DNA of 64,000 nt, taken from the NCBI RefSeq assembly GCF_032116555.1, contig NZ_CP134949.1, positions 2,356,001 through 2,420,000 of the forward strand, given 5' to 3'. Origin of the DNA: Halobaculum sp. XH14 (lineage in GTDB: Archaea > Halobacteriota > Halobacteria > Halobacteriales > Haloferacaceae). This document shows, piece by piece, positions 1 through 64,000 of the stretch. A program made the translations under genes and the position numbers. Below the pieces are notes generated by a model, which searched no databases, was not told the DNA's origin, and was given only the letters and a program-made list of their open reading frames with translations. Each line of letters starts with the position of its first letter. Position 1 is the stretch's first letter.

Positions 1-935
1 AAAGCCGCTACTTGTCGAATGCACTAGGGAGTGAAGCGGGTCGGTTTCGGTGTGCTGACGAAGACCGCCCGCTTCGCGAAGACAGTCGTGACGTTCGCTC
101 AAAAAGCCGTCGCTGGCCCGCCGGTACCGGCATACCGACCGGGTGAAGACGGGTATGCCGACTGGGTGATTCTCGCGGTTCAAGGCCTCAAAGAGTACCT
201 CAACCACGAGTACAGAAAGCTGATGGATGTTCTCCGAGAAATGCCGAGAGTCGCGAATCTGCTCGACTTGACGCCTGAAACGCTACCACACTTCTCGACG
301 GTGTGCGCACGAAAGCAGGAGATCCCGATGAAGCGGTGGCGAGCGATGCTCGATTCGTCGGTCGATCTGTACGAGCTCGGAGACGTTCAGGCGATCGACG
401 CAACCGGTGTGGATCGCGTCCAAGCCAGCCAGCACTACGCGAAACGGACGGACTACACGTTCGAAGCGGTGAAAACCACGCTGCTGGTCGATTGTGAGAC
501 GAGTGCGATCCTAGATATACACTGTTCGATGAAACAACCACACGATACACAGGTCGGCTGGCAGGTGCTCGTCCGGAATTTGGACGTGTTAGGCACTGTC
601 ACAGCGGATAAGGGCTACGACTGGGAGGAACTTCGAACACGGTTACGTGCGGAAAGTATCACACCACTGATTCCGCAGCGAGATCCTGGGATGCGGGGAT
701 GGGCGAAAAACTTGCTCATCCATGATCGGGCGTATCACCAACGTTCGAACGCTGAGTCGGTGTTTTTCGGTCTCCGGCGCAGATACGGAGATACGCTCTG
801 GTCGAGAACCTGGTTCGGCCAATTCCGTGAACTTGTCATGAAATCCGCGGTCCGAAACATCGAACGCGCATTAGAGGGTTCAAACTGGTGAAATCTGGCG
901 TCTAAACAAGGCCGAGAGCATGAATTCAGCACTGG
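1..935 (+). mobile_element. IS5-type insertion sequence, left end not resolved
   Basis: The transposase gene occupies almost all of this stretch. Its 3' flank contains TGAATTCAGCAC at 921-932, which resembles terminal sequences of haloarchaeal insertion sequences. I could not find a convincing inverted partner in the first 30 bases, so the left terminus is probably outside the window or diverged. Boundaries are approximate. Confidence 0.4.
31..891 (+). CDS. IS5-type transposase
   Basis: 286-residue DDE transposase of the haloarchaeal IS5-type group; it would cut and paste its own insertion sequence. The first catalytic Asp lies in AIDATGVD (about residue 122), the second in VTADKGYD (about 195), and the Glu in NAESVFFGLRRRYG (about 242), an order and spacing typical of IS5. 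The start is GTG at 31, because an in-frame TAG at 25-27 excludes anything earlier. The reading frame is open throughout, so the enzyme could be active. GC content is lower than in the core genes. The left end of the element lies at or before the window edge, so the full insertion sequence cannot be delimited. Family assignment rests on the motifs; the exact IS name is not known. Confidence 0.85.
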   Translation: MKRVGFGVLTKTARFAKTVVTFAQKAVAGPPVPAYRPGEDGYADWVILAVQGLKEYLNHEYRKLMDVLREMPRVANLLDLTPETLPHFSTVCARKQEIPMKRWRAMLDSSVDLYELGDVQAIDATGVDRVQASQHYAKRTDYTFEAVKTTLLVDCETSAILDIHCSMKQPHDTQVGWQVLVRNLDVLGTVTADKGYDWEELRTRLRAESITPLIPQRDPGMRGWAKNLLIHDRAYHQRSNAESVFFGLRRRYGDTLWSRTWFGQFRELVMKSAVRNIERALEGSNW

Positions 936-1142
936 GCTGCTGCTTCATTCCAGCAAATCTACGGCGAAATCGCTGTTATGTCTATACGCGTATCGACCAT
1001 TCGGAGTCTCCGATAGTCGTCCACACTCGCTACGAGACATCGGTTGAATCTGAGTAACGTCAATTAGTTGGTTGGTACTCTCTCTGCATCTGTCTCGGTG
1101 CTTCCCTAAAAGGCATCTCAATGAGTCTGCCGGGGGGTGGAG

Positions 1143-1148
1143 GTTTAT
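1143..1148 (+). promoter_or_regulatory. TATA box of the UspA gene
   Basis: TTTATA centred about 27 nt before the ATG at 1173. It supports a leaderless transcript and decides between the two in-frame starts. Confidence 0.55.
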
Positions 1149-1172
1149 ACACGTCGGGTACCGAATGGCGAT

Positions 1173-1589
1173 ATGGCAATTCTCGTGCCCTACGATGGGT
1201 CACACCCAGCGCAGAACGCGATAGAGCATGCGGTCAGAACAACGGGCGACGAGGAGATTATTCTGTTACGTGTCATCGAAGTGGCCAGCGGGTCGATCCA
1301 AGCAGGGATCAACCTTGTGCAGGAGAAACTCAAAGAGAAGCAGGAAGAGGAAGCAGATGAGTTGTCTGAAGAGATTGAAACGATTTTGGACGCAGACCGC
1401 GTCGAATTCCGAGTGGAAACTGCCGTTGGCAAGCCCTCCAGAGAGATCGTCTCCTTCGCGGAGGAACACGATATCACTCAAATCATCATCGGCAGCCACG
1501 GTCGAGAAGGCGTCTCTCGCGTGTTACTGGGGAATGTCGCCGAGAACGTTGTCCGACGTGCCCCAACCACAGTTACCGTTGTTCGCTGA
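1173..1589 (+). CDS. Universal stress protein UspA family
   Basis: 138-residue single-domain Usp protein, a small cytoplasmic nucleotide-binding alpha/beta protein linked to stress responses. The N-terminus MAILVPYDGS is the usual first strand and loop. The C-terminus has GSHGREGVSRVLLGN, the G-x2-G-x9-G ATP-binding pattern, although the residue after the last Gly is Asn instead of the usual Ser or Thr. An upstream in-frame ATG at 1137 is rejected because a TTTATA box at 1143-1148 lies about 27 nt before the ATG at 1173, as expected for leaderless transcription. The gene stands alone in the accessory region. Confidence 0.88.
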   Translation: MAILVPYDGSHPAQNAIEHAVRTTGDEEIILLRVIEVASGSIQAGINLVQEKLKEKQEEEADELSEEIETILDADRVEFRVETAVGKPSREIVSFAEEHDITQIIIGSHGREGVSRVLLGNVAENVVRRAPTTVTVVR

Positions 1590-1849
1590 CTCAGACCCGG
1601 TGTGCGGAATTCATAGTCACGTGTCGTGATAGATAGCTCGTCTGTACTTACCGAAGCGACTCACCACATCGAGGCGAGTTCTCACCAGCGGATTCGATGT
1701 GAAACATCCGGTAAGTGGGGTTGCGTATCTATCGCCGTAGTTCCTCGGGGGACCAACTCGTCTACCGGTACCGTCTGCTTGTGTCGGTAATTGTTGATAC
1801 TGCTGCAACATAACGGCTATCGCGTCATCGGCTACGCCCTCGGCTGGGA

Positions 1850-1996
1850 TCAGTCGTGAGCGACAGTTGTGTCTCGCAGTGGCCCACCACAGTCGGGACA
1901 CTCATCTTCGTGTTCCGGGTTGTCGACACCATCTCCACACTCTTGACACACATACAACGTGGACTCGGCGGGGGCAGGATCAGTTTCTACCATCAT
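1850..1996 (-). CDS. Small rubrerythrin-like zinc-ribbon protein
   Basis: 48-residue protein beginning MMVETDPAPAESTLYVCQ. It has two CxxC knuckles, CQEC and CPDC, separated by an acidic linker, so it should bind one zinc or iron ion in rubredoxin/rubrerythrin fashion. Very short proteins of this layout are common in haloarchaea and are usually annotated as rubrerythrin-like domain proteins (DUF7129 type, from memory). Start is ATG at 1996, with a second in-frame ATG at 1993. A TTATAT-like box (minus strand, about 2015-2024) sits at leaderless distance. It is convergent with nothing and stands alone. The partner or target is unknown. Confidence 0.7.
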   Translation of the reverse strand: MMVETDPAPAESTLYVCQECGDGVDNPEHEDECPDCGGPLRDTTVAHD

Positions 1997-2233
1997 CAAT
2001 CATTATGTATGGGGGAATATAAGGTATGGGGTCTACTCATCGCGGTACAGTAGCAACGGGGCAGCAATCCATACAATATTGGGACACGTTGGTGGCTACC
2101 CACACTGCATCATCCGTCCTTGCTACCCCCTACGTCACGCTCCTCGTTCAACGTGCACATCTCCGTTGAAATCACTGCCCTACCCGATGAGAGAGCTGTC
2201 ACCGATCGGTCCCTCGGAACTCGCTCGGCTCCG

Positions 2234-4141
2234 TCAGGTGAGCCCCCAGAAGAACGCGATCCCAAGGACTGTGACGACCGACAGGAGGAGTTGGAGCGGG
2301 GCACCGACGCGGGCGTAATCAGTGAACTTGTAGCCACCGGGCCCGTAGACGAACAGGTTCGTCTGATAGCCCACCGGCGTGATGAACGCGGTGGACGCGG
2401 CGAAGGTGACAGCGAGGATGAACGCGAAGGGATTCCCGCCGACTTCCTGTGCGGTCGTGACGGCGACGGGGATCATGAGGACGACGCTGGCGTTGTTCGA
2501 GATGACGCTCGTGATGAGGCCGGTGGCGATGTAGAACACCCAGAGGACACCCATGACGGGCAGGAACGTCCCGGTGAGGGCGATGATCGACCCGATGTAC
2601 GTCGCCGCACCTGACTGTTCGAGTGCAATGCCGAGCGGGATCACTCCCGCAAGGAGGAGGATGACGCTCCAGTCGACACCGTCGTAGATCTCCCCGGGTT
2701 TGATGACGCCGGTGGCGACCATGGTAACGACGCCGGCGAGCGCGGTCTGTACGATGGTCAGATCGATAGCCGCGAACGCGCCGACACCGGTGATGGACGC
2801 GACTGTATCCCAGGGGATACCGACAAGGCCGACGACGGCGACGATGATACCGATAGCCCACGGGATCTTCTCGGTGCGGTAGTCCGCCGTCTCCGATTCG
2901 TGAGCAACGATGAAGTCCGGATTCGATGAGAGACGGTCGATGCTGTCCGACGGGGCTTGGACGAGAAGCGTGTCGCCGACGCGGAGTTCGACGTTATCGA
3001 GCCGACTCCGGATCGTTTCCCCACCCGAGCGGAACGCGAGGACGCTCGCGTTGTATCGTTCACGGAACGAGGAGGTCGTGAGCGTCTCGCCGAGGAGAGA
3101 GGAGCCGGACTGGATGACGATCTCGACGAGCGCCTGTGCGTCTCCCCCGGGTTCGAGTTCCGAGTCGGTGGGTGGCGTGCCGACGAGGTTGAGCCCAGTG
3201 AGTTCGCGGAGGGACCCGAGCGTCTCGCGGTCGGTTCGGATCGTGAGGACGTCGCCGGCGCGAATGCGCTTGCTTCCGATCCCTTCGAAGTACGTCTCCC
3301 CGTCACGGAGGATCTGCATGATGTCCGCGTCGAATCGGGATTCGTCGATAGCGTCTCCGACCGTTTTTCCGACGATGGCGGCGTCCTCGCGGACGACGAC
3401 TTCCGTAACGTAGTTCTGGAGTTCGTACTCCTCGATGTAGTCATCCCGGGCGGGGACGCGTTCGGGGAGCAGTCGATGGCCGACCGTCATGAGGTAGAGG
3501 GACCCGATGACGAGCACGATGACGCCGAGGGCGGTGAAGGTGAACATCGAGAACGATCGACCGATGAGTCGTTCGGAGACGCTGGAGGCGAGAAGATTCG
3601 TGGACGTTCCGATAAGCGTGAGCATCCCGCCGAACATGGATGCGAACGAGAGCGGGATGAGCAGCTTGGAGGGGGAGGTGTTCCCCTTGTGGGCGAGATC
3701 GGAGATGATGGGGACGAGGATCGCGACGACCGGTGTGTTGTTGATGAACCCCGAGACCGGGCCGGCGACAGCGATCGTCGCACCGAGTTGCTTGCGCTGG
3801 CTGTTCCCGGCGAACGCCGCCATCTTCCGGCCGATGATCTGGACGATACCGGTCTTACTGATGCCGGTGCTGAGGATGAGCATCGCGAGCACGGCGATGG
3901 TCGCAGTGCTGGAGAAACCGGAGATCCCCTCCGTGACGGAAACGTTCGTCCACGGCGAGAGGAGGGTGAGCACGACGATGATGAATATCGCCGTGATGTC
4001 GATCGGGAGAAGTTCCGTGACGAAGAGGAAAAGCGCCAAGAGGACGACACCAAACACGACGAGCATGTCCGTCGTGACCGGCGGGATCGTCCCGGCCTGC
4101 GCTTGAAGCAAGGTGAGACTCATAATTCGGGTTTCAGACAT
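2234..4141 (-). CDS. SLC13-type anion permease with two TrkA-C domains
   Basis: 635-residue membrane transporter of the SLC13/DASS group (dicarboxylate, sulfate or related anions). The N-terminal half has about five hydrophobic segments including the SGFSSTATIAVLAM and NNTPVVAIL regions typical of this family. A central soluble part (about residues 230-425) carries two RCK_C/TrkA-C regulatory domains, one starting LQNYVTEVVV and the other LVEIVIQSG. The C-terminal half repeats the membrane unit, with a second SNNASVVLMIP motif. Start MSETRIM at 4141 is preferred over Met7 because a TATAAATA box lies about 27 nt upstream on the minus strand. Substrate cannot be told from sequence. The gene is intact although decayed genes surround it. 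Confidence 0.88.
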   Translation of the reverse strand: MSETRIMSLTLLQAQAGTIPPVTTDMLVVFGVVLLALFLFVTELLPIDITAIFIIVVLTLLSPWTNVSVTEGISGFSSTATIAVLAMLILSTGISKTGIVQIIGRKMAAFAGNSQRKQLGATIAVAGPVSGFINNTPVVAILVPIISDLAHKGNTSPSKLLIPLSFASMFGGMLTLIGTSTNLLASSVSERLIGRSFSMFTFTALGVIVLVIGSLYLMTVGHRLLPERVPARDDYIEEYELQNYVTEVVVREDAAIVGKTVGDAIDESRFDADIMQILRDGETYFEGIGSKRIRAGDVLTIRTDRETLGSLRELTGLNLVGTPPTDSELEPGGDAQALVEIVIQSGSSLLGETLTTSSFRERYNASVLAFRSGGETIRSRLDNVELRVGDTLLVQAPSDSIDRLSSNPDFIVAHESETADYRTEKIPWAIGIIVAVVGLVGIPWDTVASITGVGAFAAIDLTIVQTALAGVVTMVATGVIKPGEIYDGVDWSVILLLAGVIPLGIALEQSGAATYIGSIIALTGTFLPVMGVLWVFYIATGLITSVISNNASVVLMIPVAVTTAQEVGGNPFAFILAVTFAASTAFITPVGYQTNLFVYGPGGYKFTDYARVGAPLQLLLSVVTVLGIAFFWGLT

Positions 4142-4201
4142 CCATTCATACGGTAGCTATGGGGGTCATATTTATAGGATATAGCAGTCGTACTGATATG
4201 A

Positions 4202-4374
4202 TTATTGGATATCCGGCCGTACTTTCGCCACTCTCCCGTGACCCCGACTCTGGCCGTCATACACGACCGCAACCACGCCACGGACTTCGCTCTCAGTGAG
4301 GTCAACAGCTCTGTTGAGGGCTTCAACAGCTCATAACTGATACAGCTCTGAATTGTCTCACTACATTCAGTCAT
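4202..4374 (-). pseudogene. Frameshifted small haloarchaeal gene
   Basis: Reading the minus strand from ATG at 4374 gives MTECSETIQSCISYE. A shift of frame near 4330 then gives AVEALNRAVDLTESEVRG and ends DGQSRGHGRVAKVRPDIQ before TAA at 4202-4204. Both halves look like haloarchaeal protein, whereas the unshifted continuation is Ser/Leu/Arg-rich and does not. The 173-nt total is not a multiple of three, consistent with one indel. I do not recognise the family. It could also be two unrelated chance stretches. Confidence 0.4.
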
Positions 4375-4489
4375 ATTCTCGGGTGTTTGCTGCATACAGA
4401 GAGTGGATTCAGCAGAGAGATACCTACAGACGAAGTATATCTCAGCACAGGCGGTCCAATTTTCGAGTTGAGTGTGTTGGGCCGTTGTG

Positions 4490-4822
4490 CTATCGGCCGA
4501 TGAGTCCCAGTACCCGTCTGCGAACGTCCTCGGCTGAGTCATATATCTGGTCATCAGTTGAAGAGAGTACGTCCGCCAGGGATTGCTTGCCGCCCTGCGT
4601 TTCAAGTTCATACTCGCCATAGGCCTCAACCAACTCATTTGTCGTGGCTGGATAGTCGTGAGATTTGAGCGCTTCATCAAGATCATCAAGCCGCTCACCA
4701 GGGTCGCCGCGCATCGGCTCTTCTTCATCGGCACGGGTCCGTGCCTCCTCTTGCATCCGCTCTCGCTGGCGCTCCTCTTCACGATCCGCTTGCTCATCTC
4801 GGCCCTGTTTATCATCTGCCAT
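4490..4822 (-). CDS. DUF5789-type conserved haloarchaeal protein
   Basis: 110-residue, highly charged cytoplasmic protein of unknown function. The first 45 residues are an Arg/Glu/Asp-rich helical stretch (MADDKQGRDEQADREEERQR). The rest is a compact domain with LDDLDEALKSHDYPATTNELVEAYGEYELE and a conserved end DSAEDVRRRVLGLIGR. This arrangement matches a widespread haloarchaeal family that I associate with DUF5789. The complete frame and typical ending suggest a working gene despite the decayed neighbours. There is no obvious operon partner. Confidence 0.72.
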   Translation of the reverse strand: MADDKQGRDEQADREEERQRERMQEEARTRADEEEPMRGDPGERLDDLDEALKSHDYPATTNELVEAYGEYELETQGGKQSLADVLSSTDDQIYDSAEDVRRRVLGLIGR

Positions 4823-4915
4823 ATGCCGCGGTAGGAGAGCCAGGCGGATAACAGTAGGGCTGAGGAGTCATAGAACAGTTACCACACCAAAGAGCAGGGT
4901 GAACGCTAAGGTAGA

Positions 4916-5682
4916 ATGAGTTCAGCGACTCTGCAAGATGATCCTCCGGAAGGACGTCGAGGACGTCATCGAGGAGCCGGTGAGTCCCGCCAGCCGTCGG
5001 CGTTTCTGCGGTCGCTCGTGAAACTCACGAAGCGCCACACGGACGCCCTCGCAGACATCGACAACGACAACCTGAACGACCAGGTGGCCGCGTTCACAGA
5101 GAACGTAAAGCGGAACGCGGACGCCGTCCAGAGCAATCTCGAAGGCTCCCAGTTTGGGGAGTTCGACGTGGTGTTCTCCGCGCTGAGCTTCAACTACTCG
5201 TGGAAGTTGTACGCGGCACGCCGCATCCGCGCGGAGAACGAGGACGTGCTCACCGAGGAAGCGCACCACGCGTTCGACGAACTCATCAACGCGCTCGAAC
5301 TGTTCGGGCCGGCGCGCGAGCACTTCAAGGCGCTGTACTTCCAGTGGGCGCTCATCGACCTTTCCCGGACGATGCTGTACGCGTCCATCCCCGCGCTCCC
5401 CACGGTGGTCGCGGGCGTCGTCTACCTCGAACCGTCGCTGTTCCCGGGGACCGTGTTCGGCGTGCGCACGCTCTCGTGGTGGTGAGCGCGGGCGTGGCCG
5501 TCTCTCTGCTACCGTTCGCGTTCCTGTTGTCCTACATTCTTCGCATCGTCACCGTGACGAAGCGTACGCTCTCCATCGGGCCGTTCATCCTCCGGGAGAC
5601 CGACTGGTCCCGCGACCTTGACTGGGGCGAACCCGAAGCGAAGAGCGAGGAGAACGCGGGCGTCGGCGACGAGGGAGAGTAA
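4916..5682 (+). pseudogene. Truncated, frameshifted copy of the 33853-34869 membrane protein
   Basis: Three reading-frame segments together align with residues about 115-338 of the intact protein at 33853-34869. Segment one (frame of ATG at 4936) reads RKDVEDVIEEPVSPAS. Segment two begins near 4993 with PSAFLRSLVKLTKRHTDALA and runs through LFGPAREHFKALYFQWALIDLS. It shifts near 5460-5485, after FPGTVFGV, into the frame reading LVVVSAGVAVSLLPFAF and SYILRIVTVTKRTLSIGPFILRE. The first two membrane helices of the family are missing. This is a dead gene with 5' deletion and at least two frameshifts. Its GC content is higher than its surroundings. Confidence 0.82.
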
Positions 5683-5698
5683 CGCGGACGTCAGCCGT

Positions 5699-5787
5699 TC
5701 ACTCGGCCCATCGGACGTTCTCGTAGCCGAGGTAGCGTCCATCATGTCCTCGAACTCGAACCCCGAGAGATCGTCCAGTACAGCCAT
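5699..5787 (-). pseudogene. N-terminal remnant of an Mrr-like restriction endonuclease
   Basis: Minus-strand reading from ATG at 5787 gives MAVLDDLSGFEFEDMMD. After a small deletion and frame change it gives YLGYENVRWAE and stops. This matches the opening of haloarchaeal Mrr-type restriction endonucleases as I recall them (a DDLSGFEFED start followed by a LGYENVR segment). None of the catalytic domain remains. It is a scar of a defence gene in this decayed region. The match rests on about 30 residues, so it should be confirmed by alignment. Confidence 0.5.
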
Positions 5788-6549
5788 CCAGAGATCAGGG
5801 TATCATAGAACGAGTTACAGTCCGGCTTCATATCATTGCTAACAGACGCGTTAGAAGCCCCGATTACGACGCGTGTAGAAAACTATCAGGCCGAGTACAC
5901 AGAGGCTAATCCCCAACCAAAGGTCATCCCGGGCAGTAGTGTAAGAGTCATTGTCACGATACCTGATGACAGAAGCGACCATCCAAGCGTTGTCTGGGAT
6001 GACATAGTGGTCATAGCAGGGGAGAGCGATTAAATCACTGGAGGAGACATAAGCACATCTACTGAGTGGTTATTTTATTTGTCCTCATGGAGGATATAAT
6101 ATCCTGTGAACGGTTCTATGACAGACTCCGTAGTGCTAACTGCGACTACCGAGAAATCCGGTCGACCGTGCTCCCCTGTCACTCTCCGACTTGGCCTCGT
6201 CGTTGTATTAGTCGTCAGCGAGGCGTACCCCGCCCGGGTATCGGCCGTGATGACGATCAGATTCGGCGCTGGGTACGCTGACGCCGGGTCCCCGTCATCG
6301 AGGCCAGTCGATCTCACGTGCTCTCAGTACTGTCGCAACCGTGGAATGATGAGTCAGGATAATTCGATCCAGAATGATGGATTAATGATCGTTCTTTTGC
6401 GGCGTGCGAGATATAGAGGATGAGTTCACCACGGTGATCGCGTTCTATTCAGGCAGTTACGGCTGAATCAGCCGTTTCGCAGGACTGCAAACCTAACGCG
6501 GTTGCTTCTACCAGCAAGATATTGGGCTGGAGGACTAAACTCTGTGAAT
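5788..6549. other. Gene-poor decayed stretch
   Basis: No gene here can be supported with confidence. Two weak possibilities exist on the plus strand. One is a TTG-initiated 65-codon frame at 5836-6033, whose tail (SVRVIVTIPDDRSDHP) looks protein-like. The other is a frame at 6106-6423 with a Val/Leu-rich segment (LRLGLVVVLVVSEAY). Base composition is mixed and there are many stops in all frames, which fits degraded coding DNA. Confidence 0.5.
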
Positions 6550-7041
6550 ATGAACAGTGTTGGAACTGTCGAACGCATCTTCACTGCTCCTGAAGCCGAA
6601 GTCGAGATGACTGAACGCAGTGAAGTTGAGGCCGTCGCTCGAAGTGGCCTTCGGGGTGACAGATATTTCCGCGAAATAGAAACCGGAACCTTCGTCACGT
6701 GGGAGCCAGACGAGGAACGCCACGATGGCTACGATTTGACACTCATCGAGCGAGAAGCCGTTGATGCAATCAAGCGCGATGCAGATATTGAACTCGCTCC
6801 CGGCGAACATCGGCGGAATATCGTCACCCGTGAAACCGCACTCAACCATCTCGTCGGCAAGCGCTTCCGTGTCGGTGATGCCATCTGTCGGGGCGATAGA
6901 CTGTGTGAACCATGTGGGTATCTTCAGGACCTCATCGGGAAAGACGTCCTGGATGCATTGGCCCACCGAGGTGGGCTTCGAGCTGACATCCTCGAAAGTG
7001 GAGTGATTCATCCGAGTGACAAAATCGAACCGCTCGATTAG
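6550..7041 (+). CDS. MOSC domain protein
   Basis: 163-residue stand-alone MOSC domain. The MOSC fold is the C-terminal part of molybdenum cofactor sulfurases and the core of YiiM/mARC-like enzymes, which transfer sulfur to the cofactor or reduce N-hydroxylated compounds. Supporting segments are GLRGDRYF (about residue 37), PGEHRRNIVTRETALNHLVGKRFRVGDA (about 80-107) and CEPCGYL, with Cys119 or Cys122 as the likely functional cysteine. Start is MNSVGTVERIF at 6550. GGAGG at 6530-6534 lies 15 nt upstream, and the frame before it is not protein-like. Unlike its neighbours it is intact. Confidence 0.85.
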   Translation: MNSVGTVERIFTAPEAEVEMTERSEVEAVARSGLRGDRYFREIETGTFVTWEPDEERHDGYDLTLIEREAVDAIKRDADIELAPGEHRRNIVTRETALNHLVGKRFRVGDAICRGDRLCEPCGYLQDLIGKDVLDALAHRGGLRADILESGVIHPSDKIEPLD

Positions 7042-7271
7042 TTGCCGTCATAGAGTCGGCGTCGAAAGAACCCTCCGTATTCAGCACGACCCTCTTGACA
7101 GTCAATCAGCGCGCCCGATTCCCGGATAGGTAACTGCTTGACCTGTACTGAGCAATTCATGGCTCATCCAATCGGCCGGAGGAGTGGCAGAACCTAACAC
7201 CGGCTGAGGATTTCAACGTAGCCACAGGAAAGAATATTCTCATAGTAGAAGTCCGAAGCGAGGGTTTTTGA

Positions 7272-7926
7272 TCAGATGTTATCGAGATACCCCCTCCGCT
7301 CCTCTAGTTTCACCTCCTCGGAACGACGGTCGTAGTGCTTGTTAAGGACGTCACGACTTACGTTCACCCTATCGCCGACAATCTCCAAAGGAATGTCCTC
7401 GGTGAAGAAGTGCGTAATGCTGCCACGACAGATGGGGTGTGGACTGGCTGCCTCTAGACACTTGTTATCGTCCGCACCGGTACAGCCAGGGCATGGCTCG
7501 TTCCGAAAACAACGCGCTGTAGTCCGATACACGACCCTCCGGAACGTGCTCCGTCGCATCCTCCCACGTGAAGTCGTAAACAGCGGCTTCCGACCGTAGT
7601 CGTCGACGACACCCTTTCGCGTGTTCTCGATGAAATCCTGAAGGACATCAGCGAGTCTCTCCGTAATCGCAATCGGCCGTTCCCCTGCGCCTCCGTTCTT
7701 TAACATCGTCCCCCTCGTCGGGGCGATGGGCGAGTTCGATTCGCTCGTTCGCCACGCCGACGTTGCCGATATCGAGGGGATTAGCACCGCCCAGTCGCAT
7801 TCCGGTCTCTCAAAGTAACGCGAAGACTGCATGCTCAACAGAAGTATACTGATACCTCACCAGATGCTCGAGAACTGCTTCTTCAGTCTCCAACTCAAGA
7901 ATTGCGAACCATACTGTCCGCTGTTG
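7272..7926 (-). pseudogene. Decayed tyrosine integrase next to tRNA-Val
   Basis: C-terminal two thirds of a haloarchaeal phage-type tyrosine recombinase homologous to the one at 31782-32949. Three lesions are visible. First, HAVFALL is followed by TGA where the relative has Trp (LLLWHTGMR). Second, after ETGMRLGGANPLDIGN the frame shifts near 7705-7715, where the coding continues as TMLKNGGAGERPIAITERL. Third, the HxxR motif reads HPICRG, so the catalytic Arg is replaced by Cys. The nucleophile Tyr (NKHYDRRSEE) survives. The N-terminal domain is missing. It lies directly downstream of the 3' end of tRNA-Val, the classic position for an element integrated there. Confidence 0.85.
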
Positions 7927-8132
7927 GTGGTTATTGAAATCCGCCCCCACCTTTTTATGTGCGTCACTTGATCGAATATCCGGACTCTCGGATGTAGGCG
8001 ACCCGCGCACACCCGGTGTATGGAATCACACGATTTCACCGCCGTAATACGGTCGGTGAAAATGAGTGCTCGCACCGTAGATCTACCGATAACCGTGATT
8101 TCCGCACTGTTAGAAAGCGTACGCAACGCGAA

Positions 8133-8207
8133 TGGGTCGGGGCGGATTCGAACCGCCGGCCTGCTCCGTGTGAAGGAGCCGTCATAACCGGACTAGACCA
8201 CCGACCC
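8133..8207 (-). tRNA. tRNA-Val (anticodon CAC)
   Basis: 75-nt cloverleaf on the minus strand. The acceptor stem pairs GGGTCGG with CCGACCC, with A as discriminator. The anticodon stem GCTCC/GGAGC closes the loop TTCACAC, giving anticodon CAC, which reads GUG valine codons. The T arm has GGTTCGAATCC. CCA is not encoded. A TTAAG-type promoter box lies about 25 nt upstream (8231-8236). The decayed integrase starts about 200 nt beyond its 3' end, which marks it as the probable attachment gene of the 1-8 kb element. Confidence 0.95.
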
Positions 8208-8241
8208 GGCAGCCGAACTACCCCGGTCGGAGACTTAACCC

Positions 8242-8499
8242 TTACCTCTCGGCGCGGTACGCCGCCAGCCGGTCCCGGGCGTCCCCCACTGCCCGCTTCG
8301 TCTCGCCCTCCGCGCGCTCGGAGAGCTCCTTCAGGTCCGCCTCGATCCGCTCGAGTCGGGATGGGTCCGGCTCCGCTTCCTCGCCGACGAACTCCCGGAC
8401 GCGCTCCTCGATCGGTTCGAGTTCCTCCTTCACGCCCGCCGCCGCGTGTTCGGTCGCGCGACCCAGGTAGTACCGTGCGTCCTCGAAGTGCTTCGACAT
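8242..8499 (-). CDS. Conserved haloarchaeal helical protein (DUF7553-like)
   Basis: 85-residue acidic, all-helical protein starting MSKHFEDARYYLGRATEH. Residues about 18-85 are continuous charged helix (KEELEPIEERVREF, then LERIEADLKELSERAEGE) likely to form a coiled coil. It has no catalytic motif and no membrane segment. I recognise it as a family restricted to haloarchaea (I believe DUF7553), function unknown. Start at 8499 is chosen over an upstream frame extension because MSKHFEDARYYL is the usual beginning. It lies between tRNA-Val and the pduO-glutaredoxin pair. Confidence 0.72.
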   Translation of the reverse strand: MSKHFEDARYYLGRATEHAAAGVKEELEPIEERVREFVGEEAEPDPSRLERIEADLKELSERAEGETKRAVGDARDRLAAYRAER

Positions 8500-8595
8500 A
8501 CCTGTCGTTCCCGAGGCGACGAATAAACGCCTTGTGGCCACTACCCGGTCACTACGCTCACAGTAAACGGAGCCGCCGAACCCGCCGAACGGGGG

Positions 8596-9129
8596 TCAGT
8601 ACGTCGGTTCGTCCTCGGGTTCCCCGTCCCGCTGGTTCACGACCCGCGCGAAGGTGAACAGCGCGTCCGACACCCGGTTGAGGTACGCGATGGCCGCCCC
8701 GTTCACTGGTTCGTCGTTCGCCAGCGCGACCGCGCGACGCTCGGCGCGCCGGGAGACGGTCCGGGCGTGGTGCAGTTTCGCCCCCGCGTCGCTCCCCGAG
8801 GGGAGCACGAAGTTGCGGAGCGGTTCGAGCTCCTCGTCGAGTTCGTCGATCCAGTCCTCCAGCTGTTCGGTGTGTTCGGGACGGACCTGCGGGTCGTCCT
8901 CGTCTGGGTCCGGGTTGGCGAAGTCCGCCTGAACGACGTGGAGGTGGTTCTGGACCGCCCGGAGCATCTCGTCGACGTCGTCATGACCCGTCGGCCGGAC
9001 CGTGCCGATCAGCGCGTTCGCCTCGTCGACCGTGCCGTACGCCTCGATCCGGGGCGACGTCTTCGACACGCGGGACATGTCACGGAGGTCGGTCTCCCCC
9101 TCGTCGCCCCGCCCGGTGTACACCGGCAT
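8596..9129 (-). CDS. pduO: Cob(I)alamin adenosyltransferase, PduO type
   Basis: 177-residue PduO-family ATP:cob(I)alamin adenosyltransferase, which moves the adenosyl group of ATP onto reduced corrinoid to make adenosylcobalamin. Seen are the N-terminal ATP-binding loop TGRGDEGETDL, the signature EAYGTVDEANALIG (about residue 28-41), a helical core, and RTVSRRAERRAVAL, the conserved Arg/Glu helix of the trimer active site. The start MPVYTGRGDEG at 9129 replaces a long Arg-rich in-frame extension that is not protein-like. The upstream glutaredoxin gene ends 2 nt before, so the two are probably cotranscribed. Confidence 0.93.
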   Translation of the reverse strand: MPVYTGRGDEGETDLRDMSRVSKTSPRIEAYGTVDEANALIGTVRPTGHDDVDEMLRAVQNHLHVVQADFANPDPDEDDPQVRPEHTEQLEDWIDELDEELEPLRNFVLPSGSDAGAKLHHARTVSRRAERRAVALANDEPVNGAAIAYLNRVSDALFTFARVVNQRDGEPEDEPTY

Positions 9130-9131
9130 CG

Positions 9132-9371
9132 TCAGGCGAGCGTCCGATCGACGTACTCCAGGATGTTCGCGGACTCGTTCATCGTCACGCCGCGCTCGCC
9201 GTCGACGAGCACGGGGACGGCACGCTGGCCGCTCACGCGCTTGACCTCGTCGCGCTCGGAGTGCATCGCGCCCGTCCACTCGGTCTCGTACTCGACGTCC
9301 GCGTCCGAGAGCGCGTCGTGCACCTTCTCACACCACGGACAGCCGTCCAGCGCGTACAGCGTGATGGACAT
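9132..9371 (-). CDS. Glutaredoxin-like thiol-disulfide protein
   Basis: 79-residue glutaredoxin-fold protein. The redox motif CPWC follows the first strand (MSITLYALDGCPWCEKVH), and the cis-Pro region is QRAVPVLVDGER, so fold and active site are complete. It would reduce disulfides or carry thiols in the cytoplasm, with gamma-glutamylcysteine the likely thiol partner in haloarchaea (inferred). Length is normal for the family. It is the first gene of a tight pair with the cobalamin adenosyltransferase, 2 nt apart. That adenosyltransferase needs cob(I)alamin, so a redox partner is a possible but unproven link. Confidence 0.88.
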   Translation of the reverse strand: MSITLYALDGCPWCEKVHDALSDADVEYETEWTGAMHSERDEVKRVSGQRAVPVLVDGERGVTMNESANILEYVDRTLA

Positions 9372-9661
9372 GTTCCCGCCTTGGACGAGCGTGGGGAAGT
9401 AGCTTCGGACCCCGCGGGTGACACGCCCGGTCGACCGTGTCGAACGCGTCGACGAGTAAGGGTCGCGCCCGTTCCGCGTGCCAGCGGGTCGACCCGCCCT
9501 CCGGACGCGACGACCGGCCCGAATCTGGAGTTCAGCCCCGTTTCCCGGCGTGGAACGTCGTCTCGGGCTACCGTCCGCGAGAACAGTCCGACTCGCGTCA
9601 GACGGACGTCGGACGTTCCGAGACGCTTATGAGACGTGAAATGAATCGGTTCCGCGATTCG

Positions 9662-10636
9662 ATGGAACCGAGCGACGGCGTGCCGGAACGGGAGCGGGAG
9701 CGTGCCGTGGCCGACCTCGGAGCGGGGTCGCTCCCGGCCAGCGTCGAGCGGCTGGTCGGCCGCTACGACCGGATCATCCCCGAGCGCGGCCGGTACGTGT
9801 GGGACTGGCTGGCCGACACGCTCCCCACGTTCCGGCTCGGCTCGGTCGTCCCCGAGCACGAGGCCCGGGCCGACGAGGCGCGGCTGCTCGTCTCCGTGTT
9901 CGTCACGACGCTCAACGACCTCTCGGACCGGCGTGAAGACGACGACGCGTTCGAGACGGCCGCCCTGATCCCCCAGGGGGAGTTCGACGCCGCGACCGCG
10001 GCCGATCCGGCGGTCGAGCTGGCGGCCGACGCCTGGGACGCGCTCCTCGACCGGCTGGAGGGAGCACCACGGTTCGACACCCATCTGGCGACGCTGCGCC
10101 GCGATCTGGCCTGGACCGTTCGCGCCCAGCGTCACGCCGCCTGGTCGGCGCGGCGACCCGCGGAAACGACCTACGAGGAGTGTCTCCAGGAACAGGCTCC
10201 GACGATGTGTATGGACGCGCTCGCCACGGTCGATCTGATGTGTTCGCCGACGTTCGACCCGACCGAGGAGCGCGCGGTCCGCGAGGCCGTCGCGCTCGTC
10301 GAACCGCTCGGCCGCATCGGCAACTGGCTCACGACCTGGGAGCGCGAGCTCGAGGAGGGTGACCTCGCGAACGGGATCGTCGTGAAGGGCGTCGAGGACG
10401 GCGTCGTCTCCCCCGAGGCGGTCCGCCGTGCGAGCGCCGAACCGACGGTTCGTCCCGCGTTCCGCCGTCGGATACGCGAGGCCGGGGTCGAACTGGCCGT
10501 CGAGGAGGACTGGCGACGTCGGTACGAACGGGCGCTCGGCCACGAATGGGAGACGGGGACGGTCGATCTCGATTCGTTCGTCGCCGCCATGGACGACGTC
10601 CGGCGGCGCCATGACGCGAGCCGCGGGAAGAAGTAG
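9662..10636 (+). CDS. Class I terpene synthase-like protein
   Basis: 324-residue soluble, alpha-helical protein. An Asp-rich motif NDLSDRRED at residues 85-93 fits NDxxDxxxD. A second motif NWLTTWERE at 221-229 fits NxxxTxxxE, the NSE triad that binds metal in class I terpene synthases. An Arg-Tyr pair follows at 287-288. Length and the 136-residue spacing match bacterial class I terpene cyclases, which use Mg-diphosphate chemistry on prenyl diphosphates. There are no membrane segments, so it is not a UbiA protein despite the first motif. The start at 9662 (MEPSDGV) is preferred over 9629 and 9641 because codons before it lack the usual G/C third positions. Function is inferred only. Confidence 0.55.
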   Translation: MEPSDGVPERERERAVADLGAGSLPASVERLVGRYDRIIPERGRYVWDWLADTLPTFRLGSVVPEHEARADEARLLVSVFVTTLNDLSDRREDDDAFETAALIPQGEFDAATAADPAVELAADAWDALLDRLEGAPRFDTHLATLRRDLAWTVRAQRHAAWSARRPAETTYEECLQEQAPTMCMDALATVDLMCSPTFDPTEERAVREAVALVEPLGRIGNWLTTWERELEEGDLANGIVVKGVEDGVVSPEAVRRASAEPTVRPAFRRRIREAGVELAVEEDWRRRYERALGHEWETGTVDLDSFVAAMDDVRRRHDASRGKK

Positions 10637-10683
10637 GGTTCCCGTTCCCGAACGGTGAAGTGGCCGCTCTCCTTGCCCCCGCC

Positions 10684-12846
10684 ATGGACGACGGAATCGA
10701 CGTCGAGGAGCTGTACGACCTCCGGCTCCTCACCGATCTCGCACTGTCCCCCGACGGCGGGCGCGTCGCGTTCGTCGCCAGCGAGTCCGATCCCGACGAG
10801 GACGCATCCCGCACGGGTCTGTACGTCGTCCCCGCCGACGGCTCGCGCGACCCGCACCGGCTGACGCGCGCCTCCGCCGCCTCCGCGCCGACCTGGGGAC
10901 CCGACGGCGACACGCTGGGCTTTCTCGCGGCGCGCGACGAGGACCTCGACCGGACTGCCGGTCGGTCCGGGGACGCGGCCCGGAGCGACGCCGAGAACGG
11001 CGAGGACGACGAGTCCGGGGAGGACGGTGACGGCGACGAACCCGACCGGAACGGCGAAACCGACGGCGGCGGGAGCGACGAGCCGAAACCGCAGGTCTGG
11101 ACGTTCGACCTCGCGCTGGGCGGCGACGCGCGCCAGGAAACCGGCTTCGAGCACGGCGTCCGCGAGTTCGACTTCGCCCCCGACGGCGACCGCCTGGTCG
11201 TCTCGGCCCGCGACCCGACCGACGAGGAGCAGTCGTATCTCGACCGGCGGGAGGAGGACGGCCCCATCGAGGTCACCAGGCTCCAGCACAAGCGCGACGG
11301 CGCGGGGTGGCTCGACGACGTGACGACGTACCTGTTCGTGGTCGACCGCGAGTCGGGCGAGACCGATCGGCTGGACGACGCCTACGGGGCCGGTTCCAGC
11401 GAACCGCTCGCGGGACTCCAGCCTGCATGGGGACCGACCGACCGCATCGCGTTCACCCGCTCGGCCGCCCGGAACCCGGACGACGACGGCTCGATGGACG
11501 TGTTCACCATCGGGCCGGACGGCTCCGACCTCCGGCGGCTCACCGACGGCTCGCTCCGCTGTTCCGTGCCGACGTGGAGCCCCGGGGGCGACCGCCTGGC
11601 GTTCGCCGGCGGGAACCACGAGAACTGGTACGAGCCGACCGGGGTGTACGTCGCCGAGGACGAGGCGGACGACGGCGGGGCCGACGCCCGGTACGAGTCG
11701 CTCTCGGCCGGCCTCGACCGGACGCTGGCCCGAGTCGGGACGATGGCGTGGCTCGACGGGGGGACGGTGGTCGCGCCCATCGCGGACGAGGCGTGGACCA
11801 GGCTGGCGGTCATGCCGCTCGACGGCGAGCCCCGCCGGACCTACGAGCGTCAGGGTCGCGGGCGGACCATCTCGGCGTTCGACCACGCGGGCGACACCGT
11901 CGCGCTCGGGCTCACGACGCCCGACGACACCCCGCAGGTGTTCGCGCTCGACGCCGGCGAACTCCGGGACGGCGAGACGGGCGGCCCCATCCGGCGGCTC
12001 ACCTCGCTCAACGCCGCCTGGGTCGCGGACGCGCCGCTGCCCGACCACGAGGTCGTCTCCTTCGAGAACTCTGATCTGGAGGAGATCGAGGCGGTCGTCT
12101 ACTACCCGTCCGAGTTCGACCCCGAAGCGGACGGCCCGGCCCCGGCCATCGCGTCCATCCACGGCGGGCCGATGAGCTACGACGCGCCGGGGTTCCGCTT
12201 CACGACCGCCTGCTGGACCAGCAGGGGGTACGTCGTCGTCAAGCCGAACTACCGCGGGTCGACCTCCTACGGCCGCGCGTTCTCGGAGTCGCTGAAGGGG
12301 AGCCGCGGCGACCTCGAATCGGACGACGTGATCTCGGCGATGGACCACCTCGTCGCGGAGGGCGTCGCCGATCCGGACCGGCTGTTCTGTACCGGCTTCA
12401 GCTACGGCGGCATCACGACGGCCCACGTCGTCACCAGGACGGACGAGTTCGCCGCCGCCGCACCCGAGCACGGCGTCTACGACTTCTACTCCAACTTCGG
12501 CACCGACGACAACCACAACTGGCACGAGTGGGAGTTCGGGATGCCCTGGGAGAACGAGGAGACGTACCGCGACATCTCCTCGATCTCGCGGGTCGACCGG
12601 ATCGACACGCCGCTGCTCATCACGGCGGGCGAGGAGGACTGGCGCTGCCCGCCGACGCAGGCCGAACAGCTCTACGTCAGCGTCCGCAAGCGCGGCGTTG
12701 ACGCGAAACTCGTCATCTACCCGGACGAGCACCACAACATCGGCGACCCCAAGCGGGCGACCCACCGCATCGAGGAGCTGACCGAGTGGTTCGAGGCGCA
12801 CGACCCGGCACTTTCGGGCGACGACGAGGAGCAAAACGAGGACTGA
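10684..12846 (+). CDS. S9 family prolyl oligopeptidase / acylaminoacyl-peptidase
   Basis: 720-residue serine peptidase of family S9. Residues about 1-440 form a beta-propeller of PD40-type blades (LALSPDGGRVAFVAS, FDFAPDGDRLVVS, PTWSPGGDRLAFAGG), interrupted near residues 95-125 by a very acidic insert. The C-terminal alpha/beta-hydrolase has the nucleophile Ser573 in GFSYGG, Asp652 in GEEDWRCPP and His683 or His684 in YPDEHHNIG. It should cleave short peptides in the cytoplasm. No signal peptide is present. The start is ATG at 10684, with MDDGIDVEELYDL the family-like N-terminus. It begins 47 nt after the terpene synthase-like gene on the same strand. Confidence 0.93.
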   Translation: MDDGIDVEELYDLRLLTDLALSPDGGRVAFVASESDPDEDASRTGLYVVPADGSRDPHRLTRASAASAPTWGPDGDTLGFLAARDEDLDRTAGRSGDAARSDAENGEDDESGEDGDGDEPDRNGETDGGGSDEPKPQVWTFDLALGGDARQETGFEHGVREFDFAPDGDRLVVSARDPTDEEQSYLDRREEDGPIEVTRLQHKRDGAGWLDDVTTYLFVVDRESGETDRLDDAYGAGSSEPLAGLQPAWGPTDRIAFTRSAARNPDDDGSMDVFTIGPDGSDLRRLTDGSLRCSVPTWSPGGDRLAFAGGNHENWYEPTGVYVAEDEADDGGADARYESLSAGLDRTLARVGTMAWLDGGTVVAPIADEAWTRLAVMPLDGEPRRTYERQGRGRTISAFDHAGDTVALGLTTPDDTPQVFALDAGELRDGETGGPIRRLTSLNAAWVADAPLPDHEVVSFENSDLEEIEAVVYYPSEFDPEADGPAPAIASIHGGPMSYDAPGFRFTTACWTSRGYVVVKPNYRGSTSYGRAFSESLKGSRGDLESDDVISAMDHLVAEGVADPDRLFCTGFSYGGITTAHVVTRTDEFAAAAPEHGVYDFYSNFGTDDNHNWHEWEFGMPWENEETYRDISSISRVDRIDTPLLITAGEEDWRCPPTQAEQLYVSVRKRGVDAKLVIYPDEHHNIGDPKRATHRIEELTEWFEAHDPALSGDDEEQNED

Positions 12847-13292
12847 GCCGGCCGGGTTTCGGACGGGGAGGAACGCTACGTGGGAGGAAGGCGCCACGTG
12901 GCGCGCGTGACTGCGGGCCGAGGCGCGCAGCGCGGTCCGCGGGAGTCACGCGAGCGAAGCGAGGGTGACAACGGAAGTCGCAGCCGACGAGCGCAGTCGT
13001 TCGAAATCTTCGATTTTCGTGATGCCGTCGGAATCCGGCGGAATCCGACTGCTGACGGGAAACCGTTGGTTTCCCGTACTGACGAGGGGGCTTCGCTCTC
13101 TCGAACCGCGAGGAGGACCGTCTTCCCGTAGCGGAGCCAGCCGAGTGCTTTCGAGAACGGCTACACGGAGAAAGGACGTACGTCGAAGTCGATAGCCGCG
13201 GGGACTATCGAGACGGTCGTCACCGAGTCCGCTCCCCAGGTCGAAACGACCGAAGAAGCAAGTCGAACTGTAGAACCGAGTAGCCGGAATCC
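12847..13292. repeat. Non-coding stretch with a cluster of short-loop hairpins
   Basis: No gene is seen in these 446 nt. Between about 13007 and 13220 there are several adjacent inverted repeats: AAATC-TTC-GATTT (about 13008-13020), an imperfect GTCGGAATCC/GGAATCCGAC pair (13027-13049), a perfect 10-bp stem with a 3-nt loop at 13055-13077 (ACGGGAAACC/GGTTTCCCGT), a wobble-paired GAGGGGGC/GCTCTCTC stem just after it, and TCGATAG/CTATCGA further right. Upstream, GGCGCGCGTGACTGCG at 12900-12915 recurs inverted at 49635-49650. It lies between the 3' ends of two convergent genes. Confidence 0.6.
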
Positions 13293-15122
13293 TCAAACGG
13301 AGTAGTAGTACTCGCCCTCCCGCTTCTGCTCGCGATCCAGTTGCGAGTCCGGCTTGTTGATCCGCGGCCGGCCGGTCCGCTCGTCCCGCCTGAACGTGAT
13401 GTCCAGGTCCGAGAGGAAGTCGTTCATGCCCGCGCGCATCTCCTGGGGCGGGCTGGCGTGCCCGTGTTCTGCCGGCTCGCCGTCGAACACCATGAGCCGG
13501 TCGGCGATCAGGTCGACCATGTACATGTCGTGGTCGATGACCATCACCGTCGCGTCGTGGTTCTCGGCGTAGCGCCGAATGGCCGTCGTCGCCTGCACGC
13601 GCTGCTCGACGTCGAGGTGGGCCGAGGGCTCGTCCAGCAGGTAGAGGTCCGCGTCCTTCGAGAGGCAGGCCGCGACGGCGACGCGCTGGCGCTCGCCGCC
13701 CGAGAGGTCGGTGAGGTTCTGCTCCATGATCGGGTTGAGTTGCAGCGGGCGCGCGACCTCGGTGTCCCAGTAGGAGGTTCCGAACTGGTCGGTGATCGAC
13801 GAGAGGAACGCGTCCACGCGCATCGGCTGGTCGATGTCGATGTACTGGGGCTTGTAGGCGATGTCCAGCCGGACGTCGAGTTCGCCCGCGTCCGGTTCGA
13901 GCCGTCCGGCGAACAGCTTCGCCATCGTCGACTTCCCGATGCCGTTCGGGCCGACGATGCCGAGCACCTCCGACTCGTACACCGTGCCGCCCTCGACCGA
14001 GAGCGAGAACTCGCCCTCGCCGTAGGACTTCTCGAGGTCCGGGTACTCGAACAGCGGCCGGCCCGTCACCGACTCGCGGGGCGCGTGCTCCTCGAAGGTG
14101 ATGGCGTTCGGCCGGATGCGCATGTTCTCGTTGTCGAGATACCCCTTCAGGTACTCGTTGATGCCGTTGCGGACCGACTTGGGGTCGGTGACGACGCCGT
14201 AGGCTCCCGGCTCGCCGTAGGTGACGTGGAGCGTGTCCGCCAACAGGTCGAGGATGGCCAGGTCGTGCTCGACGACCATCATCGAGCGCTCGCCGTCCTC
14301 GGCCAGTTCGCGGATGAGCCGGGCGGCGATCATCCGCTGGCCGATGTCGAGGTACGGCGTGATCTCGTCGAGGAAGTAGAAGTCCACGTCGCGCGCGAGC
14401 GTGGCCGCGAGCGCGACCCGCTGTAGTTCGCCGCCCGAGATGGAGTCGATGTCCTGGTCCATCACCGGCGCGATGTTCAGCCGGTCGATGAGGTAGTCGA
14501 GTTCCCCGCGTTCGTCAGTCGCCTCCAGCAGGTCGCGGGTGTTGCCGTCGAACTGGTTGGGGATCTGGTCGACGTACTGGGGCTTGCGCGCGACCGAGAC
14601 GTCGCCCTCGATGACGTGCTCGACGTAGTTCTGGAGCTCGGTCCCGCGGTAGCGGTCCAGCACGGCGTCCCAGTCAGCCTCCTCGTCGTGGCGGCCGAGG
14701 TTCGGCGTCAGTTCCCCGGAGAGCATCTTCACGGCCGTGGACTTCCCGATGCCGTTCGGGCCGAGGATGCCCGTCACGGAGCCGGGTTCCGGCACCGGCA
14801 GGCCGTACAGTGAGAACGCGTTGTCGCCGTAGCGGTGGACCGGATCGTCCTCCAGTTCCGAGGGGAGGTTGATGATCTCGATGGCGTCGAACGGACACTT
14901 CTCGACGCAGATGCCACACGACTCGCCCAGACAGATCTCCTCGGAGATCCACACCTGGTCGGGGCCGCCGTCGTACGGCTCGTCCTCGTCGTAGTGGTCC
15001 CCGCGCGTGACGATGCAGTCCTTCCCGGTGCGGTTGGGCGGGCAGAAGTTCGCGCACTCGTAGTTGCAACGGTCGGGCTGGCACCTGTCCAGGTCGACGA
15101 CCGCGATGCTGTCGTCGGCCAT
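13293..15122 (-). CDS. Ribosome recycling ATPase ABCE1/Rli1
   Basis: 609-residue soluble ABC ATPase that splits ribosomes after termination. The N-terminal iron-sulfur region carries eight cysteines, the first group C14, C19, C23 and C27, and the second in CLGESCGICVEKCPFDAI. Two nucleotide-binding domains follow, each with Walker A GPNGIGKST (about residues 121 and 391) and signature LSGGE-type motifs (SISGGELQRVALA, LSGGERQRVAVA) with Walker B DEITPYLD and DEPSAHLD. Length is standard. The start codon lies 1 nt after the stop of the EMC6-like gene, so they form an operon. Confidence 0.97.
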   Translation of the reverse strand: MADDSIAVVDLDRCQPDRCNYECANFCPPNRTGKDCIVTRGDHYDEDEPYDGGPDQVWISEEICLGESCGICVEKCPFDAIEIINLPSELEDDPVHRYGDNAFSLYGLPVPEPGSVTGILGPNGIGKSTAVKMLSGELTPNLGRHDEEADWDAVLDRYRGTELQNYVEHVIEGDVSVARKPQYVDQIPNQFDGNTRDLLEATDERGELDYLIDRLNIAPVMDQDIDSISGGELQRVALAATLARDVDFYFLDEITPYLDIGQRMIAARLIRELAEDGERSMMVVEHDLAILDLLADTLHVTYGEPGAYGVVTDPKSVRNGINEYLKGYLDNENMRIRPNAITFEEHAPRESVTGRPLFEYPDLEKSYGEGEFSLSVEGGTVYESEVLGIVGPNGIGKSTMAKLFAGRLEPDAGELDVRLDIAYKPQYIDIDQPMRVDAFLSSITDQFGTSYWDTEVARPLQLNPIMEQNLTDLSGGERQRVAVAACLSKDADLYLLDEPSAHLDVEQRVQATTAIRRYAENHDATVMVIDHDMYMVDLIADRLMVFDGEPAEHGHASPPQEMRAGMNDFLSDLDITFRRDERTGRPRINKPDSQLDREQKREGEYYYSV

Positions 15123-15123
15123 C

Positions 15124-15444
15124 TCAGACCGATCCGGCGAGGGTGGTCGACAGCAACACGCCGTAGGAGATGAACCAGAGGGTGAACGTCATGAACCCGA
15201 CGTAGAGGTTGTCCTTGATGCCGAAATCCTCGACGGCGACGCCGAGCAGCTTCATGATCGGGTACTCGGCGAACAGGAGGCCTGCGAGGACCAGCAGCGG
15301 CTGCGTGCTCGCGGCCGTCTCCGCCGAGAGGCCGAACACCGACGCGGAGATGAACGCCGCGGCCACCCCGGTCAGACACGCGACGGTGGTGACCGCCACC
15401 CCACGCTTGTGGTCCGACAGCCCGGAGGCGGTTTCCGTACTCAT
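15124..15444 (-). CDS. EMC6-like membrane protein
   Basis: 106-residue membrane protein with three hydrophobic helices (GVAVTTVACLTGVAAAF, PLLVLAGLLFAEYPIMKLLG, LYVGFMTFTLWFISYGVLL). It resembles the archaeal EMC6-like family, related to the EMC6 subunit of the ER membrane complex and thought to assist membrane protein insertion. The cytoplasmic N-terminus MSTETASGLSDHKRG is the normal family start, so the upstream in-frame extension to 15540 is rejected. It is immediately followed by abce1 (1-nt gap), which suggests coexpression of membrane insertion and ribosome recycling functions. Confidence 0.8.
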   Translation of the reverse strand: MSTETASGLSDHKRGVAVTTVACLTGVAAAFISASVFGLSAETAASTQPLLVLAGLLFAEYPIMKLLGVAVEDFGIKDNLYVGFMTFTLWFISYGVLLSTTLAGSV

Positions 15445-15653
15445 ACCACCACCTCCGACAGCCGGCGACAAAAGGGGTTCGCTTGGCGGTCCCGCCCAGT
15501 GCGGCCGGCACCCCCCATTCTGGCCGGTCGGCCCTGGCATCCGCTGGTCGACCCCGGTACCGGCCGGTCGACCCCGACGTGGAAACCGCTCCGGGATGTT
15601 TCGATTCGTAATCCGTCAACCTTTATGACGATGGGTTGTTTCGAATCGTAACG

Positions 15654-15932
15654 ATGGCTGCTACCGAAGAGGAGAGTCTCGACGACCTGCCGCCCAGCGC
15701 CAAGCTCGTGTTCAAGGTGCTGGAGTACAACGGCTCGCTGACCCAGAAGGGGATCGTGGAGGAGTCGATGCTCTCGGCCCGGACGGTTCGCTACGCGCTC
15801 GAACGACTGGAGAACATCGGCATCGTCGAGGAGGACGTCTACTTCGCCGACGCACGACAGAACCTCTACCAGCTCGACGGCCCGCAGACGGCGGAGGCGG
15901 ACGGCGGGCAGGAAGCCTGCTGCGCCGAGTAA
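15654..15932 (+). CDS. Winged-helix MarR/TrmB-like regulator
   Basis: 92-residue protein with one winged helix-turn-helix domain. The recognition part is LTQKGIVEESMLSARTVRYALERLENIGIVEED (about residues 28-60), followed by a short wing. The C-terminus ends QEACCAE, with an adjacent Cys pair that could sense redox state or bind metal (inferred). A CTTTATG box at about 15619-15626 lies about 30 nt before the ATG at 15654, as for leaderless genes. It is divergent from the EMC6-abce1 operon, so it may act on that shared 200-nt region. No ligand domain is visible. Confidence 0.82.
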   Translation: MAATEEESLDDLPPSAKLVFKVLEYNGSLTQKGIVEESMLSARTVRYALERLENIGIVEEDVYFADARQNLYQLDGPQTAEADGGQEACCAE

Positions 15933-16126
15933 CCGGACGACGCTCTCCACCCCTCTCTCGTTCCGTCGCCCCACGGAGCCGAAGGTTCATCACCGAAGCC
16001 GGGACCAGCGGCCCCGTGCGCTGACGTCGACCGCGCGCCGCCACGCGAAACCCCGGGGCGAGCGGCGCACGGACGGCCGCCCCGGCCGTCCGCGCGTCCG
16101 CAGCGTGCCGTTCCCTCGAAAGCCGT

Positions 16127-17551
16127 TCAGAGCGCGTTCTCCACCGCGCGCGCCACCGACCGCGCCTTCTCCGCCAGGGGCTCCGGCACCTCGCCGGCCG
16201 CGACCGCCTCGTCGAGTTCGTCGTCGTCCACCCGCTCGACGCGGCCGTCCGCGTGCTTCACCACGTCGACGTGGAGGTCGACGTAGCGGACGCGCCGGGG
16301 AAACACCTCGACGGGCGTGCAGACGTTGACGTAGGTGCCCTTCCGCTCGCCGTCGGCGCTCCGGTACACCGTCGGGTACCACCAGCGGCCCTCGCGGAAC
16401 GTCGTGGACGCGACGTCGCCGGCCTCCCGCCGCGCGTCCAGCGCGTCGTACGTGCCGCCGGCGCTCATCTCGCGCGCCAGCGAGACGGTGCCGTCGGCGT
16501 CCAGGTCGGTCACCTCGCCCCGGCCGAGCGTGATGAGCCGTCCGTCCGGCTTCCCGTGGCCGATGCCGAGCGAGTCGCCCGCGGCAGGCCCGAACTGGTC
16601 GGTCACGACCGCGAAGGGGAACTCGGCGTCGTCGGTCCCGTCGCCAGCGCCGTCGTCCCCGAACGAGGAGAGCGCCTCGGCGAGGTCGACGCCGGCGCTC
16701 GCGGCCGAGGACGCCGCCTTCGTCCGGTGGTGGCCCGGCATCGTCGTCGTCACCGCGCGCCGGTGCCCGTCCAGCGCGAACCGGGACTCGCGGCCGAACC
16801 AGACCCACGACCCCGCCGTCGGCGTCGCCACTGGCCCGGGCTCCCCCTCGGGTTCCGCCAGCACCGGGTCGAGCGCCCGAGCCCGTTCGGCCGCCCGGTC
16901 GAGCGCGCCGCCGAGCGCGTCCATGTCCGCGTCGCGGGCGTCGCGCGACCACTCGACCCCCCAGCCGTCGGGCACGTCGGGGTCGAGCAGGTCGGTCACC
17001 CCGACGAGTTCGCGGGCCGACGGGTCGTCCCTGCCGGCGACCCGGGTGTCCTCCCGGCCCGGAACGAGCGTCGCCAGCCCGCCCGGCGCACGGATGCGGG
17101 TGTCGAGTTCCGGCCTGCCGTCGGTCCAGGGAGCGCTCGCCTCGACGACTTGCACCCGGAACGTGTCGTCCTCGCCGACGTACCCCTCCGCGTCGTCGAA
17201 CGGCAGGTACCCCTCGGCGTCGCCGAGGTCGAGCACCGCGCCGCCGCCGAGCGTCCCGGTCACGCGCCCGTCGAAGACGGCTCCCCGGGGGGTCGGGTCG
17301 CTCCAGGCGAGCGTGTCGATGCCGACCTCGCGGAGGAGGTCCGTCGCTTCGGCGACGGCGTCCGGGTCGCCCGCGACGCCGACGCCCTGCCTGTCGTCGG
17401 TCGTCTCGACGGCGACATCGTGGTCGGCCGCCGGGAGGTCGGCGTCGAACCGCCGGCGGATGGGCCGGGAGGCCTGGACGACCTCGTGGCCCGCCTCGAG
17501 CAGCAGGCGCGTCAGGGCGGTCGCGTAGATGCCGCGGACGCGCGCCCTCAT
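16127..17551 (-). CDS. fau-1: FAU-1-type RNA-binding ribonuclease
   Basis: 474-residue archaeal AU-1/FAU-1 protein, a relative of bacterial RNase E/G that binds AU-rich RNA and takes part in 5S rRNA processing in studied archaea. The N-terminal part (MRARVRGIYATALTRLLLEAG) is the family opening, an S1-like region lies near residues 80-130 (GAVFDGRVTGTLGGGAVLDLG), and the C-terminal DUF402 domain is clear at EGRWWYPTVYRSADGERKGT through RYVDLHVDVVKHADG. The ATG at 17551 overlaps the stop of the upstream gene as ATGA, implying translational coupling. The frame before that ATG belongs to the upstream gene's shadow and is excluded. Confidence 0.9.
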   Translation of the reverse strand: MRARVRGIYATALTRLLLEAGHEVVQASRPIRRRFDADLPAADHDVAVETTDDRQGVGVAGDPDAVAEATDLLREVGIDTLAWSDPTPRGAVFDGRVTGTLGGGAVLDLGDAEGYLPFDDAEGYVGEDDTFRVQVVEASAPWTDGRPELDTRIRAPGGLATLVPGREDTRVAGRDDPSARELVGVTDLLDPDVPDGWGVEWSRDARDADMDALGGALDRAAERARALDPVLAEPEGEPGPVATPTAGSWVWFGRESRFALDGHRRAVTTTMPGHHRTKAASSAASAGVDLAEALSSFGDDGAGDGTDDAEFPFAVVTDQFGPAAGDSLGIGHGKPDGRLITLGRGEVTDLDADGTVSLAREMSAGGTYDALDARREAGDVASTTFREGRWWYPTVYRSADGERKGTYVNVCTPVEVFPRRVRYVDLHVDVVKHADGRVERVDDDELDEAVAAGEVPEPLAEKARSVARAVENAL

Positions 17552-17925
17552 CGGAGCGCGTCCGCCGTCCGGGCGAACCGAACCCGGTCGTGGACCGTCG
17601 GGCCGAGCGTCAGTTCCACGACCTCGTCGTTCAGGACGCGCCCGCCCTCGACGTAGACGCCCCACGAGTCGAAGCGGAGATACCCCCGCAGGTCGGCGGC
17701 GTGGGTGTACGTGTCGAGCCGTTCGACGTCGTGCTCCTGGATCTCGTCGTCGCCGTGGGCGACGTCCATGTCCGAGTAGTACGGCCCCGGCTCCTCGAAG
17801 AAGGACTCCAGCGCGGCAGCGTCCTCCCGGACGGCTTCGGCGACGAGCTCCGAGGCCTCCGCGAGGTCGTCCGTGTCGAGCCCGACCGCGCGGAGCGCGG
17901 CCTGCGTACGCGGGTCGAAGTGCAT
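17548..17925 (-). CDS. Conserved haloarchaeal protein upstream of fau-1 (DUF7532-like)
   Basis: 125-residue acidic protein with no membrane segment. It starts MHFDPRTQAALRAVGLDTDD, has a helical first half (SELVAEAVREDAAALESFF) and a beta-rich second half (LRGYLRFDSWGVYVEGGRVLNDEVVELTLG) ending in TVHDRVRFARTADALR. I recognise it as a haloarchaeal family of unknown function (DUF7532 from memory). Its stop codon overlaps the fau-1 start as ATGA, so it probably works in the same RNA-related process. Start at 17925 is the typical N-terminus; the in-frame extension to 18000 is Pro/Arg-rich and rejected. Confidence 0.75.
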   Translation of the reverse strand: MHFDPRTQAALRAVGLDTDDLAEASELVAEAVREDAAALESFFEEPGPYYSDMDVAHGDDEIQEHDVERLDTYTHAADLRGYLRFDSWGVYVEGGRVLNDEVVELTLGPTVHDRVRFARTADALR

Positions 17926-18032
17926 ACCCCGGCCAACGGGGGCGAGGGATTTGAACGGTGCCACTCGCCGCGGGCGGCGTTCCAGGTGACACGGCGGCAA
18001 GAACTTAGGGGGAGGCAGGCGATTCGCAGGAC

Positions 18033-19070
18033 ATGACCGCGAAGGAACGACGGGACCCGATCGAGGAGGCCGACGACGGTTCCGCCGACCTCTACGACAT
18101 CGCCACCTGGCAGGAGCGGACGTCGATCGACGGGCTCTCGGTCGCCATCTATCGGCTGCTCTCGGCGTCGGCGCGGTGGGGACTGATCCTGCTCGCGCTC
18201 CTGTTGCTCGTCGGCATCGGCGGGTTCTCGGCGCTCACCAACCCCGCGATCGGGCTGCTCACGGTGCTGTCGGCCATCCCGGCGCTCGCGCTCGCGGCCT
18301 ACGTCTACCGCTCGGACATCACGACGGACGAGCCGGTGCGGCTGCTCGTCGGGACGTTCCTGCTCGGGGTGCTCACTGCGAACTTCGCGGCCGTGGTGAA
18401 CACGGTCGCACAGCCGTGGTTCCGGCCGCTCGGCTTCCTTGGAACCGTGCTGTTCTTCTTCGTCATCGTCGCGCCGGTCGAGGAGACGGTGAAGCTGCTG
18501 GCGGTGCGGCTCTACGCCTACACCGACGAGAGCTTCGACGCGGTGCTCGACGGCGCGGTGTACGGCGCGATGGCCGGGCTCGGCTTCGCGTTCATCGAGA
18601 ACGCGCTCTACATTACCCAGAGCGTCGGCGGCGTCGGCGAGCTGGACCTCGGGCTCGGGCTCATCGGGATGGGCGGCGGGATCACGGCGACGCGGGCGCT
18701 CGCGGGGCCGGGCCACGTCATCTACTCGGCGTTTGCCGGCTACTACCTGGGACTGGCGAAGTTCAACCCGGAGAACCGCGGGCCGATCGTCATCAAGGGG
18801 CTGCTCATCGCGGCGTTCATCCACGCGCTGTACAACTCGACGGTCGGCATCGGCTCGGGCCTGTTCGGACTCCTGTTCGAGGCGGTCGGGGTTCCGACGT
18901 TCGGCGGGCTGTTGGCCTTCTTCGTCTACGTCATCATCTACGACGGCCTGTTCGGGCTGATCCTGCTGCGGAAGATCCGGCGCTACCGTGGGGCCTACCG
19001 CGCGGCCCACGACGACGGGCGGGACGCGGCGGCGACCCCGGAGTCCGAACTGACCGAGTTCGAGAGCTGA
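18033..19070 (+). CDS. PrsW family intramembrane metalloprotease
   Basis: 345-residue polytopic protein of the PrsW/RseP-regulating peptidase family, which cuts substrates inside the membrane. After a cytoplasmic N-terminus (about 50 residues) there are eight or so hydrophobic segments. The family motifs are all visible: EET in VAPVEETVKLLAVRLYAY (about residue 150), FIENALY (about 189), H in GPGHVIYSAFAGYYLG (about 229) and H in AAFIHALYNS (about 268). The C-terminal tail is charged. In bacteria PrsW cleaves an anti-sigma factor; the archaeal substrate is unknown. The gene is divergent from the fau-1 pair. Confidence 0.9.
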   Translation: MTAKERRDPIEEADDGSADLYDIATWQERTSIDGLSVAIYRLLSASARWGLILLALLLLVGIGGFSALTNPAIGLLTVLSAIPALALAAYVYRSDITTDEPVRLLVGTFLLGVLTANFAAVVNTVAQPWFRPLGFLGTVLFFFVIVAPVEETVKLLAVRLYAYTDESFDAVLDGAVYGAMAGLGFAFIENALYITQSVGGVGELDLGLGLIGMGGGITATRALAGPGHVIYSAFAGYYLGLAKFNPENRGPIVIKGLLIAAFIHALYNSTVGIGSGLFGLLFEAVGVPTFGGLLAFFVYVIIYDGLFGLILLRKIRRYRGAYRAAHDDGRDAAATPESELTEFES

Positions 19071-19088
19071 GGACGCCGTCGGGCGGAC

Positions 19089-19445
19089 TCAGGAGTTGAG
19101 TTTCTCGCGCGAGACGGTGACGCCGGTCGGCGTGAGGATGAGCTGGTCGTCGCCCTTCTGGACGATGTCGCCGTCGACCTCGGTGGCGACCTGTCGGAGC
19201 TCGTCGATGATGGACTCGACCGTCCGGTCGGACGTCGAGTGGCGCGTGATGTCGGCGATGACGAAGTCGCCGTCGTAGACGGCGTCCTTGATGTCGATGA
19301 CGTCGCTCTGGTCGGCGATCTCGGCGATGTGGACCTGCATCCCGGCGCCCCCGTGGGCGCTCTCGAAATCGTTCAGGTCGAGCTCGACGTAATCCTCGGC
19401 GCTGTGGGTTCCCCCGCCCCCGAGAATCTTGCTCATGATGCCCAT
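19089..19445 (-). CDS. sepF: Cell division protein SepF
   Basis: 118-residue SepF, the membrane anchor for FtsZ in archaea without FtsA. The short N-terminal amphipathic targeting helix (MGIMSKILGG) is followed by a linker and the conserved beta-alpha domain: YVELDLNDFES, VHIAEIADQSDVIDIKDAVYDGDFVIADITR, and GDIVQKGDDQLILTPTGVTVSREKL. Length and all blocks are normal for haloarchaeal SepF. The start at Met1 keeps the full targeting helix; Met4 is a possible alternative. It is convergent with the PrsW gene. Confidence 0.93.
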   Translation of the reverse strand: MGIMSKILGGGGTHSAEDYVELDLNDFESAHGGAGMQVHIAEIADQSDVIDIKDAVYDGDFVIADITRHSTSDRTVESIIDELRQVATEVDGDIVQKGDDQLILTPTGVTVSREKLNS

Positions 19446-19549
19446 GAACTCCCATGTGTGACTGCACGCTTAAGGTCTTACGTCAGACGGGCGGGTGACG
19501 TGGCGGGCCGGCGACCGTTCCCTGCCAACCTGGACGTCCGCCGCCGGAC

Positions 19550-19885
19550 TCACTCGACCGACTCGACCGCCTCGCTCGCCTCGAACTCGTGGACCACGAA
19601 CTCGTCCGTCTCGAACTGGATCGTCTCGAGGGCTCCCGACGAGAACGCCGGGAGCGCCTCGACGAACTCGCGGTACCGCTCCGAGTTCGTGTGTCGTTCC
19701 GCCGCCGCGACGTCCTCGTACTGCTCGAAGAACCGGACGACGTTCGGCTCCGTGAGGTCCTCCATCGCACGGTACCGGACGGTCCCGTCCTCGGCCCGGG
19801 AGTCCTCGACCATCGACGCGACGTGGGCGATCGCTTCCTCGCGGCGCTCCGGGTCGATCGGGATGCTGGTGTGGACGACGAACAC
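19550..19885 (-). CDS. ABM-domain putative quinol monooxygenase
   Basis: 111-residue single-domain protein of the antibiotic biosynthesis monooxygenase (ABM) dimeric alpha/beta-barrel fold. Typical blocks are MFVVHTSIPIDPERREEAIAHVASMVEDSRAEDGTVRYRAMED with the strand VVRFFEQYEDVAAAERHTNSERYREFVEAL. The His of the AERHTNS segment aligns with the conserved one of YgiN-like quinol monooxygenases. Substrate is unknown. It is monocistronic, between sepF and a DUF1028 gene. Confidence 0.85.
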   Translation of the reverse strand: MFVVHTSIPIDPERREEAIAHVASMVEDSRAEDGTVRYRAMEDLTEPNVVRFFEQYEDVAAAERHTNSERYREFVEALPAFSSGALETIQFETDEFVVHEFEASEAVESVE

Positions 19886-20073
19886 GGCGTTTCGTGTCGC
19901 GGTGGGGTCATGTAGCTTTCCCGGGCGTGGGAACGCCCCACTGGGAAGCGGGAGCTTCCACGGACGCCGCCCCGCGGGGAGTCGGGGCGTCGAGGTGTAC
20001 CGGGGGGCGAGGCGTCGGGATCCCGACTGCCGGGACCCCCGCGTTTTTGCGCCCGCGACCCCCGCTGGGGAGC

Positions 20074-20829
20074 ATGACCTTCAGCATCTGCGTGCGCGAG
20101 GCGTACGCCGGCGAGGACGGGGGGCGCCACGTCCGGTTCGGCGTCGCGGTGACGACGCGGCTCCCGGCCGTCGGGACGCTCTGTCCGTTCGCCTCCGAGA
20201 ACGGCGCGGTTGCGACCCAGTCGCTCGTGAACGTCGAACTCGGCCGGAAGGGGGTCGAGTACCTCGACGACGGCCTGGCGGTGGAGAAGGCGCTCGACGC
20301 GCTGCTCGACGCCGACGACGGCAGCGAGAACCGACAGCTCCACGGCGTCGACGCCGATGGGACGTTCACCTTCTCGGGCGAGGCGTGCAACGACTGGTAC
20401 GGCCACACGAGCGGCGAGAACTACACCGTCGCCGGGAACCTGCTGACCGGCGAGGCGGTGATCGACGCCGTGGCTGCGACGTATGAGTCCGCCGCGTTCG
20501 ACGACGCCCCGCTCGCCGAGCGACTGATCGACGCGCTCGCGGCCGGCCACGAGGAGGGCGGCGACAGACGCGAGGAGCTTCCCGTCCAGTCGGCCGCGCT
20601 GAAAGTCACCGCGACCGAGGAGCGCGAGTTCGAGCCGTACTACGACGACCTCCGCGTCGACGCGACGGAGACGCCGATCGTCGACCTGCGCGAGACGTTC
20701 GAGGAGGCGCGGCGCGGCCAGGAGCTCATCCTCGAACGGTACGACGAGGACGGCGACGACGACGTGGACGACGGGACCGGCGAAGACACCGGGACCGGTG
20801 CGGGCAACGAGATCGGCGAAGAGGACTGA
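20074..20829 (+). CDS. DUF1028 family protein
   Basis: 251-residue protein of the DUF1028 family, which has an Ntn-hydrolase-like fold and unproven function. The N-terminus MTFSICVREA aligns with the family's (T)FSI start; in true Ntn hydrolases a residue near here becomes the nucleophile after Met removal. Internal motifs are FGVAVTTRLPAVGTLCPFA, GAVATQSLVN and the GENYTVAGNLLTGEAV segment typical of the family. The last 40 residues are an Asp/Glu/Gly tail that may be haloarchaeal decoration. The start at 20074 is chosen because the family motif begins there, and the in-frame region upstream is low-complexity. Confidence 0.85.
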   Translation: MTFSICVREAYAGEDGGRHVRFGVAVTTRLPAVGTLCPFASENGAVATQSLVNVELGRKGVEYLDDGLAVEKALDALLDADDGSENRQLHGVDADGTFTFSGEACNDWYGHTSGENYTVAGNLLTGEAVIDAVAATYESAAFDDAPLAERLIDALAAGHEEGGDRREELPVQSAALKVTATEEREFEPYYDDLRVDATETPIVDLRETFEEARRGQELILERYDEDGDDDVDDGTGEDTGTGAGNEIGEED

Positions 20830-20900
20830 CCGGCGAACCTGACACGGCCGGCGTGCCCGAGGCCCCCGCCGACGGCGGGGATTCGACCGCCGAGACGTGA

Positions 20901-22100
20901 TCAGGCGTCGGCGTCGAGCGCGTACACGTGGTGGTCGTACGGGTCGTTCCCCTCCCGCTTGATGCACGCGCCGGTGAACACCTGGCCCTCCCGAACCACG
21001 GGCGTGCCGAACGCGCCCGCGATGCCGCCGAGCTCGAAGCGCCACTGCTCCTCGCCGCCGGAGCCGAACGCGACCAGCGCCTCGCCGCCGACGTACGTCC
21101 GGCCGTCCGCCACCGTCAACCCGGTCCGACGCACGTCGCCGACCTCGGTTCGCCACCCCTCCACGCCCTCGAACGACAGCGCGATGACGTCCGTCCCGGC
21201 GACGACCCGGAGGCCGTTGGGCGCGACCGCGGGCGTGACGAACAGTTCCCCGCCCACGTCGGTCGTCCAGGCCGCCGAGCCGTCGGCCGCGACGGCGTGG
21301 ACCCGGCCACCCTCGGTCCCGACGTAGAGTCGCCCGCCGTGGACGACCGGGGCGGCCGCGACCGCGGACTCGGTCTCGACGGTCCAGTCCGGGTCGCCGT
21401 CCCGGACGGCGACGAGTCGGGAGTACGTCGAGCCGTCCGGCCGGACCCCGTTCACGGTCGCCACCAGCCGGTCACCCAGCACGACCGGCGTGACGGTGCC
21501 CCTGTCGCCAGCCTCGCCGACGTCGACCGCGCTCTCCTCGCTGCCGTCCGCGAGCGCGTGTGCCCGGAGCGTGACGCGCTCCTCGGTCCTCGTGACGACG
21601 TGGGCGCTCCCGTCGTGGACGACCGGCCCGGCCGTGATGGGGCCCTCGACGCGCCAGCGCTCCTCCCCTTCCCGCGAGAACGCGGCGAGGACGCCGGGCG
21701 CGTCGCTGACGACGCTGCCGCCGACGGCGTCCCTGCCGACCGCGACCACGCCGTCCGGCGTGAGCGCGGGGGTGAACGCGTGGGTGAGCGCGCCGAGCGA
21801 CCCCGTCCAGATCTCGCTCCCGCCCTCCGTGTCGAGCGCGAACAGCGAATCCTCGGTTCCGATGAAGAGCCGGCCGTCGGCGACCGCCGGCGCCGCGAGC
21901 GTGTACAGCCCCGGCAGGAACGTGTCCCACTCGGCGGCCACGTCGGCCGTCTCGGGCGTCGGTGCCGGGGTATGCGTCGCCGGCCCCGTCGTCGCGTCGG
22001 TCGGGGAGGGCGTCTCGTCGATCGAGGGAGACTCGCCGGAACAGCCGGCCAGTCCCGCGATCCCGGCACCGAGTGCCGAGAGCAGGGGGCGTCGCTTCAT
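20901..22100 (-). CDS. PQQ-type beta-propeller lipoprotein
   Basis: 399-residue exported lipoprotein. The signal MKRRPLLSALGAGIAGLAGC has twin arginines and a lipobox ending at Cys20, so it is probably Tat-exported and lipid-anchored outside the membrane. A Thr/Pro-rich linker (about residues 25-50) follows. The rest is a beta-propeller built of repeated blades with the pattern G-x-L-Y/F-x-G-T-x-x-x-x-x-x-A-L-D (DGRLFIGTEDSLFALDTEG, GGRLYVGTEGGRVHAVAADG). It is likely a binding or assembly scaffold like BamB-type repeats; no PQQ enzyme residues can be assigned. It is convergent with DUF1028. Confidence 0.85.
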   Translation of the reverse strand: MKRRPLLSALGAGIAGLAGCSGESPSIDETPSPTDATTGPATHTPAPTPETADVAAEWDTFLPGLYTLAAPAVADGRLFIGTEDSLFALDTEGGSEIWTGSLGALTHAFTPALTPDGVVAVGRDAVGGSVVSDAPGVLAAFSREGEERWRVEGPITAGPVVHDGSAHVVTRTEERVTLRAHALADGSEESAVDVGEAGDRGTVTPVVLGDRLVATVNGVRPDGSTYSRLVAVRDGDPDWTVETESAVAAAPVVHGGRLYVGTEGGRVHAVAADGSAAWTTDVGGELFVTPAVAPNGLRVVAGTDVIALSFEGVEGWRTEVGDVRRTGLTVADGRTYVGGEALVAFGSGGEEQWRFELGGIAGAFGTPVVREGQVFTGACIKREGNDPYDHHVYALDADA

Positions 22101-22146
22101 ACCCGACAGTACGACCCCGGCCGGAAAGCGGTGGCGTTCGGACGGC

Positions 22147-22209
22147 GACCTCGTCGGGTCAGATGACGACCTCGTCGGGTCAGATGACGACTTCGTCGGG
22201 TCAGACGGC
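22147..22209. repeat. 21-bp tandem repeat, three copies
   Basis: Three consecutive copies of a unit starting GACCTCGTCGGGTCAGATGAC. The third has diverged and runs into the stop codon of the PUA-domain gene. It lies between that gene's 3' end and the start of the lipoprotein gene. The last copy provides the TGA of the PUA gene, so expansion here may have shaped its C-terminus. Confidence 0.75.
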
Positions 22210-22680
22210 GAACTCGTAGAGGTCGTCGCCGACGTGGTGTAACGACTTCACGACCTTGCCCGAGTCGCCGACCATCTCCGAGCCGTCGACGAGCGCGCGC
22301 CCGACGCCGAGCGCCTTCCCGTGCGACTCCTCGGCGACGACGACCAGCTCGCCCTCGGCGATCCCATCGTCGGCCTCGGTGATCCCCGGCCGCATCACGT
22401 CCGCGCCGTCCGAGACGAACGAGATCGCCCCGGAATCGACGGTCACGACGCCGCGTTCGGGCGGGTGGGCGTTCGCGCCCCGGACCGTGATGAACGGTTC
22501 GTCCTCGTAGTAGAGCACGTGTTGCTCGCCGTCCACGAGCACGAGGTCGAACGGCGAGTCGGTGAGTTCCACGAGTTCGAAGGCCTCGCCCGGAAGCTCG
22601 ACGCCCAGTCGATCCGCGAGCGTCTCCCGGATCTCCGAGACGGCGTCGCTCCGGAGGTGGTGACGGGATTTCACGTCCAT
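22201..22680 (-). CDS. PUA domain RNA-binding protein
   Basis: 159-residue protein with an N-terminal pre-PUA region (MDVKSRHHLRSDAVSEIRETLADRLG) and a C-terminal PUA domain (about residues 75-155: ERGVVTVDSGAISFVSDGADVMRPGITEADDGIAEGELVVVAEE, then KALGVGRALVDG). This layout is common to archaeal RNA-binding proteins related to tRNA-guanine transglycosylase tails and MCT-1-like factors. It should act on tRNA or rRNA in the cytoplasm, but no specific target can be given. The third copy of a 21-bp tandem repeat overlaps its stop codon. Confidence 0.88.
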   Translation of the reverse strand: MDVKSRHHLRSDAVSEIRETLADRLGVELPGEAFELVELTDSPFDLVLVDGEQHVLYYEDEPFITVRGANAHPPERGVVTVDSGAISFVSDGADVMRPGITEADDGIAEGELVVVAEESHGKALGVGRALVDGSEMVGDSGKVVKSLHHVGDDLYEFAV

Positions 22681-22890
22681 ACCTCCGTTGGGTCGGTGTC
22701 GTGCATAAATCGCCCGTTCCGACGGACCCGGCCGGGGGATCGCTTACACGAGTGGCGGTCCTCGTGGCCGAACCCGGAGCGGCCGGTGCATGCCAGTCCG
22801 ACGTCGCTCCACGGCCGCGCGTGTCCGCCGGGTGGACTGTCAGGCTGTCGCACGAAAACCGCTAAGTTCCCCGCACCCGGATGCGTGTTC

Positions 22891-23226
22891 ATGTGGAGTG
22901 CCCGGCCCAACCGGGACGAGGAGTCGGTGGTCTGTATCGCGTGCGGGGACTCGCTCCCGCGCCGACGGGCCCGCGAGTACGACAAGGAGGGCGATCGGTG
23001 GGACCGGCGGGGCAAGGAGTTCGAGTACCTCTGCAAGTCGTGTCACCGCGATCTCTGCCACCAGCCTCGGGAGGACCTGGAGGACGTGCTGCTCGACGTG
23101 GAGTCCGAGCGGGAGGGGAGTCGGGACGCCGAGGCGTTCATGCGGACGTACATCCGGGCGGTCCGGGAACGGTACGGGGCTCCCGAGTCGGACGCCGAGG
23201 ACGGAACCGACTCCGGGGACGATTGA
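22891..23226 (+). CDS. Small zinc-finger protein (DUF7562-like)
   Basis: 111-residue protein starting MWSARPNRDEESVVCIACGD. It has two CxxC knuckles, CIAC (about residue 15) and CKSC (about 49), separated by an Arg/Asp-rich loop (REYDKEGDRWDRRGKEFEY), then CHRDLCHQPREDLED and a helical acidic tail. It probably binds one zinc ion. I recognise this as a haloarchaeal family of unknown function (DUF7562, from memory). It lies 63 nt before an RNB ribonuclease gene on the same strand, so an RNA-related role is possible. Confidence 0.78.
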   Translation: MWSARPNRDEESVVCIACGDSLPRRRAREYDKEGDRWDRRGKEFEYLCKSCHRDLCHQPREDLEDVLLDVESEREGSRDAEAFMRTYIRAVRERYGAPESDAEDGTDSGDD

Positions 23227-23289
23227 GTTCGGTCGCGGGCCCACGTCGACCCCAAAACGCATACGTACCGCACCCGCGTAGCCGGCAGC

Positions 23290-24624
23290 ATGACTGACGC
23301 TTCTTCGGACGCCGACGACCAGGCGGCCGCGGGCACCGCGGAGGGACAGGGGCCCGTCACCATCACCGAGGACCTCGCCGGCCACCTCGCGGACAAGCGC
23401 GAGGAACTGTTCGAGGAGTTCGAGATCCGCGACGAGTTCCCCGTCGAGGTGAAACGGGAGGCCAAGGAGCGCACGGAGGGCGTGACCGAGGAGATCCAGT
23501 CGGAAGTCGACGAGCGGCGGGACCTGCGGGAGCTGACGACCTGGACGACCGACCCCGTCGACGCGCAGGACTTCGACGACGCCATCTCCATCGAGGAGCG
23601 CGAGGAGGAGTACCGGCTGTGGGTCCACATCGCCGACGTCTCCCACTACGTCCACCCCGAGTCGACGATGTGGGAGGAGGCGGTCCGGCGTTGTAACACG
23701 GTGTACCTCCCGGCCTACACCATCCACATGCTCCCGCCGGTGCTGGCCGAGACCGTCTGCTCGCTCGTGCCCAACGAGGACCGGCTGGCCCACACCGTCG
23801 AGATGCTCCTCGACAAGGAGACGCTCTCGTTCGAGGAACTCGACATCTACAAGTCCGTCATCAACTCCGACGAGCGGCTCACTTACTCCCAGTGTGAGAA
23901 CCGGCTCGACGACCCCGACCTCCCGCTCCACGAGGAGAACGTCCTCGCCTACGAGGTCGCAGATCAGATGCACGAGCAGCGGAAGGCCGACGGGTCGCTC
24001 GTCCTCAACCCCAGCCGCGATCGGGCCCACACCATCATCGAGGAGTGCATGCTGAAGGCGAACAAGGCGGTCACCCACGAACTGATGTGGAACCGCGGGG
24101 TCGAGGCGATGTACCGCGTCCACCCCCAGCCGACGCCCGACCAGTGGAACGACGCGCTCAGGGAGATCCAGGAGACCGAGGGCGTCTCCATCCCGGGCGA
24201 CTCGTGGGACGACCCGCGCAAGGCCGTCAACGCCGCGCTGGAGGAGGCGCCCGGGCGCGCGCTCAACAAGATCCAGCGTGCGGTGCTGAAGGTGATGCCC
24301 CGCGCGAAGTACATGAACGACCCGTTCGGGGGCCACCACGCGCTCAACTTCGACATCTACGGCCACTTCACCTCGCCCATCCGGCGGCTGTCGGACCTCA
24401 TCAACCACTGGATCGTCCACTCGAACGACGTGCCCGAGAACTTGATCGAACTCTGTGACCGCGCCTCGGACAAGCAGAAGGACGGCGAGACGGTCGAACG
24501 GCTGTACAAGCAGTTCCTGCAGGAGGTCGGGCTCGACCCCTACGCCGTGAACAACCGGGGGCTCGAAGTGGTCGAGGACCCGGACGAGGCGACCCACGAC
24601 TCGCCCGAGACGATTCCGAAGTGA
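23290..24624 (+). CDS. RNB domain ribonuclease (RNase R/II-like)
   Basis: 444-residue 3'-5' exoribonuclease consisting essentially of the RNB catalytic domain. The metal-binding motif is TTDPVDAQDFDDAISIE (about residues 90-106), followed by the conserved WVHIADVSHYV and, near the C-terminus, HHALNFDIYGHFTSPIRRLSDLINHW. Bacterial RNase R/II have extra cold-shock and S1 domains; here they are absent and replaced by an acidic N-terminus, as in haloarchaeal RNase R-like enzymes. It digests single-stranded RNA in the cytoplasm. The start is MTDASSDADD at 23290. Downstream is an acidic haloarchaeal protein. Confidence 0.94.
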   Translation: MTDASSDADDQAAAGTAEGQGPVTITEDLAGHLADKREELFEEFEIRDEFPVEVKREAKERTEGVTEEIQSEVDERRDLRELTTWTTDPVDAQDFDDAISIEEREEEYRLWVHIADVSHYVHPESTMWEEAVRRCNTVYLPAYTIHMLPPVLAETVCSLVPNEDRLAHTVEMLLDKETLSFEELDIYKSVINSDERLTYSQCENRLDDPDLPLHEENVLAYEVADQMHEQRKADGSLVLNPSRDRAHTIIEECMLKANKAVTHELMWNRGVEAMYRVHPQPTPDQWNDALREIQETEGVSIPGDSWDDPRKAVNAALEEAPGRALNKIQRAVLKVMPRAKYMNDPFGGHHALNFDIYGHFTSPIRRLSDLINHWIVHSNDVPENLIELCDRASDKQKDGETVERLYKQFLQEVGLDPYAVNNRGLEVVEDPDEATHDSPETIPK

Positions 24625-24724
24625 CGCCAACGGGTCCCGGAGGCCCCGCCGCTACCGGCTCGAGGCTCCGACATCGTGCTGTGGCGAGCGAAGACACATC
24701 ACCTCGGCCCACGTACGGGAACGC

Positions 24725-25213
24725 ATGACCCTCGACGTCGAGGTGCCCGACCCGCCGTCGCTGCGCGGCCCGCAGTCGCGGGACAGCTACGAGGCCATCG
24801 CCGATTCCCCGGACGAGGTCGGCGACGACTACCGCCGCGAGGAACTCGAAGCGGTGCTCGCCGACGGCGCGTGGGCCGACGCCTTCCGTGAGTGGGCGAC
24901 CGGGACGACCCTCGCCGAGTCGGAGTTCGAGACGGTCGTCGAACTCGACCTCGTCGACGACTTCGACTTCTACTGGGACCCCGCGAGCGACGAGGTGGGC
25001 TACCGCTCGCCGGCGGTCCCCTCGGACGCGAAGGGCGCCTTCGACCCCGAGGACGCCGCGATCGTCGAGGAGGAACTCGACGACCTCGGCCGGGCCGTCA
25101 CCGAGATGCTGGAGAACGACTACCTGCTGCGCGACGAGGAGACGTGGGGCTTCTTCGCCGAGGAGGAACCCGAGGATGAGTCGGCCTACGAGTCGGAGAA
25201 CTCCGAGGAGTGA
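24725..25213 (+). CDS. Acidic conserved haloarchaeal protein
   Basis: 162-residue, strongly acidic soluble protein. No membrane segment, zinc motif or known catalytic signature is visible. Recognisable blocks are SRDSYEAIADSPDEVGDDYR, a helix-rich middle (VLADGAWADAFREWATGTTLAE), FDFYWDPASDEVGYRSPA and IVEEELDDLGRAVTEMLENDYL. Base composition and codon third positions are like those of core neighbours, so it is an established gene. It follows the RNB ribonuclease by 100 nt on the same strand. I do not recognise its function. Confidence 0.7.
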   Translation: MTLDVEVPDPPSLRGPQSRDSYEAIADSPDEVGDDYRREELEAVLADGAWADAFREWATGTTLAESEFETVVELDLVDDFDFYWDPASDEVGYRSPAVPSDAKGAFDPEDAAIVEEELDDLGRAVTEMLENDYLLRDEETWGFFAEEEPEDESAYESENSEE

Positions 25214-25313
25214 GGACGCGCCGTCCCGTTGTGGATCGATCGCCGCCGACGGTGGCGGGCGGGGCCACCGACCGATGGGCACGGCGACCGAAACGCGGGC
25301 GGGACGTCGCCGC

Positions 25314-25490
25314 CTATTCGGCGACGGCGACGAGGTAGGTCCGGCCGCCGCGGCGCTCCAGGTGGACCTCGCAGTCGTTGCGCTCCGCGAACGCCCGTAC
25401 CTCCGCGGAGGTGGACTCTGTCACGTCGATGCTCGCACGCGTGGAACTCTCGACGTCGATGCGTTCGGGTGCGGTGACGGTCGCGCTCAT
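25314..25490 (-). CDS. Small conserved haloarchaeal protein (DUF7556-like)
   Basis: 58-residue protein MSATVTAPERIDVES ending CEVHLERRGGRTYLVAVAE. The C-terminus looks like a beta-alpha-beta unit with a single Cys. Start at 25490 is favoured because a CCTACAAG-type box lies about 27 nt upstream, and the longer frame to 25595 is His/Pro-rich and unlikely. A 15-bp element (TTCACTTTCACTCCG on the minus strand, 25533-25547) precedes that box and is shared with the gene at 31581. Function unknown. Confidence 0.6.
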   Translation of the reverse strand: MSATVTAPERIDVESSTRASIDVTESTSAEVRAFAERNDCEVHLERRGGRTYLVAVAE

Positions 25491-25532
25491 ACTTCCAACG
25501 TGGTAGGGGAGTGACTTGTAGGTCGGCCTAGC

Positions 25533-25547
25533 GGAGTGAAAGTGAAA
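25533..25547 (-). promoter_or_regulatory. TTCACTTTCACTCCG upstream element
   Basis: On the minus strand this 15-mer lies just upstream of the probable TATA region of the 58-residue gene. An identical 15-mer occurs on the plus strand at about 31529-31543, in the same position relative to the start of another small gene. It may be a TFB-recognition element or regulator site. Confidence 0.4.
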
Positions 25548-25710
25548 GTGAGGGGCGGCGTCGGGTCGACGCGTGACGGGCCGCTCGACCGTCATCGCAC
25601 GGGCGAGGCCGTTTTCGAGGGCTGATCGGGACCAACCTGGTCGAGAACTGAAACGCAGGGGCCGGAGAACCGGGGCGACGACCGCTCGGTCGGTGCCGGG
25701 AGCGGCGAGG

Positions 25711-26790
25711 TCAGTCCTCGCCGCCGTTCGCCATCGGCTCCGTTCCGCTCCCCTCGTCGCTCCCGTACCGGCGCGCGAGCGTCTTCAGCCCGCCCGCGAC
25801 GCCGTTCTCGAAGAACAGCACCACGACCAGAAGCAGCAGGCCGAACGCCAGCTGCCAGCGGTTGTTGAGCCCGATCTGGGTGATGAACTCGCGGAGGTAG
25901 ACGTAGGTGAACGAGCCGATGGCCGGCCCGAGGAACGACGCCGGGCCGCCGATGACGGTCATGATGACCGGCTCGGCCGACGTGCTCCAGTAGGCGATGC
26001 CCGGGCCGATGCTCCGTTCGAGCACCATCAACAGCGCGCCCGCCAGCCCGGAGAACGCGCCCGAGATGATGAACGTCAGCCACGAGTGGTGGGTGACGTC
26101 GATGCCGAGCGCCTCCGCGCGTCCGGGGTTCTCGCGGATCGCCTTGCAGGTCATGCCGAACGGCGACCTGACGACCCGGTAGAGCGCGTACATCGAGACG
26201 GCGAACACGGCGAGGATGATGAGATAGATGTTCGTGTAGCTCAGGATGTTGATCAGTTCGATCTCCAACCCGAACAGGTTCACCGTCCCGAGGGTGTGGG
26301 TCATCCCGTCGGAGCCGTTCGTCAGCCCGCCGATGTCGTTGTTCGCCATCACGTAGATGGCCATGCTGAACGAGAGCGTGATCATCGCGAAGTAGATCTC
26401 GCGGAGCTGCACGCTCAGGTAGCCGACGAAGGTGGCCAGCAGCGTCGCCACCGCGACGGCGAGGACCAGCCCGACCGCGAAGGAGACGAGCGGTTCGACG
26501 CCGCCGAACGCGGCGAACCCGAGCGCCTCCGACCAGGTGCGGAGCCAGTTGGCGATGAAGTAGCCCGACACCGCGAGGAACATCGCGTGACCGAACGACA
26601 GCAGGCCGGTGTAGCCGTACAGCAGGTTGAACGCCGTCGAGAAGATGGCGAACACCAGCACCTCGGCCAGCAGGAGCTTCTGATACGCGGGCAGCACGAG
26701 CGGTGCGACGACGAGCAGCACCGCCACGCCCGCAAAGAGCAGCGTCGAGCGGTCACCGTCGAGGAGCCGCTCACTGAATCCGTAGCTCAT
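25711..26790 (-). CDS. livM: Branched-chain amino acid-type ABC transporter permease LivM
   Basis: 359-residue permease of the LivM family, with about ten hydrophobic helices. Family landmarks are YGYTGLLSFGHAMFLAVSGYFIANW (about residue 53-77), LRTWSEALGF, RSPFGMTCKAIRENPGRAEALGIDV (about 210-234) and the final helices with GPAIGSFTYVYLRE. It forms the inner-membrane channel with LivH. It lies 27 nt after the substrate-binding protein gene on the same strand. The C-terminal tail is short and charged. The transported ligand is probably a branched-chain amino acid or amide, but the family also takes urea and other amides. Confidence 0.93.
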   Translation of the reverse strand: MSYGFSERLLDGDRSTLLFAGVAVLLVVAPLVLPAYQKLLLAEVLVFAIFSTAFNLLYGYTGLLSFGHAMFLAVSGYFIANWLRTWSEALGFAAFGGVEPLVSFAVGLVLAVAVATLLATFVGYLSVQLREIYFAMITLSFSMAIYVMANNDIGGLTNGSDGMTHTLGTVNLFGLEIELINILSYTNIYLIILAVFAVSMYALYRVVRSPFGMTCKAIRENPGRAEALGIDVTHHSWLTFIISGAFSGLAGALLMVLERSIGPGIAYWSTSAEPVIMTVIGGPASFLGPAIGSFTYVYLREFITQIGLNNRWQLAFGLLLLVVVLFFENGVAGGLKTLARRYGSDEGSGTEPMANGGED

Positions 26791-26817
26791 GTGAGATGGT
26801 GTGTGTCGGTGTCGTGA

Positions 26818-28170
26818 TCAGACGCCCGGCGGCAGGCCGCTGTCGCCGAGCAGGTCGGCCGCAGTCGAGCGATCGAGCGAGTACGTCCGGCTCGGGCTGA
26901 GCCCGACGCCCTCGTAGGGGACGTCGTCGTCGCTGCTCGTCTCGCCGATGACCGTCGGCGCGGTCGCCTGGTGGGAGTCGGCATCGAGCGTCCACTCGCC
27001 GCGGGGGCCGTTGAACGTTGCCCCCTCCAGTTCGCCGATGATGCCGTCGGGTTCGGTCCCGCCCGAGTTCTCGATGGCCCGCTTGTACAGTCGAATGGCC
27101 GACCACGTGCTCGCGCCCGTGAACGATGGGACCCCGATGGTGTCGGTGCCCTCGTACGCGCTCTGGTAGTAGTCGAGGTAGCTGCTGTTCTGCTCGTTGT
27201 CGAACGCGGAGTGCCAGTACCACGAGGAGTAGTGGACGCCCTCGGGCATCGTGTCCCCGAGCGCCTTGAACACGGTCGGGTCCGCGCCGAGCGTGTCGAA
27301 CACGTCGTCGACCTGCTCGAACAGGCCCTGCTCGCTGGCCTGCTGGACGAAGGTGACCGCGTCGCCCGCCCAGAACGAGGTGAACACGAGGTCCGGGTCC
27401 GCGTTGAGCACCTGGTTGATCTGGGGGGTCATGTTGCTGGCCCCGAGATCCGGGAACACCGACTCGACGTACTCGAACTCGCCGCCGAGCGCGTCCGCGT
27501 ACGCCTTGAAGTAGTCCCAGCACTGGGTCCCGTAGGCGTAGTTCGGCCCGATGTTCGCGACGGTCTCGATGCCCTCGAGTTCCTCGACGGCGTATCTCGC
27601 CATCGCGTACGTGTTCGGCGAGGTGTTCGCGTTCGTCCGGAACATCGGCTCGACGTACGCCGACTTCCCGTTCTCGCTCTCGAAGTAGGAGCCGTACGTC
27701 TCCGTGTCGGGCTCGGTCACGTACGGGGTCCCGATGTCGGTCAGGATCATCGGCACGCCCAGGTCGCGGATCGTCGGCGCCGCCTCCAGCGTCTCCCCGG
27801 AGGAGGTGAGCCCGATGAGCGCGTCGACGTTCTCCTGCTGGACGAGGCTCTGGATCTGGGAGGCGGCACCCGAGTCGGCGTGGTCGCGGAAGATGATCTC
27901 CGCGTCCTCGCCGTTGATGCCCCCGTTCTCGTTGACGTAGTCGACGGCGAGCTGGGCACTCGCCTCCGAGGCGCTCCCGAGCGCCTCGGCGAGTCCCGAC
28001 AGAAGATACACCCCGCCGAACGTCACGCCGCCGCCGCCCCCGAGTGGGTTGCCGATACACCCTGCCGTGGAAGCCAGGGTGGCTCCCGCACCCGCCGTCG
28101 TGAGGAACCGCCGTCGGTTCATGCCGCCGTCGTGACCGTTCTCGGACACGTGTGTGTCATGTTCAACCAT
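26818..28170 (-). CDS. livK: ABC transporter substrate-binding lipoprotein LivK-type
   Basis: 450-residue exported receptor. The signal region contains NRRRFLTTAGAGATLASTAGC, with a Tat motif and a lipobox Cys, so it is folded before export and lipid-anchored. A type I periplasmic-binding fold follows (VTFGGVYLLSGLAEALG, then NGGINGEDAEIIFRDHAD and QQENVDALIGLTSSGETLEAAP). The start MVEHDTHV at 28170 is preferred: a GATATTTACG box at about 28205 puts transcription start near 28180, which excludes the ATG at 28197, although Met at 28122 remains possible. It is first in an operon with livM and divergent from livHGF. Confidence 0.9.
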   Translation of the reverse strand: MVEHDTHVSENGHDGGMNRRRFLTTAGAGATLASTAGCIGNPLGGGGGVTFGGVYLLSGLAEALGSASEASAQLAVDYVNENGGINGEDAEIIFRDHADSGAASQIQSLVQQENVDALIGLTSSGETLEAAPTIRDLGVPMILTDIGTPYVTEPDTETYGSYFESENGKSAYVEPMFRTNANTSPNTYAMARYAVEELEGIETVANIGPNYAYGTQCWDYFKAYADALGGEFEYVESVFPDLGASNMTPQINQVLNADPDLVFTSFWAGDAVTFVQQASEQGLFEQVDDVFDTLGADPTVFKALGDTMPEGVHYSSWYWHSAFDNEQNSSYLDYYQSAYEGTDTIGVPSFTGASTWSAIRLYKRAIENSGGTEPDGIIGELEGATFNGPRGEWTLDADSHQATAPTVIGETSSDDDVPYEGVGLSPSRTYSLDRSTAADLLGDSGLPPGV

Positions 28171-28339
28171 GGCAGTCGGGAATGACATGCCCGGCACTAC
28201 GTAAATATCCCCGGGTTCATATCTTAACCCGATTCTATTCGACGCCCGTATATTAGCTACAGAGGCCCCATAACGCCCGAATCAAATATTTCGCCGATCG
28301 CGGCGCAAGGTTTAATCGGTACGTCTGGTAGTGGTTGGT
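28171..28339. promoter_or_regulatory. Divergent promoter region of the liv transporter
   Basis: The 169 nt between livK (minus strand) and livH (plus strand) is AT-rich relative to both. A GATATTTACG box near 28205 serves livK. A GGTTTAATCGG box near 28307-28317 serves livH, about 27 nt before its ATG. Both halves of the transporter can therefore be controlled from one place. Confidence 0.6.
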
Positions 28340-29221
28340 ATGGTAGACCCTGTGTTGGTCGCAAACCAGATACTTACCGGGCTCAGCATCGGCAGTCGCC
28401 TCTTCCTGGTGGCGGTCGGGTTGACGCTCATCTTCGGCGTGCTCGACGTGCTGAACTTCACGCACGGGGTACTGTACATGATCGGCGCCTACGTCGCCAT
28501 CCAGGTGGTGACGGGGCTCGTGGGGAACTTCTGGGTGGCGCTCGTCGTGGCGGCGCTCGTCGTCGGCCTCATCGGCGTGGTGCTCGAGTCGGTGTTCATC
28601 CGCCGGGTCTACGACCGGGAACCGCTGGACCAGTTGCTCCTCACGTTCGCGTTCGTTCTCATCCTGACCGACCTCGTCAGGATCACGTTCGGCTCGCTGG
28701 GGACGGCGATCCAGGAGCCGGACGTGTTCAACTTCACCGTCCAGTTCACGGGGAACGTCGGCATCTCGGGCTACCGCCTGTTCGTCATCGCGCTCTCGAT
28801 CTTGACGATGGCCGCGCTGTTTTTCACCCTCCAGCGGACGAACATCGGCCGGATGGTGCGGGCCACCTCCTCGGACCGGGACATGGCGCGCCTGCTCGGC
28901 ATCGACGTGCCGAAGCTGTACACGGGCGTCTTCTTCGTCGGCGCGGTACTGGCCGGCCTCGCGGGCGGCATCTCCGCGCCGCTGCAGGCCGTGACGACCG
29001 AGGCCGGCAACCAGGTGATCATCCAGGCGTTCGTCATCACGGTCATCGGCGGGCTGGGGTCGTTCGTCGGCGCGTTCATCGGCGCGTACCTCATCGGCAT
29101 CCTGATCGCGGTCGGATCGCTCTGGATCACGGGTGGGGGACAGCTGTTCCCGTTCGTGGCGATGATCCTCGTGCTCGTCCTGAAACCGCAGGGACTGTTC
29201 GGGGAGGCGGTGGAAGCATGA
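28340..29221 (+). CDS. livH: Branched-chain amino acid-type ABC transporter permease LivH
   Basis: 293-residue permease of the LivH family, with about eight hydrophobic helices. Recognisable are VGLTLIFGVLDVLNFTHGVLYMIGAYVA (about residues 25-52), VRATSSDRDMARLLGID (the cytoplasmic coupling loop, about 175-191) and GAVLAGLAGGISAPLQAVTTE. Start is ATG at 28340. An upstream GTG at 28331 is less likely, because a TTTAATC box lies about 27 nt before the ATG. Its stop overlaps the livG start as ATGA. Together with LivM it forms the membrane pore. Confidence 0.94.
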   Translation: MVDPVLVANQILTGLSIGSRLFLVAVGLTLIFGVLDVLNFTHGVLYMIGAYVAIQVVTGLVGNFWVALVVAALVVGLIGVVLESVFIRRVYDREPLDQLLLTFAFVLILTDLVRITFGSLGTAIQEPDVFNFTVQFTGNVGISGYRLFVIALSILTMAALFFTLQRTNIGRMVRATSSDRDMARLLGIDVPKLYTGVFFVGAVLAGLAGGISAPLQAVTTEAGNQVIIQAFVITVIGGLGSFVGAFIGAYLIGILIAVGSLWITGGGQLFPFVAMILVLVLKPQGLFGEAVEA

Positions 29222-30000
29222 ACGCGGACGCCGACGCCGTGCTGGAGACGGACGGGCTCCGCCGGGAGTTCGGGAAGCTCGTCGCCGTCGACGACGTCTC
29301 GGTCACCGTCCGGGACACGGAGATCACCAGCATCATCGGCCCGAACGGCGCGGGCAAGACGACGTTCTACAGCATGCTCGCCGGCCAGCTCGATCCGAGC
29401 GCGGGCTCGGTCCGCATTCGCCCGCGCGGGGAGTCGGGGCTCAGCGACGTGACCGGGATGGAGCCCTACGAGATCAACCGACTCGGGCTCGCGCGCGCGT
29501 TCCAGATCAACAACGTGTTCGAGGGGCTGACGGTGCTCGACAACGTCCGCATCGCGCGCATCTCGCGGGAGGGGCGCATCACCGACCTCACCGCCGTCGC
29601 CACCGAGGACGAGGAGCTCACGGAGGGCGCCCGGGAGGTGCTCGAACTGACGAACCTGACCGAGGTCGCCGACCAGGAGGTGGCGAACCTCTCGCACGGC
29701 GACGTCCGGAAGGTCGAGATCGCGCTCGCGCTCGGCACTGACCCGTCGGTCGTGCTGCTCGACGAGCCGACCGCGGGCATGAACGCGACCGAGACGGCGA
29801 AGATGGTCGACCTGATCCGGGACCTTGACGAGCACACCGACACGACGTTCCTGCTGACCGAACACGACATGGAGGTCGTACTCGGCATCTCGGACCGCAT
29901 CCTCGTGCTGGACAACGGCGCGCTCATCACCGAGGGCACGCCCGACGAGGTGATGGCCGACGAGCGCGTCCGCGAGGCGTACCTGGGGGGTGAGAACTGA
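29218..30000 (+). CDS. livG: ABC transporter ATP-binding protein LivG
   Basis: 260-residue ATPase of the Liv transporter. Walker A is GPNGAGKTT (about residue 41), the signature is LSHGDVRKVEIALAL in place of the textbook LSGGQ, which is normal for LivG, and Walker B with its switch follows as VVLLDEPTAGMN and the H-loop LLTEHDM. It couples ATP hydrolysis to the permeases. The ATG at 29218 overlaps the livH stop, and the stop at 30000 overlaps the livF start, so the three genes are translationally coupled. Confidence 0.95.
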   Translation: MNADADAVLETDGLRREFGKLVAVDDVSVTVRDTEITSIIGPNGAGKTTFYSMLAGQLDPSAGSVRIRPRGESGLSDVTGMEPYEINRLGLARAFQINNVFEGLTVLDNVRIARISREGRITDLTAVATEDEELTEGAREVLELTNLTEVADQEVANLSHGDVRKVEIALALGTDPSVVLLDEPTAGMNATETAKMVDLIRDLDEHTDTTFLLTEHDMEVVLGISDRILVLDNGALITEGTPDEVMADERVREAYLGGEN

Positions 30001-30716
30001 TGTCCGTGCTCGAACTCGAGGACGTGAACGCGTTCTACGGCAACAGCCACATCCTGTTCGACCTGGACCTGACGGTCGAGGAGGGGGAAGTGGTCGCCCT
30101 GCTGGGCCGAAACGGCGCGGGCAAGACGACGACGCTCCGGGCGATCACCGGCACGGTTCCGCGCCGCGAGGGCCGCATCGACTACCGCGGGCAGGACATC
30201 ACGGACGAGTCGGTCGACGACATCAGCGACATGGGCGTGAAGCTCGTCCCGGAGGAGCGGCGCGTGTTCCCGACGCTGACGGTCCACGAGAACCTGCAGG
30301 TCGCCCGCGATGCCTGCGAGACGCCCCGCGAGATCGACGAGATGTACGACATCTTCCCCGCACTGAGCGATCTCAGGGGCAACGACGCCCGGAACCTCTC
30401 GGGCGGGGAACAGCAGATGCTCTCGGTCGCCCGCGCGCTCGTGCAGGACCCGGACCTGCTGTTGCTCGACGAGCCGACCGAGGGGCTCGCGCCGGTCATC
30501 GTCGACGACCTCCGCGAGGTGTTCGCCGACGTCGTCCAGCGCGACGTGACGGTGTTCATCACCGAGCAGAACGTGGAGTTCGCGCTGGAGCTCTCGGAAC
30601 GCGCCTACATCATCGAGAAGGGCGCGAACGCCTGGGAGGGGAGCATCGACGAACTGGAGGAGCAGGAGGACCTGCTGGACGAGTACCTCTCGGTGTCGAC
30701 CGCCGAGGCGGACTGA
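30000..30716 (+). CDS. livF: ABC transporter ATP-binding protein LivF
   Basis: 238-residue second ATPase of the Liv transporter. Walker A is GRNGAGKTT (about residue 36), signature LSGGEQQMLSVARAL (about 132), Walker B LLLLDEPTEGLAP and H-loop equivalent FITEQNVEFAL, with Gln in the position of the usual His as in many LivF proteins. It pairs with LivG to form the nucleotide-binding heterodimer. The start codon overlaps the livG stop (TGATG). The operon ends here, 90 nt before the VapBC genes. Confidence 0.95.
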   Translation: MSVLELEDVNAFYGNSHILFDLDLTVEEGEVVALLGRNGAGKTTTLRAITGTVPRREGRIDYRGQDITDESVDDISDMGVKLVPEERRVFPTLTVHENLQVARDACETPREIDEMYDIFPALSDLRGNDARNLSGGEQQMLSVARALVQDPDLLLLDEPTEGLAPVIVDDLREVFADVVQRDVTVFITEQNVEFALELSERAYIIEKGANAWEGSIDELEEQEDLLDEYLSVSTAEAD

Positions 30717-30792
30717 GTCGACGAGTCGAGTAGCCAGCTCCCACGGACGTGGGGCGGACCGAAGCGACGGCGGGGAAGCACTTTTCACCGGC

Positions 30793-30810
30793 TGCATACA
30801 ACCGTATGCA
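30793..30810. promoter_or_regulatory. Palindrome over the vapB start, probable operator
   Basis: TGCATAC-AACC-GTATGCA, a perfect 7-bp inverted repeat with a 4-nt spacer, covers the ATG at 30806. VapB antitoxins commonly bind such a site to repress their own operon, so this is the probable autoregulatory operator. Confidence 0.55.
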
Positions 30811-31048
30811 CATGTCGAAGAGCATCCGGCTCTCGGAGGACGCTTACGACCGCCTCGCCGCTCACAAGCGGGAGGACGAGACGTTCTCCGAGGTGATCCT
30901 CCGACTCGCCGGCGAGCGGTCGCTCCTCGAACTCGCCGGCATCCTCTCCGACGAGGAGGCCGAGGCTCTCCGGAACGCCGTCGACGAGCGCCGGACCCGC
31001 CGTCGCGAGGAACTCGACGGAATCGCCGAGGAACTGCAGGGGGCCTGA
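30806..31048 (+). CDS. vapB: VapB-type antitoxin
   Basis: 80-residue antitoxin. The N-terminal part (MSKSIRLSEDAYDRLAAHKRED) is a ribbon-helix-helix DNA-binding unit as in archaeal VapB (DUF217-type) antitoxins. The C-terminal part (AEALRNAVDERRTRRREELDGIAEEL) is a charged helix that should wrap the toxin. Start is ATG at 30806, or ATG at 30812 (MSKS) if the first is skipped. A perfect palindrome overlaps the start. The stop lies 1 nt before the GTG of the toxin gene. Confidence 0.85.
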   Translation: MHMSKSIRLSEDAYDRLAAHKREDETFSEVILRLAGERSLLELAGILSDEEAEALRNAVDERRTRRREELDGIAEELQGA

Positions 31049-31049
31049 C

Positions 31050-31439
31050 GTGCTGCTCGACACGTCGTTTCTGATCGACCTCATGAACGGCGACGAGGGC
31101 GCCGTCGAGACGGCTCGTGAACTGGAGACCGATCTGGTCCAGCAACGCCTCTCCGCGATGACGCTGTTCGAACTGTACCACGGCGTCGCTCGCTCGACAC
31201 AGTCGGCCGACGAACGGGAGAAGATCGAGAACGTCCTCGCCTCCAAGCCTGTACATCCCGCCGGCGAGGCCGTCATGCGGAAAGCAGGCCGGATCTCCGG
31301 TGAACTCGTGAACGACGGTGCTGCCGTCGGGGATGGGGACGCGATCATCGGGGCGACCGCGGACGTCGTGGACGAGCCTGTGCTCACCCGGAACGTGGAC
31401 GACTTCGAACGGCTCGGCGTCGAGACCGAGACCTACTGA
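31050..31439 (+). CDS. vapC: VapC-type PIN domain toxin
   Basis: 129-residue PIN-domain ribonuclease. The acidic residues of the active site are visible: Asp4 in MLLDTSFLIDLMNG, Glu near 45 in MTLFELYHG, and Asp near 94 in GDGDAIIGATA, with further acidic residues in VDDFERLG near the C-terminus. VapC toxins usually cleave tRNA or rRNA and stop translation unless bound by VapB. The start is GTG at 31050, 1 nt after the vapB stop, so the pair is cotranscribed. Confidence 0.92.
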   Translation: MLLDTSFLIDLMNGDEGAVETARELETDLVQQRLSAMTLFELYHGVARSTQSADEREKIENVLASKPVHPAGEAVMRKAGRISGELVNDGAAVGDGDAIIGATADVVDEPVLTRNVDDFERLGVETETY

Positions 31440-31528
31440 GCACAGGTGGTTGCGACGGAGGCTCGGGCGAGCACCGGGGTCGCGCCGGACGTGTCGGGCC
31501 CGGCGACCGTGGTCCGCCCCGCCGTTCA

Positions 31529-31543
31529 CTTTCACTCCGTACC
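31529..31543 (+). promoter_or_regulatory. TTCACTTTCACTCCG element before the 31581 gene
   Basis: Plus-strand 15-mer followed by a GTTAAATC box (about 31546-31555) placed 27-30 nt before the ATG at 31581. The same 15-mer precedes the gene at 25490, with the same order of element, TATA region and start. Confidence 0.4.
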
Positions 31544-31580
31544 GCCCGTTAAATCACGTGCGGGCCCTGCCAACTGTACC

Positions 31581-31796
31581 ATGGAGCGGTACAGGACGGT
31601 CACCCAACACGACGTCGTCCCGTGTCCCGAGTGTGGAGCGGACCTCACCGTCGTCAGTAGCGTCATCCCGGAGAATCGACCCTACGTGTGCTCGCAGTGC
31701 GAGGCGGTCCTCGGCTCGACGCGCGGGCATCTGAAGCCGGGGCAGGTGCGGGTCCGGTCCGGAGAGTCGAATGCTCGGCGTTTACGACTGCGGTGA
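31581..31796 (+). CDS. Small zinc-ribbon protein at the island border
   Basis: 71-residue protein [19 protein letters not shown]. Two CxxC knuckles, CPEC and CSQC, are 22 residues apart and should bind one zinc ion. The rest ([23 protein letters not shown]) is basic and could touch nucleic acid. A GTTAAATC box about 27 nt upstream supports the start at 31581. Its last 15 nt overlap the 3' end of the convergent integrase gene, so the end of this gene may have been formed or altered by integration. Function unknown. Confidence 0.65.
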
Positions 31797-32949
31797 GGCG
31801 ACGCTGAATCGGATGCAACGAGGACCGGCCGGGATGCAGCTACGGGCTCCTTCGAAAGCGAGAACTTCGGGGATGGACTCGCTGGCGGTTGCCGGATTGG
31901 AAGCGCGACACCCCGCCGCAGGAGCGTGGTTACCATGCCGATACCTCGCCATCAAACGTCGGCGGACCTCCATCTTCTCGCGCTCGGACCGCTTGTCGTA
32001 GTGCTTGTCGAGGATCGGCTCGGTCACGTCCATCCGCTCGCTCACGAGTTCCTTCGGAACACCCTCGTTCAGGTCGCGGGAGATAGCTCCCTTCCGAAGC
32101 GGGTGCGGCGAGACGGACGACGGGCAGCGACTAGCCGTCTTCTGGTTATCCATCGCCTCGCACGTCTCGGGGTCCCTGTCGTACGGGCAACCGCCGATGA
32201 CGCACGGCCGGGAAACGCGGTCCACCGTCTCTCGGATGCTCGTTTTGCTCAGCCGTCCGCTTCTCGACGAGGTGATCAGCGGTCGCCGGTCGTTCTCATC
32301 GGTCACATTCGTACGGTTCCGAGCGAGGTAGTCGTCGACGGCCGCCGCCACGGATGGCGGCAGAGCAACGTCCCGCTGGCCGCGATCCTCGTTCTTGAGC
32401 GTGGTTGCCGGCGGTCGGTGACGCAGCTCGATGCACGGCTCGTCCGCGTCGTAGTCGCCCACGTCGAGGCCGTGCAGCGCGCCCATCCGCATTCCGGTGT
32501 GCCAGAGCAGCAGGTAGATCACATGGTCACGGCTGGCGTAGCGGAACGTCTCCAGGTAGTCGAGAATCTCGTTCGCGGGCTCGGTGCGGAGCACGTCGCT
32601 GTTCGTCTCATCCTCGGGCGAGACCTCCGGCATCGGGACGTGCTCGCGCAGTCCCTCCTCGCAAGCGTCGACGGAGTGCCAGAAGTCCAGCGCAACGCGG
32701 AGCGTCGCGAGGTGATTCTTCAGCGTCACCGACTTCACCGCTCCCTTCCGGTAGTTGTAGAACCGGAACAGGTCACGACCGGAGAGGTCGTTCAGGTTCT
32801 CGATTCCGTTCTCGTTGCAGAACTCGAGGAACGGGCACAGCCGGTACTGCTTGTTTTCGACCGTGTGCTCACTATCCTTGCCGTCGCGGCTTTTCGAGAG
32901 ACCACTCGATACCCTCCTCGGGTGAGAGGGGTTCGAGATCGTCACTCAT
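31782..32949 (-). pseudogene. Tyrosine integrase with an N-terminal frameshift
   Basis: Phage-type tyrosine recombinase. The catalytic domain is intact: Arg in HTGMRMG, HPLRKG as HxxR, and Tyr in [10 protein letters not shown]. The natural start appears to be ATG at 32949, reading [20 protein letters not shown], a typical haloarchaeal integrase opening, but this frame hits TAG soon after. The true continuation ([17 protein letters not shown]) is in a different frame, so one base seems lost near 32895. Without this the only start is GTG at 32945 with an odd N-terminus. It may be inactive, or produced by alternative initiation. The C-terminus extends about 50 residues beyond relatives. Confidence 0.8.
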
Positions 32950-33281
32950 CGACCGGCACCTCAGTTGCGTTCGGGGACATCAGCACGTCTGGCTGATGGG
33001 GTGTGTCTGGAAGTATTCGATCACCCTTGCAACGGTGAAAGTAAATCCACTTTCACCGCGCAGGGCGGTGGCTGTACCATCGAACTGCTACGCCGTCGTC
33101 GGGGGATTCATGCGTCCCCAGCGGGATTACTGACATGGCTTTCGTGCCTCAGTCACGGAAGCCAACGCGGATCCGCTGGCCTAACAGCGGGGTCCGCTTG
33201 CGTTCTACGGTGGACCCATCGACGAGCGACGAGTCCGCGAGATGCTTCCGTTGACAGGTCCACCGTAGGCGTTCACATTGA

Positions 33282-33298
33282 ATCTACTGACAGTAGAT
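33282..33298. promoter_or_regulatory. Operator-like palindrome 1 of the island repressor
   Basis: ATCTACTG-A-CAGTAGAT, perfect 8-bp arms around one base, ending about 60 nt before the ATG at 33361. Its symmetry and position suggest a dimeric repressor site. Confidence 0.5.
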
Positions 33299-33304
33299 GC
33301 TGAA

Positions 33305-33327
33305 AGTATGTACTGATTAGACATACT
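33305..33327. promoter_or_regulatory. Operator-like palindrome 2, over the TATA box
   Basis: AGTATGT and ACATACT, 7-bp arms 9 nt apart. The right arm overlaps ACTATAA (33325-33331), the likely TATA box of the winged-helix gene. Binding here would block transcription factor access, which is consistent with self-repression. Confidence 0.5.
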
Positions 33328-33360
33328 ATAACGACAAACACGCCTATGTACTATCGGTAT

Positions 33361-33678
33361 ATGTGGTCCTCTACAGGGGACTCAGACGTGAAGCTCGTAC
33401 AGCCTACCGGTTTTGAAATCTTGTCCACTCTCGAGGAGACTGGCCGGAACGTCGCCTCAAATATCGCACTTCACACCGAAAGGGACCGGAACTACCTCAA
33501 CACCCGATTTCCTCAGCTGATGGATTACGGATTGGTCGAGAAGATCGGCCCCAGTGAAAACAGCGGTTTGTACGAAATCACAGATCGGGGTAAGGCCGTG
33601 GTTAGGCTACGGGACAAATACGACGATACCGAGGAATTTGAGCAGCTGGTCGAGTCGTACCTTTCGGACGAACTGTAA
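33361..33678 (+). CDS. Winged-helix repressor, PhiH1-like
   Basis: 105-residue DNA-binding protein with a winged helix domain (ILSTLEETGRNVASNIALHTERDRNYLNTRFPQLMDYGLVEKIGP) followed by the wing NSGLYEITDRGKAVVRLRDKYDD. This resembles PhiH1-type haloarchaeal virus repressors and related small regulators. Inside an integrated element it probably keeps the element's genes silent. Start at 33361 (MWSSTGDSDVK) is about 30 nt from the ACTATAA box; ATG at 33346 is the alternative. Two operator-like palindromes lie directly upstream, so it probably represses itself. Confidence 0.75.
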   Translation: MWSSTGDSDVKLVQPTGFEILSTLEETGRNVASNIALHTERDRNYLNTRFPQLMDYGLVEKIGPSENSGLYEITDRGKAVVRLRDKYDDTEEFEQLVESYLSDEL

Positions 33679-33852
33679 ACGGGAGGCGGGCGCTCGGACC
33701 CGCAGGGGGCCTCTCGCGCCGCCTCCTCAACCGGGCGCTAACGCTATTGATGGAGCGAGAGATGCACGTCGAACGCGCCCCGCATGGAGTTACGCGGGGA
33801 ACAGGTGCGGGACGATTGCTAAGTGTAGAGGAACAAGATACTGCGTCGGATC

Positions 33853-34869
33853 TTAGCGTTGTGATTCGCGGAGGATCAGCGGCTCGATGGCAAGTGTCCG
33901 TTTCGCTATGGTGACGATGCGAAGGACGTACGAGACGAACAGCATGAATGGAACGAGCGTCACCGCAAACGCACCGCCCACGACGAGGATGATGTGATCG
34001 AGACCGAGTGTGCTTCCCGGGAACGTCCCCGCATCGACGATTCCGACCATGATGCCCGCAACGGCCAATGCCGGGACTGCAGCATAGAGAATCATCTGAG
34101 ACAAGTCGATGAGTGCCCACTGGAAGTACAGCGTCTTGATGTGTTCGCGCGCCGGACCAAACAGAGACAGCGCTGTTTTGAGATCGTCAAGCAAGCCGTG
34201 TTCTTCCTCAGTGAGGCTCTCTTCGTATTCGTTCGTAAGACGTTCAACTTGGAAGATTTTCCAGCTATAGTTGAAATTTAGTGCGGCGAATACCACATCG
34301 AACGAGCCGAACTGCGCATCCTCAAGTTGGTCACGGACCATGTCAGCGTTCCCAGTGACGCTGTCAGCGAACTCATCGACCTCTTCTCGGAGGTTCTCGT
34401 CGTCATTCTTGCCAATTGACTCTCGAAGAGCCGTCGTCCGTTGTGCCGTGATTCCGATGATCTGCCGGAGGAATTCGGATGGATCGGCAGGACTCGGAGA
34501 TCCAATTAATTCTTCAGTATAATCCCGGAAATCCATTGAACTGGACATACGCTCGCGTTGATCGCCGAGCGGGCCGTTCTCCTGGGAGAGGACGAGCTGA
34601 CCGATCGTGACGACGAGTGTCGTCCCGGTCACGATGACCGTGATCATCGTCGAGAACATCGTGTCGATCATGTCGCCGGACTCGATTTGCCGTGAAAACG
34701 GTGGATCGAGGACAGCGACGGCGATGACGAATGCGACGAACACGGCACTGGTCAGGATGCTGGAGACGAGAAGGCGGTTCGCGCGCATCAGCACCCAGAG
34801 TTTAATCCGACTCTCGCCCGAGCGTTCACGCATCTTGTTGGCCGTACTGATGTCGGTCTCGTCAGTCAT
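33853..34869 (-). CDS. Four-helix membrane protein of the island operon
   Basis: 338-residue integral membrane protein. Two hydrophobic helices near the N-terminus (about residues 32-55 and 70-92) are followed by a long cytoplasmic helical section (about 95-250, with NFNYSWKIFQVERLTNEYEESLTEEEHGLLDDLKTAL) and a second helix pair (about 258-280 and 290-320) around the motif LFGPAREHIKTLYFQWALIDLS. I do not recognise its function; the 2+2 helix layout with a central helical domain could be a channel or signalling protein. ATG overlaps the stop of the upstream DUF4177-like gene as ATGA. A dead truncated copy lies at 4916-5682. Confidence 0.72.
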   Translation of the reverse strand: MTDETDISTANKMRERSGESRIKLWVLMRANRLLVSSILTSAVFVAFVIAVAVLDPPFSRQIESGDMIDTMFSTMITVIVTGTTLVVTIGQLVLSQENGPLGDQRERMSSSMDFRDYTEELIGSPSPADPSEFLRQIIGITAQRTTALRESIGKNDDENLREEVDEFADSVTGNADMVRDQLEDAQFGSFDVVFAALNFNYSWKIFQVERLTNEYEESLTEEEHGLLDDLKTALSLFGPAREHIKTLYFQWALIDLSQMILYAAVPALAVAGIMVGIVDAGTFPGSTLGLDHIILVVGGAFAVTLVPFMLFVSYVLRIVTIAKRTLAIEPLILRESQR

Positions 34870-35072
34870 ACTGGCTCATCCGATTGGGCAGGTCGCTTGA
34901 AAACGAGGTACTTGGTGCCGCCTCCCTCGTAGTCGATCGTCTCCACAAACTCCCAGCCCTCTGCACCGAGTTGATTCAACTCTGCTTTCGGATCCTCTGC
35001 TTCTTTTTGGGTCTCATCGCGCGGCGGGCGAAGCGTCTCGTACTCCCAGCGGATCGCCTCTGATTCGGACAT
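34866..35072 (-). CDS. DUF4177-like small protein
   Basis: 68-residue protein MSESEAIRWEYETLRPPRD ending KYLVFKRPAQSDEPV. It has the WEYETL opening, the LNQLGAEGWEFVETIDYEGGG core and the YLVFKR strand characteristic of DUF4177, a small domain of unknown function often placed beside membrane or stress genes. Start at 35072 is chosen; the frame above it is not family-like. Its stop overlaps the start of the membrane protein gene (ATGA), which implies translational coupling and a shared job. Confidence 0.78.
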   Translation of the reverse strand: MSESEAIRWEYETLRPPRDETQKEAEDPKAELNQLGAEGWEFVETIDYEGGGTKYLVFKRPAQSDEPV

Positions 35073-35145
35073 CACTCCCAGTAGGTACTGCAACCCCCTA
35101 TATACAGTTCCACTACCGAGATGGTACAGTATACGGAGAACGGAT

Positions 35146-35865
35146 TTATCGGTCTGTCTCTTTCCAGTCGTCCGTGTCTCCTTCACGGAACTCACCCTTG
35201 GCATGGCGCTCGCGGGGCCAGAAGGTGACGCCCAGCAGTGCGACGTAGAACACACCCACAACGGCAACCACAGCAATCCCGGGAATACGGGCGATTCCAG
35301 CGGTTGTCAGCCAATCTTGGCGCGGTGCGAACGCTGTAATCCTGAAGACCCACGCGACCAAGAGGACACTGAGCAGAGCAAGGTACACACGCTGGAGCCG
35401 GTTTGCGAGTGCTTCGTAGAACGAGACTTTCAGCGTCGGCCTTCGATAGTCCCTGCTCAGTTCCGCTCGCCAGTCGTGACTTTCAGTGCCTTGGGACGGA
35501 TCGAGGGCGTTTGCGAACAGGTTCTCTTGGATGAGTCGAGCACGAGAGCGAAAGACGTCGTAGTCCCGGTACCGCCGTGCTTCGATGCCCAGAAAGACGG
35601 TGACGACAACGATCCCGATCAGCACGATATAGTGCGGGTTATCGGTACTCGAAAACGCCCACGTCAAGATTGCTGCCATCAGCGTCACCGCCCACGTCGT
35701 CGTCTCGTCGAGGCGCTGCCGCCACGTCCCTACTCGGTCTATCTCTCCGCGATAGGCGTGGGCCATCACCGAACCGAGTCCCGTACTGTCGTCAACCATT
35801 TCGCGGCCGATCTCCCGTTGGTCTGGTGCTGTTGGGTCGAACTCGTCGCTACTCGAATCGGTCAT
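35146..35865 (-). CDS. DUF2270 family membrane protein
   Basis: 239-residue protein of the DUF2270 family. A hydrophilic N-terminus (about 45 residues) precedes a helix pair (WAVTLMAAILTWAFSS and YIVLIGIVVVTVFLGIEARRYRDYDVFRSRARLIQENLFA), then a cytoplasmic section and a second helix pair (LALLSVLLVAWVF and VVAVVGVFYVALLGVTFW). The YRDYDVFRSR motif is the family mark. Function unknown. It lies 73 nt upstream of the DUF4177-like gene, which is itself fused by overlap to the membrane protein, so the three probably form one operon in this mobile island. Confidence 0.83.
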   Translation of the reverse strand: MTDSSSDEFDPTAPDQREIGREMVDDSTGLGSVMAHAYRGEIDRVGTWRQRLDETTTWAVTLMAAILTWAFSSTDNPHYIVLIGIVVVTVFLGIEARRYRDYDVFRSRARLIQENLFANALDPSQGTESHDWRAELSRDYRRPTLKVSFYEALANRLQRVYLALLSVLLVAWVFRITAFAPRQDWLTTAGIARIPGIAVVAVVGVFYVALLGVTFWPRERHAKGEFREGDTDDWKETDR

Positions 35866-36416
35866 AGAGGAGAGACATCTCCTCGTTCCATAAGCAGTGA
35901 TGGTGGCGGTGTAATCTGAGTGTCATGTACTGGAGAGCATCGAACGGTACTCAGGACTATTGAACAGATGTTCCAGATAGCCAGCTCAGAAATTACGTGC
36001 ATCTCTTCAGCGCCCAAGGGATATAATACGAATAAGAATCGTGCAGACTGTACGGAAACGCTTGACTGCGTACAGGTCTATCGCCGGCTCACTGGTCGAG
36101 CCAATAGGTTACAGAAATATACCCAATCGAGAACCACAGTTCCTATTTTGGCTGTACTCCGCGCATGGAAATCGTGGGCTCTCTCACTCAAATTCGCTAA
36201 CTACAGAGAATGAGTTCAGCACAGTCACGATGTCCTCGTGATTCGGATTACCTTGTTCACTCGTCTGTAGCCTCACTTCCGATATCGAAAATTCTCGCGT
36301 CCGCACTTCGAGCTCGTGTCCTGATACGGAATGACCTCAGCATCAGACGTTAGTTTCCGGCCTGTCCGAGGCGTTCCACAGATTACACACAATTTGATAC
36401 GGAATAATCAGGCCGA
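35866..36416. other. AT-rich gene-free stretch with an IS-end-like motif
   Basis: No frame here looks like haloarchaeal protein. GGGATATAATACG near 36019-36031 is TATA-like but leads to no gene. AGAATGAGTTCAGC at 36207-36220 is identical to a 14-mer at 4913-4926 and similar to the right flank of the transposase gene at 921-932, so a degraded insertion-sequence end is possible. Base composition is clearly lower in GC than in the core. Confidence 0.5.
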
Positions 36417-36839
36417 TTACGAGTTCTCGATGGGTGCTGCCTCAATGACTCCCTCGCTCCGTACTGTCACTTCAAAGTCCTCGTATGAGAACGAGATACT
36501 ATCACAGTTCCCACGATCGGTAGCTGACTCCGTAGCCAATTCATCAAGCGCGTCTGTATCAATGGCGGACTGAAGCGGCGTCAAGTCCCATGGTTCCCTG
36601 CCAAGCGCGGACGCAACAACTTCAACGACTGCTAAACTCGTCAAGTCCTGAGTACTGTCGTACGCCGCCCGGAAACTGTCTTGGTCCGCATCGAATTCAA
36701 CAACACTCATCGACTTCGTAATCTCAACAGTCATCGATTTCTCTTCAGGAGGCTCCATCAACACAATGTTGGCATTCTCTGGGGAAGAGGGTGGCTTTTG
36801 CTCCCGCAACATTCCTTTATGAGTGGTTTCCGGGCTCAC
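36417..36839 (-). CDS. HalOD1 output-domain protein
   Basis: 140-residue protein. Its second half (about residues 45-135: VVEFDADQDSFRAAYDST, LTSLAVVEVVASALGREPWDLTPLQSAIDTDALDELA, ISFSYEDFEVTVRSEGVIEA) is a HalOD1 domain, a haloarchaeal module found at the end of signal transduction proteins. The N-terminal 35 residues are weakly conserved. The GTG at 36839 overlaps the stop of the upstream regulator (GTGA), so coupling is likely. ATG at 36734 or 36710 are possible shorter starts. Role inferred as an output partner of the neighbouring regulator. Confidence 0.72.
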   Translation of the reverse strand: MSPETTHKGMLREQKPPSSPENANIVLMEPPEEKSMTVEITKSMSVVEFDADQDSFRAAYDSTQDLTSLAVVEVVASALGREPWDLTPLQSAIDTDALDELATESATDRGNCDSISFSYEDFEVTVRSEGVIEAAPIENS

Positions 36840-37486
36840 TCGTCGGGAGCGATGAGGGTACTCGCTACGAGACGTCGAAAACCGCGCTGTAACCGTGATG
36901 AAACCGCCTGCCGGGTGATTCCGAGTTCGTCGGCGAGATCCTGTTGCGTGGCGTCTCGCGGCGAGTCAAAGTGCCCCCGGGAATACGCCAGTACCAACGC
37001 ATTCCGTTGACCCTCGGTCAGATCGTATTCTCGATCGGACTTGAGCGACGAAATCGCGTGCAGCTCAGTCAGCTCAAGCGGGATGTCGTGGTCCTGGCAA
37101 TACGTCTGGAAGTTCGAGAGGTCTTGTTGCTCGTTTGCACGGACTTCAAACGTCCATCGCGTATCGTCTCCAATCCCAGAAACGAGTGAAATATCGGTAT
37201 TGACGACCGCCGTCAGAACACTCTCATAGTCCAGGTTCCAGTCGATACGGACGAGCATCTGTTCCTCCAGTTTATCGATTACTTTGACCTGGTCAATCCC
37301 GAGATCTACACTCAAATCTGTGTCGAGTTTATCCGTATCATCGGCGGAAATCCAGAAATAGGGGACGACTGCCTCACCGGTTGGGACAACCCGGTCTAAC
37401 TCGATAGTCACATCGGCTAATTGCTCGAAAACAGCACTCAACGGGAAATCCGCCTGCTCGATGGTGAACGAGGCCTCGATAGCCAT
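36836..37486 (-). CDS. Bacterio-opsin activator-type HTH regulator
   Basis: 216-residue transcription regulator of the Bat/HTH_10 type. Residues about 1-150 form a sensor-like beta-rich domain (MAIEASFTIEQADFPLSAVF, VRIDWNLDYESVLTAVVNTD). The C-terminus is the HTH_10 domain: LTEGQRNALVLAYSRGHFDSPRDATQQDLADELGITRQAVSSRLQRGFRRLV. Such proteins activate or repress specific operons in haloarchaea. Upstream, GATCAGTAG (37491-37499) and CTACTGATC (37524-37532) form a 9-bp inverted repeat. The HalOD1 gene follows with a 4-nt overlap. Confidence 0.88.
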   Translation of the reverse strand: MAIEASFTIEQADFPLSAVFEQLADVTIELDRVVPTGEAVVPYFWISADDTDKLDTDLSVDLGIDQVKVIDKLEEQMLVRIDWNLDYESVLTAVVNTDISLVSGIGDDTRWTFEVRANEQQDLSNFQTYCQDHDIPLELTELHAISSLKSDREYDLTEGQRNALVLAYSRGHFDSPRDATQQDLADELGITRQAVSSRLQRGFRRLVASTLIAPDE

Positions 37487-37749
37487 ACCCGATCAGTAGT
37501 GATCCAGCCTCTTGGGTCAGTCGCTACTGATCTCTAGGGTGCTCCCAGCGTTTGATGAACCAACGTCCTGTGCTGAGCGTTCACCTTGAGGGATGCTCAA
37601 CCGCTAACTAGGCAGGTCTACCTAGCGGCTATTTCGAATTGAAAAGTACGGAACACTGGGATCAGCGTCAACAGAACACCACAGTTTGTCTGTGATTGAT
37701 GGTGCTGATAGGAAATCGGGGGCTCTCCGTCACCTCAGTCTCTCGGACG

Positions 37750-38079
37750 TTACGGGTTTCGGTCCGGGCGTTCGATCACCTTCGCAATCGAGAGGATGGC
37801 GGCGAACGAAGGAGGAGTTTCGGTGAGTTCGACCGTTCCCTCATCCGGATTATACTGAATGTACGTTGTCTCGGATGCTTTCGGTAAATCGACGTGGTAG
37901 AGTTTGAGTTCAATTCCGTCGAACGCCCCCTCAGGAACGGGGCCGATTCCAGGGTCGGATTCCCACTCTGCGACCTGTGCTGCTACCTCGTCGATAAGAA
38001 CAGGTCCCTCCTGTTGGTCAAGATAGTAGAGTGCGTACCGTCGCCGCTTCTTGCTCAGGAGTTCAAATATCCGATCCAT
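37750..38079 (-). CDS. DUF7344-type winged-helix protein
   Basis: 109-residue protein starting MDRIFELLSKKRRRYALYYL, the characteristic opening of a haloarchaeal wHTH family (DUF7344, from memory) that resembles ArsR-type regulators. The remainder includes LIDEVAAQVAEWESDP and the wing-like LPKASETTYIQYNPDEGTVELTE. It probably binds DNA. Start at 38079 matches the family opening; ATG at 38088 is in frame. A GATTAATC box lies about 20 nt upstream. The neighbours are also regulators. Confidence 0.78.
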   Translation of the reverse strand: MDRIFELLSKKRRRYALYYLDQQEGPVLIDEVAAQVAEWESDPGIGPVPEGAFDGIELKLYHVDLPKASETTYIQYNPDEGTVELTETPPSFAAILSIAKVIERPDRNP

Positions 38080-38395
38080 AGAGACCATTCTTAATGATTA
38101 ATCCCAATAATCAAAACGGTTGCGGTGCCAGTAACAGATCCTCTACCGACCCCTGAAACTCCATGACGCATTCCTGTGCTATCGTTGACTTTTAGCTCGA
38201 TTCAAATCAATGAGGACCCTGCAGGCTGAAGGAGAACGCTGGGCGGATTTGAGGAAACGCCGGTTCAACGGCCAGACCGATAGGGTACAGAAACGGTTCC
38301 GCCTGCTCACTATTCCAAGATATATTATGAGAATACTTGAGTAACTGAATTAGTGAACAATAGATCAGTTATCAGGCACGCCCGTAAGTGGTGGT
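38080..38395. other. Gene-free AT-rich stretch
   Basis: 316 nt with no coding signal. It contains a TTAATC box serving the wHTH gene to its left and ATATATTATGAG near 38320, which may serve the gene at 38396. Nothing else is recognised. Confidence 0.5.
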
Positions 38396-38713
38396 ATGGA
38401 CATCAAGACGGTCCATACTCGAGACGACGACGGACAGCACACCTACCGCGTGGTCCCCATCCAGAACGCCGGTGAGACGTACCGCCACACGTTCGAAGTG
38501 ACCGACGACGGCGAACACGTCGGCCACGAGTACGTCGGCGCTGGCGAGCCGGGCGACGTCGACGGTGGTCTCACGCTCGCCGTCGAACGTCTCGGGGTCG
38601 TCCCCCGGATCGTCGGCGCTCATGCGGCACCACCGCCTCGTTCCTTCGCCGTTTCAGGGGTGTCACTCGCGGAAGTTACGGGACGGCGGCTCCCGGAAGT
38701 GGCGAGTTCGTGA
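38396..38713 (+). CDS. Hypothetical haloarchaeal protein
   Basis: 105-residue frame whose first 65 residues (MDIKTVHTRDDDGQHTYRVV, then TFEVTDDGEHVGHEYVGAGEPGDVDGG) are acidic with G/C-rich third positions, like core genes and unlike the surrounding island. The last 40 residues (PPPRSFAVSGVSLAEVTGRR) look unnatural, so the 3' part may be frameshifted or fused near 38610. I do not recognise it. It lies between the island regulators and tRNA-Ala, so it may be a displaced chromosomal fragment. Confidence 0.4.
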   Translation: MDIKTVHTRDDDGQHTYRVVPIQNAGETYRHTFEVTDDGEHVGHEYVGAGEPGDVDGGLTLAVERLGVVPRIVGAHAAPPPRSFAVSGVSLAEVTGRRLPEVASS

Positions 38714-38821
38714 ACTCGCTCAGACACCCCCATTTCTTCCCGGCGTCCGATTCTCGGAACGGGCGAGAAACAGGTGTCACTCGCCAGTTTAGTGCGCCTT
38801 CGCAGCGAAGGAGTATTTAAG

Positions 38822-38893
38822 TGGACTCGCTGGGATTTGAACCCAGGGCCTCTTCCTTGCGAAGGAAGCGATCTACCACTGATCTACGAGCCC
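38822..38893 (-). tRNA. tRNA-Ala (anticodon CGC)
   Basis: 72-nt tRNA on the minus strand. The acceptor GGGCTCG pairs with CGAGTCC and includes the G3:U70 wobble that identifies alanine tRNAs. The anticodon stem CTTCC/GGAAG closes loop TTCGCAA, giving CGC for GCG codons. The T arm has GGTTCAAATCC. CCA is not encoded. Its 3' end faces the 31.8-38.8 kb island, making it the probable attachment gene. A CCTTCGC-A-GCGAAGG palindrome lies 10 nt beyond the 3' end (38798-38812). Confidence 0.95.
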
Positions 38894-38957
38894 GCACCAG
38901 AACGAACCGCTGGCGTTCACTTGAGGGTTCCGTTTCGCGCCACCAGCCAGCAAAAAC

Positions 38958-39559
38958 TCACGCACGCAACAGCCGGAGCCGTCCCGTGACCAGCCCGAAC
39001 ACCGCCCCGTGAAGTGGGCCACCAGCGCGCTCCCGACGGCGCTGAACGCGAGCGTCAGGCCGGCGGCGACCAGCGCGACGACCGCCGCTGCGACCCGGGT
39101 CGAGAGCCCGATTCGATCGAGCAAGCCGGTCGAGACGGGGTTCGCCGCGAGCACGTAGCCGGCGAGCGCGAACGCCGCGCCGCTGGCGCCGAGCACGCCC
39201 GCCGACGGGCCGAGGAGGCCGCCGAGCCACACCTGGGCGAGGCCGGCGAGCGCTCCCGTGGTGACGAAGAACGCGTGAAAGCGGAATCGGGTCGTGTTCC
39301 GAGCGACGAGACTCCCGGCGAGCGCGACGACGACCGCGTTGGCGAGGAGGTGGCCCGGACTCGCGTGGGCGTACACGCTCGTGAGGAGTACCCACGGCCG
39401 GGAGACGAACGACTCCGAGAGGACGAACAGGCCCGCCAGGCCGACCAGGGCTCCCGCCCAGGTCATCAGCGAGACGAGACACATGGCCGCGAGCGTCTCG
39501 ATGACGGGGTTCCCGGCGAGCGTGAGCCACCGACGGCCCGTCGAGTCGTCGTCGGTCAT
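38958..39559 (-). pseudogene. Rhomboid protease gene with a 3' frameshift in a G run
   Basis: Rhomboid-family intramembrane serine protease starting MTDDDSTGRRWLTLAGNPV, with six predicted helices. The HASPGHLLANAVVV region and the active-site Ser in GASGAAFALAGY are present, and the catalytic His in VAHFTG is at the end. After that the frame is lost: the normal ending AVFGLVTGRLRLLRA is in another frame, reached by adding one base in the G run (plus-strand C 39005-39008). Unshifted, the protein would continue into the tRNA-Ala gene. A real mutation or a sequencing error are both possible. Confidence 0.8.
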
Positions 39560-39779
39560 GGCGATGACACCGTGCGAGTCACGGGTGGTCAGTCTCCGTC
39601 GCCCGGGACCTAAACCTCTCGGCCCGGGTACCGAAAATGGCTCGCGAGCCGGACGGGCGCGCCCCATCGCCCGTACGATCCACTGGGCCCGGTTCGGTAT
39701 TTGAACCTTCGCCAGAGCCGTCGCTGGGCGGTCGGAAAGAGATGAGAATCGAAGCGGCGTGGGTGCGCCTTAGCGGTCC

Positions 39780-40094
39780 TCAGTCCTCGAGGACGATCTC
39801 GATGCTGACGTCGTTTGGCACCTGAATCCGCATCAGCTGCCGGAGCGCGCGTTCGTCGGCGTCGATGTCGATGAGCCGCTTGTGGACGCGCATCTCCCAG
39901 TGCTCCCACGTGGCGGTGCCTTCACCGTCCGGGGACTTCCGGGACGGGACCTCCAGCGTCTTGGTCGGGAGCGGGATCGGCCCCGACAGGGCGACGCCGG
40001 TCTTGTCCGCGATCTCCCGGACGTCGTCGCAGATGTCGTCCAGGTCCTCGGGGCTCGTCCCCGCGAGTCGGACCCGCGCCTGTTGGCCCGGCAT
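39780..40094 (-). CDS. rps10: 30S ribosomal protein S10
   Basis: 104-residue S10 (uS10), part of the small subunit head. The archaeal pattern is clear: [83 protein letters not shown]. Length is normal. The start abuts the EF-1A stop codon on the same strand, so the two are cotranscribed, as in most archaea. Confidence 0.97.
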
Positions 40095-41363
40095 CTATCG
40101 CTCGTTGACGCTGAGGACCTGGCCGGCCGCAATGGTCTGACCCATGTCGCGGATGGCGAAGCTGCCCAGCTCCGGAATCTCGCCCGACGGCTCGATGCTG
40201 AGGGGCTTCTGGGGTCGGACCGTCACCTTCGCGGCGTCGCCGGACTTGATGAAGTCCGGGTTCTCCTCGGCGACCTCGCCCGAGGACGGGTCGATCTTCG
40301 CGTCGAGCGACTCGACGGTACAGGCGACCTGGGCCGTGTGGGCGTGGAACACCGGCGTGTAGCCGGCCGTGATGACCGACGGGTGCTGCATGACGACGAT
40401 CTGAGCCTGGAACGTCTCGGCGACCGTCGGCGGATCGTCGGCCGGGCCACAGACGTCGCCGCGGCGGATGTCGTCCTTGCCGACGCCGCGGACGTTGAAC
40501 CCGACGTTGTCGCCGGGCTCGGCCTTGGGCACTTCCTCGTGGTGCATCTCGATGGTCTTGACCTCGCCGCCGGCGTCCGAGGGCTGGAACGAGACGTTGT
40601 CCCCGGTGTTGAGGACGCCCGTCTCGATGCGGCCGACCGGGACGGTCCCGATGCCCGAGATGGTGTAGACGTCCTGGATCGGCAGGCGGAGCGGCGCGTC
40701 CGTCGGCGGGGACGGCACCGGCAGGTTGTTCAGCGCCTCGAGGAGGATCTGGCCGTCGTACCAGTCCGTGTTGTCGGACCGCTCGGCCACGTTGTCGCCC
40801 TCGAAGGCCGACAGCGGGATGAACTCCGCGTCCTCGGAGTTGAAGCGCACCTGCTTGAGGAGGTCCTGCACGCCCGACTTGACCTCGTTGTAGGTGTCCT
40901 CGCTGTAGTCGACGACGTCCATCTTGTTGACGCCGACGATGAGTTCCTCGATGCCCAGCGTGCGCGAGAGGAACACGTGCTCGCGGGTCTGGGGCGCGAC
41001 GCCGTCGTCGGCCGCGACGACGAGCACCGCGTGGTCGGCCTGGGACGCACCGGTGATCATGTTCTTCACGAAGTCACGGTGGCCCGGCGTGTCGACGATG
41101 GTGAAGTGGAACTCGTCCGTGTCGAACTCCTTGTGGGCGATGTCGATGGTGACGCCGCGCTCGCGCTCCTCGGCGAGGTTGTCCATGACGTAGGCGAACT
41201 CGAAGCCGCCCTTGCCCTTCTCCTCTGCTTCCTCTCGGTACTGCTCGATCACGTGCTCGGGGACGCTCCCTGTCTCGAAGAGGAGGCGACCCACGAGCGT
41301 GGACTTCCCGTGGTCGACGTGGCCGATGATGGCCAGGTTCTGGTGGGGTTTGTCTTCGCTCAT
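40095..41363 (-). CDS. tuf: Translation elongation factor EF-1A
   Basis: 422-residue GTPase that delivers aminoacyl-tRNA to the ribosome. G1 is GHVDHGKST (about residue 14), G2 region [14 protein letters not shown]3 DTPGHRDF (about 92) and G4 NKMD (about 146). Domains II and III follow ([25 protein letters not shown] and [20 protein letters not shown]). All GTP-binding motifs are standard. It precedes rps10 and is about 280 nt from homoserine dehydrogenase. No tag or insert is seen. Confidence 0.98.
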
Positions 41364-41644
41364 TGTGGAATCACGCGCTAAGGCGCTCTGTAAGGGTCCG
41401 TTCGTCTGATTGCCCTAAAACCATTTCGATACGCTGCACGCCCCGTCACGGCGCAGTCTTGCGATTTTTCGTGTGTCGCGTTCTCGTGCGTTCGGTTCCC
41501 ACGGTGTGATCGGGAGGACGTGGTCGGCGTGTTTCCGGCTGATCGTCGACCGGGCCGAAACGACAGGTTGGCGTCCGAGCCGTTCCTGACGGTGCAGAGC
41601 GGCCCACCGGACGTCCCGAACCGGAATCGAAACTCGGTCCGCCC

Positions 41645-42625
41645 CTACCCCAGCCGCCCCACGTCCGAGAGCACCGCGCTGGCGGTCTCCTCCCCGCCCG
41701 CGCCGGCACCGGAGATCGCCAGGTCGCCCGAGTAGTCCGCGTCGATTTTGACGATGTTCCTCGTCCCCGACACCGCGAGCGTCCCGTTCTGGGGCACGAG
41801 CCGGGGGCCCACGCGGACCCCCTCCCTCGTCGCCTCGCCGATGAGTCGCACGGTTCGGCCGTCGTTGATCGCGAGTTCGAGCGCGCTGCCGGTGACGTTT
41901 CGGATCCCCTCGACGTCGGCGTCCGCGAGAGCCAGTTCCCGGTCCCGGAGTTCCGCGACCGTCTCGCAGCCGGCCTCCCGGAGCACGTTCGCCAGGATGA
42001 CACACTTCAGCGCGGCGTCGGTCCCCTCGACGTCGAATGAGGGGTCCGCCTCGGCGACGCCGAGGTCCTGGGCCTCCGCGAGCACGTGGTCGTAGTCCAG
42101 CCCCTCGGCGGCCATCCGCGAGAGCACGAAGTTCGCGGTGCCGTTGAGCACGCCCCTGACCGCGGTCACGCGCTCGGGCCCGAGGTCGTCGATGGTCGCG
42201 AGCGCCGGGATCGCCCCCGCGACGGTCGCCTCGAACAGCACCTCGCCGTGGCTGTCGGCCTCCAGGGCGCGCACGTCCGCGAAGCGCTCGGCGACCGGAC
42301 CTTTGTTCGCGAGCACGACGTCCCTGTCGCGCTCTAGCGCGGTCCGCACGTGCGAGAAGCCGGGTTCGGCGTCGCCGAGCGTCGTCGGCGTCGCCTCCAC
42401 GAGGGCGTCGTAGTCGGCGGCCAGCACGTCCGCCGGGTCCGCGTCCCCGAGGCCGGCCCCGTCGTCCTTGCCCGCGAGCGCGCCGGCGACGTCCACGCCG
42501 TCGGGGTCGACGACCGCCGAGGACGAGTCCGCGAGCGCGACCACGGCGTAGCCGTACTCGCCGGCCAGTTGGGCGACGGAACGGCCGACCGCGCCCGCGC
42601 CCAGCACCGCGAGCCGCGTCGTCAT
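41645..42625 (-). CDS. hom: Homoserine dehydrogenase
   Basis: 326-residue NAD(P)-dependent homoserine dehydrogenase of the methionine/threonine branch of aspartate metabolism. The Rossmann motif is VLGAGAVGRSVAQLAGEYG at the N-terminus. Catalytic and substrate-binding segments are ANKGPVA (about 108), VAGAIPALATIDDLG (about 133), RGVLNGTANFVLSRM (about 155) and DPSFDVEGTDAALKCVILANVL (about 195). Unlike bacterial enzymes it has no C-terminal ACT domain, but the upstream gene supplies an ACT protein and overlaps it as ATGA, so regulation is probably by that partner. Confidence 0.95.
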   Translation of the reverse strand: MTTRLAVLGAGAVGRSVAQLAGEYGYAVVALADSSSAVVDPDGVDVAGALAGKDDGAGLGDADPADVLAADYDALVEATPTTLGDAEPGFSHVRTALERDRDVVLANKGPVAERFADVRALEADSHGEVLFEATVAGAIPALATIDDLGPERVTAVRGVLNGTANFVLSRMAAEGLDYDHVLAEAQDLGVAEADPSFDVEGTDAALKCVILANVLREAGCETVAELRDRELALADADVEGIRNVTGSALELAINDGRTVRLIGEATREGVRVGPRLVPQNGTLAVSGTRNIVKIDADYSGDLAISGAGAGGEETASAVLSDVGRLG

Positions 42626-43287
42626 TGGCCCCCCTCCATCGGCTCGATGACGTGGATTCCCTTCTCGGCCGCGACCGAGCGAACCGTCTCCAGCACCCCG
42701 GCCGTCTCGCCCTCGCGCGCCCTGAGTCGCAGGCGGGCGCTCGACTGCTCGTCGCTCCCGGCCCCGGCGGGCGCCGACAGCTCCAGGTCGGCGACGGTCG
42801 CGTTCGAACCGTCCACGAGCCGCCGCAGCGTGTCCGAGAGGTCGGTGTCGACGAGGTGGCCGACCAGCACCACCGTCACCTCGGCTCCGAACTCCTCCGC
42901 GCCCGCGCGGGTGACGTTCACCCCGTTGTCACGCAGCGCCTCGAGGATGGTCTCGAACCGGTCCGGCGGACACTCCAGATCGACGGCGACGGGGATTCGC
43001 CCCCGCGGCGTGATGTTCCCCCGTTCGTGGAACACCGACAGCAGGTTGCCGCCGTTCTCGGCGATGGGTTTCAGCGCGGCCAGTAGCTGGCCGGGCTCGT
43101 CGACGAGTTCGATGCGGACGGTGTGTGCGACGGGCGCGTCGCCGCCGTCGGCCCGGGTCGCCTCCTCCTCGGGCGCGTCGCCGCCGTCGGCTCCGGGCTC
43201 GCCGTCAGTTCTCGGTCCGCCGTCGGTGCGCGCGCCGGCCTCGGACGGCGGGCGCTCGCCGGGGGCTGCCGCCGGGTCGGCGGGCAT
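42622..43287 (-). CDS. ACT-domain amino acid-binding regulator of hom
   Basis: 221-residue soluble protein with two ACT-type regions. The first 50 residues are a low-complexity Ala/Pro/Asp/Gly-rich acidic tail. Residues about 53-125 form one ACT unit (VAHTVRIELVDEPGQLLAALKPIAENGGNLLSVFHERG), and a second follows (VTVVLVGHLVDTDLSDTLRRLVDGS, then GAGSDEQSSARLRLRAREGETAGVLETVRSVAAEKGI). ACT domains bind amino acids. Coupling to hom by an ATGA overlap suggests feedback control of homoserine production. The only ATG is at 43287. Confidence 0.85.
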   Translation of the reverse strand: MPADPAAAPGERPPSEAGARTDGGPRTDGEPGADGGDAPEEEATRADGGDAPVAHTVRIELVDEPGQLLAALKPIAENGGNLLSVFHERGNITPRGRIPVAVDLECPPDRFETILEALRDNGVNVTRAGAEEFGAEVTVVLVGHLVDTDLSDTLRRLVDGSNATVADLELSAPAGAGSDEQSSARLRLRAREGETAGVLETVRSVAAEKGIHVIEPMEGGQ

Positions 43288-43653
43288 CTACCTCGCCCCC
43301 CGGCCCGCGTCAGCCCGTCCCATCCCGGTCGCGGTGTGGCAGGACCCGACAGTTGTTGTCGACGTGCGGGGCTGGTGGAGTCGTTCGCAGCCGTCGCGCC
43401 GACCGTGGGTCGTGCCACTTGGCATGCTCTGTTTCTGGGGAGGGGGAGGTGATAAGTCTTCTACGGTGGCGAGGATTGCCAGTGTGTGGTCGGTTCTGAA
43501 CTGCACGCAAAGTTGGTTCGTCCATCGTCGGGATCACGCTGGTGACGACCGCGGCAGCCGCGGTAGCGAACGCGGTCACGGTCGGACTCGTCAGTCGGAG
43601 CCGTCACTCACGGACGAAGCACGACTGAAAGAAGGGAATCGAGAAGAAACCGA
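43288..43653. other. Gene-free stretch upstream of the ACT-hom pair
   Basis: 366 nt between the ACT gene and the EF-2 stop codon. Short frames on both strands exist, such as an Ala/Val-rich one on the minus strand near 43579, but none has a convincing start and protein-like composition. No RNA structure was recognised. Confidence 0.5.
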
Positions 43654-45846
43654 CTAGATGTACTCGATCGAGGGCGGCAGTTCGAGCTTCATACCCTTCC
43701 GCTCGCGGATCTCCATGATCGTCTCGCGCTGGAGGTTGTCCACGAGCACGCGGAAGCCCGCGTTCTCCGTGTTCCAGGAGGCGCGACCCTCGGTCGCGCT
43801 GCGGATGTCGCTGGAGAAGCCGATCATCTCCTCGACGGGCGCGATGCCCTCGATGACCATGAGGTCGCCCTCCTGGTACATGTCGTCGACGCGGCCGCGG
43901 CGACCCTGGATTTCCCCGGAGGCGTCGCCCATGTACTCGTTGGGCACGTCGATGCGGACGTCCTGGATCGGCTCGAGCAGGCGGACCTCCGCGTCGATGA
44001 GCGCGCGGTGGACCGCGTCCCGGACCGCCGGGATGACCTGTGCGGGGCCGCGGTGGATCGTGTCCTCGTGGAGCCGCGCGTCGTGGAGGCGGAACAGCGA
44101 GCCCTGGACGGGTTCGGCGGCGAGCGGGCCATCGTCGAGTGCCTCGTCGAGGCCCTCGATGACGAGCTCCATCGTCTCGTTCAGGTGCTGGATCCCCTTC
44201 GTGTCGTCGATGAGGATGTTCGTCCCGTGGATGTGCTCGACGTTCTGGGACGTGTCCTTGTCCATGCCGGCCGCCTGGAGCGCCTCGCGGCGCTCGAGTT
44301 CGGGCATGTCCATCGAGATCTCGCCGAGCTGGATGTCGTCGACGATCGACTGGGCCATCGGCTCGACGGTGATGTAGAACTTGTTGTGCCGGTTCGGCGA
44401 GACGCCCTCGACCTCGCGGGAGGCCTCCTGTGGCTGCTCGCGGAACACGACGATCGGTTCGCCGGTGTTGACCGGGATGCCCTGGTTCTTCTGGATGCGC
44501 TGGGTGATGACCTCGAGGTGGAGCTCACCCTGCCCGGAGATGAGGTGCTCGCCGGTGTCCTCGTTGATCTCCACGCGGATCGTCGGGTCCTCCTTGGCGA
44601 CCTGCTGGAGCGTCTGGATGAGCTTTGGCAGGTCGTCCATGTTCTGGGCCTCGACGGACTTCGTGATGACCGGCTCCGAGATGTGCTCGATCGACTCGAA
44701 CGGCGTCATCTCGATGTCGGAGACGGTCGAGCCGGCGATGGCGTCCTTCAGGCCGGTGACCGCCGCGATGTTGCCGGCGGGGACGCCCCGATCGAGCTCC
44801 TCACGCTCGCCGCCCATGTAGATCCCGACCGACTGGACGCGGTTCTTCCCGGCCGTCCCGGAGACGAACAGCTCCTGGCCCTTCTCGAGCGTGCCCGAGA
44901 AGACGCGGCCGGTCACGATCTCGCCGGCGTGGGGGTCCATCCCGATGTCGGTACACATGAGGACGATGTTGCCGTCGCGGTCCACGGTCTGCATGTCCTC
45001 GGCGACCTCGGAGTCGTCGTCGCCGCGCCAGATGCGCGGGACGCGGAACGGCTGGGCCGTGAGCGGGTTCGGGAAGTGCTCGGCGACCATGTCGAGCACG
45101 ACGTCCGAGAGCGGCGTGCGCTCGTGGAGCTCCTCGCGGTTGTCGTTCTGCTCCATCTCGATGATGTCCGCAAAGGAGATGCCCGTCGCCTCCATCGAGG
45201 GCATCGAGACGCCCCACTTGTACAGCGCGGAGCCGAAGCCGACGGTGCCCTCCTCGACCGAGACCGTCCAGTCCTCGGTGATGTCGTCCATCTCCTCGGT
45301 CATCCCGCGGATGAGCTCGTTGACGTCGCCGATGACGTCCATGAGCCGCTGTTGCATCTCCTGGGGACCCTCCTGGAGCTCGTTGATGAGGCGGTCGACC
45401 TTGTTGATGAACAGCGCGGGCTTGACGCCCTCGCGGAGCGCCTGCCGGAGCACCGTCTCGGTCTGGGGCATCGCCCCCTCGACCGCGTCGACGACGACGA
45501 GCGCGCCGTCGACGGCGCGCATCGCCCGGGTCACGTCGCCGCCGAAGTCGACGTGGCCGGGGGTGTCGATGAGGTTGATGAGGTGGTTGGTGCCCTCGTA
45601 CTCGTGGGTCATCGAGACGTTCGCCGCGTCGATGGTGATGCCCCGCTCCTGCTCGTCCTCCTCGGTGTCCATGGCGAGCTGCTGGCCCGCGGTGTCGTCC
45701 GAGATCATGCCGGCACCGGCCAGCAGGTTGTCCGAGAGTGTCGTCTTGCCGTGGTCAACGTGAGCCGCGATGGCGATGTTCCGGATGTGCTCCGGCTCGT
45801 CCATCAGCGTCTCACATTCCTGTACGATTTTCTTTCGTCGGCCCAT
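43654..45846 (-). CDS. fusA: Translation elongation factor EF-2
   Basis: 730-residue GTPase that moves tRNA and mRNA on the ribosome. G1 is [10 protein letters not shown] (about residue 27), G2 [11 protein letters not shown]3 DTPGHVDF (about 93), G4 NKVD (about 148). Domain IV contains [19 protein letters not shown], in which the His before RG is the site of diphthamide modification. Length and motifs are standard for archaeal EF-2, with no intein. It is transcribed on the same strand as EF-1A but separated from it by the hom pair. Confidence 0.98.
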
Positions 45847-46092
45847 TACCGGGCGCTACTGTGCGCCCGGTCAAAAGGGTAGTGCTTTGCCGGCGCCGAA
45901 AGCGCCGTCTGCGGCGCTCTCCCGCCCCGTGACAACGGTTCTCGTGCTATCCCGGTTCCGGCGGCTACCGCGCTCGCCCGCCGTCCGACCACTCGGCTTC
46001 GTGACCGGTGAGGCTCCGGCGTGACGACCGGCCGACGCAAACCCGCCGCCGTCCGTAGCTATTTACGAGTCTCACACCCACGTCCCCACGTC

Positions 46093-47004
46093 ATGTCGGA
46101 CAAGACGGTCGGCTTCATCGGCCTGGGAATCATGGGGCTCCCGATGGCGACGAACCTCCTCGACGCCGGCTACCGCGTCGTGGGCCACAACCGCTCGCCG
46201 GAACCGACGGCGGAACTGGTCGCCCACGGCGGCGAGGACGGCGAGTCGCCGGCGGGCGTCGCCGAACGGAGCGACGTCGTGCTGCTGTGTCTCCCCGACT
46301 CGCCCGACGTGGAGCGGGTCGTCCTCGGCGACGGCGGGGAACCGAACCCGGTGGTGGACGGCGTCGGCCCGGGGACGACCGTGATCGACCACTCGACCAT
46401 CTCGCCGACCGTCGCGGAACGCGTCGCCGAGGCGCTCGCAGCCGAGGACGCGACGCTGCTCGACGCCCCCATCTCGGGCGGCGAGGAGGGCGCGATCGAG
46501 GGGACGCTCTCGATCATGGTCGGCGGCGACGAGGACGCGCTGGACGCCCAGCGGGACGTCCTCGACGTCGTCGGGGGGACCGTCACCCACTGTGGCCCGA
46601 GCGGCGCGGGCCAGACGACGAAGGCGTGCAACCAGATCGTCGTCGCCGCCCAGATGGTCGGCGTGAGCGAGGCGCTGGTGTTCGCGGACAACGCGGGCGC
46701 CGACCTCGAAGCGGTCGTCGAGGCCATCAGCGGCGGCGCGGCCGGCTGCTGGGCGCTCGACAACCGCGCCCCGGACATGATCCACGGCGACTTCGACCCG
46801 GGCTTCTTCGCCGAGTACCAGTACAAGGACCTCCGCATCGCCACCGACGCGGGCGAGGCGTTCGGCTCGCCGATGCCGCAAACGTCGCTCGCCCACGAAC
46901 TGTACAAGTCGATGGTCGAGAACGGGATGGGGCGGGACGACAACTCCGGCGTGATGCAGGTGCTCGAACTCATGAACGGCGGGCCGGCCCGCGCCGAGGA
47001 GTAG
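46093..47004 (+). CDS. 3-hydroxyisobutyrate dehydrogenase-family oxidoreductase
   Basis: 303-residue NAD(P)-dependent beta-hydroxyacid dehydrogenase. The dinucleotide motif is GFIGLGIMGLPMATNLL (about residues 7-23), the substrate signature is DAPISGGEEGAIEGTLSIMVGG (about 120-141), and the catalytic Lys is in TTKACNQIV (about 171). It oxidises hydroxyacids such as tartronate semialdehyde or 3-hydroxyisobutyrate; the exact substrate cannot be told. Start is ATG at 46093, and the extension to 46021 is not family-like. It is divergent from EF-2. Confidence 0.92.
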   Translation: MSDKTVGFIGLGIMGLPMATNLLDAGYRVVGHNRSPEPTAELVAHGGEDGESPAGVAERSDVVLLCLPDSPDVERVVLGDGGEPNPVVDGVGPGTTVIDHSTISPTVAERVAEALAAEDATLLDAPISGGEEGAIEGTLSIMVGGDEDALDAQRDVLDVVGGTVTHCGPSGAGQTTKACNQIVVAAQMVGVSEALVFADNAGADLEAVVEAISGGAAGCWALDNRAPDMIHGDFDPGFFAEYQYKDLRIATDAGEAFGSPMPQTSLAHELYKSMVENGMGRDDNSGVMQVLELMNGGPARAEE

Positions 47005-47113
47005 GGAACGACTCGCGTCGAGGAGGAGGGAAGACTACGCGTCGCCGGCCGGTCGGGCCGCCCCCCCAACCGGCACAAGAGTGAAACGGTCGCGGGCCGT
47101 GACAGTCTCTCAC

Positions 47114-47908
47114 ATGGAACTGCGACTGGGTGACGACGGCCCGCCCGAACCCCTTCTCGGCGCCGCGTCGCTCCTCGAGACCGAACGTGACCTCGACCTG
47201 CCGGTCCACGTCCGCGTCAGCGACGACCCCGACGAGCGCACGTGGGCCGGCCACTACGAGGACCGCCACGTGCTGAACATCTCCCGGAAAGCCGCGACGA
47301 GCGCGATGGCCCGGGAGCTCGCGCTCCACGAGTTCGCCCACATGGCCCGCTACGAGGAGGGTCACCCCTCCCACGTCCAGCCGACCGAGGAGGCGCTGTT
47401 CCTCGCGCTCGCCGGGCGATCCGTCGAGCGCCACAGGCTCGCCCACTGCTATCAGATCGCCAACCACATGAAGGACGTCTACGCCGACGACATCACGCTC
47501 TCGGTCGGCCCGGGCGGCAAGCTCGTCACGTTCTTCGAGTCGCAACTGGCCGCCGCCGTCGCGGACCGCCCCCGCGAGCACCACCACCCGGACTCGCGGC
47601 TGCTCACGGGGAGCGCCGACCCGGACATCACGGCGGTGAACGCGGCGTTCGCGCTGGCGATGTGCGAGCGACACGACCTCGTCGACCGCGGCCACCGACT
47701 GTACGACCTCGCGCACGCGGCCGCGGACGACGCGCCCGGCGTCGACGTCGCCGCGTTCACGCGGCTGTTCCGCTCGCTCGCCGAGGACCCCTCCGCCTCG
47801 GAGTACCGCAGAACGCTGGTCGACGCGGCCCGACGATACGCGGTCGACGCGAGCGGCTCGGGCGGTTCGGGAGACGGTCCCGGCGACGGCACGGCGGCGG
47901 CCGACTGA
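47114..47908 (+). CDS. DUF5781-type protein with an HEFAH motif
   Basis: 264-residue soluble protein of a haloarchaeal family (I recognise DUF5781). HEFAH at residues 72-76, within ALHEFAHMARYEEGH, matches the HExxH zinc site of metallopeptidases, with possible third ligands in the following HPSH or EEALFLALAG segment. Beyond it the chain is helical (RHRLAHCYQIANHMKDVYADDI, then VTFFESQLAAAVADR and VNAAFALAMCERHDLVDRG). No signal peptide is present. It would be a cytoplasmic zinc metallopeptidase if active; this is inferred. The C-terminal 20 residues are a Gly/Ser/Asp tail. Start is ATG at 47114. Confidence 0.75.
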   Translation: MELRLGDDGPPEPLLGAASLLETERDLDLPVHVRVSDDPDERTWAGHYEDRHVLNISRKAATSAMARELALHEFAHMARYEEGHPSHVQPTEEALFLALAGRSVERHRLAHCYQIANHMKDVYADDITLSVGPGGKLVTFFESQLAAAVADRPREHHHPDSRLLTGSADPDITAVNAAFALAMCERHDLVDRGHRLYDLAHAAADDAPGVDVAAFTRLFRSLAEDPSASEYRRTLVDAARRYAVDASGSGGSGDGPGDGTAAAD

Positions 47909-47983
47909 GCGGGCTCTGGCCCCCTGACGGCGTGGGCCAGGATCGGCTGGACCGGCACCGGAGGCGGCCCGACGGAACTGGCG

Positions 47984-49276
47984 CTACGAGGTCGTTCGGG
48001 TGCCCGCCGCGACCGGCCGTCCGACCGCGGCGGCACCGACCGCGAGCAGCACCACACAGCCCAGCATCGCCGGCGCCGCCACCGCGCCGAAGGCGTCGGC
48101 GACCACCCCCGCCGCCAGCGCGAGCGGCGTCCGGACGGCGCCCTGGACCATCGACACCGCCGAGAGCGTCGTCGCGCGCCCCGCGTCGCCGACACGGTCG
48201 TTCACGTAGCCGTACGCGATGGGGACGAAGAGGGGGCTCGTCGCCGTCCGCGCGACGAACATCGGCAGCGCGGCGACGAGGACGAGCGGTGGCAGGAGCA
48301 TGAGGACGGCGGTCACCGCGGGAACGAGCAGGACCGCGCCGCGGACGCCGAGCAGGTCCTCGACCCTGCCGGCCGACGCGGCGGCCACGCCGGCGACGCC
48401 GGTGAAGGAGGCGTACATCGCGCCCAGCAGCGACGACTCGGGAACCGCCGACAGCGACGGCGGCAGGAGCGTCCGGAACAGGTCGACGCCGATGGGCTGA
48501 ACGTAGCCGCCGGCCGCGCCCACGCCCGCCAGCACGACGGCGACGAACGGGACGAACCCCCGGAGGCCCGGGGTGGCGAACGAGTCGCGGACCACGCCCA
48601 GCGCCGCACGCGCGGACGTGCCCGCACCCGGGGCCGACCCTCCACCCGCCTCGCGGTCGCCAGTCGACCCCGACTCGCCGTCGGCCACCGATCCCGTCCC
48701 GTCGCCCCTCCGGCCGCTCGCCGGGAGCGTCCACAGGACCCCGAAGCCGAGGAGGTTCAGCGCGACCGAGGCGACGAACGGGACGCGCGGGTCGACGGCG
48801 TACAGGACCCCGCCCGCGAGCATCGTCGCCACCGAGGTCCAGCGCTCCACCGCGCCGGCGCGTCCGCGGACGCGGGTGAACGCCCCCGCGTCGAGGTGCC
48901 GCTGGAGCGTCTCGTAGAGCCACGCGTCGCCGCTGCCGGAGTTGAACGTCGTCGCGAACGCCCAGATCACGTAGAGGACGGCGTAGCCGGCGAACGAGTC
49001 GGCGACGACGAACCCAGCGAGCGAGAGCGCGGTGCAGGCGACGCCGCCGGCCATGCTCGCGCGGCGGCCCCACCGGTCGCCGACGTAGCCGGTCGGCACC
49101 TCGCTCGCCACGACGACCGCGGCGTAGATGGCCGACAGCGTGCCGTAGCCCGTGAACGACACGTCGCGGAGCACGAACAGCGCGAAGATGGGGTAGATGA
49201 ACCCGACCGACCGCGTGACCTGGAACCAGTAGAACCGGCGGACGAGGCGGCGTCCTCCGGTTGCCTCGTTCGACAT
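47984..49276 (-). CDS. MFS transporter
   Basis: 430-residue major facilitator protein with about 12 helices in two halves, separated by an acidic linker (about residues 186-226). The first half has the loop signature GYVGDRWGRRASMAGG between helices 2 and 3, typical of drug and sugar efflux carriers, and a GSGDAWLYETL motif. The second half starts near VVRDSFATPGLRGFVPFVAVVLAGVG. Substrate unknown. Start MSNEATGG at 49276 is preferred over an upstream Met (49303). It is convergent with the DUF5781-type gene. Confidence 0.9.
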   Translation of the reverse strand: MSNEATGGRRLVRRFYWFQVTRSVGFIYPIFALFVLRDVSFTGYGTLSAIYAAVVVASEVPTGYVGDRWGRRASMAGGVACTALSLAGFVVADSFAGYAVLYVIWAFATTFNSGSGDAWLYETLQRHLDAGAFTRVRGRAGAVERWTSVATMLAGGVLYAVDPRVPFVASVALNLLGFGVLWTLPASGRRGDGTGSVADGESGSTGDREAGGGSAPGAGTSARAALGVVRDSFATPGLRGFVPFVAVVLAGVGAAGGYVQPIGVDLFRTLLPPSLSAVPESSLLGAMYASFTGVAGVAAASAGRVEDLLGVRGAVLLVPAVTAVLMLLPPLVLVAALPMFVARTATSPLFVPIAYGYVNDRVGDAGRATTLSAVSMVQGAVRTPLALAAGVVADAFGAVAAPAMLGCVVLLAVGAAAVGRPVAAGTRTTS

Positions 49277-49738
49277 GGGTACGAGTGGCGGCGGCCGGGG
49301 CAAATGCGTTCCCTGAAGCGCGTTTCAGTTTTCGGTGGTGTGATTGGTCCGTCGGATGGTGGCAGGAACGACCGGTCGGGTAGTGGGAGGACCAGTCGGT
49401 CGGGTAGTGGCAGGAACGGTCGGTCGGGTAGTGGTGACGACCGCGAAAGCCCCCGCGGCTGTCGGCTCCGGCGAACCGCGCTGTGCTCCTCGGCTCACTG
49501 CGTTCGCCTGCGGTGCTTGCGGGTTCGGGGTTCGCCGACAGCCGCGGCCCCTTTCAGTCCCACCCGCCGTACTGCACTGCACCGCACCTCACCCTCCCCA
49601 GCCTCCTGTGCTCCTCGCGTGCGCTCGCTTCGCTCGCAGTCACGCGCGCCATGTGGTTGATTCACTTCGCACCGAGAGCGGTCGCCACGGTGCATCGTCC
49701 GAGTGGGCTTTTTACCCCTCCGCCCCGGACGCGGCGGT
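49277..49738. repeat. Non-coding stretch with 24-bp tandem repeats
   Basis: No gene is supported in these 462 nt. Units of about 24 bp starting GGTAGTGGCAGGAACGGTCG occur about three times between 49357 and 49436. GCGAGCGAAGCGAG-type and CGCAGTCACGCGCGCC (49635-49650) sequences further right are inverted relatives of DNA at 12900-12966. TTTTTACC at 49711-49718 lies about 25 nt before the HAD gene start and may be its TATA box. Confidence 0.65.
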
Positions 49739-50449
49739 ATGCCCTACGACGCGGTGTTTCTCGACCTCGACGACACGCTCTACCCGTACCCCCCGTGCAA
49801 CGAGGCCGGCAAGGAGGCGGCCCGGGAGGCGTTCCTGGAGCTCGGCTACGACCTCGACCGGGAGGAGTTCACCGACCTCTACCGGGAGGGCCGCCGCGCG
49901 GTGAAGCGCGAACTCGCCGGAACGGCCTCCGCCCACGAGCGATTCCTCTACTTCAAGCGGGCCATCGAGAGCCACACCGGGACCCATCGCTCCGGGGACG
50001 CGCTCCGGCTCGGCGAGGCGTACTGGGACGCGTACGTCGACGAGATGACCCTGTTCGACGGCGTCGTCGAGACGCTGGCGGCGTTGCAGGACGCGGGAGT
50101 CGACGTCGCGGTCGTCACCAACCTCACGACGCGCATCCAGCTCGAGAAGCTCGACCGCCTCGGCATCGACGAGCACGTCGACCTGCTGCTCACCTCCGAG
50201 GAGACCGGCCGCGAGAAGCCCGGCGCCGTGATGTTCACCCTCCCGCTGGCCCGGCTCGGACTGCGCGCGAGCGAGGTCCTGATGGTCGGGGACGACGTCG
50301 AGGCCGACGTCGGGGGGGCGAACGCGGTGGGGCTGGACACGGCGCTGTTCAACGGTCCCGACGACGTCGTCGTCGACGACCTGCCCGACGACCGACGCCC
50401 GGACCACACCATCACGGATTTCACGGCGCTCTCCGAGGTGGTCGTATGA
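49739..50449 (+). CDS. HAD family hydrolase
   Basis: 236-residue haloacid dehalogenase-type phosphatase. Motif [11 protein letters not shown] is at the N-terminus (first Asp about residue 9), with a cap domain of helices following. Motif II Thr lies in VVTNLTTR (about 128), motif III Lys in GREKPGA (about 162), and motif IV in [17 protein letters not shown] (about 184). All catalytic residues are in place. The start is [13 protein letters not shown] at 49739. Its stop overlaps the aldolase start as ATGA, so it probably acts on a product or substrate of that sugar aldolase. Confidence 0.92.
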
Positions 50450-51081
50450 TCGCCGAGGATGCGCGACGCGCCGTGGTCGAGCACGCACCGGATCTCGCGG
50501 CCCTGACGCCGGGCCGCACGGGGAACCTCAGCGTCCGCGAGGGCGACGCCTTCGCCGTCACGCCGACCGGCGTCGCCTACGACGCGTTCGACGCCGCGGA
50601 CGTGCCGGTCGTGAATCTCGAGGGCGAACGCGTCGCGGGAGAGATGAAACCCTCCAGCGAGGTGCCGATGCACCGCCACATCTACCGCGGGCACGCCGAG
50701 GAACCGGGCGCGATCGTCCACACCCACTCGCCGATGTCGACGACGATGGGCGTGCTGCGCGAGCCGCTGCCGCCGATCCACTACATGATCGTCGCCGTCG
50801 GCAAGCGCGTCCCCGTCGCCGAGTACGCGCCCTACGGCACCGAGGAGCTCGCGGCGAACGTCGTCGCCGCGCTCGAGGAGGCCGACGCGTCGGCCTCCTT
50901 CATCGAGAACCACGGGCTCGTCGTCGTCGCCGACGACGTCGAGACCGCCGTCGAGAACACCCACCACGTCGAGAGCCTGGCGGAGCTGTACCTGCGGTCG
51001 CGTTCGGTCGGCGACCCCGTCGAACTCCCCGAGTCGGAACTCGACACGGCGATCGAACAGTTCGAGAGCTACGGACAGTAG
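50446..51081 (+). CDS. Class II aldolase/adducin family protein
   Basis: 211-residue zinc-dependent aldolase of the L-fuculose-1-phosphate aldolase type. The phosphate site is [11 protein letters not shown] (about residue 22), [16 protein letters not shown] leads to the metal-binding HTHSP (about 92-96), and a further zinc ligand lies in the [12 protein letters not shown] segment (about 169). It cleaves or forms a phosphorylated sugar. The overlap with the preceding phosphatase suggests a two-step pathway; substrate is unknown. Confidence 0.92.
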
Positions 51082-51121
51082 ACGACCCGGAACTGCCGCC
51101 CCCCCCTCCTCGACGGCCCTG

Positions 51122-52264
51122 TCAGGGCTCCTCGGGCGCCGACCCGGCCACCGCGAACTCGAACCGGACGCCGCCCGCCTCGCTTTCGGCGACGGTCACG
51201 TCCCAGCCGTGGGCGTCGGCGATGCGCTCGACGATGTGGAGGCCGAACCCGGTGCCGTCCTCGCGGGTCGAGTAGCCGCGTTCGAACACCCGGTCACGCT
51301 GCTCGGGGGGGATGCCTGGGCCGTCGTCCGCGATGGCGAACCCCGAGTCGGTCCGCGCGACCCGGACCGTCACCTCCGAGCCGCCGTGGGCGACCGCGTT
51401 GCCGAGGACGTTCTCCAGGAGCTGACGCAGCCGGTCGTAGTCGGCGGTCACCGTGGTCACCGCCTCGTCGACGACGAGCCGTGAGTCCGTGTTCTCGGCG
51501 CCGAGCACGGCCCAGGAGGACTCGACGGCCTCGCGCAGGTCGACCGCCTCGGTCGTCCCGATCTCCTGGCCCTCCCTGGCGAGATACAGCAGGTTGTCGA
51601 TGATGCGCTCGATCCGGTCGTGGGCCGACTCGATCCGGTCGAAGTCGGCCGCGTCGCCCGACTCGCGGATCACGTCGAGATAGCCCTGCGCGACGGTCAG
51701 GGGGTTCCGGAGGTCGTGGCTCACGACGCTTGCGAACTCGTCGAGGCGCTCGTTCTGCCGGACGAGTTCGGCCTCGCGGTCGGCCTGCCCGAGCGCGGCC
51801 TCGACGTTGGCCGCGAGCACCTTCGCCACCGAGAGCGACGGCTCGTCGAACGCGTTCGGCGTCGGGGAGGCGGCGATGAGGATCCCGTACTCGCCCAGCG
51901 GCAGGTGGAGCTCGCTTCGGATGTCGGTGCCGGGGTTGTACACGTCGGGGTGCTCGCGCACGTCCTCGAACACGGCCGGCTCCCCGTGCTCGTACACGCG
52001 CCACGCGATGCTTTCGCCCGGCGTGAACGTGGGCACGTCGCCGATGAGTTCGCGGGTGGTGGGAGTCACGGCGACCGGGACCAGTTCGTGGGCCCCCTCG
52101 TCGTAGAGGTGGATCGAGTTGGCGTCGAGCCCCAGCACGCGCGAGGCCGCCTCGACGGCGACCTCGGCCACGGTCTCCCGTTCCGTGGCGGCCATCAACT
52201 CCCGCGTCGTCTCGTGCAGCGCCTCCAGCCGACGGGCACGCTCGGACGGGGGACGGTCGGTCAT
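51122..52264 (-). CDS. GAF-domain sensor histidine kinase
   Basis: 380-residue cytoplasmic histidine kinase without membrane helices. Residues about 10-165 are a GAF domain (LHETTRELMAATERETVAEVAVEAA, then GDVPTFTPGESIAWRVYEHGEPAVF). The HisKA box is SHDLRNPLTVAQGYL, with the phospho-accepting His near residue 185. The HATPase domain has N box ENVLGNAVAHG and G boxes DDGPGIPP and GTGFGLHIV. No receiver domain follows, so it probably signals to a separate regulator. Start is MTDRPPSERARRLEAL at 52264; the extension above is rejected. Confidence 0.93.
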   Translation of the reverse strand: MTDRPPSERARRLEALHETTRELMAATERETVAEVAVEAASRVLGLDANSIHLYDEGAHELVPVAVTPTTRELIGDVPTFTPGESIAWRVYEHGEPAVFEDVREHPDVYNPGTDIRSELHLPLGEYGILIAASPTPNAFDEPSLSVAKVLAANVEAALGQADREAELVRQNERLDEFASVVSHDLRNPLTVAQGYLDVIRESGDAADFDRIESAHDRIERIIDNLLYLAREGQEIGTTEAVDLREAVESSWAVLGAENTDSRLVVDEAVTTVTADYDRLRQLLENVLGNAVAHGGSEVTVRVARTDSGFAIADDGPGIPPEQRDRVFERGYSTREDGTGFGLHIVERIADAHGWDVTVAESEAGGVRFEFAVAGSAPEEP

Positions 52265-52402
52265 CCTGTAGCCTCTGGCAAGCGCGTCCCTAAGAACCTC
52301 GGTTTCGGAAGTCCGTCGAGCCGATCCGATCATCCCACTGTCCGATCGATGTCCCGATCGCCTTGCCGTCCGGCCGCCGTTCAGATCACCGTCCGCGCTG
52401 CG

Positions 52403-53302
52403 CTACGTGGGCTCCTCCTCCAGGAACCCGCCGTACTGCAGTTCGGCCCAGTAGACGGCTCCCCGATACTCGACCACCCACGAGCCGCCGTACTCGTCCA
52501 CGCGGACGCCCTCGACGGCGCGGAACCGCTCCATCACCGAGCGGAACGCCTCGTCGTCGGTCGACTCGGCGTAGTAGGACGACTCGATGGCCTCGGAGAC
52601 GACCCCGCGCTCGGCCTCGGAGAGTCCGGACAGTTCGAACCGGTACGTCTCGCGGAGGTCGCTCGCGTACGCCTCGGCGCTGGGCGCGATCTCGGTCGCG
52701 GTGTAGCGGTAGGTCGTCACCGTCACGTCGGTGGAGTCGACCGCGATCGGATAGCGTTCGCCCTCGTAGTGGACGGCGTCGTACTCGCCCGAGACCAGCA
52801 CCGACTCGTTCGCCTCGGCCCGGGTGTAGCGTTGCCCGGAACCGAGGTCGTAGCCGGCGGTCGGCGAGTGGTCGGCCGGCGGCGGGAGCAGCGTGTCGAG
52901 CAGCGCGCGGTCGGCCGGCGTGAGGTCCTCGTAGGCGACGGCCGGGCCGTCGGTCGAGCCGTTGTAGTCGACCTTCACGTCGACCATCCGCTCGGTGTGG
53001 TTCCCGACCGGCTCGGCCGAGATGTCGTAGTACGCGCCGTCGACGGCGTAGGGCGGCCCGCCGGGTTCGACGAACGGCGCGGTGTCGTTCGCGGTCGCCG
53101 AGCCGTTCTCGACGGCCGTCTCGACGATCTCGCGGTACCGGACCGCGGGCCGCTCGTCCGAGTCGGGCAGGTCGCGGCTCGCTTCCGCGGCGAGTTCGGT
53201 GTCGTTCACGGCGGTCATGTGCAGCGACCCGGCGGCCGAGCAGCCGCTCAGCCCGGCCAGGAGGGCGACCGCCACGAGGAGGAGGAGGGTGCGGGGGTTC
53301 AC
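52403..53302 (-). CDS. Secreted lipoprotein of unknown function
   Basis: 299-residue exported protein. Starting at GTG 53302, the sequence (MNPRTLLLLVAVALLAGLSGC) is a signal with lipobox and lipid-modified Cys21. The mature part is acidic with two alternating sheets and helices (YREIVETAVENGSATAND, YYDISAEPVGNHTERMVDVKVDYNG, TYRYTATEIAPSAEAYASDLRETYRFELSGLSE). I see no catalytic motif or known family. The long in-frame upstream region to 53554 is Arg/Ser-rich and not protein-like, which is why GTG at 53302 was chosen. No partner genes are evident. Confidence 0.72.
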   Translation of the reverse strand: MNPRTLLLLVAVALLAGLSGCSAAGSLHMTAVNDTELAAEASRDLPDSDERPAVRYREIVETAVENGSATANDTAPFVEPGGPPYAVDGAYYDISAEPVGNHTERMVDVKVDYNGSTDGPAVAYEDLTPADRALLDTLLPPPADHSPTAGYDLGSGQRYTRAEANESVLVSGEYDAVHYEGERYPIAVDSTDVTVTTYRYTATEIAPSAEAYASDLRETYRFELSGLSEAERGVVSEAIESSYYAESTDDEAFRSVMERFRAVEGVRVDEYGGSWVVEYRGAVYWAELQYGGFLEEEPT

Positions 53303-53576
53303 AGCCGGGCGGTTGGTGCTGGCCGGGAAGTGTCTTGTGGGATTCGTCGGTGTTTCTCGTGTCGTTCGTAGTTCGTCGGCTGTTGTGCGACAGTGACGAC
53401 CGCCCCCACGGGCCATGACGACACTGCGGGCGATACACTGGGAGCCGAGAACGCCGTGAACGTTCGAGGTCCCCACCGTCACGTCCGGCCCGGAACGGCC
53501 CTCCTCCACACCGAACGCAGACCCGCCGCTCACCGAACCGAGCAAAAACCGCAAAGGGAGAACCGATCGAAGAACC

Positions 53577-54191
53577 TTAGCGTGCCGCAGCGGCGACGCG
53601 CTCCTTCTCCTCCTTCTGGGAGATGGGGTACGCCTGCACGTCGTAGCGGGCCGCGCCGACGAGCAGGTCCGCGAGCGCCTCGGCGGCGGTCGTCGTCGAC
53701 TTGTACGTCGCGGACTCGACGCCGTCGCCGATGAACTTCAGCGCCTGGTCGACGCGGCGCTGGGGCGCGACGTCGACGGCCTTCGGGACGGAGATGCCGC
53801 CGTACTTCAGGCGGACCGTCTCCTCGCGCGGCGCGGCGTTCTCGACGGCCTCGACGAGCGTCTGCACCGGGTTCTCGTCGGTGCGCTCGTGGACGATGTC
53901 GAAGGCGTCCCGGACGATGCGGGTCGCCTGCTGCTTTTTCCCGGTGTTGTCCTCGCTCTGCATCAGGCGGTTGATGAGCCGCTCGACGATGGAGAGCTCC
54001 GACTTGCGGAACTGCTTGGACGCGTGCCGGCCCATCGTGTGCGCGATGGGGGTGACGTTGAGGTAGTTCCGGGTCGACGGGTCGCTGTACTCGATCTCGG
54101 AGACGTCCCAGACGCCGAACAGCAGCGCGTTGTCGACCGCGTCGTCGCTGTCCGCGGGCGCCTCGGGTTCGGGGGCTTCTTCCTCCGACAT
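53577..54191 (-). CDS. rps7: 30S ribosomal protein S7
   Basis: 204-residue archaeal S7 (uS7), assembly core of the small subunit head. The first 30 residues are an acidic archaeal extension (MSEEEAPEPEAPADSDDAVD). The conserved part includes YLNVTPIAHTMGRHASKQFRKSELSIVERLINRLM, IVRDAFDIVHERTDENPVQTLVEAVENAAPREETVRLKYGG and the C-terminal ISQKEEKERVAAAAR. The ATG lies 2 nt after the S12 stop. The downstream EF-2 and EF-1A genes, often next to S7, lie about 8 kb away here. Confidence 0.97.
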   Translation of the reverse strand: MSEEEAPEPEAPADSDDAVDNALLFGVWDVSEIEYSDPSTRNYLNVTPIAHTMGRHASKQFRKSELSIVERLINRLMQSEDNTGKKQQATRIVRDAFDIVHERTDENPVQTLVEAVENAAPREETVRLKYGGISVPKAVDVAPQRRVDQALKFIGDGVESATYKSTTTAAEALADLLVGAARYDVQAYPISQKEEKERVAAAAR

Positions 54192-54193
54192 GG

Positions 54194-54622
54194 TTATCGG
54201 ACCGGCTTCTCCGCGTTCCCGCGTACCAGTTCGAGCATGGCGACGCCGTTCACCTTCTCGACCTTGTAGTTCACGCCCGAGAGGTCGCCCATCGCGCGAC
54301 CCTTCGCGCCACCGATGCCGGCGATGGTGACCTCGTCGTGCTCGTCGATGAACGAGATGGCGCCGTCGCCGGGACAAAAGGCCGTGACCTGCTTCCCGTT
54401 CTTGATGAGCTGAACCCGGACGCACTTCCGGATCGCCGAGTTGGGCTGTTTCGCTTCGATCCCCACCTTCTCGAGGACGATGCCACGCCCCTGCGGGGCG
54501 CCCTCGAGGGGGTCGGACTTCTCGCCGAGACCGCGCTCGCGTCGCGCGTACTTCGAGTCGGACCACCGTCGCTTCTGGCGGTCCTTCTTGAGTTTCCGCG
54601 CGGCGTATTTGCCGTTCGCCAT
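54194..54622 (-). CDS. rps12: 30S ribosomal protein S12
   Basis: 142-residue archaeal S12 (uS12), decoding centre protein. The conserved [48 protein letters not shown] block is complete, and the N-terminal [22 protein letters not shown] is the archaeal form. It is the first gene of a tight rps12-rps7 pair. In many archaea a nusA-like gene directly precedes it; here the genes between 54884 and 56458 (a small membrane protein, an unknown protein and MscS) separate them. Confidence 0.97.
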
Positions 54623-54883
54623 GGTACCCGCGAGTTCAGGACCGAGCTACGTAAGGGTTCCCTTTCTCGACCGACGAGACGCCACGAGAACGGCCGAGAG
54701 GCACCGCTAATCGAATCTGAGGGCGTAACTCGGGTCGCGTTACGACACGAGAAGCGGTCTGCGTCCGAATGCGGCGCGGAGAGGGCGTCGTTCGCTCGGC
54801 CGTGTCGTCGTCCTGCCCCCGCGCGAGCCACTGTTTGCAAGTACCAGCACGGCACCCAACCCGCTCGAGGACGAGGTCCATCC

Positions 54884-55027
54884 GTGACGTATCGAACGAC
54901 GATCGGCTGGTCGCTCATTTCCTCGGGTGTCGTCACGCTGCTGCTCGTGTACCTCCCGGGCGATTCGCTCTGGTGGGGCCTCGGACTCCTGGCCCTCGGC
55001 GTCGCGACGTTCGTGATTCGCCGGTAG
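54884..55027 (+). CDS. Small two-helix membrane protein
   Basis: 47-residue frame from GTG at 54884, reading MTYRTTIGWSLISSGVVTLL then a turn (YLPGDSLWWGLGLLALGV) and ending VATFVIRR. Two hydrophobic helices joined by a short acidic turn fit a small membrane protein. Codon third positions are G/C-rich. Families of this type are common but poorly annotated in haloarchaea. It is divergent from rps12. Since it is short, it could be spurious; a homologue search would decide. Confidence 0.45.
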   Translation: MTYRTTIGWSLISSGVVTLLLVYLPGDSLWWGLGLLALGVATFVIRR

Positions 55028-55157
55028 CGTCCGGTCCCCGTCCTCCGGATCGCCGGGTCGCCGGGTCGCCGAGTCGCCGGAATCGGGGGTCTCCGACGGT
55101 CACGGCTCGCGCCGGTACGGAGCGGACGCGAACGTGGGCGGGGCAGCGTGATCTGAA

Positions 55158-55217
55158 CCGGGACGACCTCGGCCCTGGACCGGGACGACCTCGGCCCTGG
55201 ACCGGGACGACCTCGGC
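55158..55217. repeat. 22-bp tandem repeat, almost three copies
   Basis: The unit CCGGGACGACCTCGGCCCTG plus GA is repeated nearly three times, directly before the 3' end of the gene at 55232-55495. A related short repeat CGCCGGGT occurs at about 55050-55078. It does not code for anything recognised. Confidence 0.75.
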
Positions 55218-55231
55218 CGCCCCCGGCGGGG

Positions 55232-55495
55232 TCACTTGCGTACCACGAACGGCTCGTAGGTGCCCCAGTTGTAATCGGTCGCCTCGCGGGCGAGTTCGTG
55301 CATCCGGTCGGCCAGTTCCTCGCGGTCCATGTTCAGTTCGTTTGCCCACTTGCCGAGCACGTTGGAGTCCTCCAGCGCGAACACGAGCGACTTCTCGCTC
55401 TCGCCGACCTGTTCGCCGTGGACGTCGCGCAGTCCCGTCACCAGTTCCTCGCGGTCGTCGACCTCGACGCCGAACTCGGTGAGCGTGTCCGTCAT
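55232..55495 (-). CDS. Small conserved haloarchaeal protein
   Basis: 87-residue protein MTDTLTEFGVEVDDREELVT ending WGTYEPFVVRK. It is acidic, with a helical middle (LGKWANELNMDREELADRMHELAREATDYNW). No metal or catalytic motif stands out. The Tyr-Glu-Pro-Phe-Val ending and overall make-up resemble haloarchaeal hypothetical families, but I am not certain which. It lies between rps12 and the MscS gene, within the interrupted translation cluster. Confidence 0.68.
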   Translation of the reverse strand: MTDTLTEFGVEVDDREELVTGLRDVHGEQVGESEKSLVFALEDSNVLGKWANELNMDREELADRMHELAREATDYNWGTYEPFVVRK

Positions 55496-55576
55496 GGCGT
55501 TCCGTTCGACACGTGTGGACCCACGCGATTAAGCGACGTGGCGGCACGTCACGGGTCCCGCTCCCCGGGCGGCCGC

Positions 55577-56458
55577 TCACTCCTCCCGGTCGACCGTGAG
55601 TCGGCCGTCCAGTTCGCGTCGCGCCGCCGGACCGAGTTCGACTCCCTCGGCTTCGAGCGCCACGATCGCCCGCTCACGGACCGCCGACCGCACGTCCGCC
55701 ACGTCGTCGACGGTGGGGTCCTCGATCCAGTAGGCGACCGCGAGCCGCACCCCGCCACCGTCGCCCAGTTCCGCGACCCCCGCTTCAGGCACTGGCGAGT
55801 CGAGCACGCCCTCGACGCTCCCGGCCGCCGCCGCGAGCGTGCGCAGGGCCACGTCGAGGTCCTCGCCGTGGGCCAGCACCACGGCGTCGCTGACGCGGAC
55901 CCGGTCGCGCCGGTACGGGCGGGTGATCGTTCCCGTGGCGAGCGAACTGTTCGGCACGGTGACGATCTCGTTTCCGGCGGTCCGCACCCGCGTCGCCCGG
56001 AACCCGACCCGCTCCACCCGGCCCTCGCCGTCGGGCCACTCGATCCAGTCGCCGACGTTGAACTCCGGGTCGGCGACGAGCGAGAGGCCGCTGACGAGCG
56101 AGCCGATGAGCTCCTGGCCCGCGATTCCGAGCGCGAGCGTCGCCGCCGCGACGACCACGGCCGAGTCCGAGAGGACGGAGCCGTAGCCGGCGGCGACGAC
56201 GCCGACCAGGGTGGCGACGACGACCAGCAGGACGCGGAGGTACGTCCCGGTCGCGTCGACGACCGTCGGGTTGTTCGGGTTGCGAGCGCGGACGACCCTG
56301 ACGGCCGCCGGGACGAGGAGCGCCCCGCCGAGGAGGTACACGAACGCGGCGACGGCGAGGAACCACGCCGCGGTGACGAGCGCCGCCGCGAGCGCGTCGG
56401 CCGCGACGTCGACCGGACCCGGAACCGGGTCGGGCGGGACGATCTGGCGCGAGCCCAT
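55577..56458 (-). CDS. Mechanosensitive channel, MscS family
   Basis: 293-residue MscS-type channel. Three hydrophobic segments in the first half (residues about 22-55, 78-95 and 105-130) lead to the pore region ATLALGIAGQELIGSLVSGL, followed by the beta domain NVGDWIEWPDGEGRVERVGFRATRVRTAGNEIVTVPNSSLA. The C-terminal alpha/beta domain is present and ends in a charged tail. It opens under membrane tension to release ions during osmotic drop. It sits between the NusA-like gene and the small gene at 55232. Confidence 0.93.
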   Translation of the reverse strand: MGSRQIVPPDPVPGPVDVAADALAAALVTAAWFLAVAAFVYLLGGALLVPAAVRVVRARNPNNPTVVDATGTYLRVLLVVVATLVGVVAAGYGSVLSDSAVVVAAATLALGIAGQELIGSLVSGLSLVADPEFNVGDWIEWPDGEGRVERVGFRATRVRTAGNEIVTVPNSSLATGTITRPYRRDRVRVSDAVVLAHGEDLDVALRTLAAAAGSVEGVLDSPVPEAGVAELGDGGGVRLAVAYWIEDPTVDDVADVRSAVRERAIVALEAEGVELGPAARRELDGRLTVDREE

Positions 56459-56563
56459 CGGCTCGGCAAACGGCGTCCAGTTCCAAAAGCAGGCGGCGCT
56501 TACCCGGCCGTCACCGGCTGCGACGCCGACGGATCCGCCGGCGGGGAGACGGCGCGCGCGGAC

Positions 56564-56989
56564 CTACGCGAGTTGCACGTCGTCGACGTCGAAGTGACGG
56601 CGCGCGAGTTCGCGGGCCGTCTCGATGGTCCGGCCCTCCGACCCGATGGCGACCCCGCGGTCGCGTTCCGGCACCTCCACGTAGGCGACCGTGTCGTTCT
56701 GCCGGGAGACGGTCACCCCGCGGACGGCCGCCGGCGCGAGCGCGTTCGCCACGAACGCCTCCGGGGTGTCGGCGTCCTCGACGAGCGAGACGTCCGCGCC
56801 GAGCCGTTCCTCGACCCGGCGGACGGTCCGGCCGTCCGGGCCGATCGCGTCGGCCATCTCGCCCGCCGGGAGCAGGAAGACGACGCGGTCGCCGCCGTCC
56901 TGGAGGAGGCAGTCGACCGGCCCGACGTCGGTCAACTCGTCGAACGTCCCGATGTACTGCCGGGCCTCGTCGGAGAGCTGGACGCGCAT
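56564..56989 (-). CDS. nusA: NusA-like transcription factor
   Basis: 141-residue archaeal NusA-like protein with two KH-type RNA-binding domains and no N-terminal or S1 domains, as usual in archaea. The first KH has PAGEMADAIGPDGRTVRRVEERLGADVSLVED and the second RDRGVAIGSEGRTIETARELARRHFDVDDVQL, both with the GxxG loop (GPDG and GSEG). It probably binds nascent RNA during transcription or rRNA processing. It directly abuts the rpoA2 stop codon, so it is the last gene of the polymerase operon. Confidence 0.93.
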   Translation of the reverse strand: MRVQLSDEARQYIGTFDELTDVGPVDCLLQDGGDRVVFLLPAGEMADAIGPDGRTVRRVEERLGADVSLVEDADTPEAFVANALAPAAVRGVTVSRQNDTVAYVEVPERDRGVAIGSEGRTIETARELARRHFDVDDVQLA

Positions 56990-58228
56990 TCAGTCGTCGC
57001 CGGAGGTCGGGGTGGGCTTCGAGCCCATCCGCAGGTCCACGTCGCCGGTGCCGATCGACACCGGCTTGCCGACGATGACGTTCTCGATGACGCCGTCCAG
57101 GTCGTCCTCCTCGCCCATGATCGCCGCGTCGAGCAGGTGGTTGACCGTCACCTCGAACGCCGCGCGGGCGAGCACGGACTCCTTCGAGCCCGAGATGCCG
57201 TGTCGACCGATCGACTCGACCGTGCCCCGGTTCGTCATGATGTCCGAGACGAGCATCAGGTGCCGGACGTTCACGTCGTCCAGACCCTGCTCCTCGAGCG
57301 TCTCCATCGTCTCGTTGATGATGGACTCGCGGGCGGCCTCGACGCCGAGCGTCCGGTAGATCTCGTGGATGTTGTTACACGTCGTCCGGGAGGCGTCCAC
57401 GCCCTCGATCTCCAGGGCGTCCGAGAACGCCGACCCCTCGGTGTAGAGGACGAACTCCTCGTCGCCGTCGTCGGTCTCCTCCTTCCGGATGACGACGCGG
57501 GTGACCTCCTCGATCCCCTTGAACACGATGTCGCGAAGCTCCTCGACGAGCTGGAGCAGCCGGCGGTAGCTCGGCTCGTCCGGGCCGAACTCGATGTCCG
57601 TGCCCGACCGGCGCGTCTGCACGCCCAGCGAGTCCTCGATGATGTCGGCGACCTCGGTGGCGACCTCGGTGGCGTCGTCGTAGGTCGGCCAGCGCTCGAG
57701 CAGCGTCTCGTCGTTGAGGTCGACCGAGACGAGCATGTCCGCGACGTTCGTCGAGACGTCCCCGAGCGCGAGGATCTTCGAGGACTCGATCTGCCAGACG
57801 ACCTCGTGGGCCTTCTCGCGGTCGGTCGCGTGTTCCCCGTCGAGCCGGACGATCATGATCGGGGTGTCGGGCGTCTTTCGGGCGTCCACGAGCTCGATGA
57901 GCCGGGGGAGCCCCTGGGTCACGTCCATCTCCGCGACGCCCGCGTAGTGGAACGTGTTCATCGTCATCTGGGTTCCCGGCTCCCCGATGCTCTGTGCCGA
58001 GACAGTCCCGACCGGGTCAAGCGGGTCGACGCGCGTGTCGAGGTAGCGTGACTCGACGGCCTGGGCGATCTCGTTCGCCTGCTCGGTCGTGACGCCGCCG
58101 CGCTCGTCGACCGTCCCGTACACGCGGTCCTTCAGCCGGCGCGGCAGTTCCGTGTCCTCGACGACGAGCGCGATGTCCTCGGTGACCGCGTCGTGGGCGT
58201 CCACGAACCGGTCGACGCTCTCAGTCAT
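56990..58228 (-). CDS. rpoA2: RNA polymerase subunit A''
   Basis: 412-residue C-terminal part of the largest RNA polymerase subunit (beta' equivalent), split from A' as in most archaea. Family motifs are [62 protein letters not shown] (bridge and trigger helix regions) and [14 protein letters not shown]. Its start overlaps the end of rpoA1 by 8 nt, and its stop abuts nusA. It ends in a short acidic tail, [11 protein letters not shown]. No intein was seen. Confidence 0.97.
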
Positions 58229-61157
58229 CCGACTCCACCCCCACGCCGCCGGCCTTGTCCAGGCCGGGGCCGGCGTACTCCGAGAGGTTCGTCGGCGGCT
58301 CCTCGCGGCCGAGGAACTGCGCCTTCTCCTCGTCGGAGCCGAACTCGGCGTCGACGATGCGGTCGGCGATCTGGTCGACCTCGATGGCGTTCTCCTCGGT
58401 GGAGGACACCTTCACGGGCGAGGTGCCGTCCTCGCCGTACTCGAACTGGACGATGTTGTCCGAGGTGTCCCGGACGGTGCCGTCGTACTGCGCCTCGAGT
58501 TCCGAGAGCGCGTTGATGAGCCGGCGCTGGAGGTAGCCGGACTTGGAGGTCCGGACCGCCGTGTCGACCAGCCCCTCGCGCCCCCCCATCGCGTGGAAGA
58601 AGAACTCCCGCGGCGTCAGCCCGCCGCGGTAGGAGTTCTCCACGAAGCCGTGGGCGTCCGCCGAGAGGTCGTGCTCCTCGTAGTGGGCGAGCGTGCGGTC
58701 CTCGTAACCGCGGTTGATGCGCTCGCCCCGGACCGCCTGCTGGCCGACGCAGCCGGCCATCTGGGTGAGGTTCAGCATCGACCCACGGGCGCCCGAGCGC
58801 GCCATGATGACCGCCGGGTTGTCGTCGGCGAAGTGGTCCTCGGCGATCTCGCCCGCGGAGTCGCGGGCCTTCCCGAGCGTCTGCATGATCTTCATCTCCA
58901 GCGTCTCGTCGACGGTACGGCCGGGCAGCGACTCGAGGTCGCCGGCCTCGTACGTGGAGATGAGCTCCTGGACGCGCTCGTAGGCGCTCTCGATCGCCTC
59001 GTCGACCTGCTCGTTCGCCTGGGGCGGGATCGACTCGTCGTCGATGCCGAGCGAGAAGCCGAAGTGCATGATGGCACGCATCGCCAGCGACGCCACCTCG
59101 TTGATGAACACGCGGGCGCGGGTCTCGGAGTACACCTTCGTGAGCGTGTCGACGACCTCGCCGCCGAACGCGCCGACGGCGTCCTCGTCGATCGTCCCCT
59201 CGACGAGCTGGCCGTCCTCGATCCGGACGGTGTCGCCCGCGGAGGAGGTGAACTCGAGGTTCAGGTCCTCGGGCAACAGCTCCGAGAAGACGGTCCGGCC
59301 CGTCCAGACCGCCTGGCCGGCCTCGTTCTCGCCGTCGGCCTCGGGCAGTTCGTCGACCGAGGTCGCACGCAGCAGGTCGAGCGCCTGCGTCTCGGTGAAC
59401 TCGGGGTTCTCGTGGGTCAGCAGGTACGTCCCGGAGATGTGGTCCTGGATCGCCCCGATGATGTTCTCGCCGAAGCGGGGCGAGAGGATCTGTTCTTGCA
59501 CGCGCATGAGGACGCGCGCCTCCGCGCGGGCTTCCTCGTTCTGCAGGGCGTGCATGTTCATCTCGTCGCCGTCGAAGTCCGCGTTGTACGGCGGGCAGAC
59601 GACGGTGTTGAGCCGGAACGTCTTGTACGGCATCACCACGACCTCGTGGGCCATGATGGACATCCGGTGGAGCGACGGCTGCCGGTTGAAGATCACGATG
59701 TCGCCGTCGACGAGGTGGCGGTTCACCTCCCACCCGGCCTCGACCTTCTCGGCGAGCTCCTCGCAGTTCTTCGCGGTCACCTTCAGCCGGCGGCCGTCGG
59801 GCCGCTTCACGTAGTTCGCGCCGGGGTGGCCCTCGGGGCCGTTGGCGACGTAGCGTCGCGCCCGGTCGACGTTCCGCTCGGAGACGTTCATCACCTGCGT
59901 CATCTCGCTCGCGACGCGCTCGGGGACGCCGACCTCGTTGAGCGAGAGCGTCGGGTCCGGGCTGATGACCGTCCGGGCAGAGAAGTTCACGCGCTTGCCC
60001 GAGAGCGACCCGCGGAAGCGCCCCTCCTTGCCCTTGAGGCGCTGGGAGAGCGTCTTCAGCGGGCGGCCAGAGCGGTGGCGCGCGGGCGGGGTGCCCGAGA
60101 TCTCGTTGTCGACGAACGTGGTCACGTGGTACTGGAGCAGCTCCCACAGGTCCTCGATGATGAGCTGCGGGGCGCCCGCCTCGCGGTTCTCCATGAACCG
60201 CTGGTTGATGCGGATGATGTCGACGAGCTTGTGGGTGAGGTCGTCCTCCGAGCGCTGGCCGTTGTCCAGCGTGATGGAGGGACGCGCCGTCACCGGCGGG
60301 ACCGGGAGGACGGTCAGGATCATCCACTCGGGCCGGGACCCCTCGGGGTCGATGCCGAGCGCCTCCAGGTCCTCGCCGGGGATGTCCTCGAACCAGTCGC
60401 GGATGTCCGAGGGCATCAGCTTGTTCATGTCCTCCTCGGTGAGGTCGACGTCGAGCGCCTTCTCCAGCGCCTTGCGGTCCTCCTGTCGCGGGCGGAACTC
60501 GCCCGAGAGGATGTCGTTGACCCGCGAGAGGTCGATTCCGGTCTCCTCCGCGAGTTCGGGCGGTGCCATCCCCTCGTCGTCCTCGTCGTCCTCGTCGGGC
60601 TGCATCGCCTCGGCGATGAGTTCGGAGTACTCGCCCGAGAGCACGTCCTGCACCTCGTAGTAGGTGGTCGGCTTCTCGTGTTTGATGTCGGCCTGGGGCG
60701 CGCTGCAGTACGGGCACGTCGAGGCCTTCCGGGCCTGGCGGACCGCGGACTTGAGCACGTCCGTCGGGTCGCCGCCGAGGTCCTTCGTCCGCTGCAGGTT
60801 CGCCGAGAACTCCTCCTTCTCCTCGTCGGTGAGCGCGAGCCGACCGCACTCGCGGCACGTCGAGCGGAGCAGCCGGCGGATGAGCTTCGTGAAGCCGACG
60901 TGGATGACCGGCGCGGCGAGTTCGATGTGGCCGAAGTGGCCGTTACACGACCCGGAGTGCTGTCCGCAGGTGCGACACTCCAGCCCGGGGTCGATGACGC
61001 CGAGCCGCGGGTCCATCAGCCCCATGTCGATGGGGTAGCCGTCGTCGTCGTACGTGTCCGCCGTGATCACCTTCGTAGCGGACATGTCGCGGTACGTCTC
61101 CGGGTCCATCAGCCCGAACTTGATGGCCCCGATCTCCTTGGGTGTCTGACCAGCCAT
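58221..61157 (-). CDS. rpoA1: RNA polymerase subunit A'
   Basis: 978-residue N-terminal part of the largest subunit. N-terminal zinc site cysteines are in [20 protein letters not shown] (about residue 61-80), and a second pair lies in CPYCSAP (about 148). The catalytic magnesium motif is [12 protein letters not shown] (about residue 527). A lid or insert region near residues 180-210 is highly acidic. It starts 2 nt after the rpoB1 stop, and its end overlaps rpoA2. Length is normal for haloarchaea. Confidence 0.98.
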
Positions 61158-61159
61158 TG

Positions 61160-62986
61160 TTATACAGCGTCCTCCAGTTCCAGGGTCGGTCGAATGCCGA
61201 GCGCCTTCATCTCGTCCAGCAGGAGCTTGAAGGCGTAGCTGACCTCGATCTCGTGGATGTCGTCCTCGTCACCCGTGATCGGGTCGTAGATCCGGCGCTG
61301 CTCGCGGTCCTCGACCGCGACCATGCCGGTCTCCTCCGAGATGTACACCGTCTCGCGGTCGGAGGCGTCGAGCAGCCGTTCCTTCAGCGCCATCGCCGCG
61401 CCGTGTCCGATGAGCACCTCGCGCTCCATCTCGCCGACGCGGAGCCCGCCCTCGCGGGCGCGCCCCTCGGTCGGCTGGCGGGTGAGCACCTGCACCGGCC
61501 CGCGCGATCGGGCGTGCAGCTTGTTCGACACCATGTGGTACAGCTTGTGGTAGAAGATGGTGCCGACGAAGATCTCCGCCTCGATCTTCTCGCCGGTGAC
61601 GCCCGAGTACATGACCTCCTTTCCGGAGGACTTGTAGCCGTGCTCCTCCAGCGAGTCGCGGAGTTCGTCCTCGTTCTCGCCCTGGAACGCGGTGCCGTCG
61701 ACGCGCCGGCCCTCCAGCGCGCCGACCTTGCCGCCCAGCATCTCCAGCACGTGGCCGACCGTCATGCGCGAGGGGAGCGCGTGCGGGTTGAGCACCAGGT
61801 CAGGGACGACGCCGTCCTCGGTGAACGGCATGTCCTCCTGGGGGGCGAGGTGGCCGACGACGCCCTTCTGGCCGTGCCGGGACGCGAACTTGTCCCCGAG
61901 TTCGGGGATGCGCTCGTCCCGGACCGAGACCTTCGAGAGCTTCGAGCCGTCCTCGCCCTCCATCAGCGTCACGGTGTCGACGACGCCGTCCTCGCCGGAA
62001 CGCATCGTGACCGACGTCTCGCGGCGCTTCTGGGGGGAGAGCCCGCCCATGTCGTCGGGCTCCTCGAGGAACCGCGGGGGGCTCGTCTTCCCGAGCAGGA
62101 CCGAGTTCTCGTCGACCTTCGTCTCGGGGTTGACGAGGCCGTCCTCGTCGAGGTGGGTGTACGCGTCCTCGCCGCGGGCGCCGCGGACGTCCTGGGAGGG
62201 GATCTCGAAGCGGTCCTCCTGGCCGCCGGGGTAGCGCCGCTCCTCGCCCTCGTAGGTGCGGAAGAAGTGCGAGCGCGACATCGCGCGGTCGACCGACCCC
62301 TTGTTCATGACCAGCGCGTCCTCGATGTTGAATCCCTCGTAGGACATGACGGCGACGACGAAGTTCTGCGCGGCGGGGCGCTCGTCGAAGCCGATCTGCT
62401 CGGTCGTCTGGGTCTTCACCATCGACAGCTGCGGGTAGTGCATCAGGTGCTGCCGGGTGTCGGGCCGGATGCGGTAGTTGGCCGAGGGGAGCCCGAGCGA
62501 CTGCTTCATCATCCCCGCGCCCATGGTGATCCGCGGGCTGGCGTTGTGTTCCGGATACGGGATCATGCCCGCGCCGATGCCGAAGATGAGCTGCGGGTCG
62601 ATCTCGAGGTGGGTGGTGTTCTCGGTGATGTCGTCCTCGTCGACGGCGACGAGGATGTTTTCCTCCTCCTCGGCGTCGATGAACTCGACGAGGCCGTGCT
62701 CGACGAGGTCCTCGAACTCGATCTCGCCGTCGTTCATCGCCTCGACGTGCTCGTCGTCGAGCATCGGCTCGCCGTTCTCCACGACGATGAGCGGCCGCCG
62801 GGCGCGCCCGGCGTCGGCGTTCACGATGACCTCGCCGGTGCGCTCCCGCACCGAGACGTTCACCGTATCGGAGACGTCGCCGCGCCGACGCGCCTCCCGG
62901 ATCTGTGCTGCGAGCTGGTTCGGGTCGGGGTGTGTCCCGACCAGGCTCCCGTTGACGTATACTTTCGCTTCTCGTGCCTGAGCCAT
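61160..62986 (-). CDS. rpoB1: RNA polymerase subunit B'
   Basis: 608-residue C-terminal part of the second largest subunit (beta equivalent), split from B''. Landmarks are [22 protein letters not shown] (about residue 158), [63 protein letters not shown] (switch and hybrid-binding region) and the C-terminal [19 protein letters not shown] with anchor [14 protein letters not shown]. It lies between rpoB2 and rpoA1 with 2-nt gaps. Confidence 0.98.
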
Positions 62987-62988
62987 GT

Positions 62989-64000
62989 TTAGTCGTCCGC
63001 TGATGCGCGGTCCACGCCCTCGATGCCGGGCATCCCTTCGACGCCCATGGACGCGAGTTCACGTTTGAGTGCCTGTTCGTCCTCGATGTTCTGTGAGAGC
63101 TCCATCGCCTGCGCGAAGTTCTTCACGAGCCCGCAGTTGGGCCCCTCCGGGGTTTCGGAGGGACAGATGCGACCCCACTGGGTCGCGTGCAGGTCGCGCG
63201 CCTCGAAGTGCGGCTGGGACCGCGAGAGCGGCGAGCGGAGGCGACGAAGGTGTGAGAGCACGCCCATGTAGTCCGTCCGGTCGACGAGCTGGGAGACGCC
63301 CGAGCGGCCGCCCACCCAGTTCCCGGTGGCGATGGGGTGTTCGAGCCGTTCGGTGAGCACGTCCGAGCGAACCACCGTGTTGACGGTGAGCTGCCGGTTG
63401 CGCATGTTCGCACGTTCGAGCTGGTACTTCACGTCCCGGGCCAGCTTGTTCAGCGCCGTCCGGAACAGGTCGGTCATCAGGTCGCCCGAGACCTTGAGCC
63501 GCTTGTTCGCGTAGTGGTCCTTGTCGTCGGACTCGCGCCGGCCGAGCGCGAGTTCGAAGCAGGCTTCGGCCATCCGGCAGAGGTAGAACGCCTTGTTGCT
63601 GCGGGTCTCCTCGTCCTCGATGCCCTCCTCGTGGAGGTGCGGGAGGAGGTAGCGGTCGATGACGTAGTTCGCCCGCTTGAGCTGGTAGTTCTTCCCCTGG
63701 CCCGAGGCGACGCGCTCGCCGAGGGTCTCGATGGCCTCCTCCTCGGTCTGCACTTCGGCCTCCTCCAGGTTCTCCAGCATGTACTTCACGATCTCGGGGT
63801 CGTCCGAGACGCGGTGGACGATCTCCTCGTCGGATTCGAGCCCGAGCGCACGGACGAGGGTGACGAAGTTCACCGAGCCGGAGACCGACGGGAAGCTCAC
63901 TTCGAGCAGCCCCTCGCGGTTGCGCTCACAGAGGACCAGGGCGCGGTAGCCACGGCGCTGGGAGAACGTCTTGGCGACCTGGATCTCGTCGCCGTACTTC
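62989..64000 (-). CDS. rpoB2: RNA polymerase subunit B'' (5' end beyond window)
   Basis: Last 337 residues of the N-terminal part of the second largest subunit. The frame is open through the right window edge, so the start is outside. Recognisable are [92 protein letters not shown], and [39 protein letters not shown] (part of the fork loop region). The stop lies 2 nt before rpoB1. The subunit continues upstream beyond position 64000. Confidence 0.97.

Follow-up and report, generated by a model that had tools for sequence, protein, structure and literature searches.

The window analysed here is a 64,000-nucleotide stretch of Halobaculum sp. XH14 DNA. On its forward strand lies a gene for a 324-residue protein predicted to be a divergent class I terpene synthase, for which we identify the following neighbouring genes, promoter element and protein motifs, listed in order of position:

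8596–9129, minus strand: cobalamin adenosyltransferase (PF01923), an upstream neighbour
9132–9371, minus strand: glutaredoxin/GST-N-like protein, a divergent neighbour conserved beside the gene in the window genus and in Candidatus Halobonum
9627–9632, plus strand: putative TATA-like promoter element, TTATGA, some 30 bp upstream of the ATG; four relatives have a comparable A/T-rich element in the same place
9662–10636, plus strand: coding sequence of 324 amino acids (stop codon included in the coordinates), predicted divergent class I terpene synthase on the basis of its open reading frame, Pfam, predicted fold and start comparison
9914–9940, plus strand: Asp-rich motif NDLSDRRED, residues 85–93, a predicted Mg2+ site; almost every other member reads DDxxE here
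10202–10216, plus strand: predicted G-helix break, residues 181–185 (between helices 171–182 and 184–193); the window clade always has T181 and D185, where other members have N and mostly F
10313–10315, plus strand: R218, one helix turn before N221 and invariant across haloarchaeal members
10322–10348, plus strand: NSE-type motif NWLTTWERE, residues 221–229, a predicted second Mg2+ site, with R228 at the position held by the diphosphate-contacting K/R in known enzymes
10520–10525, plus strand: Arg-Tyr pair, residues 287–288, present in the window protein without conservation in the family
10684–12846, plus strand: S9 prolyl-oligopeptidase-type peptidase, the downstream neighbour

The open reading frame at 9662–10636 is a genuine gene, and its GC contents at the three codon positions (0.77, 0.50 and 0.88) are typical of a haloarchaeal gene. 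The start codon at 9662 is supported by sequence comparison: of four close relatives, three (L027, L028 and L001) have a stop that closes the frame no more than 60 bp upstream, and all five loci compared (the window and four relatives) carry a TATA-like box some 30 bp 5' of the start. Two in-frame ATG codons further upstream, at 9629 and 9641, were ruled out as alternative starts, as each overlaps or adjoins the promoter-like element and in three close relatives a stop interrupts the frame upstream.

The initial annotation had placed NDxxDxxxD at residues 85–93, NxxxTxxxE at 221–229 and an Arg-Tyr pair at 287–288, all in a protein free of membrane helices. Each of these positions is exact, and the absence of a membrane helix is borne out by hydropathy, the best 19-residue mean being 0.83. 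A loose version of the motif triple with the correct spacing appeared in 5 of 20,000 composition-preserving shuffles of the sequence (0.025%). Across 46 aligned family rows the invariant residues are D86, D191, R207, R218, N221, W222, T225, W226, R228, E229, E232, D234 and D302; the complete NSE/DTE triad, (N/D)xxx(S/T)xxxE, is thus invariant as N221, T225 and E229, and the family consensus reads LDDxxE...GNWxTTWERExxEGD. The Arg-Tyr pair does not hold up as a family feature, being present in just 13 of the 46 rows, and near it W284 and D302 are conserved. The Asn that opens the Asp-rich motif, which had been noted as unusual and as fitting the UbiA pattern, is real, but it is a subclade-specific replacement (NDxxD in the window subclade) within a family whose motif is DDxx[E/D] in nearly all members, and UbiA is ruled out as the family of a protein with no membrane helices and no UbiA Pfam match.

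Pfam family PF19086 (Terpene_syn_C_2) matches 27 of 35 family members at E ≤ 0.1, with a best value of 1.5e-8, and the matches extend over a stretch containing both metal-site motifs. Against a cut-off of 23.7 bits, the window protein scores just below at 21.9 bits, its clade likewise falling slightly short, and the Haloarcula vallismortis member (L006) scores 34.5 bits. Sequence searches of the PDB returned no terpenoid enzyme for the window protein, a 35-row family profile, the Haloarcula relative or a Methanosarcina-type relative, and searches of NCBIfam and PHROGs gave weak, unrelated or uninformative matches only.

For comparison with bacterial enzymes we assembled eight terpene synthases from annotated plasmid records, R-linalool synthase among them; where a geosmin-synthase stretch served as the query, the evidence was confined to the database records retrieved with it. 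The alignment of these eight is invariant at D79 and D80, R172, N218, S222, and R308 and Y309. A profile comparison with the archaeal family places LDD on LDD and NWLTTWERE on NDxxSxxKE, albeit with a weak score and low probability (E = 0.05 for the family, 0.0026 for the window protein alone). The archaeal family resembles bacterial PF19086 enzymes (the geosmin synthase N-terminal domain and the 10-epi-cubebol, hydropyrene and linalool synthases) in its length and single all-helical domain, in having an Asp-rich motif near residue 85, an NSE-type motif near 220 and a G-helix break, in the K/R that precedes the final Glu of the NSE motif, and in the weak but significant PF19086 match of most members. 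It differs in carrying Trp at the second position of the NSE motif (NW, where the bacterial enzymes mostly have ND) and in invariant residues of its own (R42, W49, D191, R207, R218 and D302), and the window clade differs further in the replacement of the first Asp by Asn. The diphosphate-sensor Arg, 46 residues ahead of the NSE Asn in the eight bacterial enzymes, is matched by no conserved Arg in the archaeal family, in a region where the alignment is weak; like this Arg, the Arg-Tyr pair is invariant in the eight bacterial enzymes and is not conserved in the archaeal family. We take both features as typical of bacterial enzymes and not as defining for class I overall, and R218 and R207, invariant in haloarchaeal members, are candidate stand-ins for the missing basic residues. 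In FgGS, an enzyme of known structure, the diphosphate is contacted by R300, by Y301 and by the Arg that precedes the final Glu of NDYFSFDRE (R216), and R228 of the window protein occupies the same place as R216 (PMC7414894).

As a check on its reading, the initial annotation had proposed structure prediction and a fold search, and these yielded an all-helical prediction whose PDB matches are class I terpene synthases. The AlphaFold model of the window protein (pLDDT 92.8, pTM 0.91) contains helices only, and in a search of the PDB class I terpene synthases fill ranks 1–38 of its fold matches, while prenyl-diphosphate synthases come in only below these. E-values start from 5.3e-4, with TM scores mostly of 0.5–0.6 and rmsd of 6–9 Å, values which suggest that the modelled fold agrees in topology more than in detail. 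An independent model of a canonical relative (pLDDT 94.0) has 42 PDB fold matches at E ≤ 0.001, the best being 10-epi-cubebol synthase (3.6e-5) and the geosmin synthase N-terminal domain (6.4e-5), somewhat stronger E-values than those of the window protein. In the predicted model the Asp-rich motif forms the C-terminal end of helix 64–90 and the NSE-type motif the C-terminal end of helix 200–231, with a helix break at 183; this order of motifs and break is that expected of helices D, G1/G2 and H.

Because the motifs are conserved, PF19086 matches most members and a confident model finds class I folds, we consider the window protein very probably a soluble enzyme from a divergent archaeal branch of the class I terpene synthases, a predicted function that upholds the initial proposal of a prenyl-diphosphate cyclase or a related enzyme. 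Such an enzyme would bind a linear prenyl diphosphate, most likely GGPP or FPP, in its helical barrel, where Mg2+ on the NDxxDxxxD and NxxxTxxxE motifs would hold the diphosphate; the substrate would then be ionised to an allylic carbocation by the Mg-diphosphate mechanism, and a cyclised or rearranged hydrocarbon or alcohol would be released. GGPP and FPP are both available in haloarchaea, and one or the other is a natural guess for the substrate. The fold matches point to no single chain length for that substrate: the top ones are diterpene synthases for the window protein and mostly sesquiterpene synthases for a relative.

An enzyme of the same fold could also ionise a prenyl diphosphate without cyclising it, giving a linear alcohol or hydrocarbon, or transferring the prenyl group to an acceptor, possibly with a methylated product where a methyltransferase is encoded next door. 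We judge this unlikely, since cyclisation is the usual outcome among characterised class I enzymes with such a size and motif set and no acceptor-handling gene is consistently linked to the family, even though the fold and motifs are equally compatible with it, R-linalool synthase with its linear product falls within our bacterial comparison set, and a SAM methyltransferase gene directly adjoins the synthase gene in Halobellus limi and at two loci outside the haloarchaea. The ability of terpene cyclases to act as aromatic prenyltransferases (PMC7414894) also counts in its favour.

The family to which the predicted terpene synthase belongs is widespread. A scan of one genome per species recovered 25 relatives, and whole-genome searches found the family in 20 of 60 near genomes and in 39 of 393 in the phylum; within the class it is present in 87 of 292 sampled genomes (30%) and 35 of 77 genera. 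Some members occur in methanogens, the host type being confirmed by the MCR alpha gene, and in the Methanosarcina-like copies (L082–L085) the NSE motif has diverged further (e.g. NTVNTWKRE) and R218 is missing. All six annotated plasmid homologues are labelled "hypothetical protein".

Gene neighbourhoods were read by profile searches of six-frame translations. The genus and Ca. Halobonum share part of the neighbourhood of the window locus, and no terpenoid-pathway gene is found in it. We therefore rejected the cobalamin adenosyltransferase, glutaredoxin-like and S9 peptidase genes as a pathway: they represent conserved synteny in the genus with no terpenoid link. Elsewhere in the family, regulatory genes are frequent neighbours. 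Among 48 haloarchaeal loci outside the window clade, HalOD1 lies within 3.5 kb of the synthase gene at 25, BAT/HTH_10 at 20 and either at 26; counting histidine kinases as well, the total is 30 of 48, and these regulator-linked loci are not independent of one another. None of the five window-clade loci, the window included, has HalOD1, BAT or a histidine kinase within that distance. Genomes carry 6–22 copies of HalOD1 and 18–39 of HTH_10, and we estimate that each would fall within 3.5 kb by chance at a few per cent of loci. Arrangements vary by lineage, from BAT>HalOD1>TS (TS being the terpene synthase gene), divergent BAT with HalOD1, and TS>BAT>HalOD1 to TS>winged-helix>HalOD1 and TS>PAS kinase; the methanogen arrangement is PAS kinase>TS, L077 and L082–L085 being flanked by PAS sensor histidine kinases. 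Regulator-linked examples that include small stand-alone HalOD1 proteins are found at L006, L016, L017, L113, L125, L114 and L127, among others.

This repeated re-association in differing arrangements supports a functional link between synthase and regulators, and suggests that an environmental signal prompts the regulator-linked relatives to make their terpene product. Since BAT–HalOD1 pairs occur at other places in these genomes too, the two may form a general module that has the synthase as one target among several. In the window itself, a HalOD1 gene lies beside a gene for a BAT/HTH_10-type regulator at 36417–37486 on the minus strand, about 26 kb from the terpene synthase gene and with no evidence of linkage to it. 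Genes of other kinds also recur beside the family: a class I SAM-dependent methyltransferase gene directly adjoins the synthase gene in three distant lineages (L081, L082 and L113), where its product might methylate the substrate or the terpene, and at L091 and L092 the synthase gene adjoins one or two copies of a gene for a small protein of 175–197 residues (family c21).

A tree of 68 sequences places the window protein in a clade (SH-aLRT 100) with two same-genus proteins and two of Candidatus Halobonum tyrrellensis; the stem of this clade is long, at 1.33 changes per column. One genome, apparently of Ca. Halobonum (G020), carries three paralogues, two of this subclade and one distant DDxxE copy. 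All five clade members have NDxxDxxxD, whereas all others have DD, or once ED, save one divergent fragment. We defined subclade-specific positions as those with one residue throughout the clade and a different one shared by at least 80% of the remaining haloarchaeal members, which gave nine (clade/others): 74 R/K, 85 N/D, 89 D/E, 96 A/T, 158 H/Y, 181 T/N, 185 D/F, 214 E/Q and 309 A/G. Most of these lie on helices D, F, G and H, which are expected to line the cavity. With D85N and eight further changes mostly on presumed cavity helices, the subclade enzyme probably differs from its relatives in the product it makes or the substrate it uses. Combining these changes with the neighbourhoods of the wider family, we tentatively advance a reading that we regard as possible but not favoured, in which the haloarchaeal terpene is an environmentally regulated or signalling product: the family would have been wired repeatedly to BAT/HTH_10, winged-helix and PAS-kinase regulators and HalOD1, and the active site of the subclade rewired (D85N, F185D, Q214E and others) towards a new product.

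The same subclade features could instead reflect a loss of ordinary catalysis, with D85N weakening the metal site and the protein taking on a binding or regulatory role. The replacement of the first Asp in all five members, the length of the stem branch, the eight other fixed changes at otherwise conserved positions and the missing regulator neighbours are all compatible with such a loss. It is nonetheless improbable, as D86, D89, D93, N221, T225, R228 and E229 are kept in all five, which is unlike relaxed constraint, and NDxxDxxxD binds metal in active UbiA enzymes (PMC7414894). Because the metal-site and NSE residues stay fixed, we favour changed function over decay.

Two further identities were rejected on fold, motif and family evidence. 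A trans-isoprenyl diphosphate synthase of the GGPP/FPP synthase type, extending chains with IPP, shares the fold superfamily with the predicted terpene synthase, and human GGPP and FPP synthases rank, with PcIDS1, further down the fold matches; the second motif is however of NSE type with no second DDxxD, and no polyprenyl synthetase Pfam family matches even at E = 10, making this identity very improbable. A membrane UbiA-type prenyltransferase, whose NDxxDxxxD motif the window protein shares, can be dismissed with near certainty, given that UbiA enzymes are membrane proteins with DxxxD as their second motif, whereas the window protein has no hydrophobic helix and no UbiA Pfam match, carries an NSE-type second motif and finds its fold matches among soluble class I enzymes.

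Most known class I terpene synthases come from plants, fungi or bacteria; archaea are rich in isoprenoid lipids and carotenoids, yet few terpene synthases have, to our knowledge, been described from them. Present in some 30% of sampled haloarchaeal genomes and nearly half of sampled genera, as well as in some methanogens, the family would be a sizeable unexplored source of terpenes and of salt-tolerant enzymes. Its recurrent linkage to sensory regulators offers a concrete hypothesis on when the product is formed, and the NDxxDxxxD subclade is a natural experiment on the change tolerated in a class I metal site. Novelty cannot be claimed for archaeal terpene synthases in general, because a preprint by Samusevich et al. 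claims, going by its title as cited in PMC12797696, terpenoid biosynthesis in archaea. In the literature searched we found no description of the haloarchaeal family, and the phrase "archaeal terpene synthase" was unmatched. A Halomicroarcula genome paper reports two "terpene clusters" per genome (PMC8600319), which may be carotenoid genes.

A different haloarchaeal terpene synthase is plasmid-borne in Actinarchaeum halophilum (NZ_CP071308; L122, 4365–5756) and Halocatena marina (NZ_CP109980; L123, 4344–5783). Like the window family, these proteins are haloarchaeal, match PF19086 and lack annotation as terpene synthases, being labelled "hypothetical protein" and "SRPBCC family protein". They form a separate lineage, distinguished by an N-terminal SRPBCC/polyketide-cyclase-like domain fused to a strong Terpene_syn_C_2 match (E about 1e-46) and by a polyprenyl synthetase gene directly after the fusion gene.
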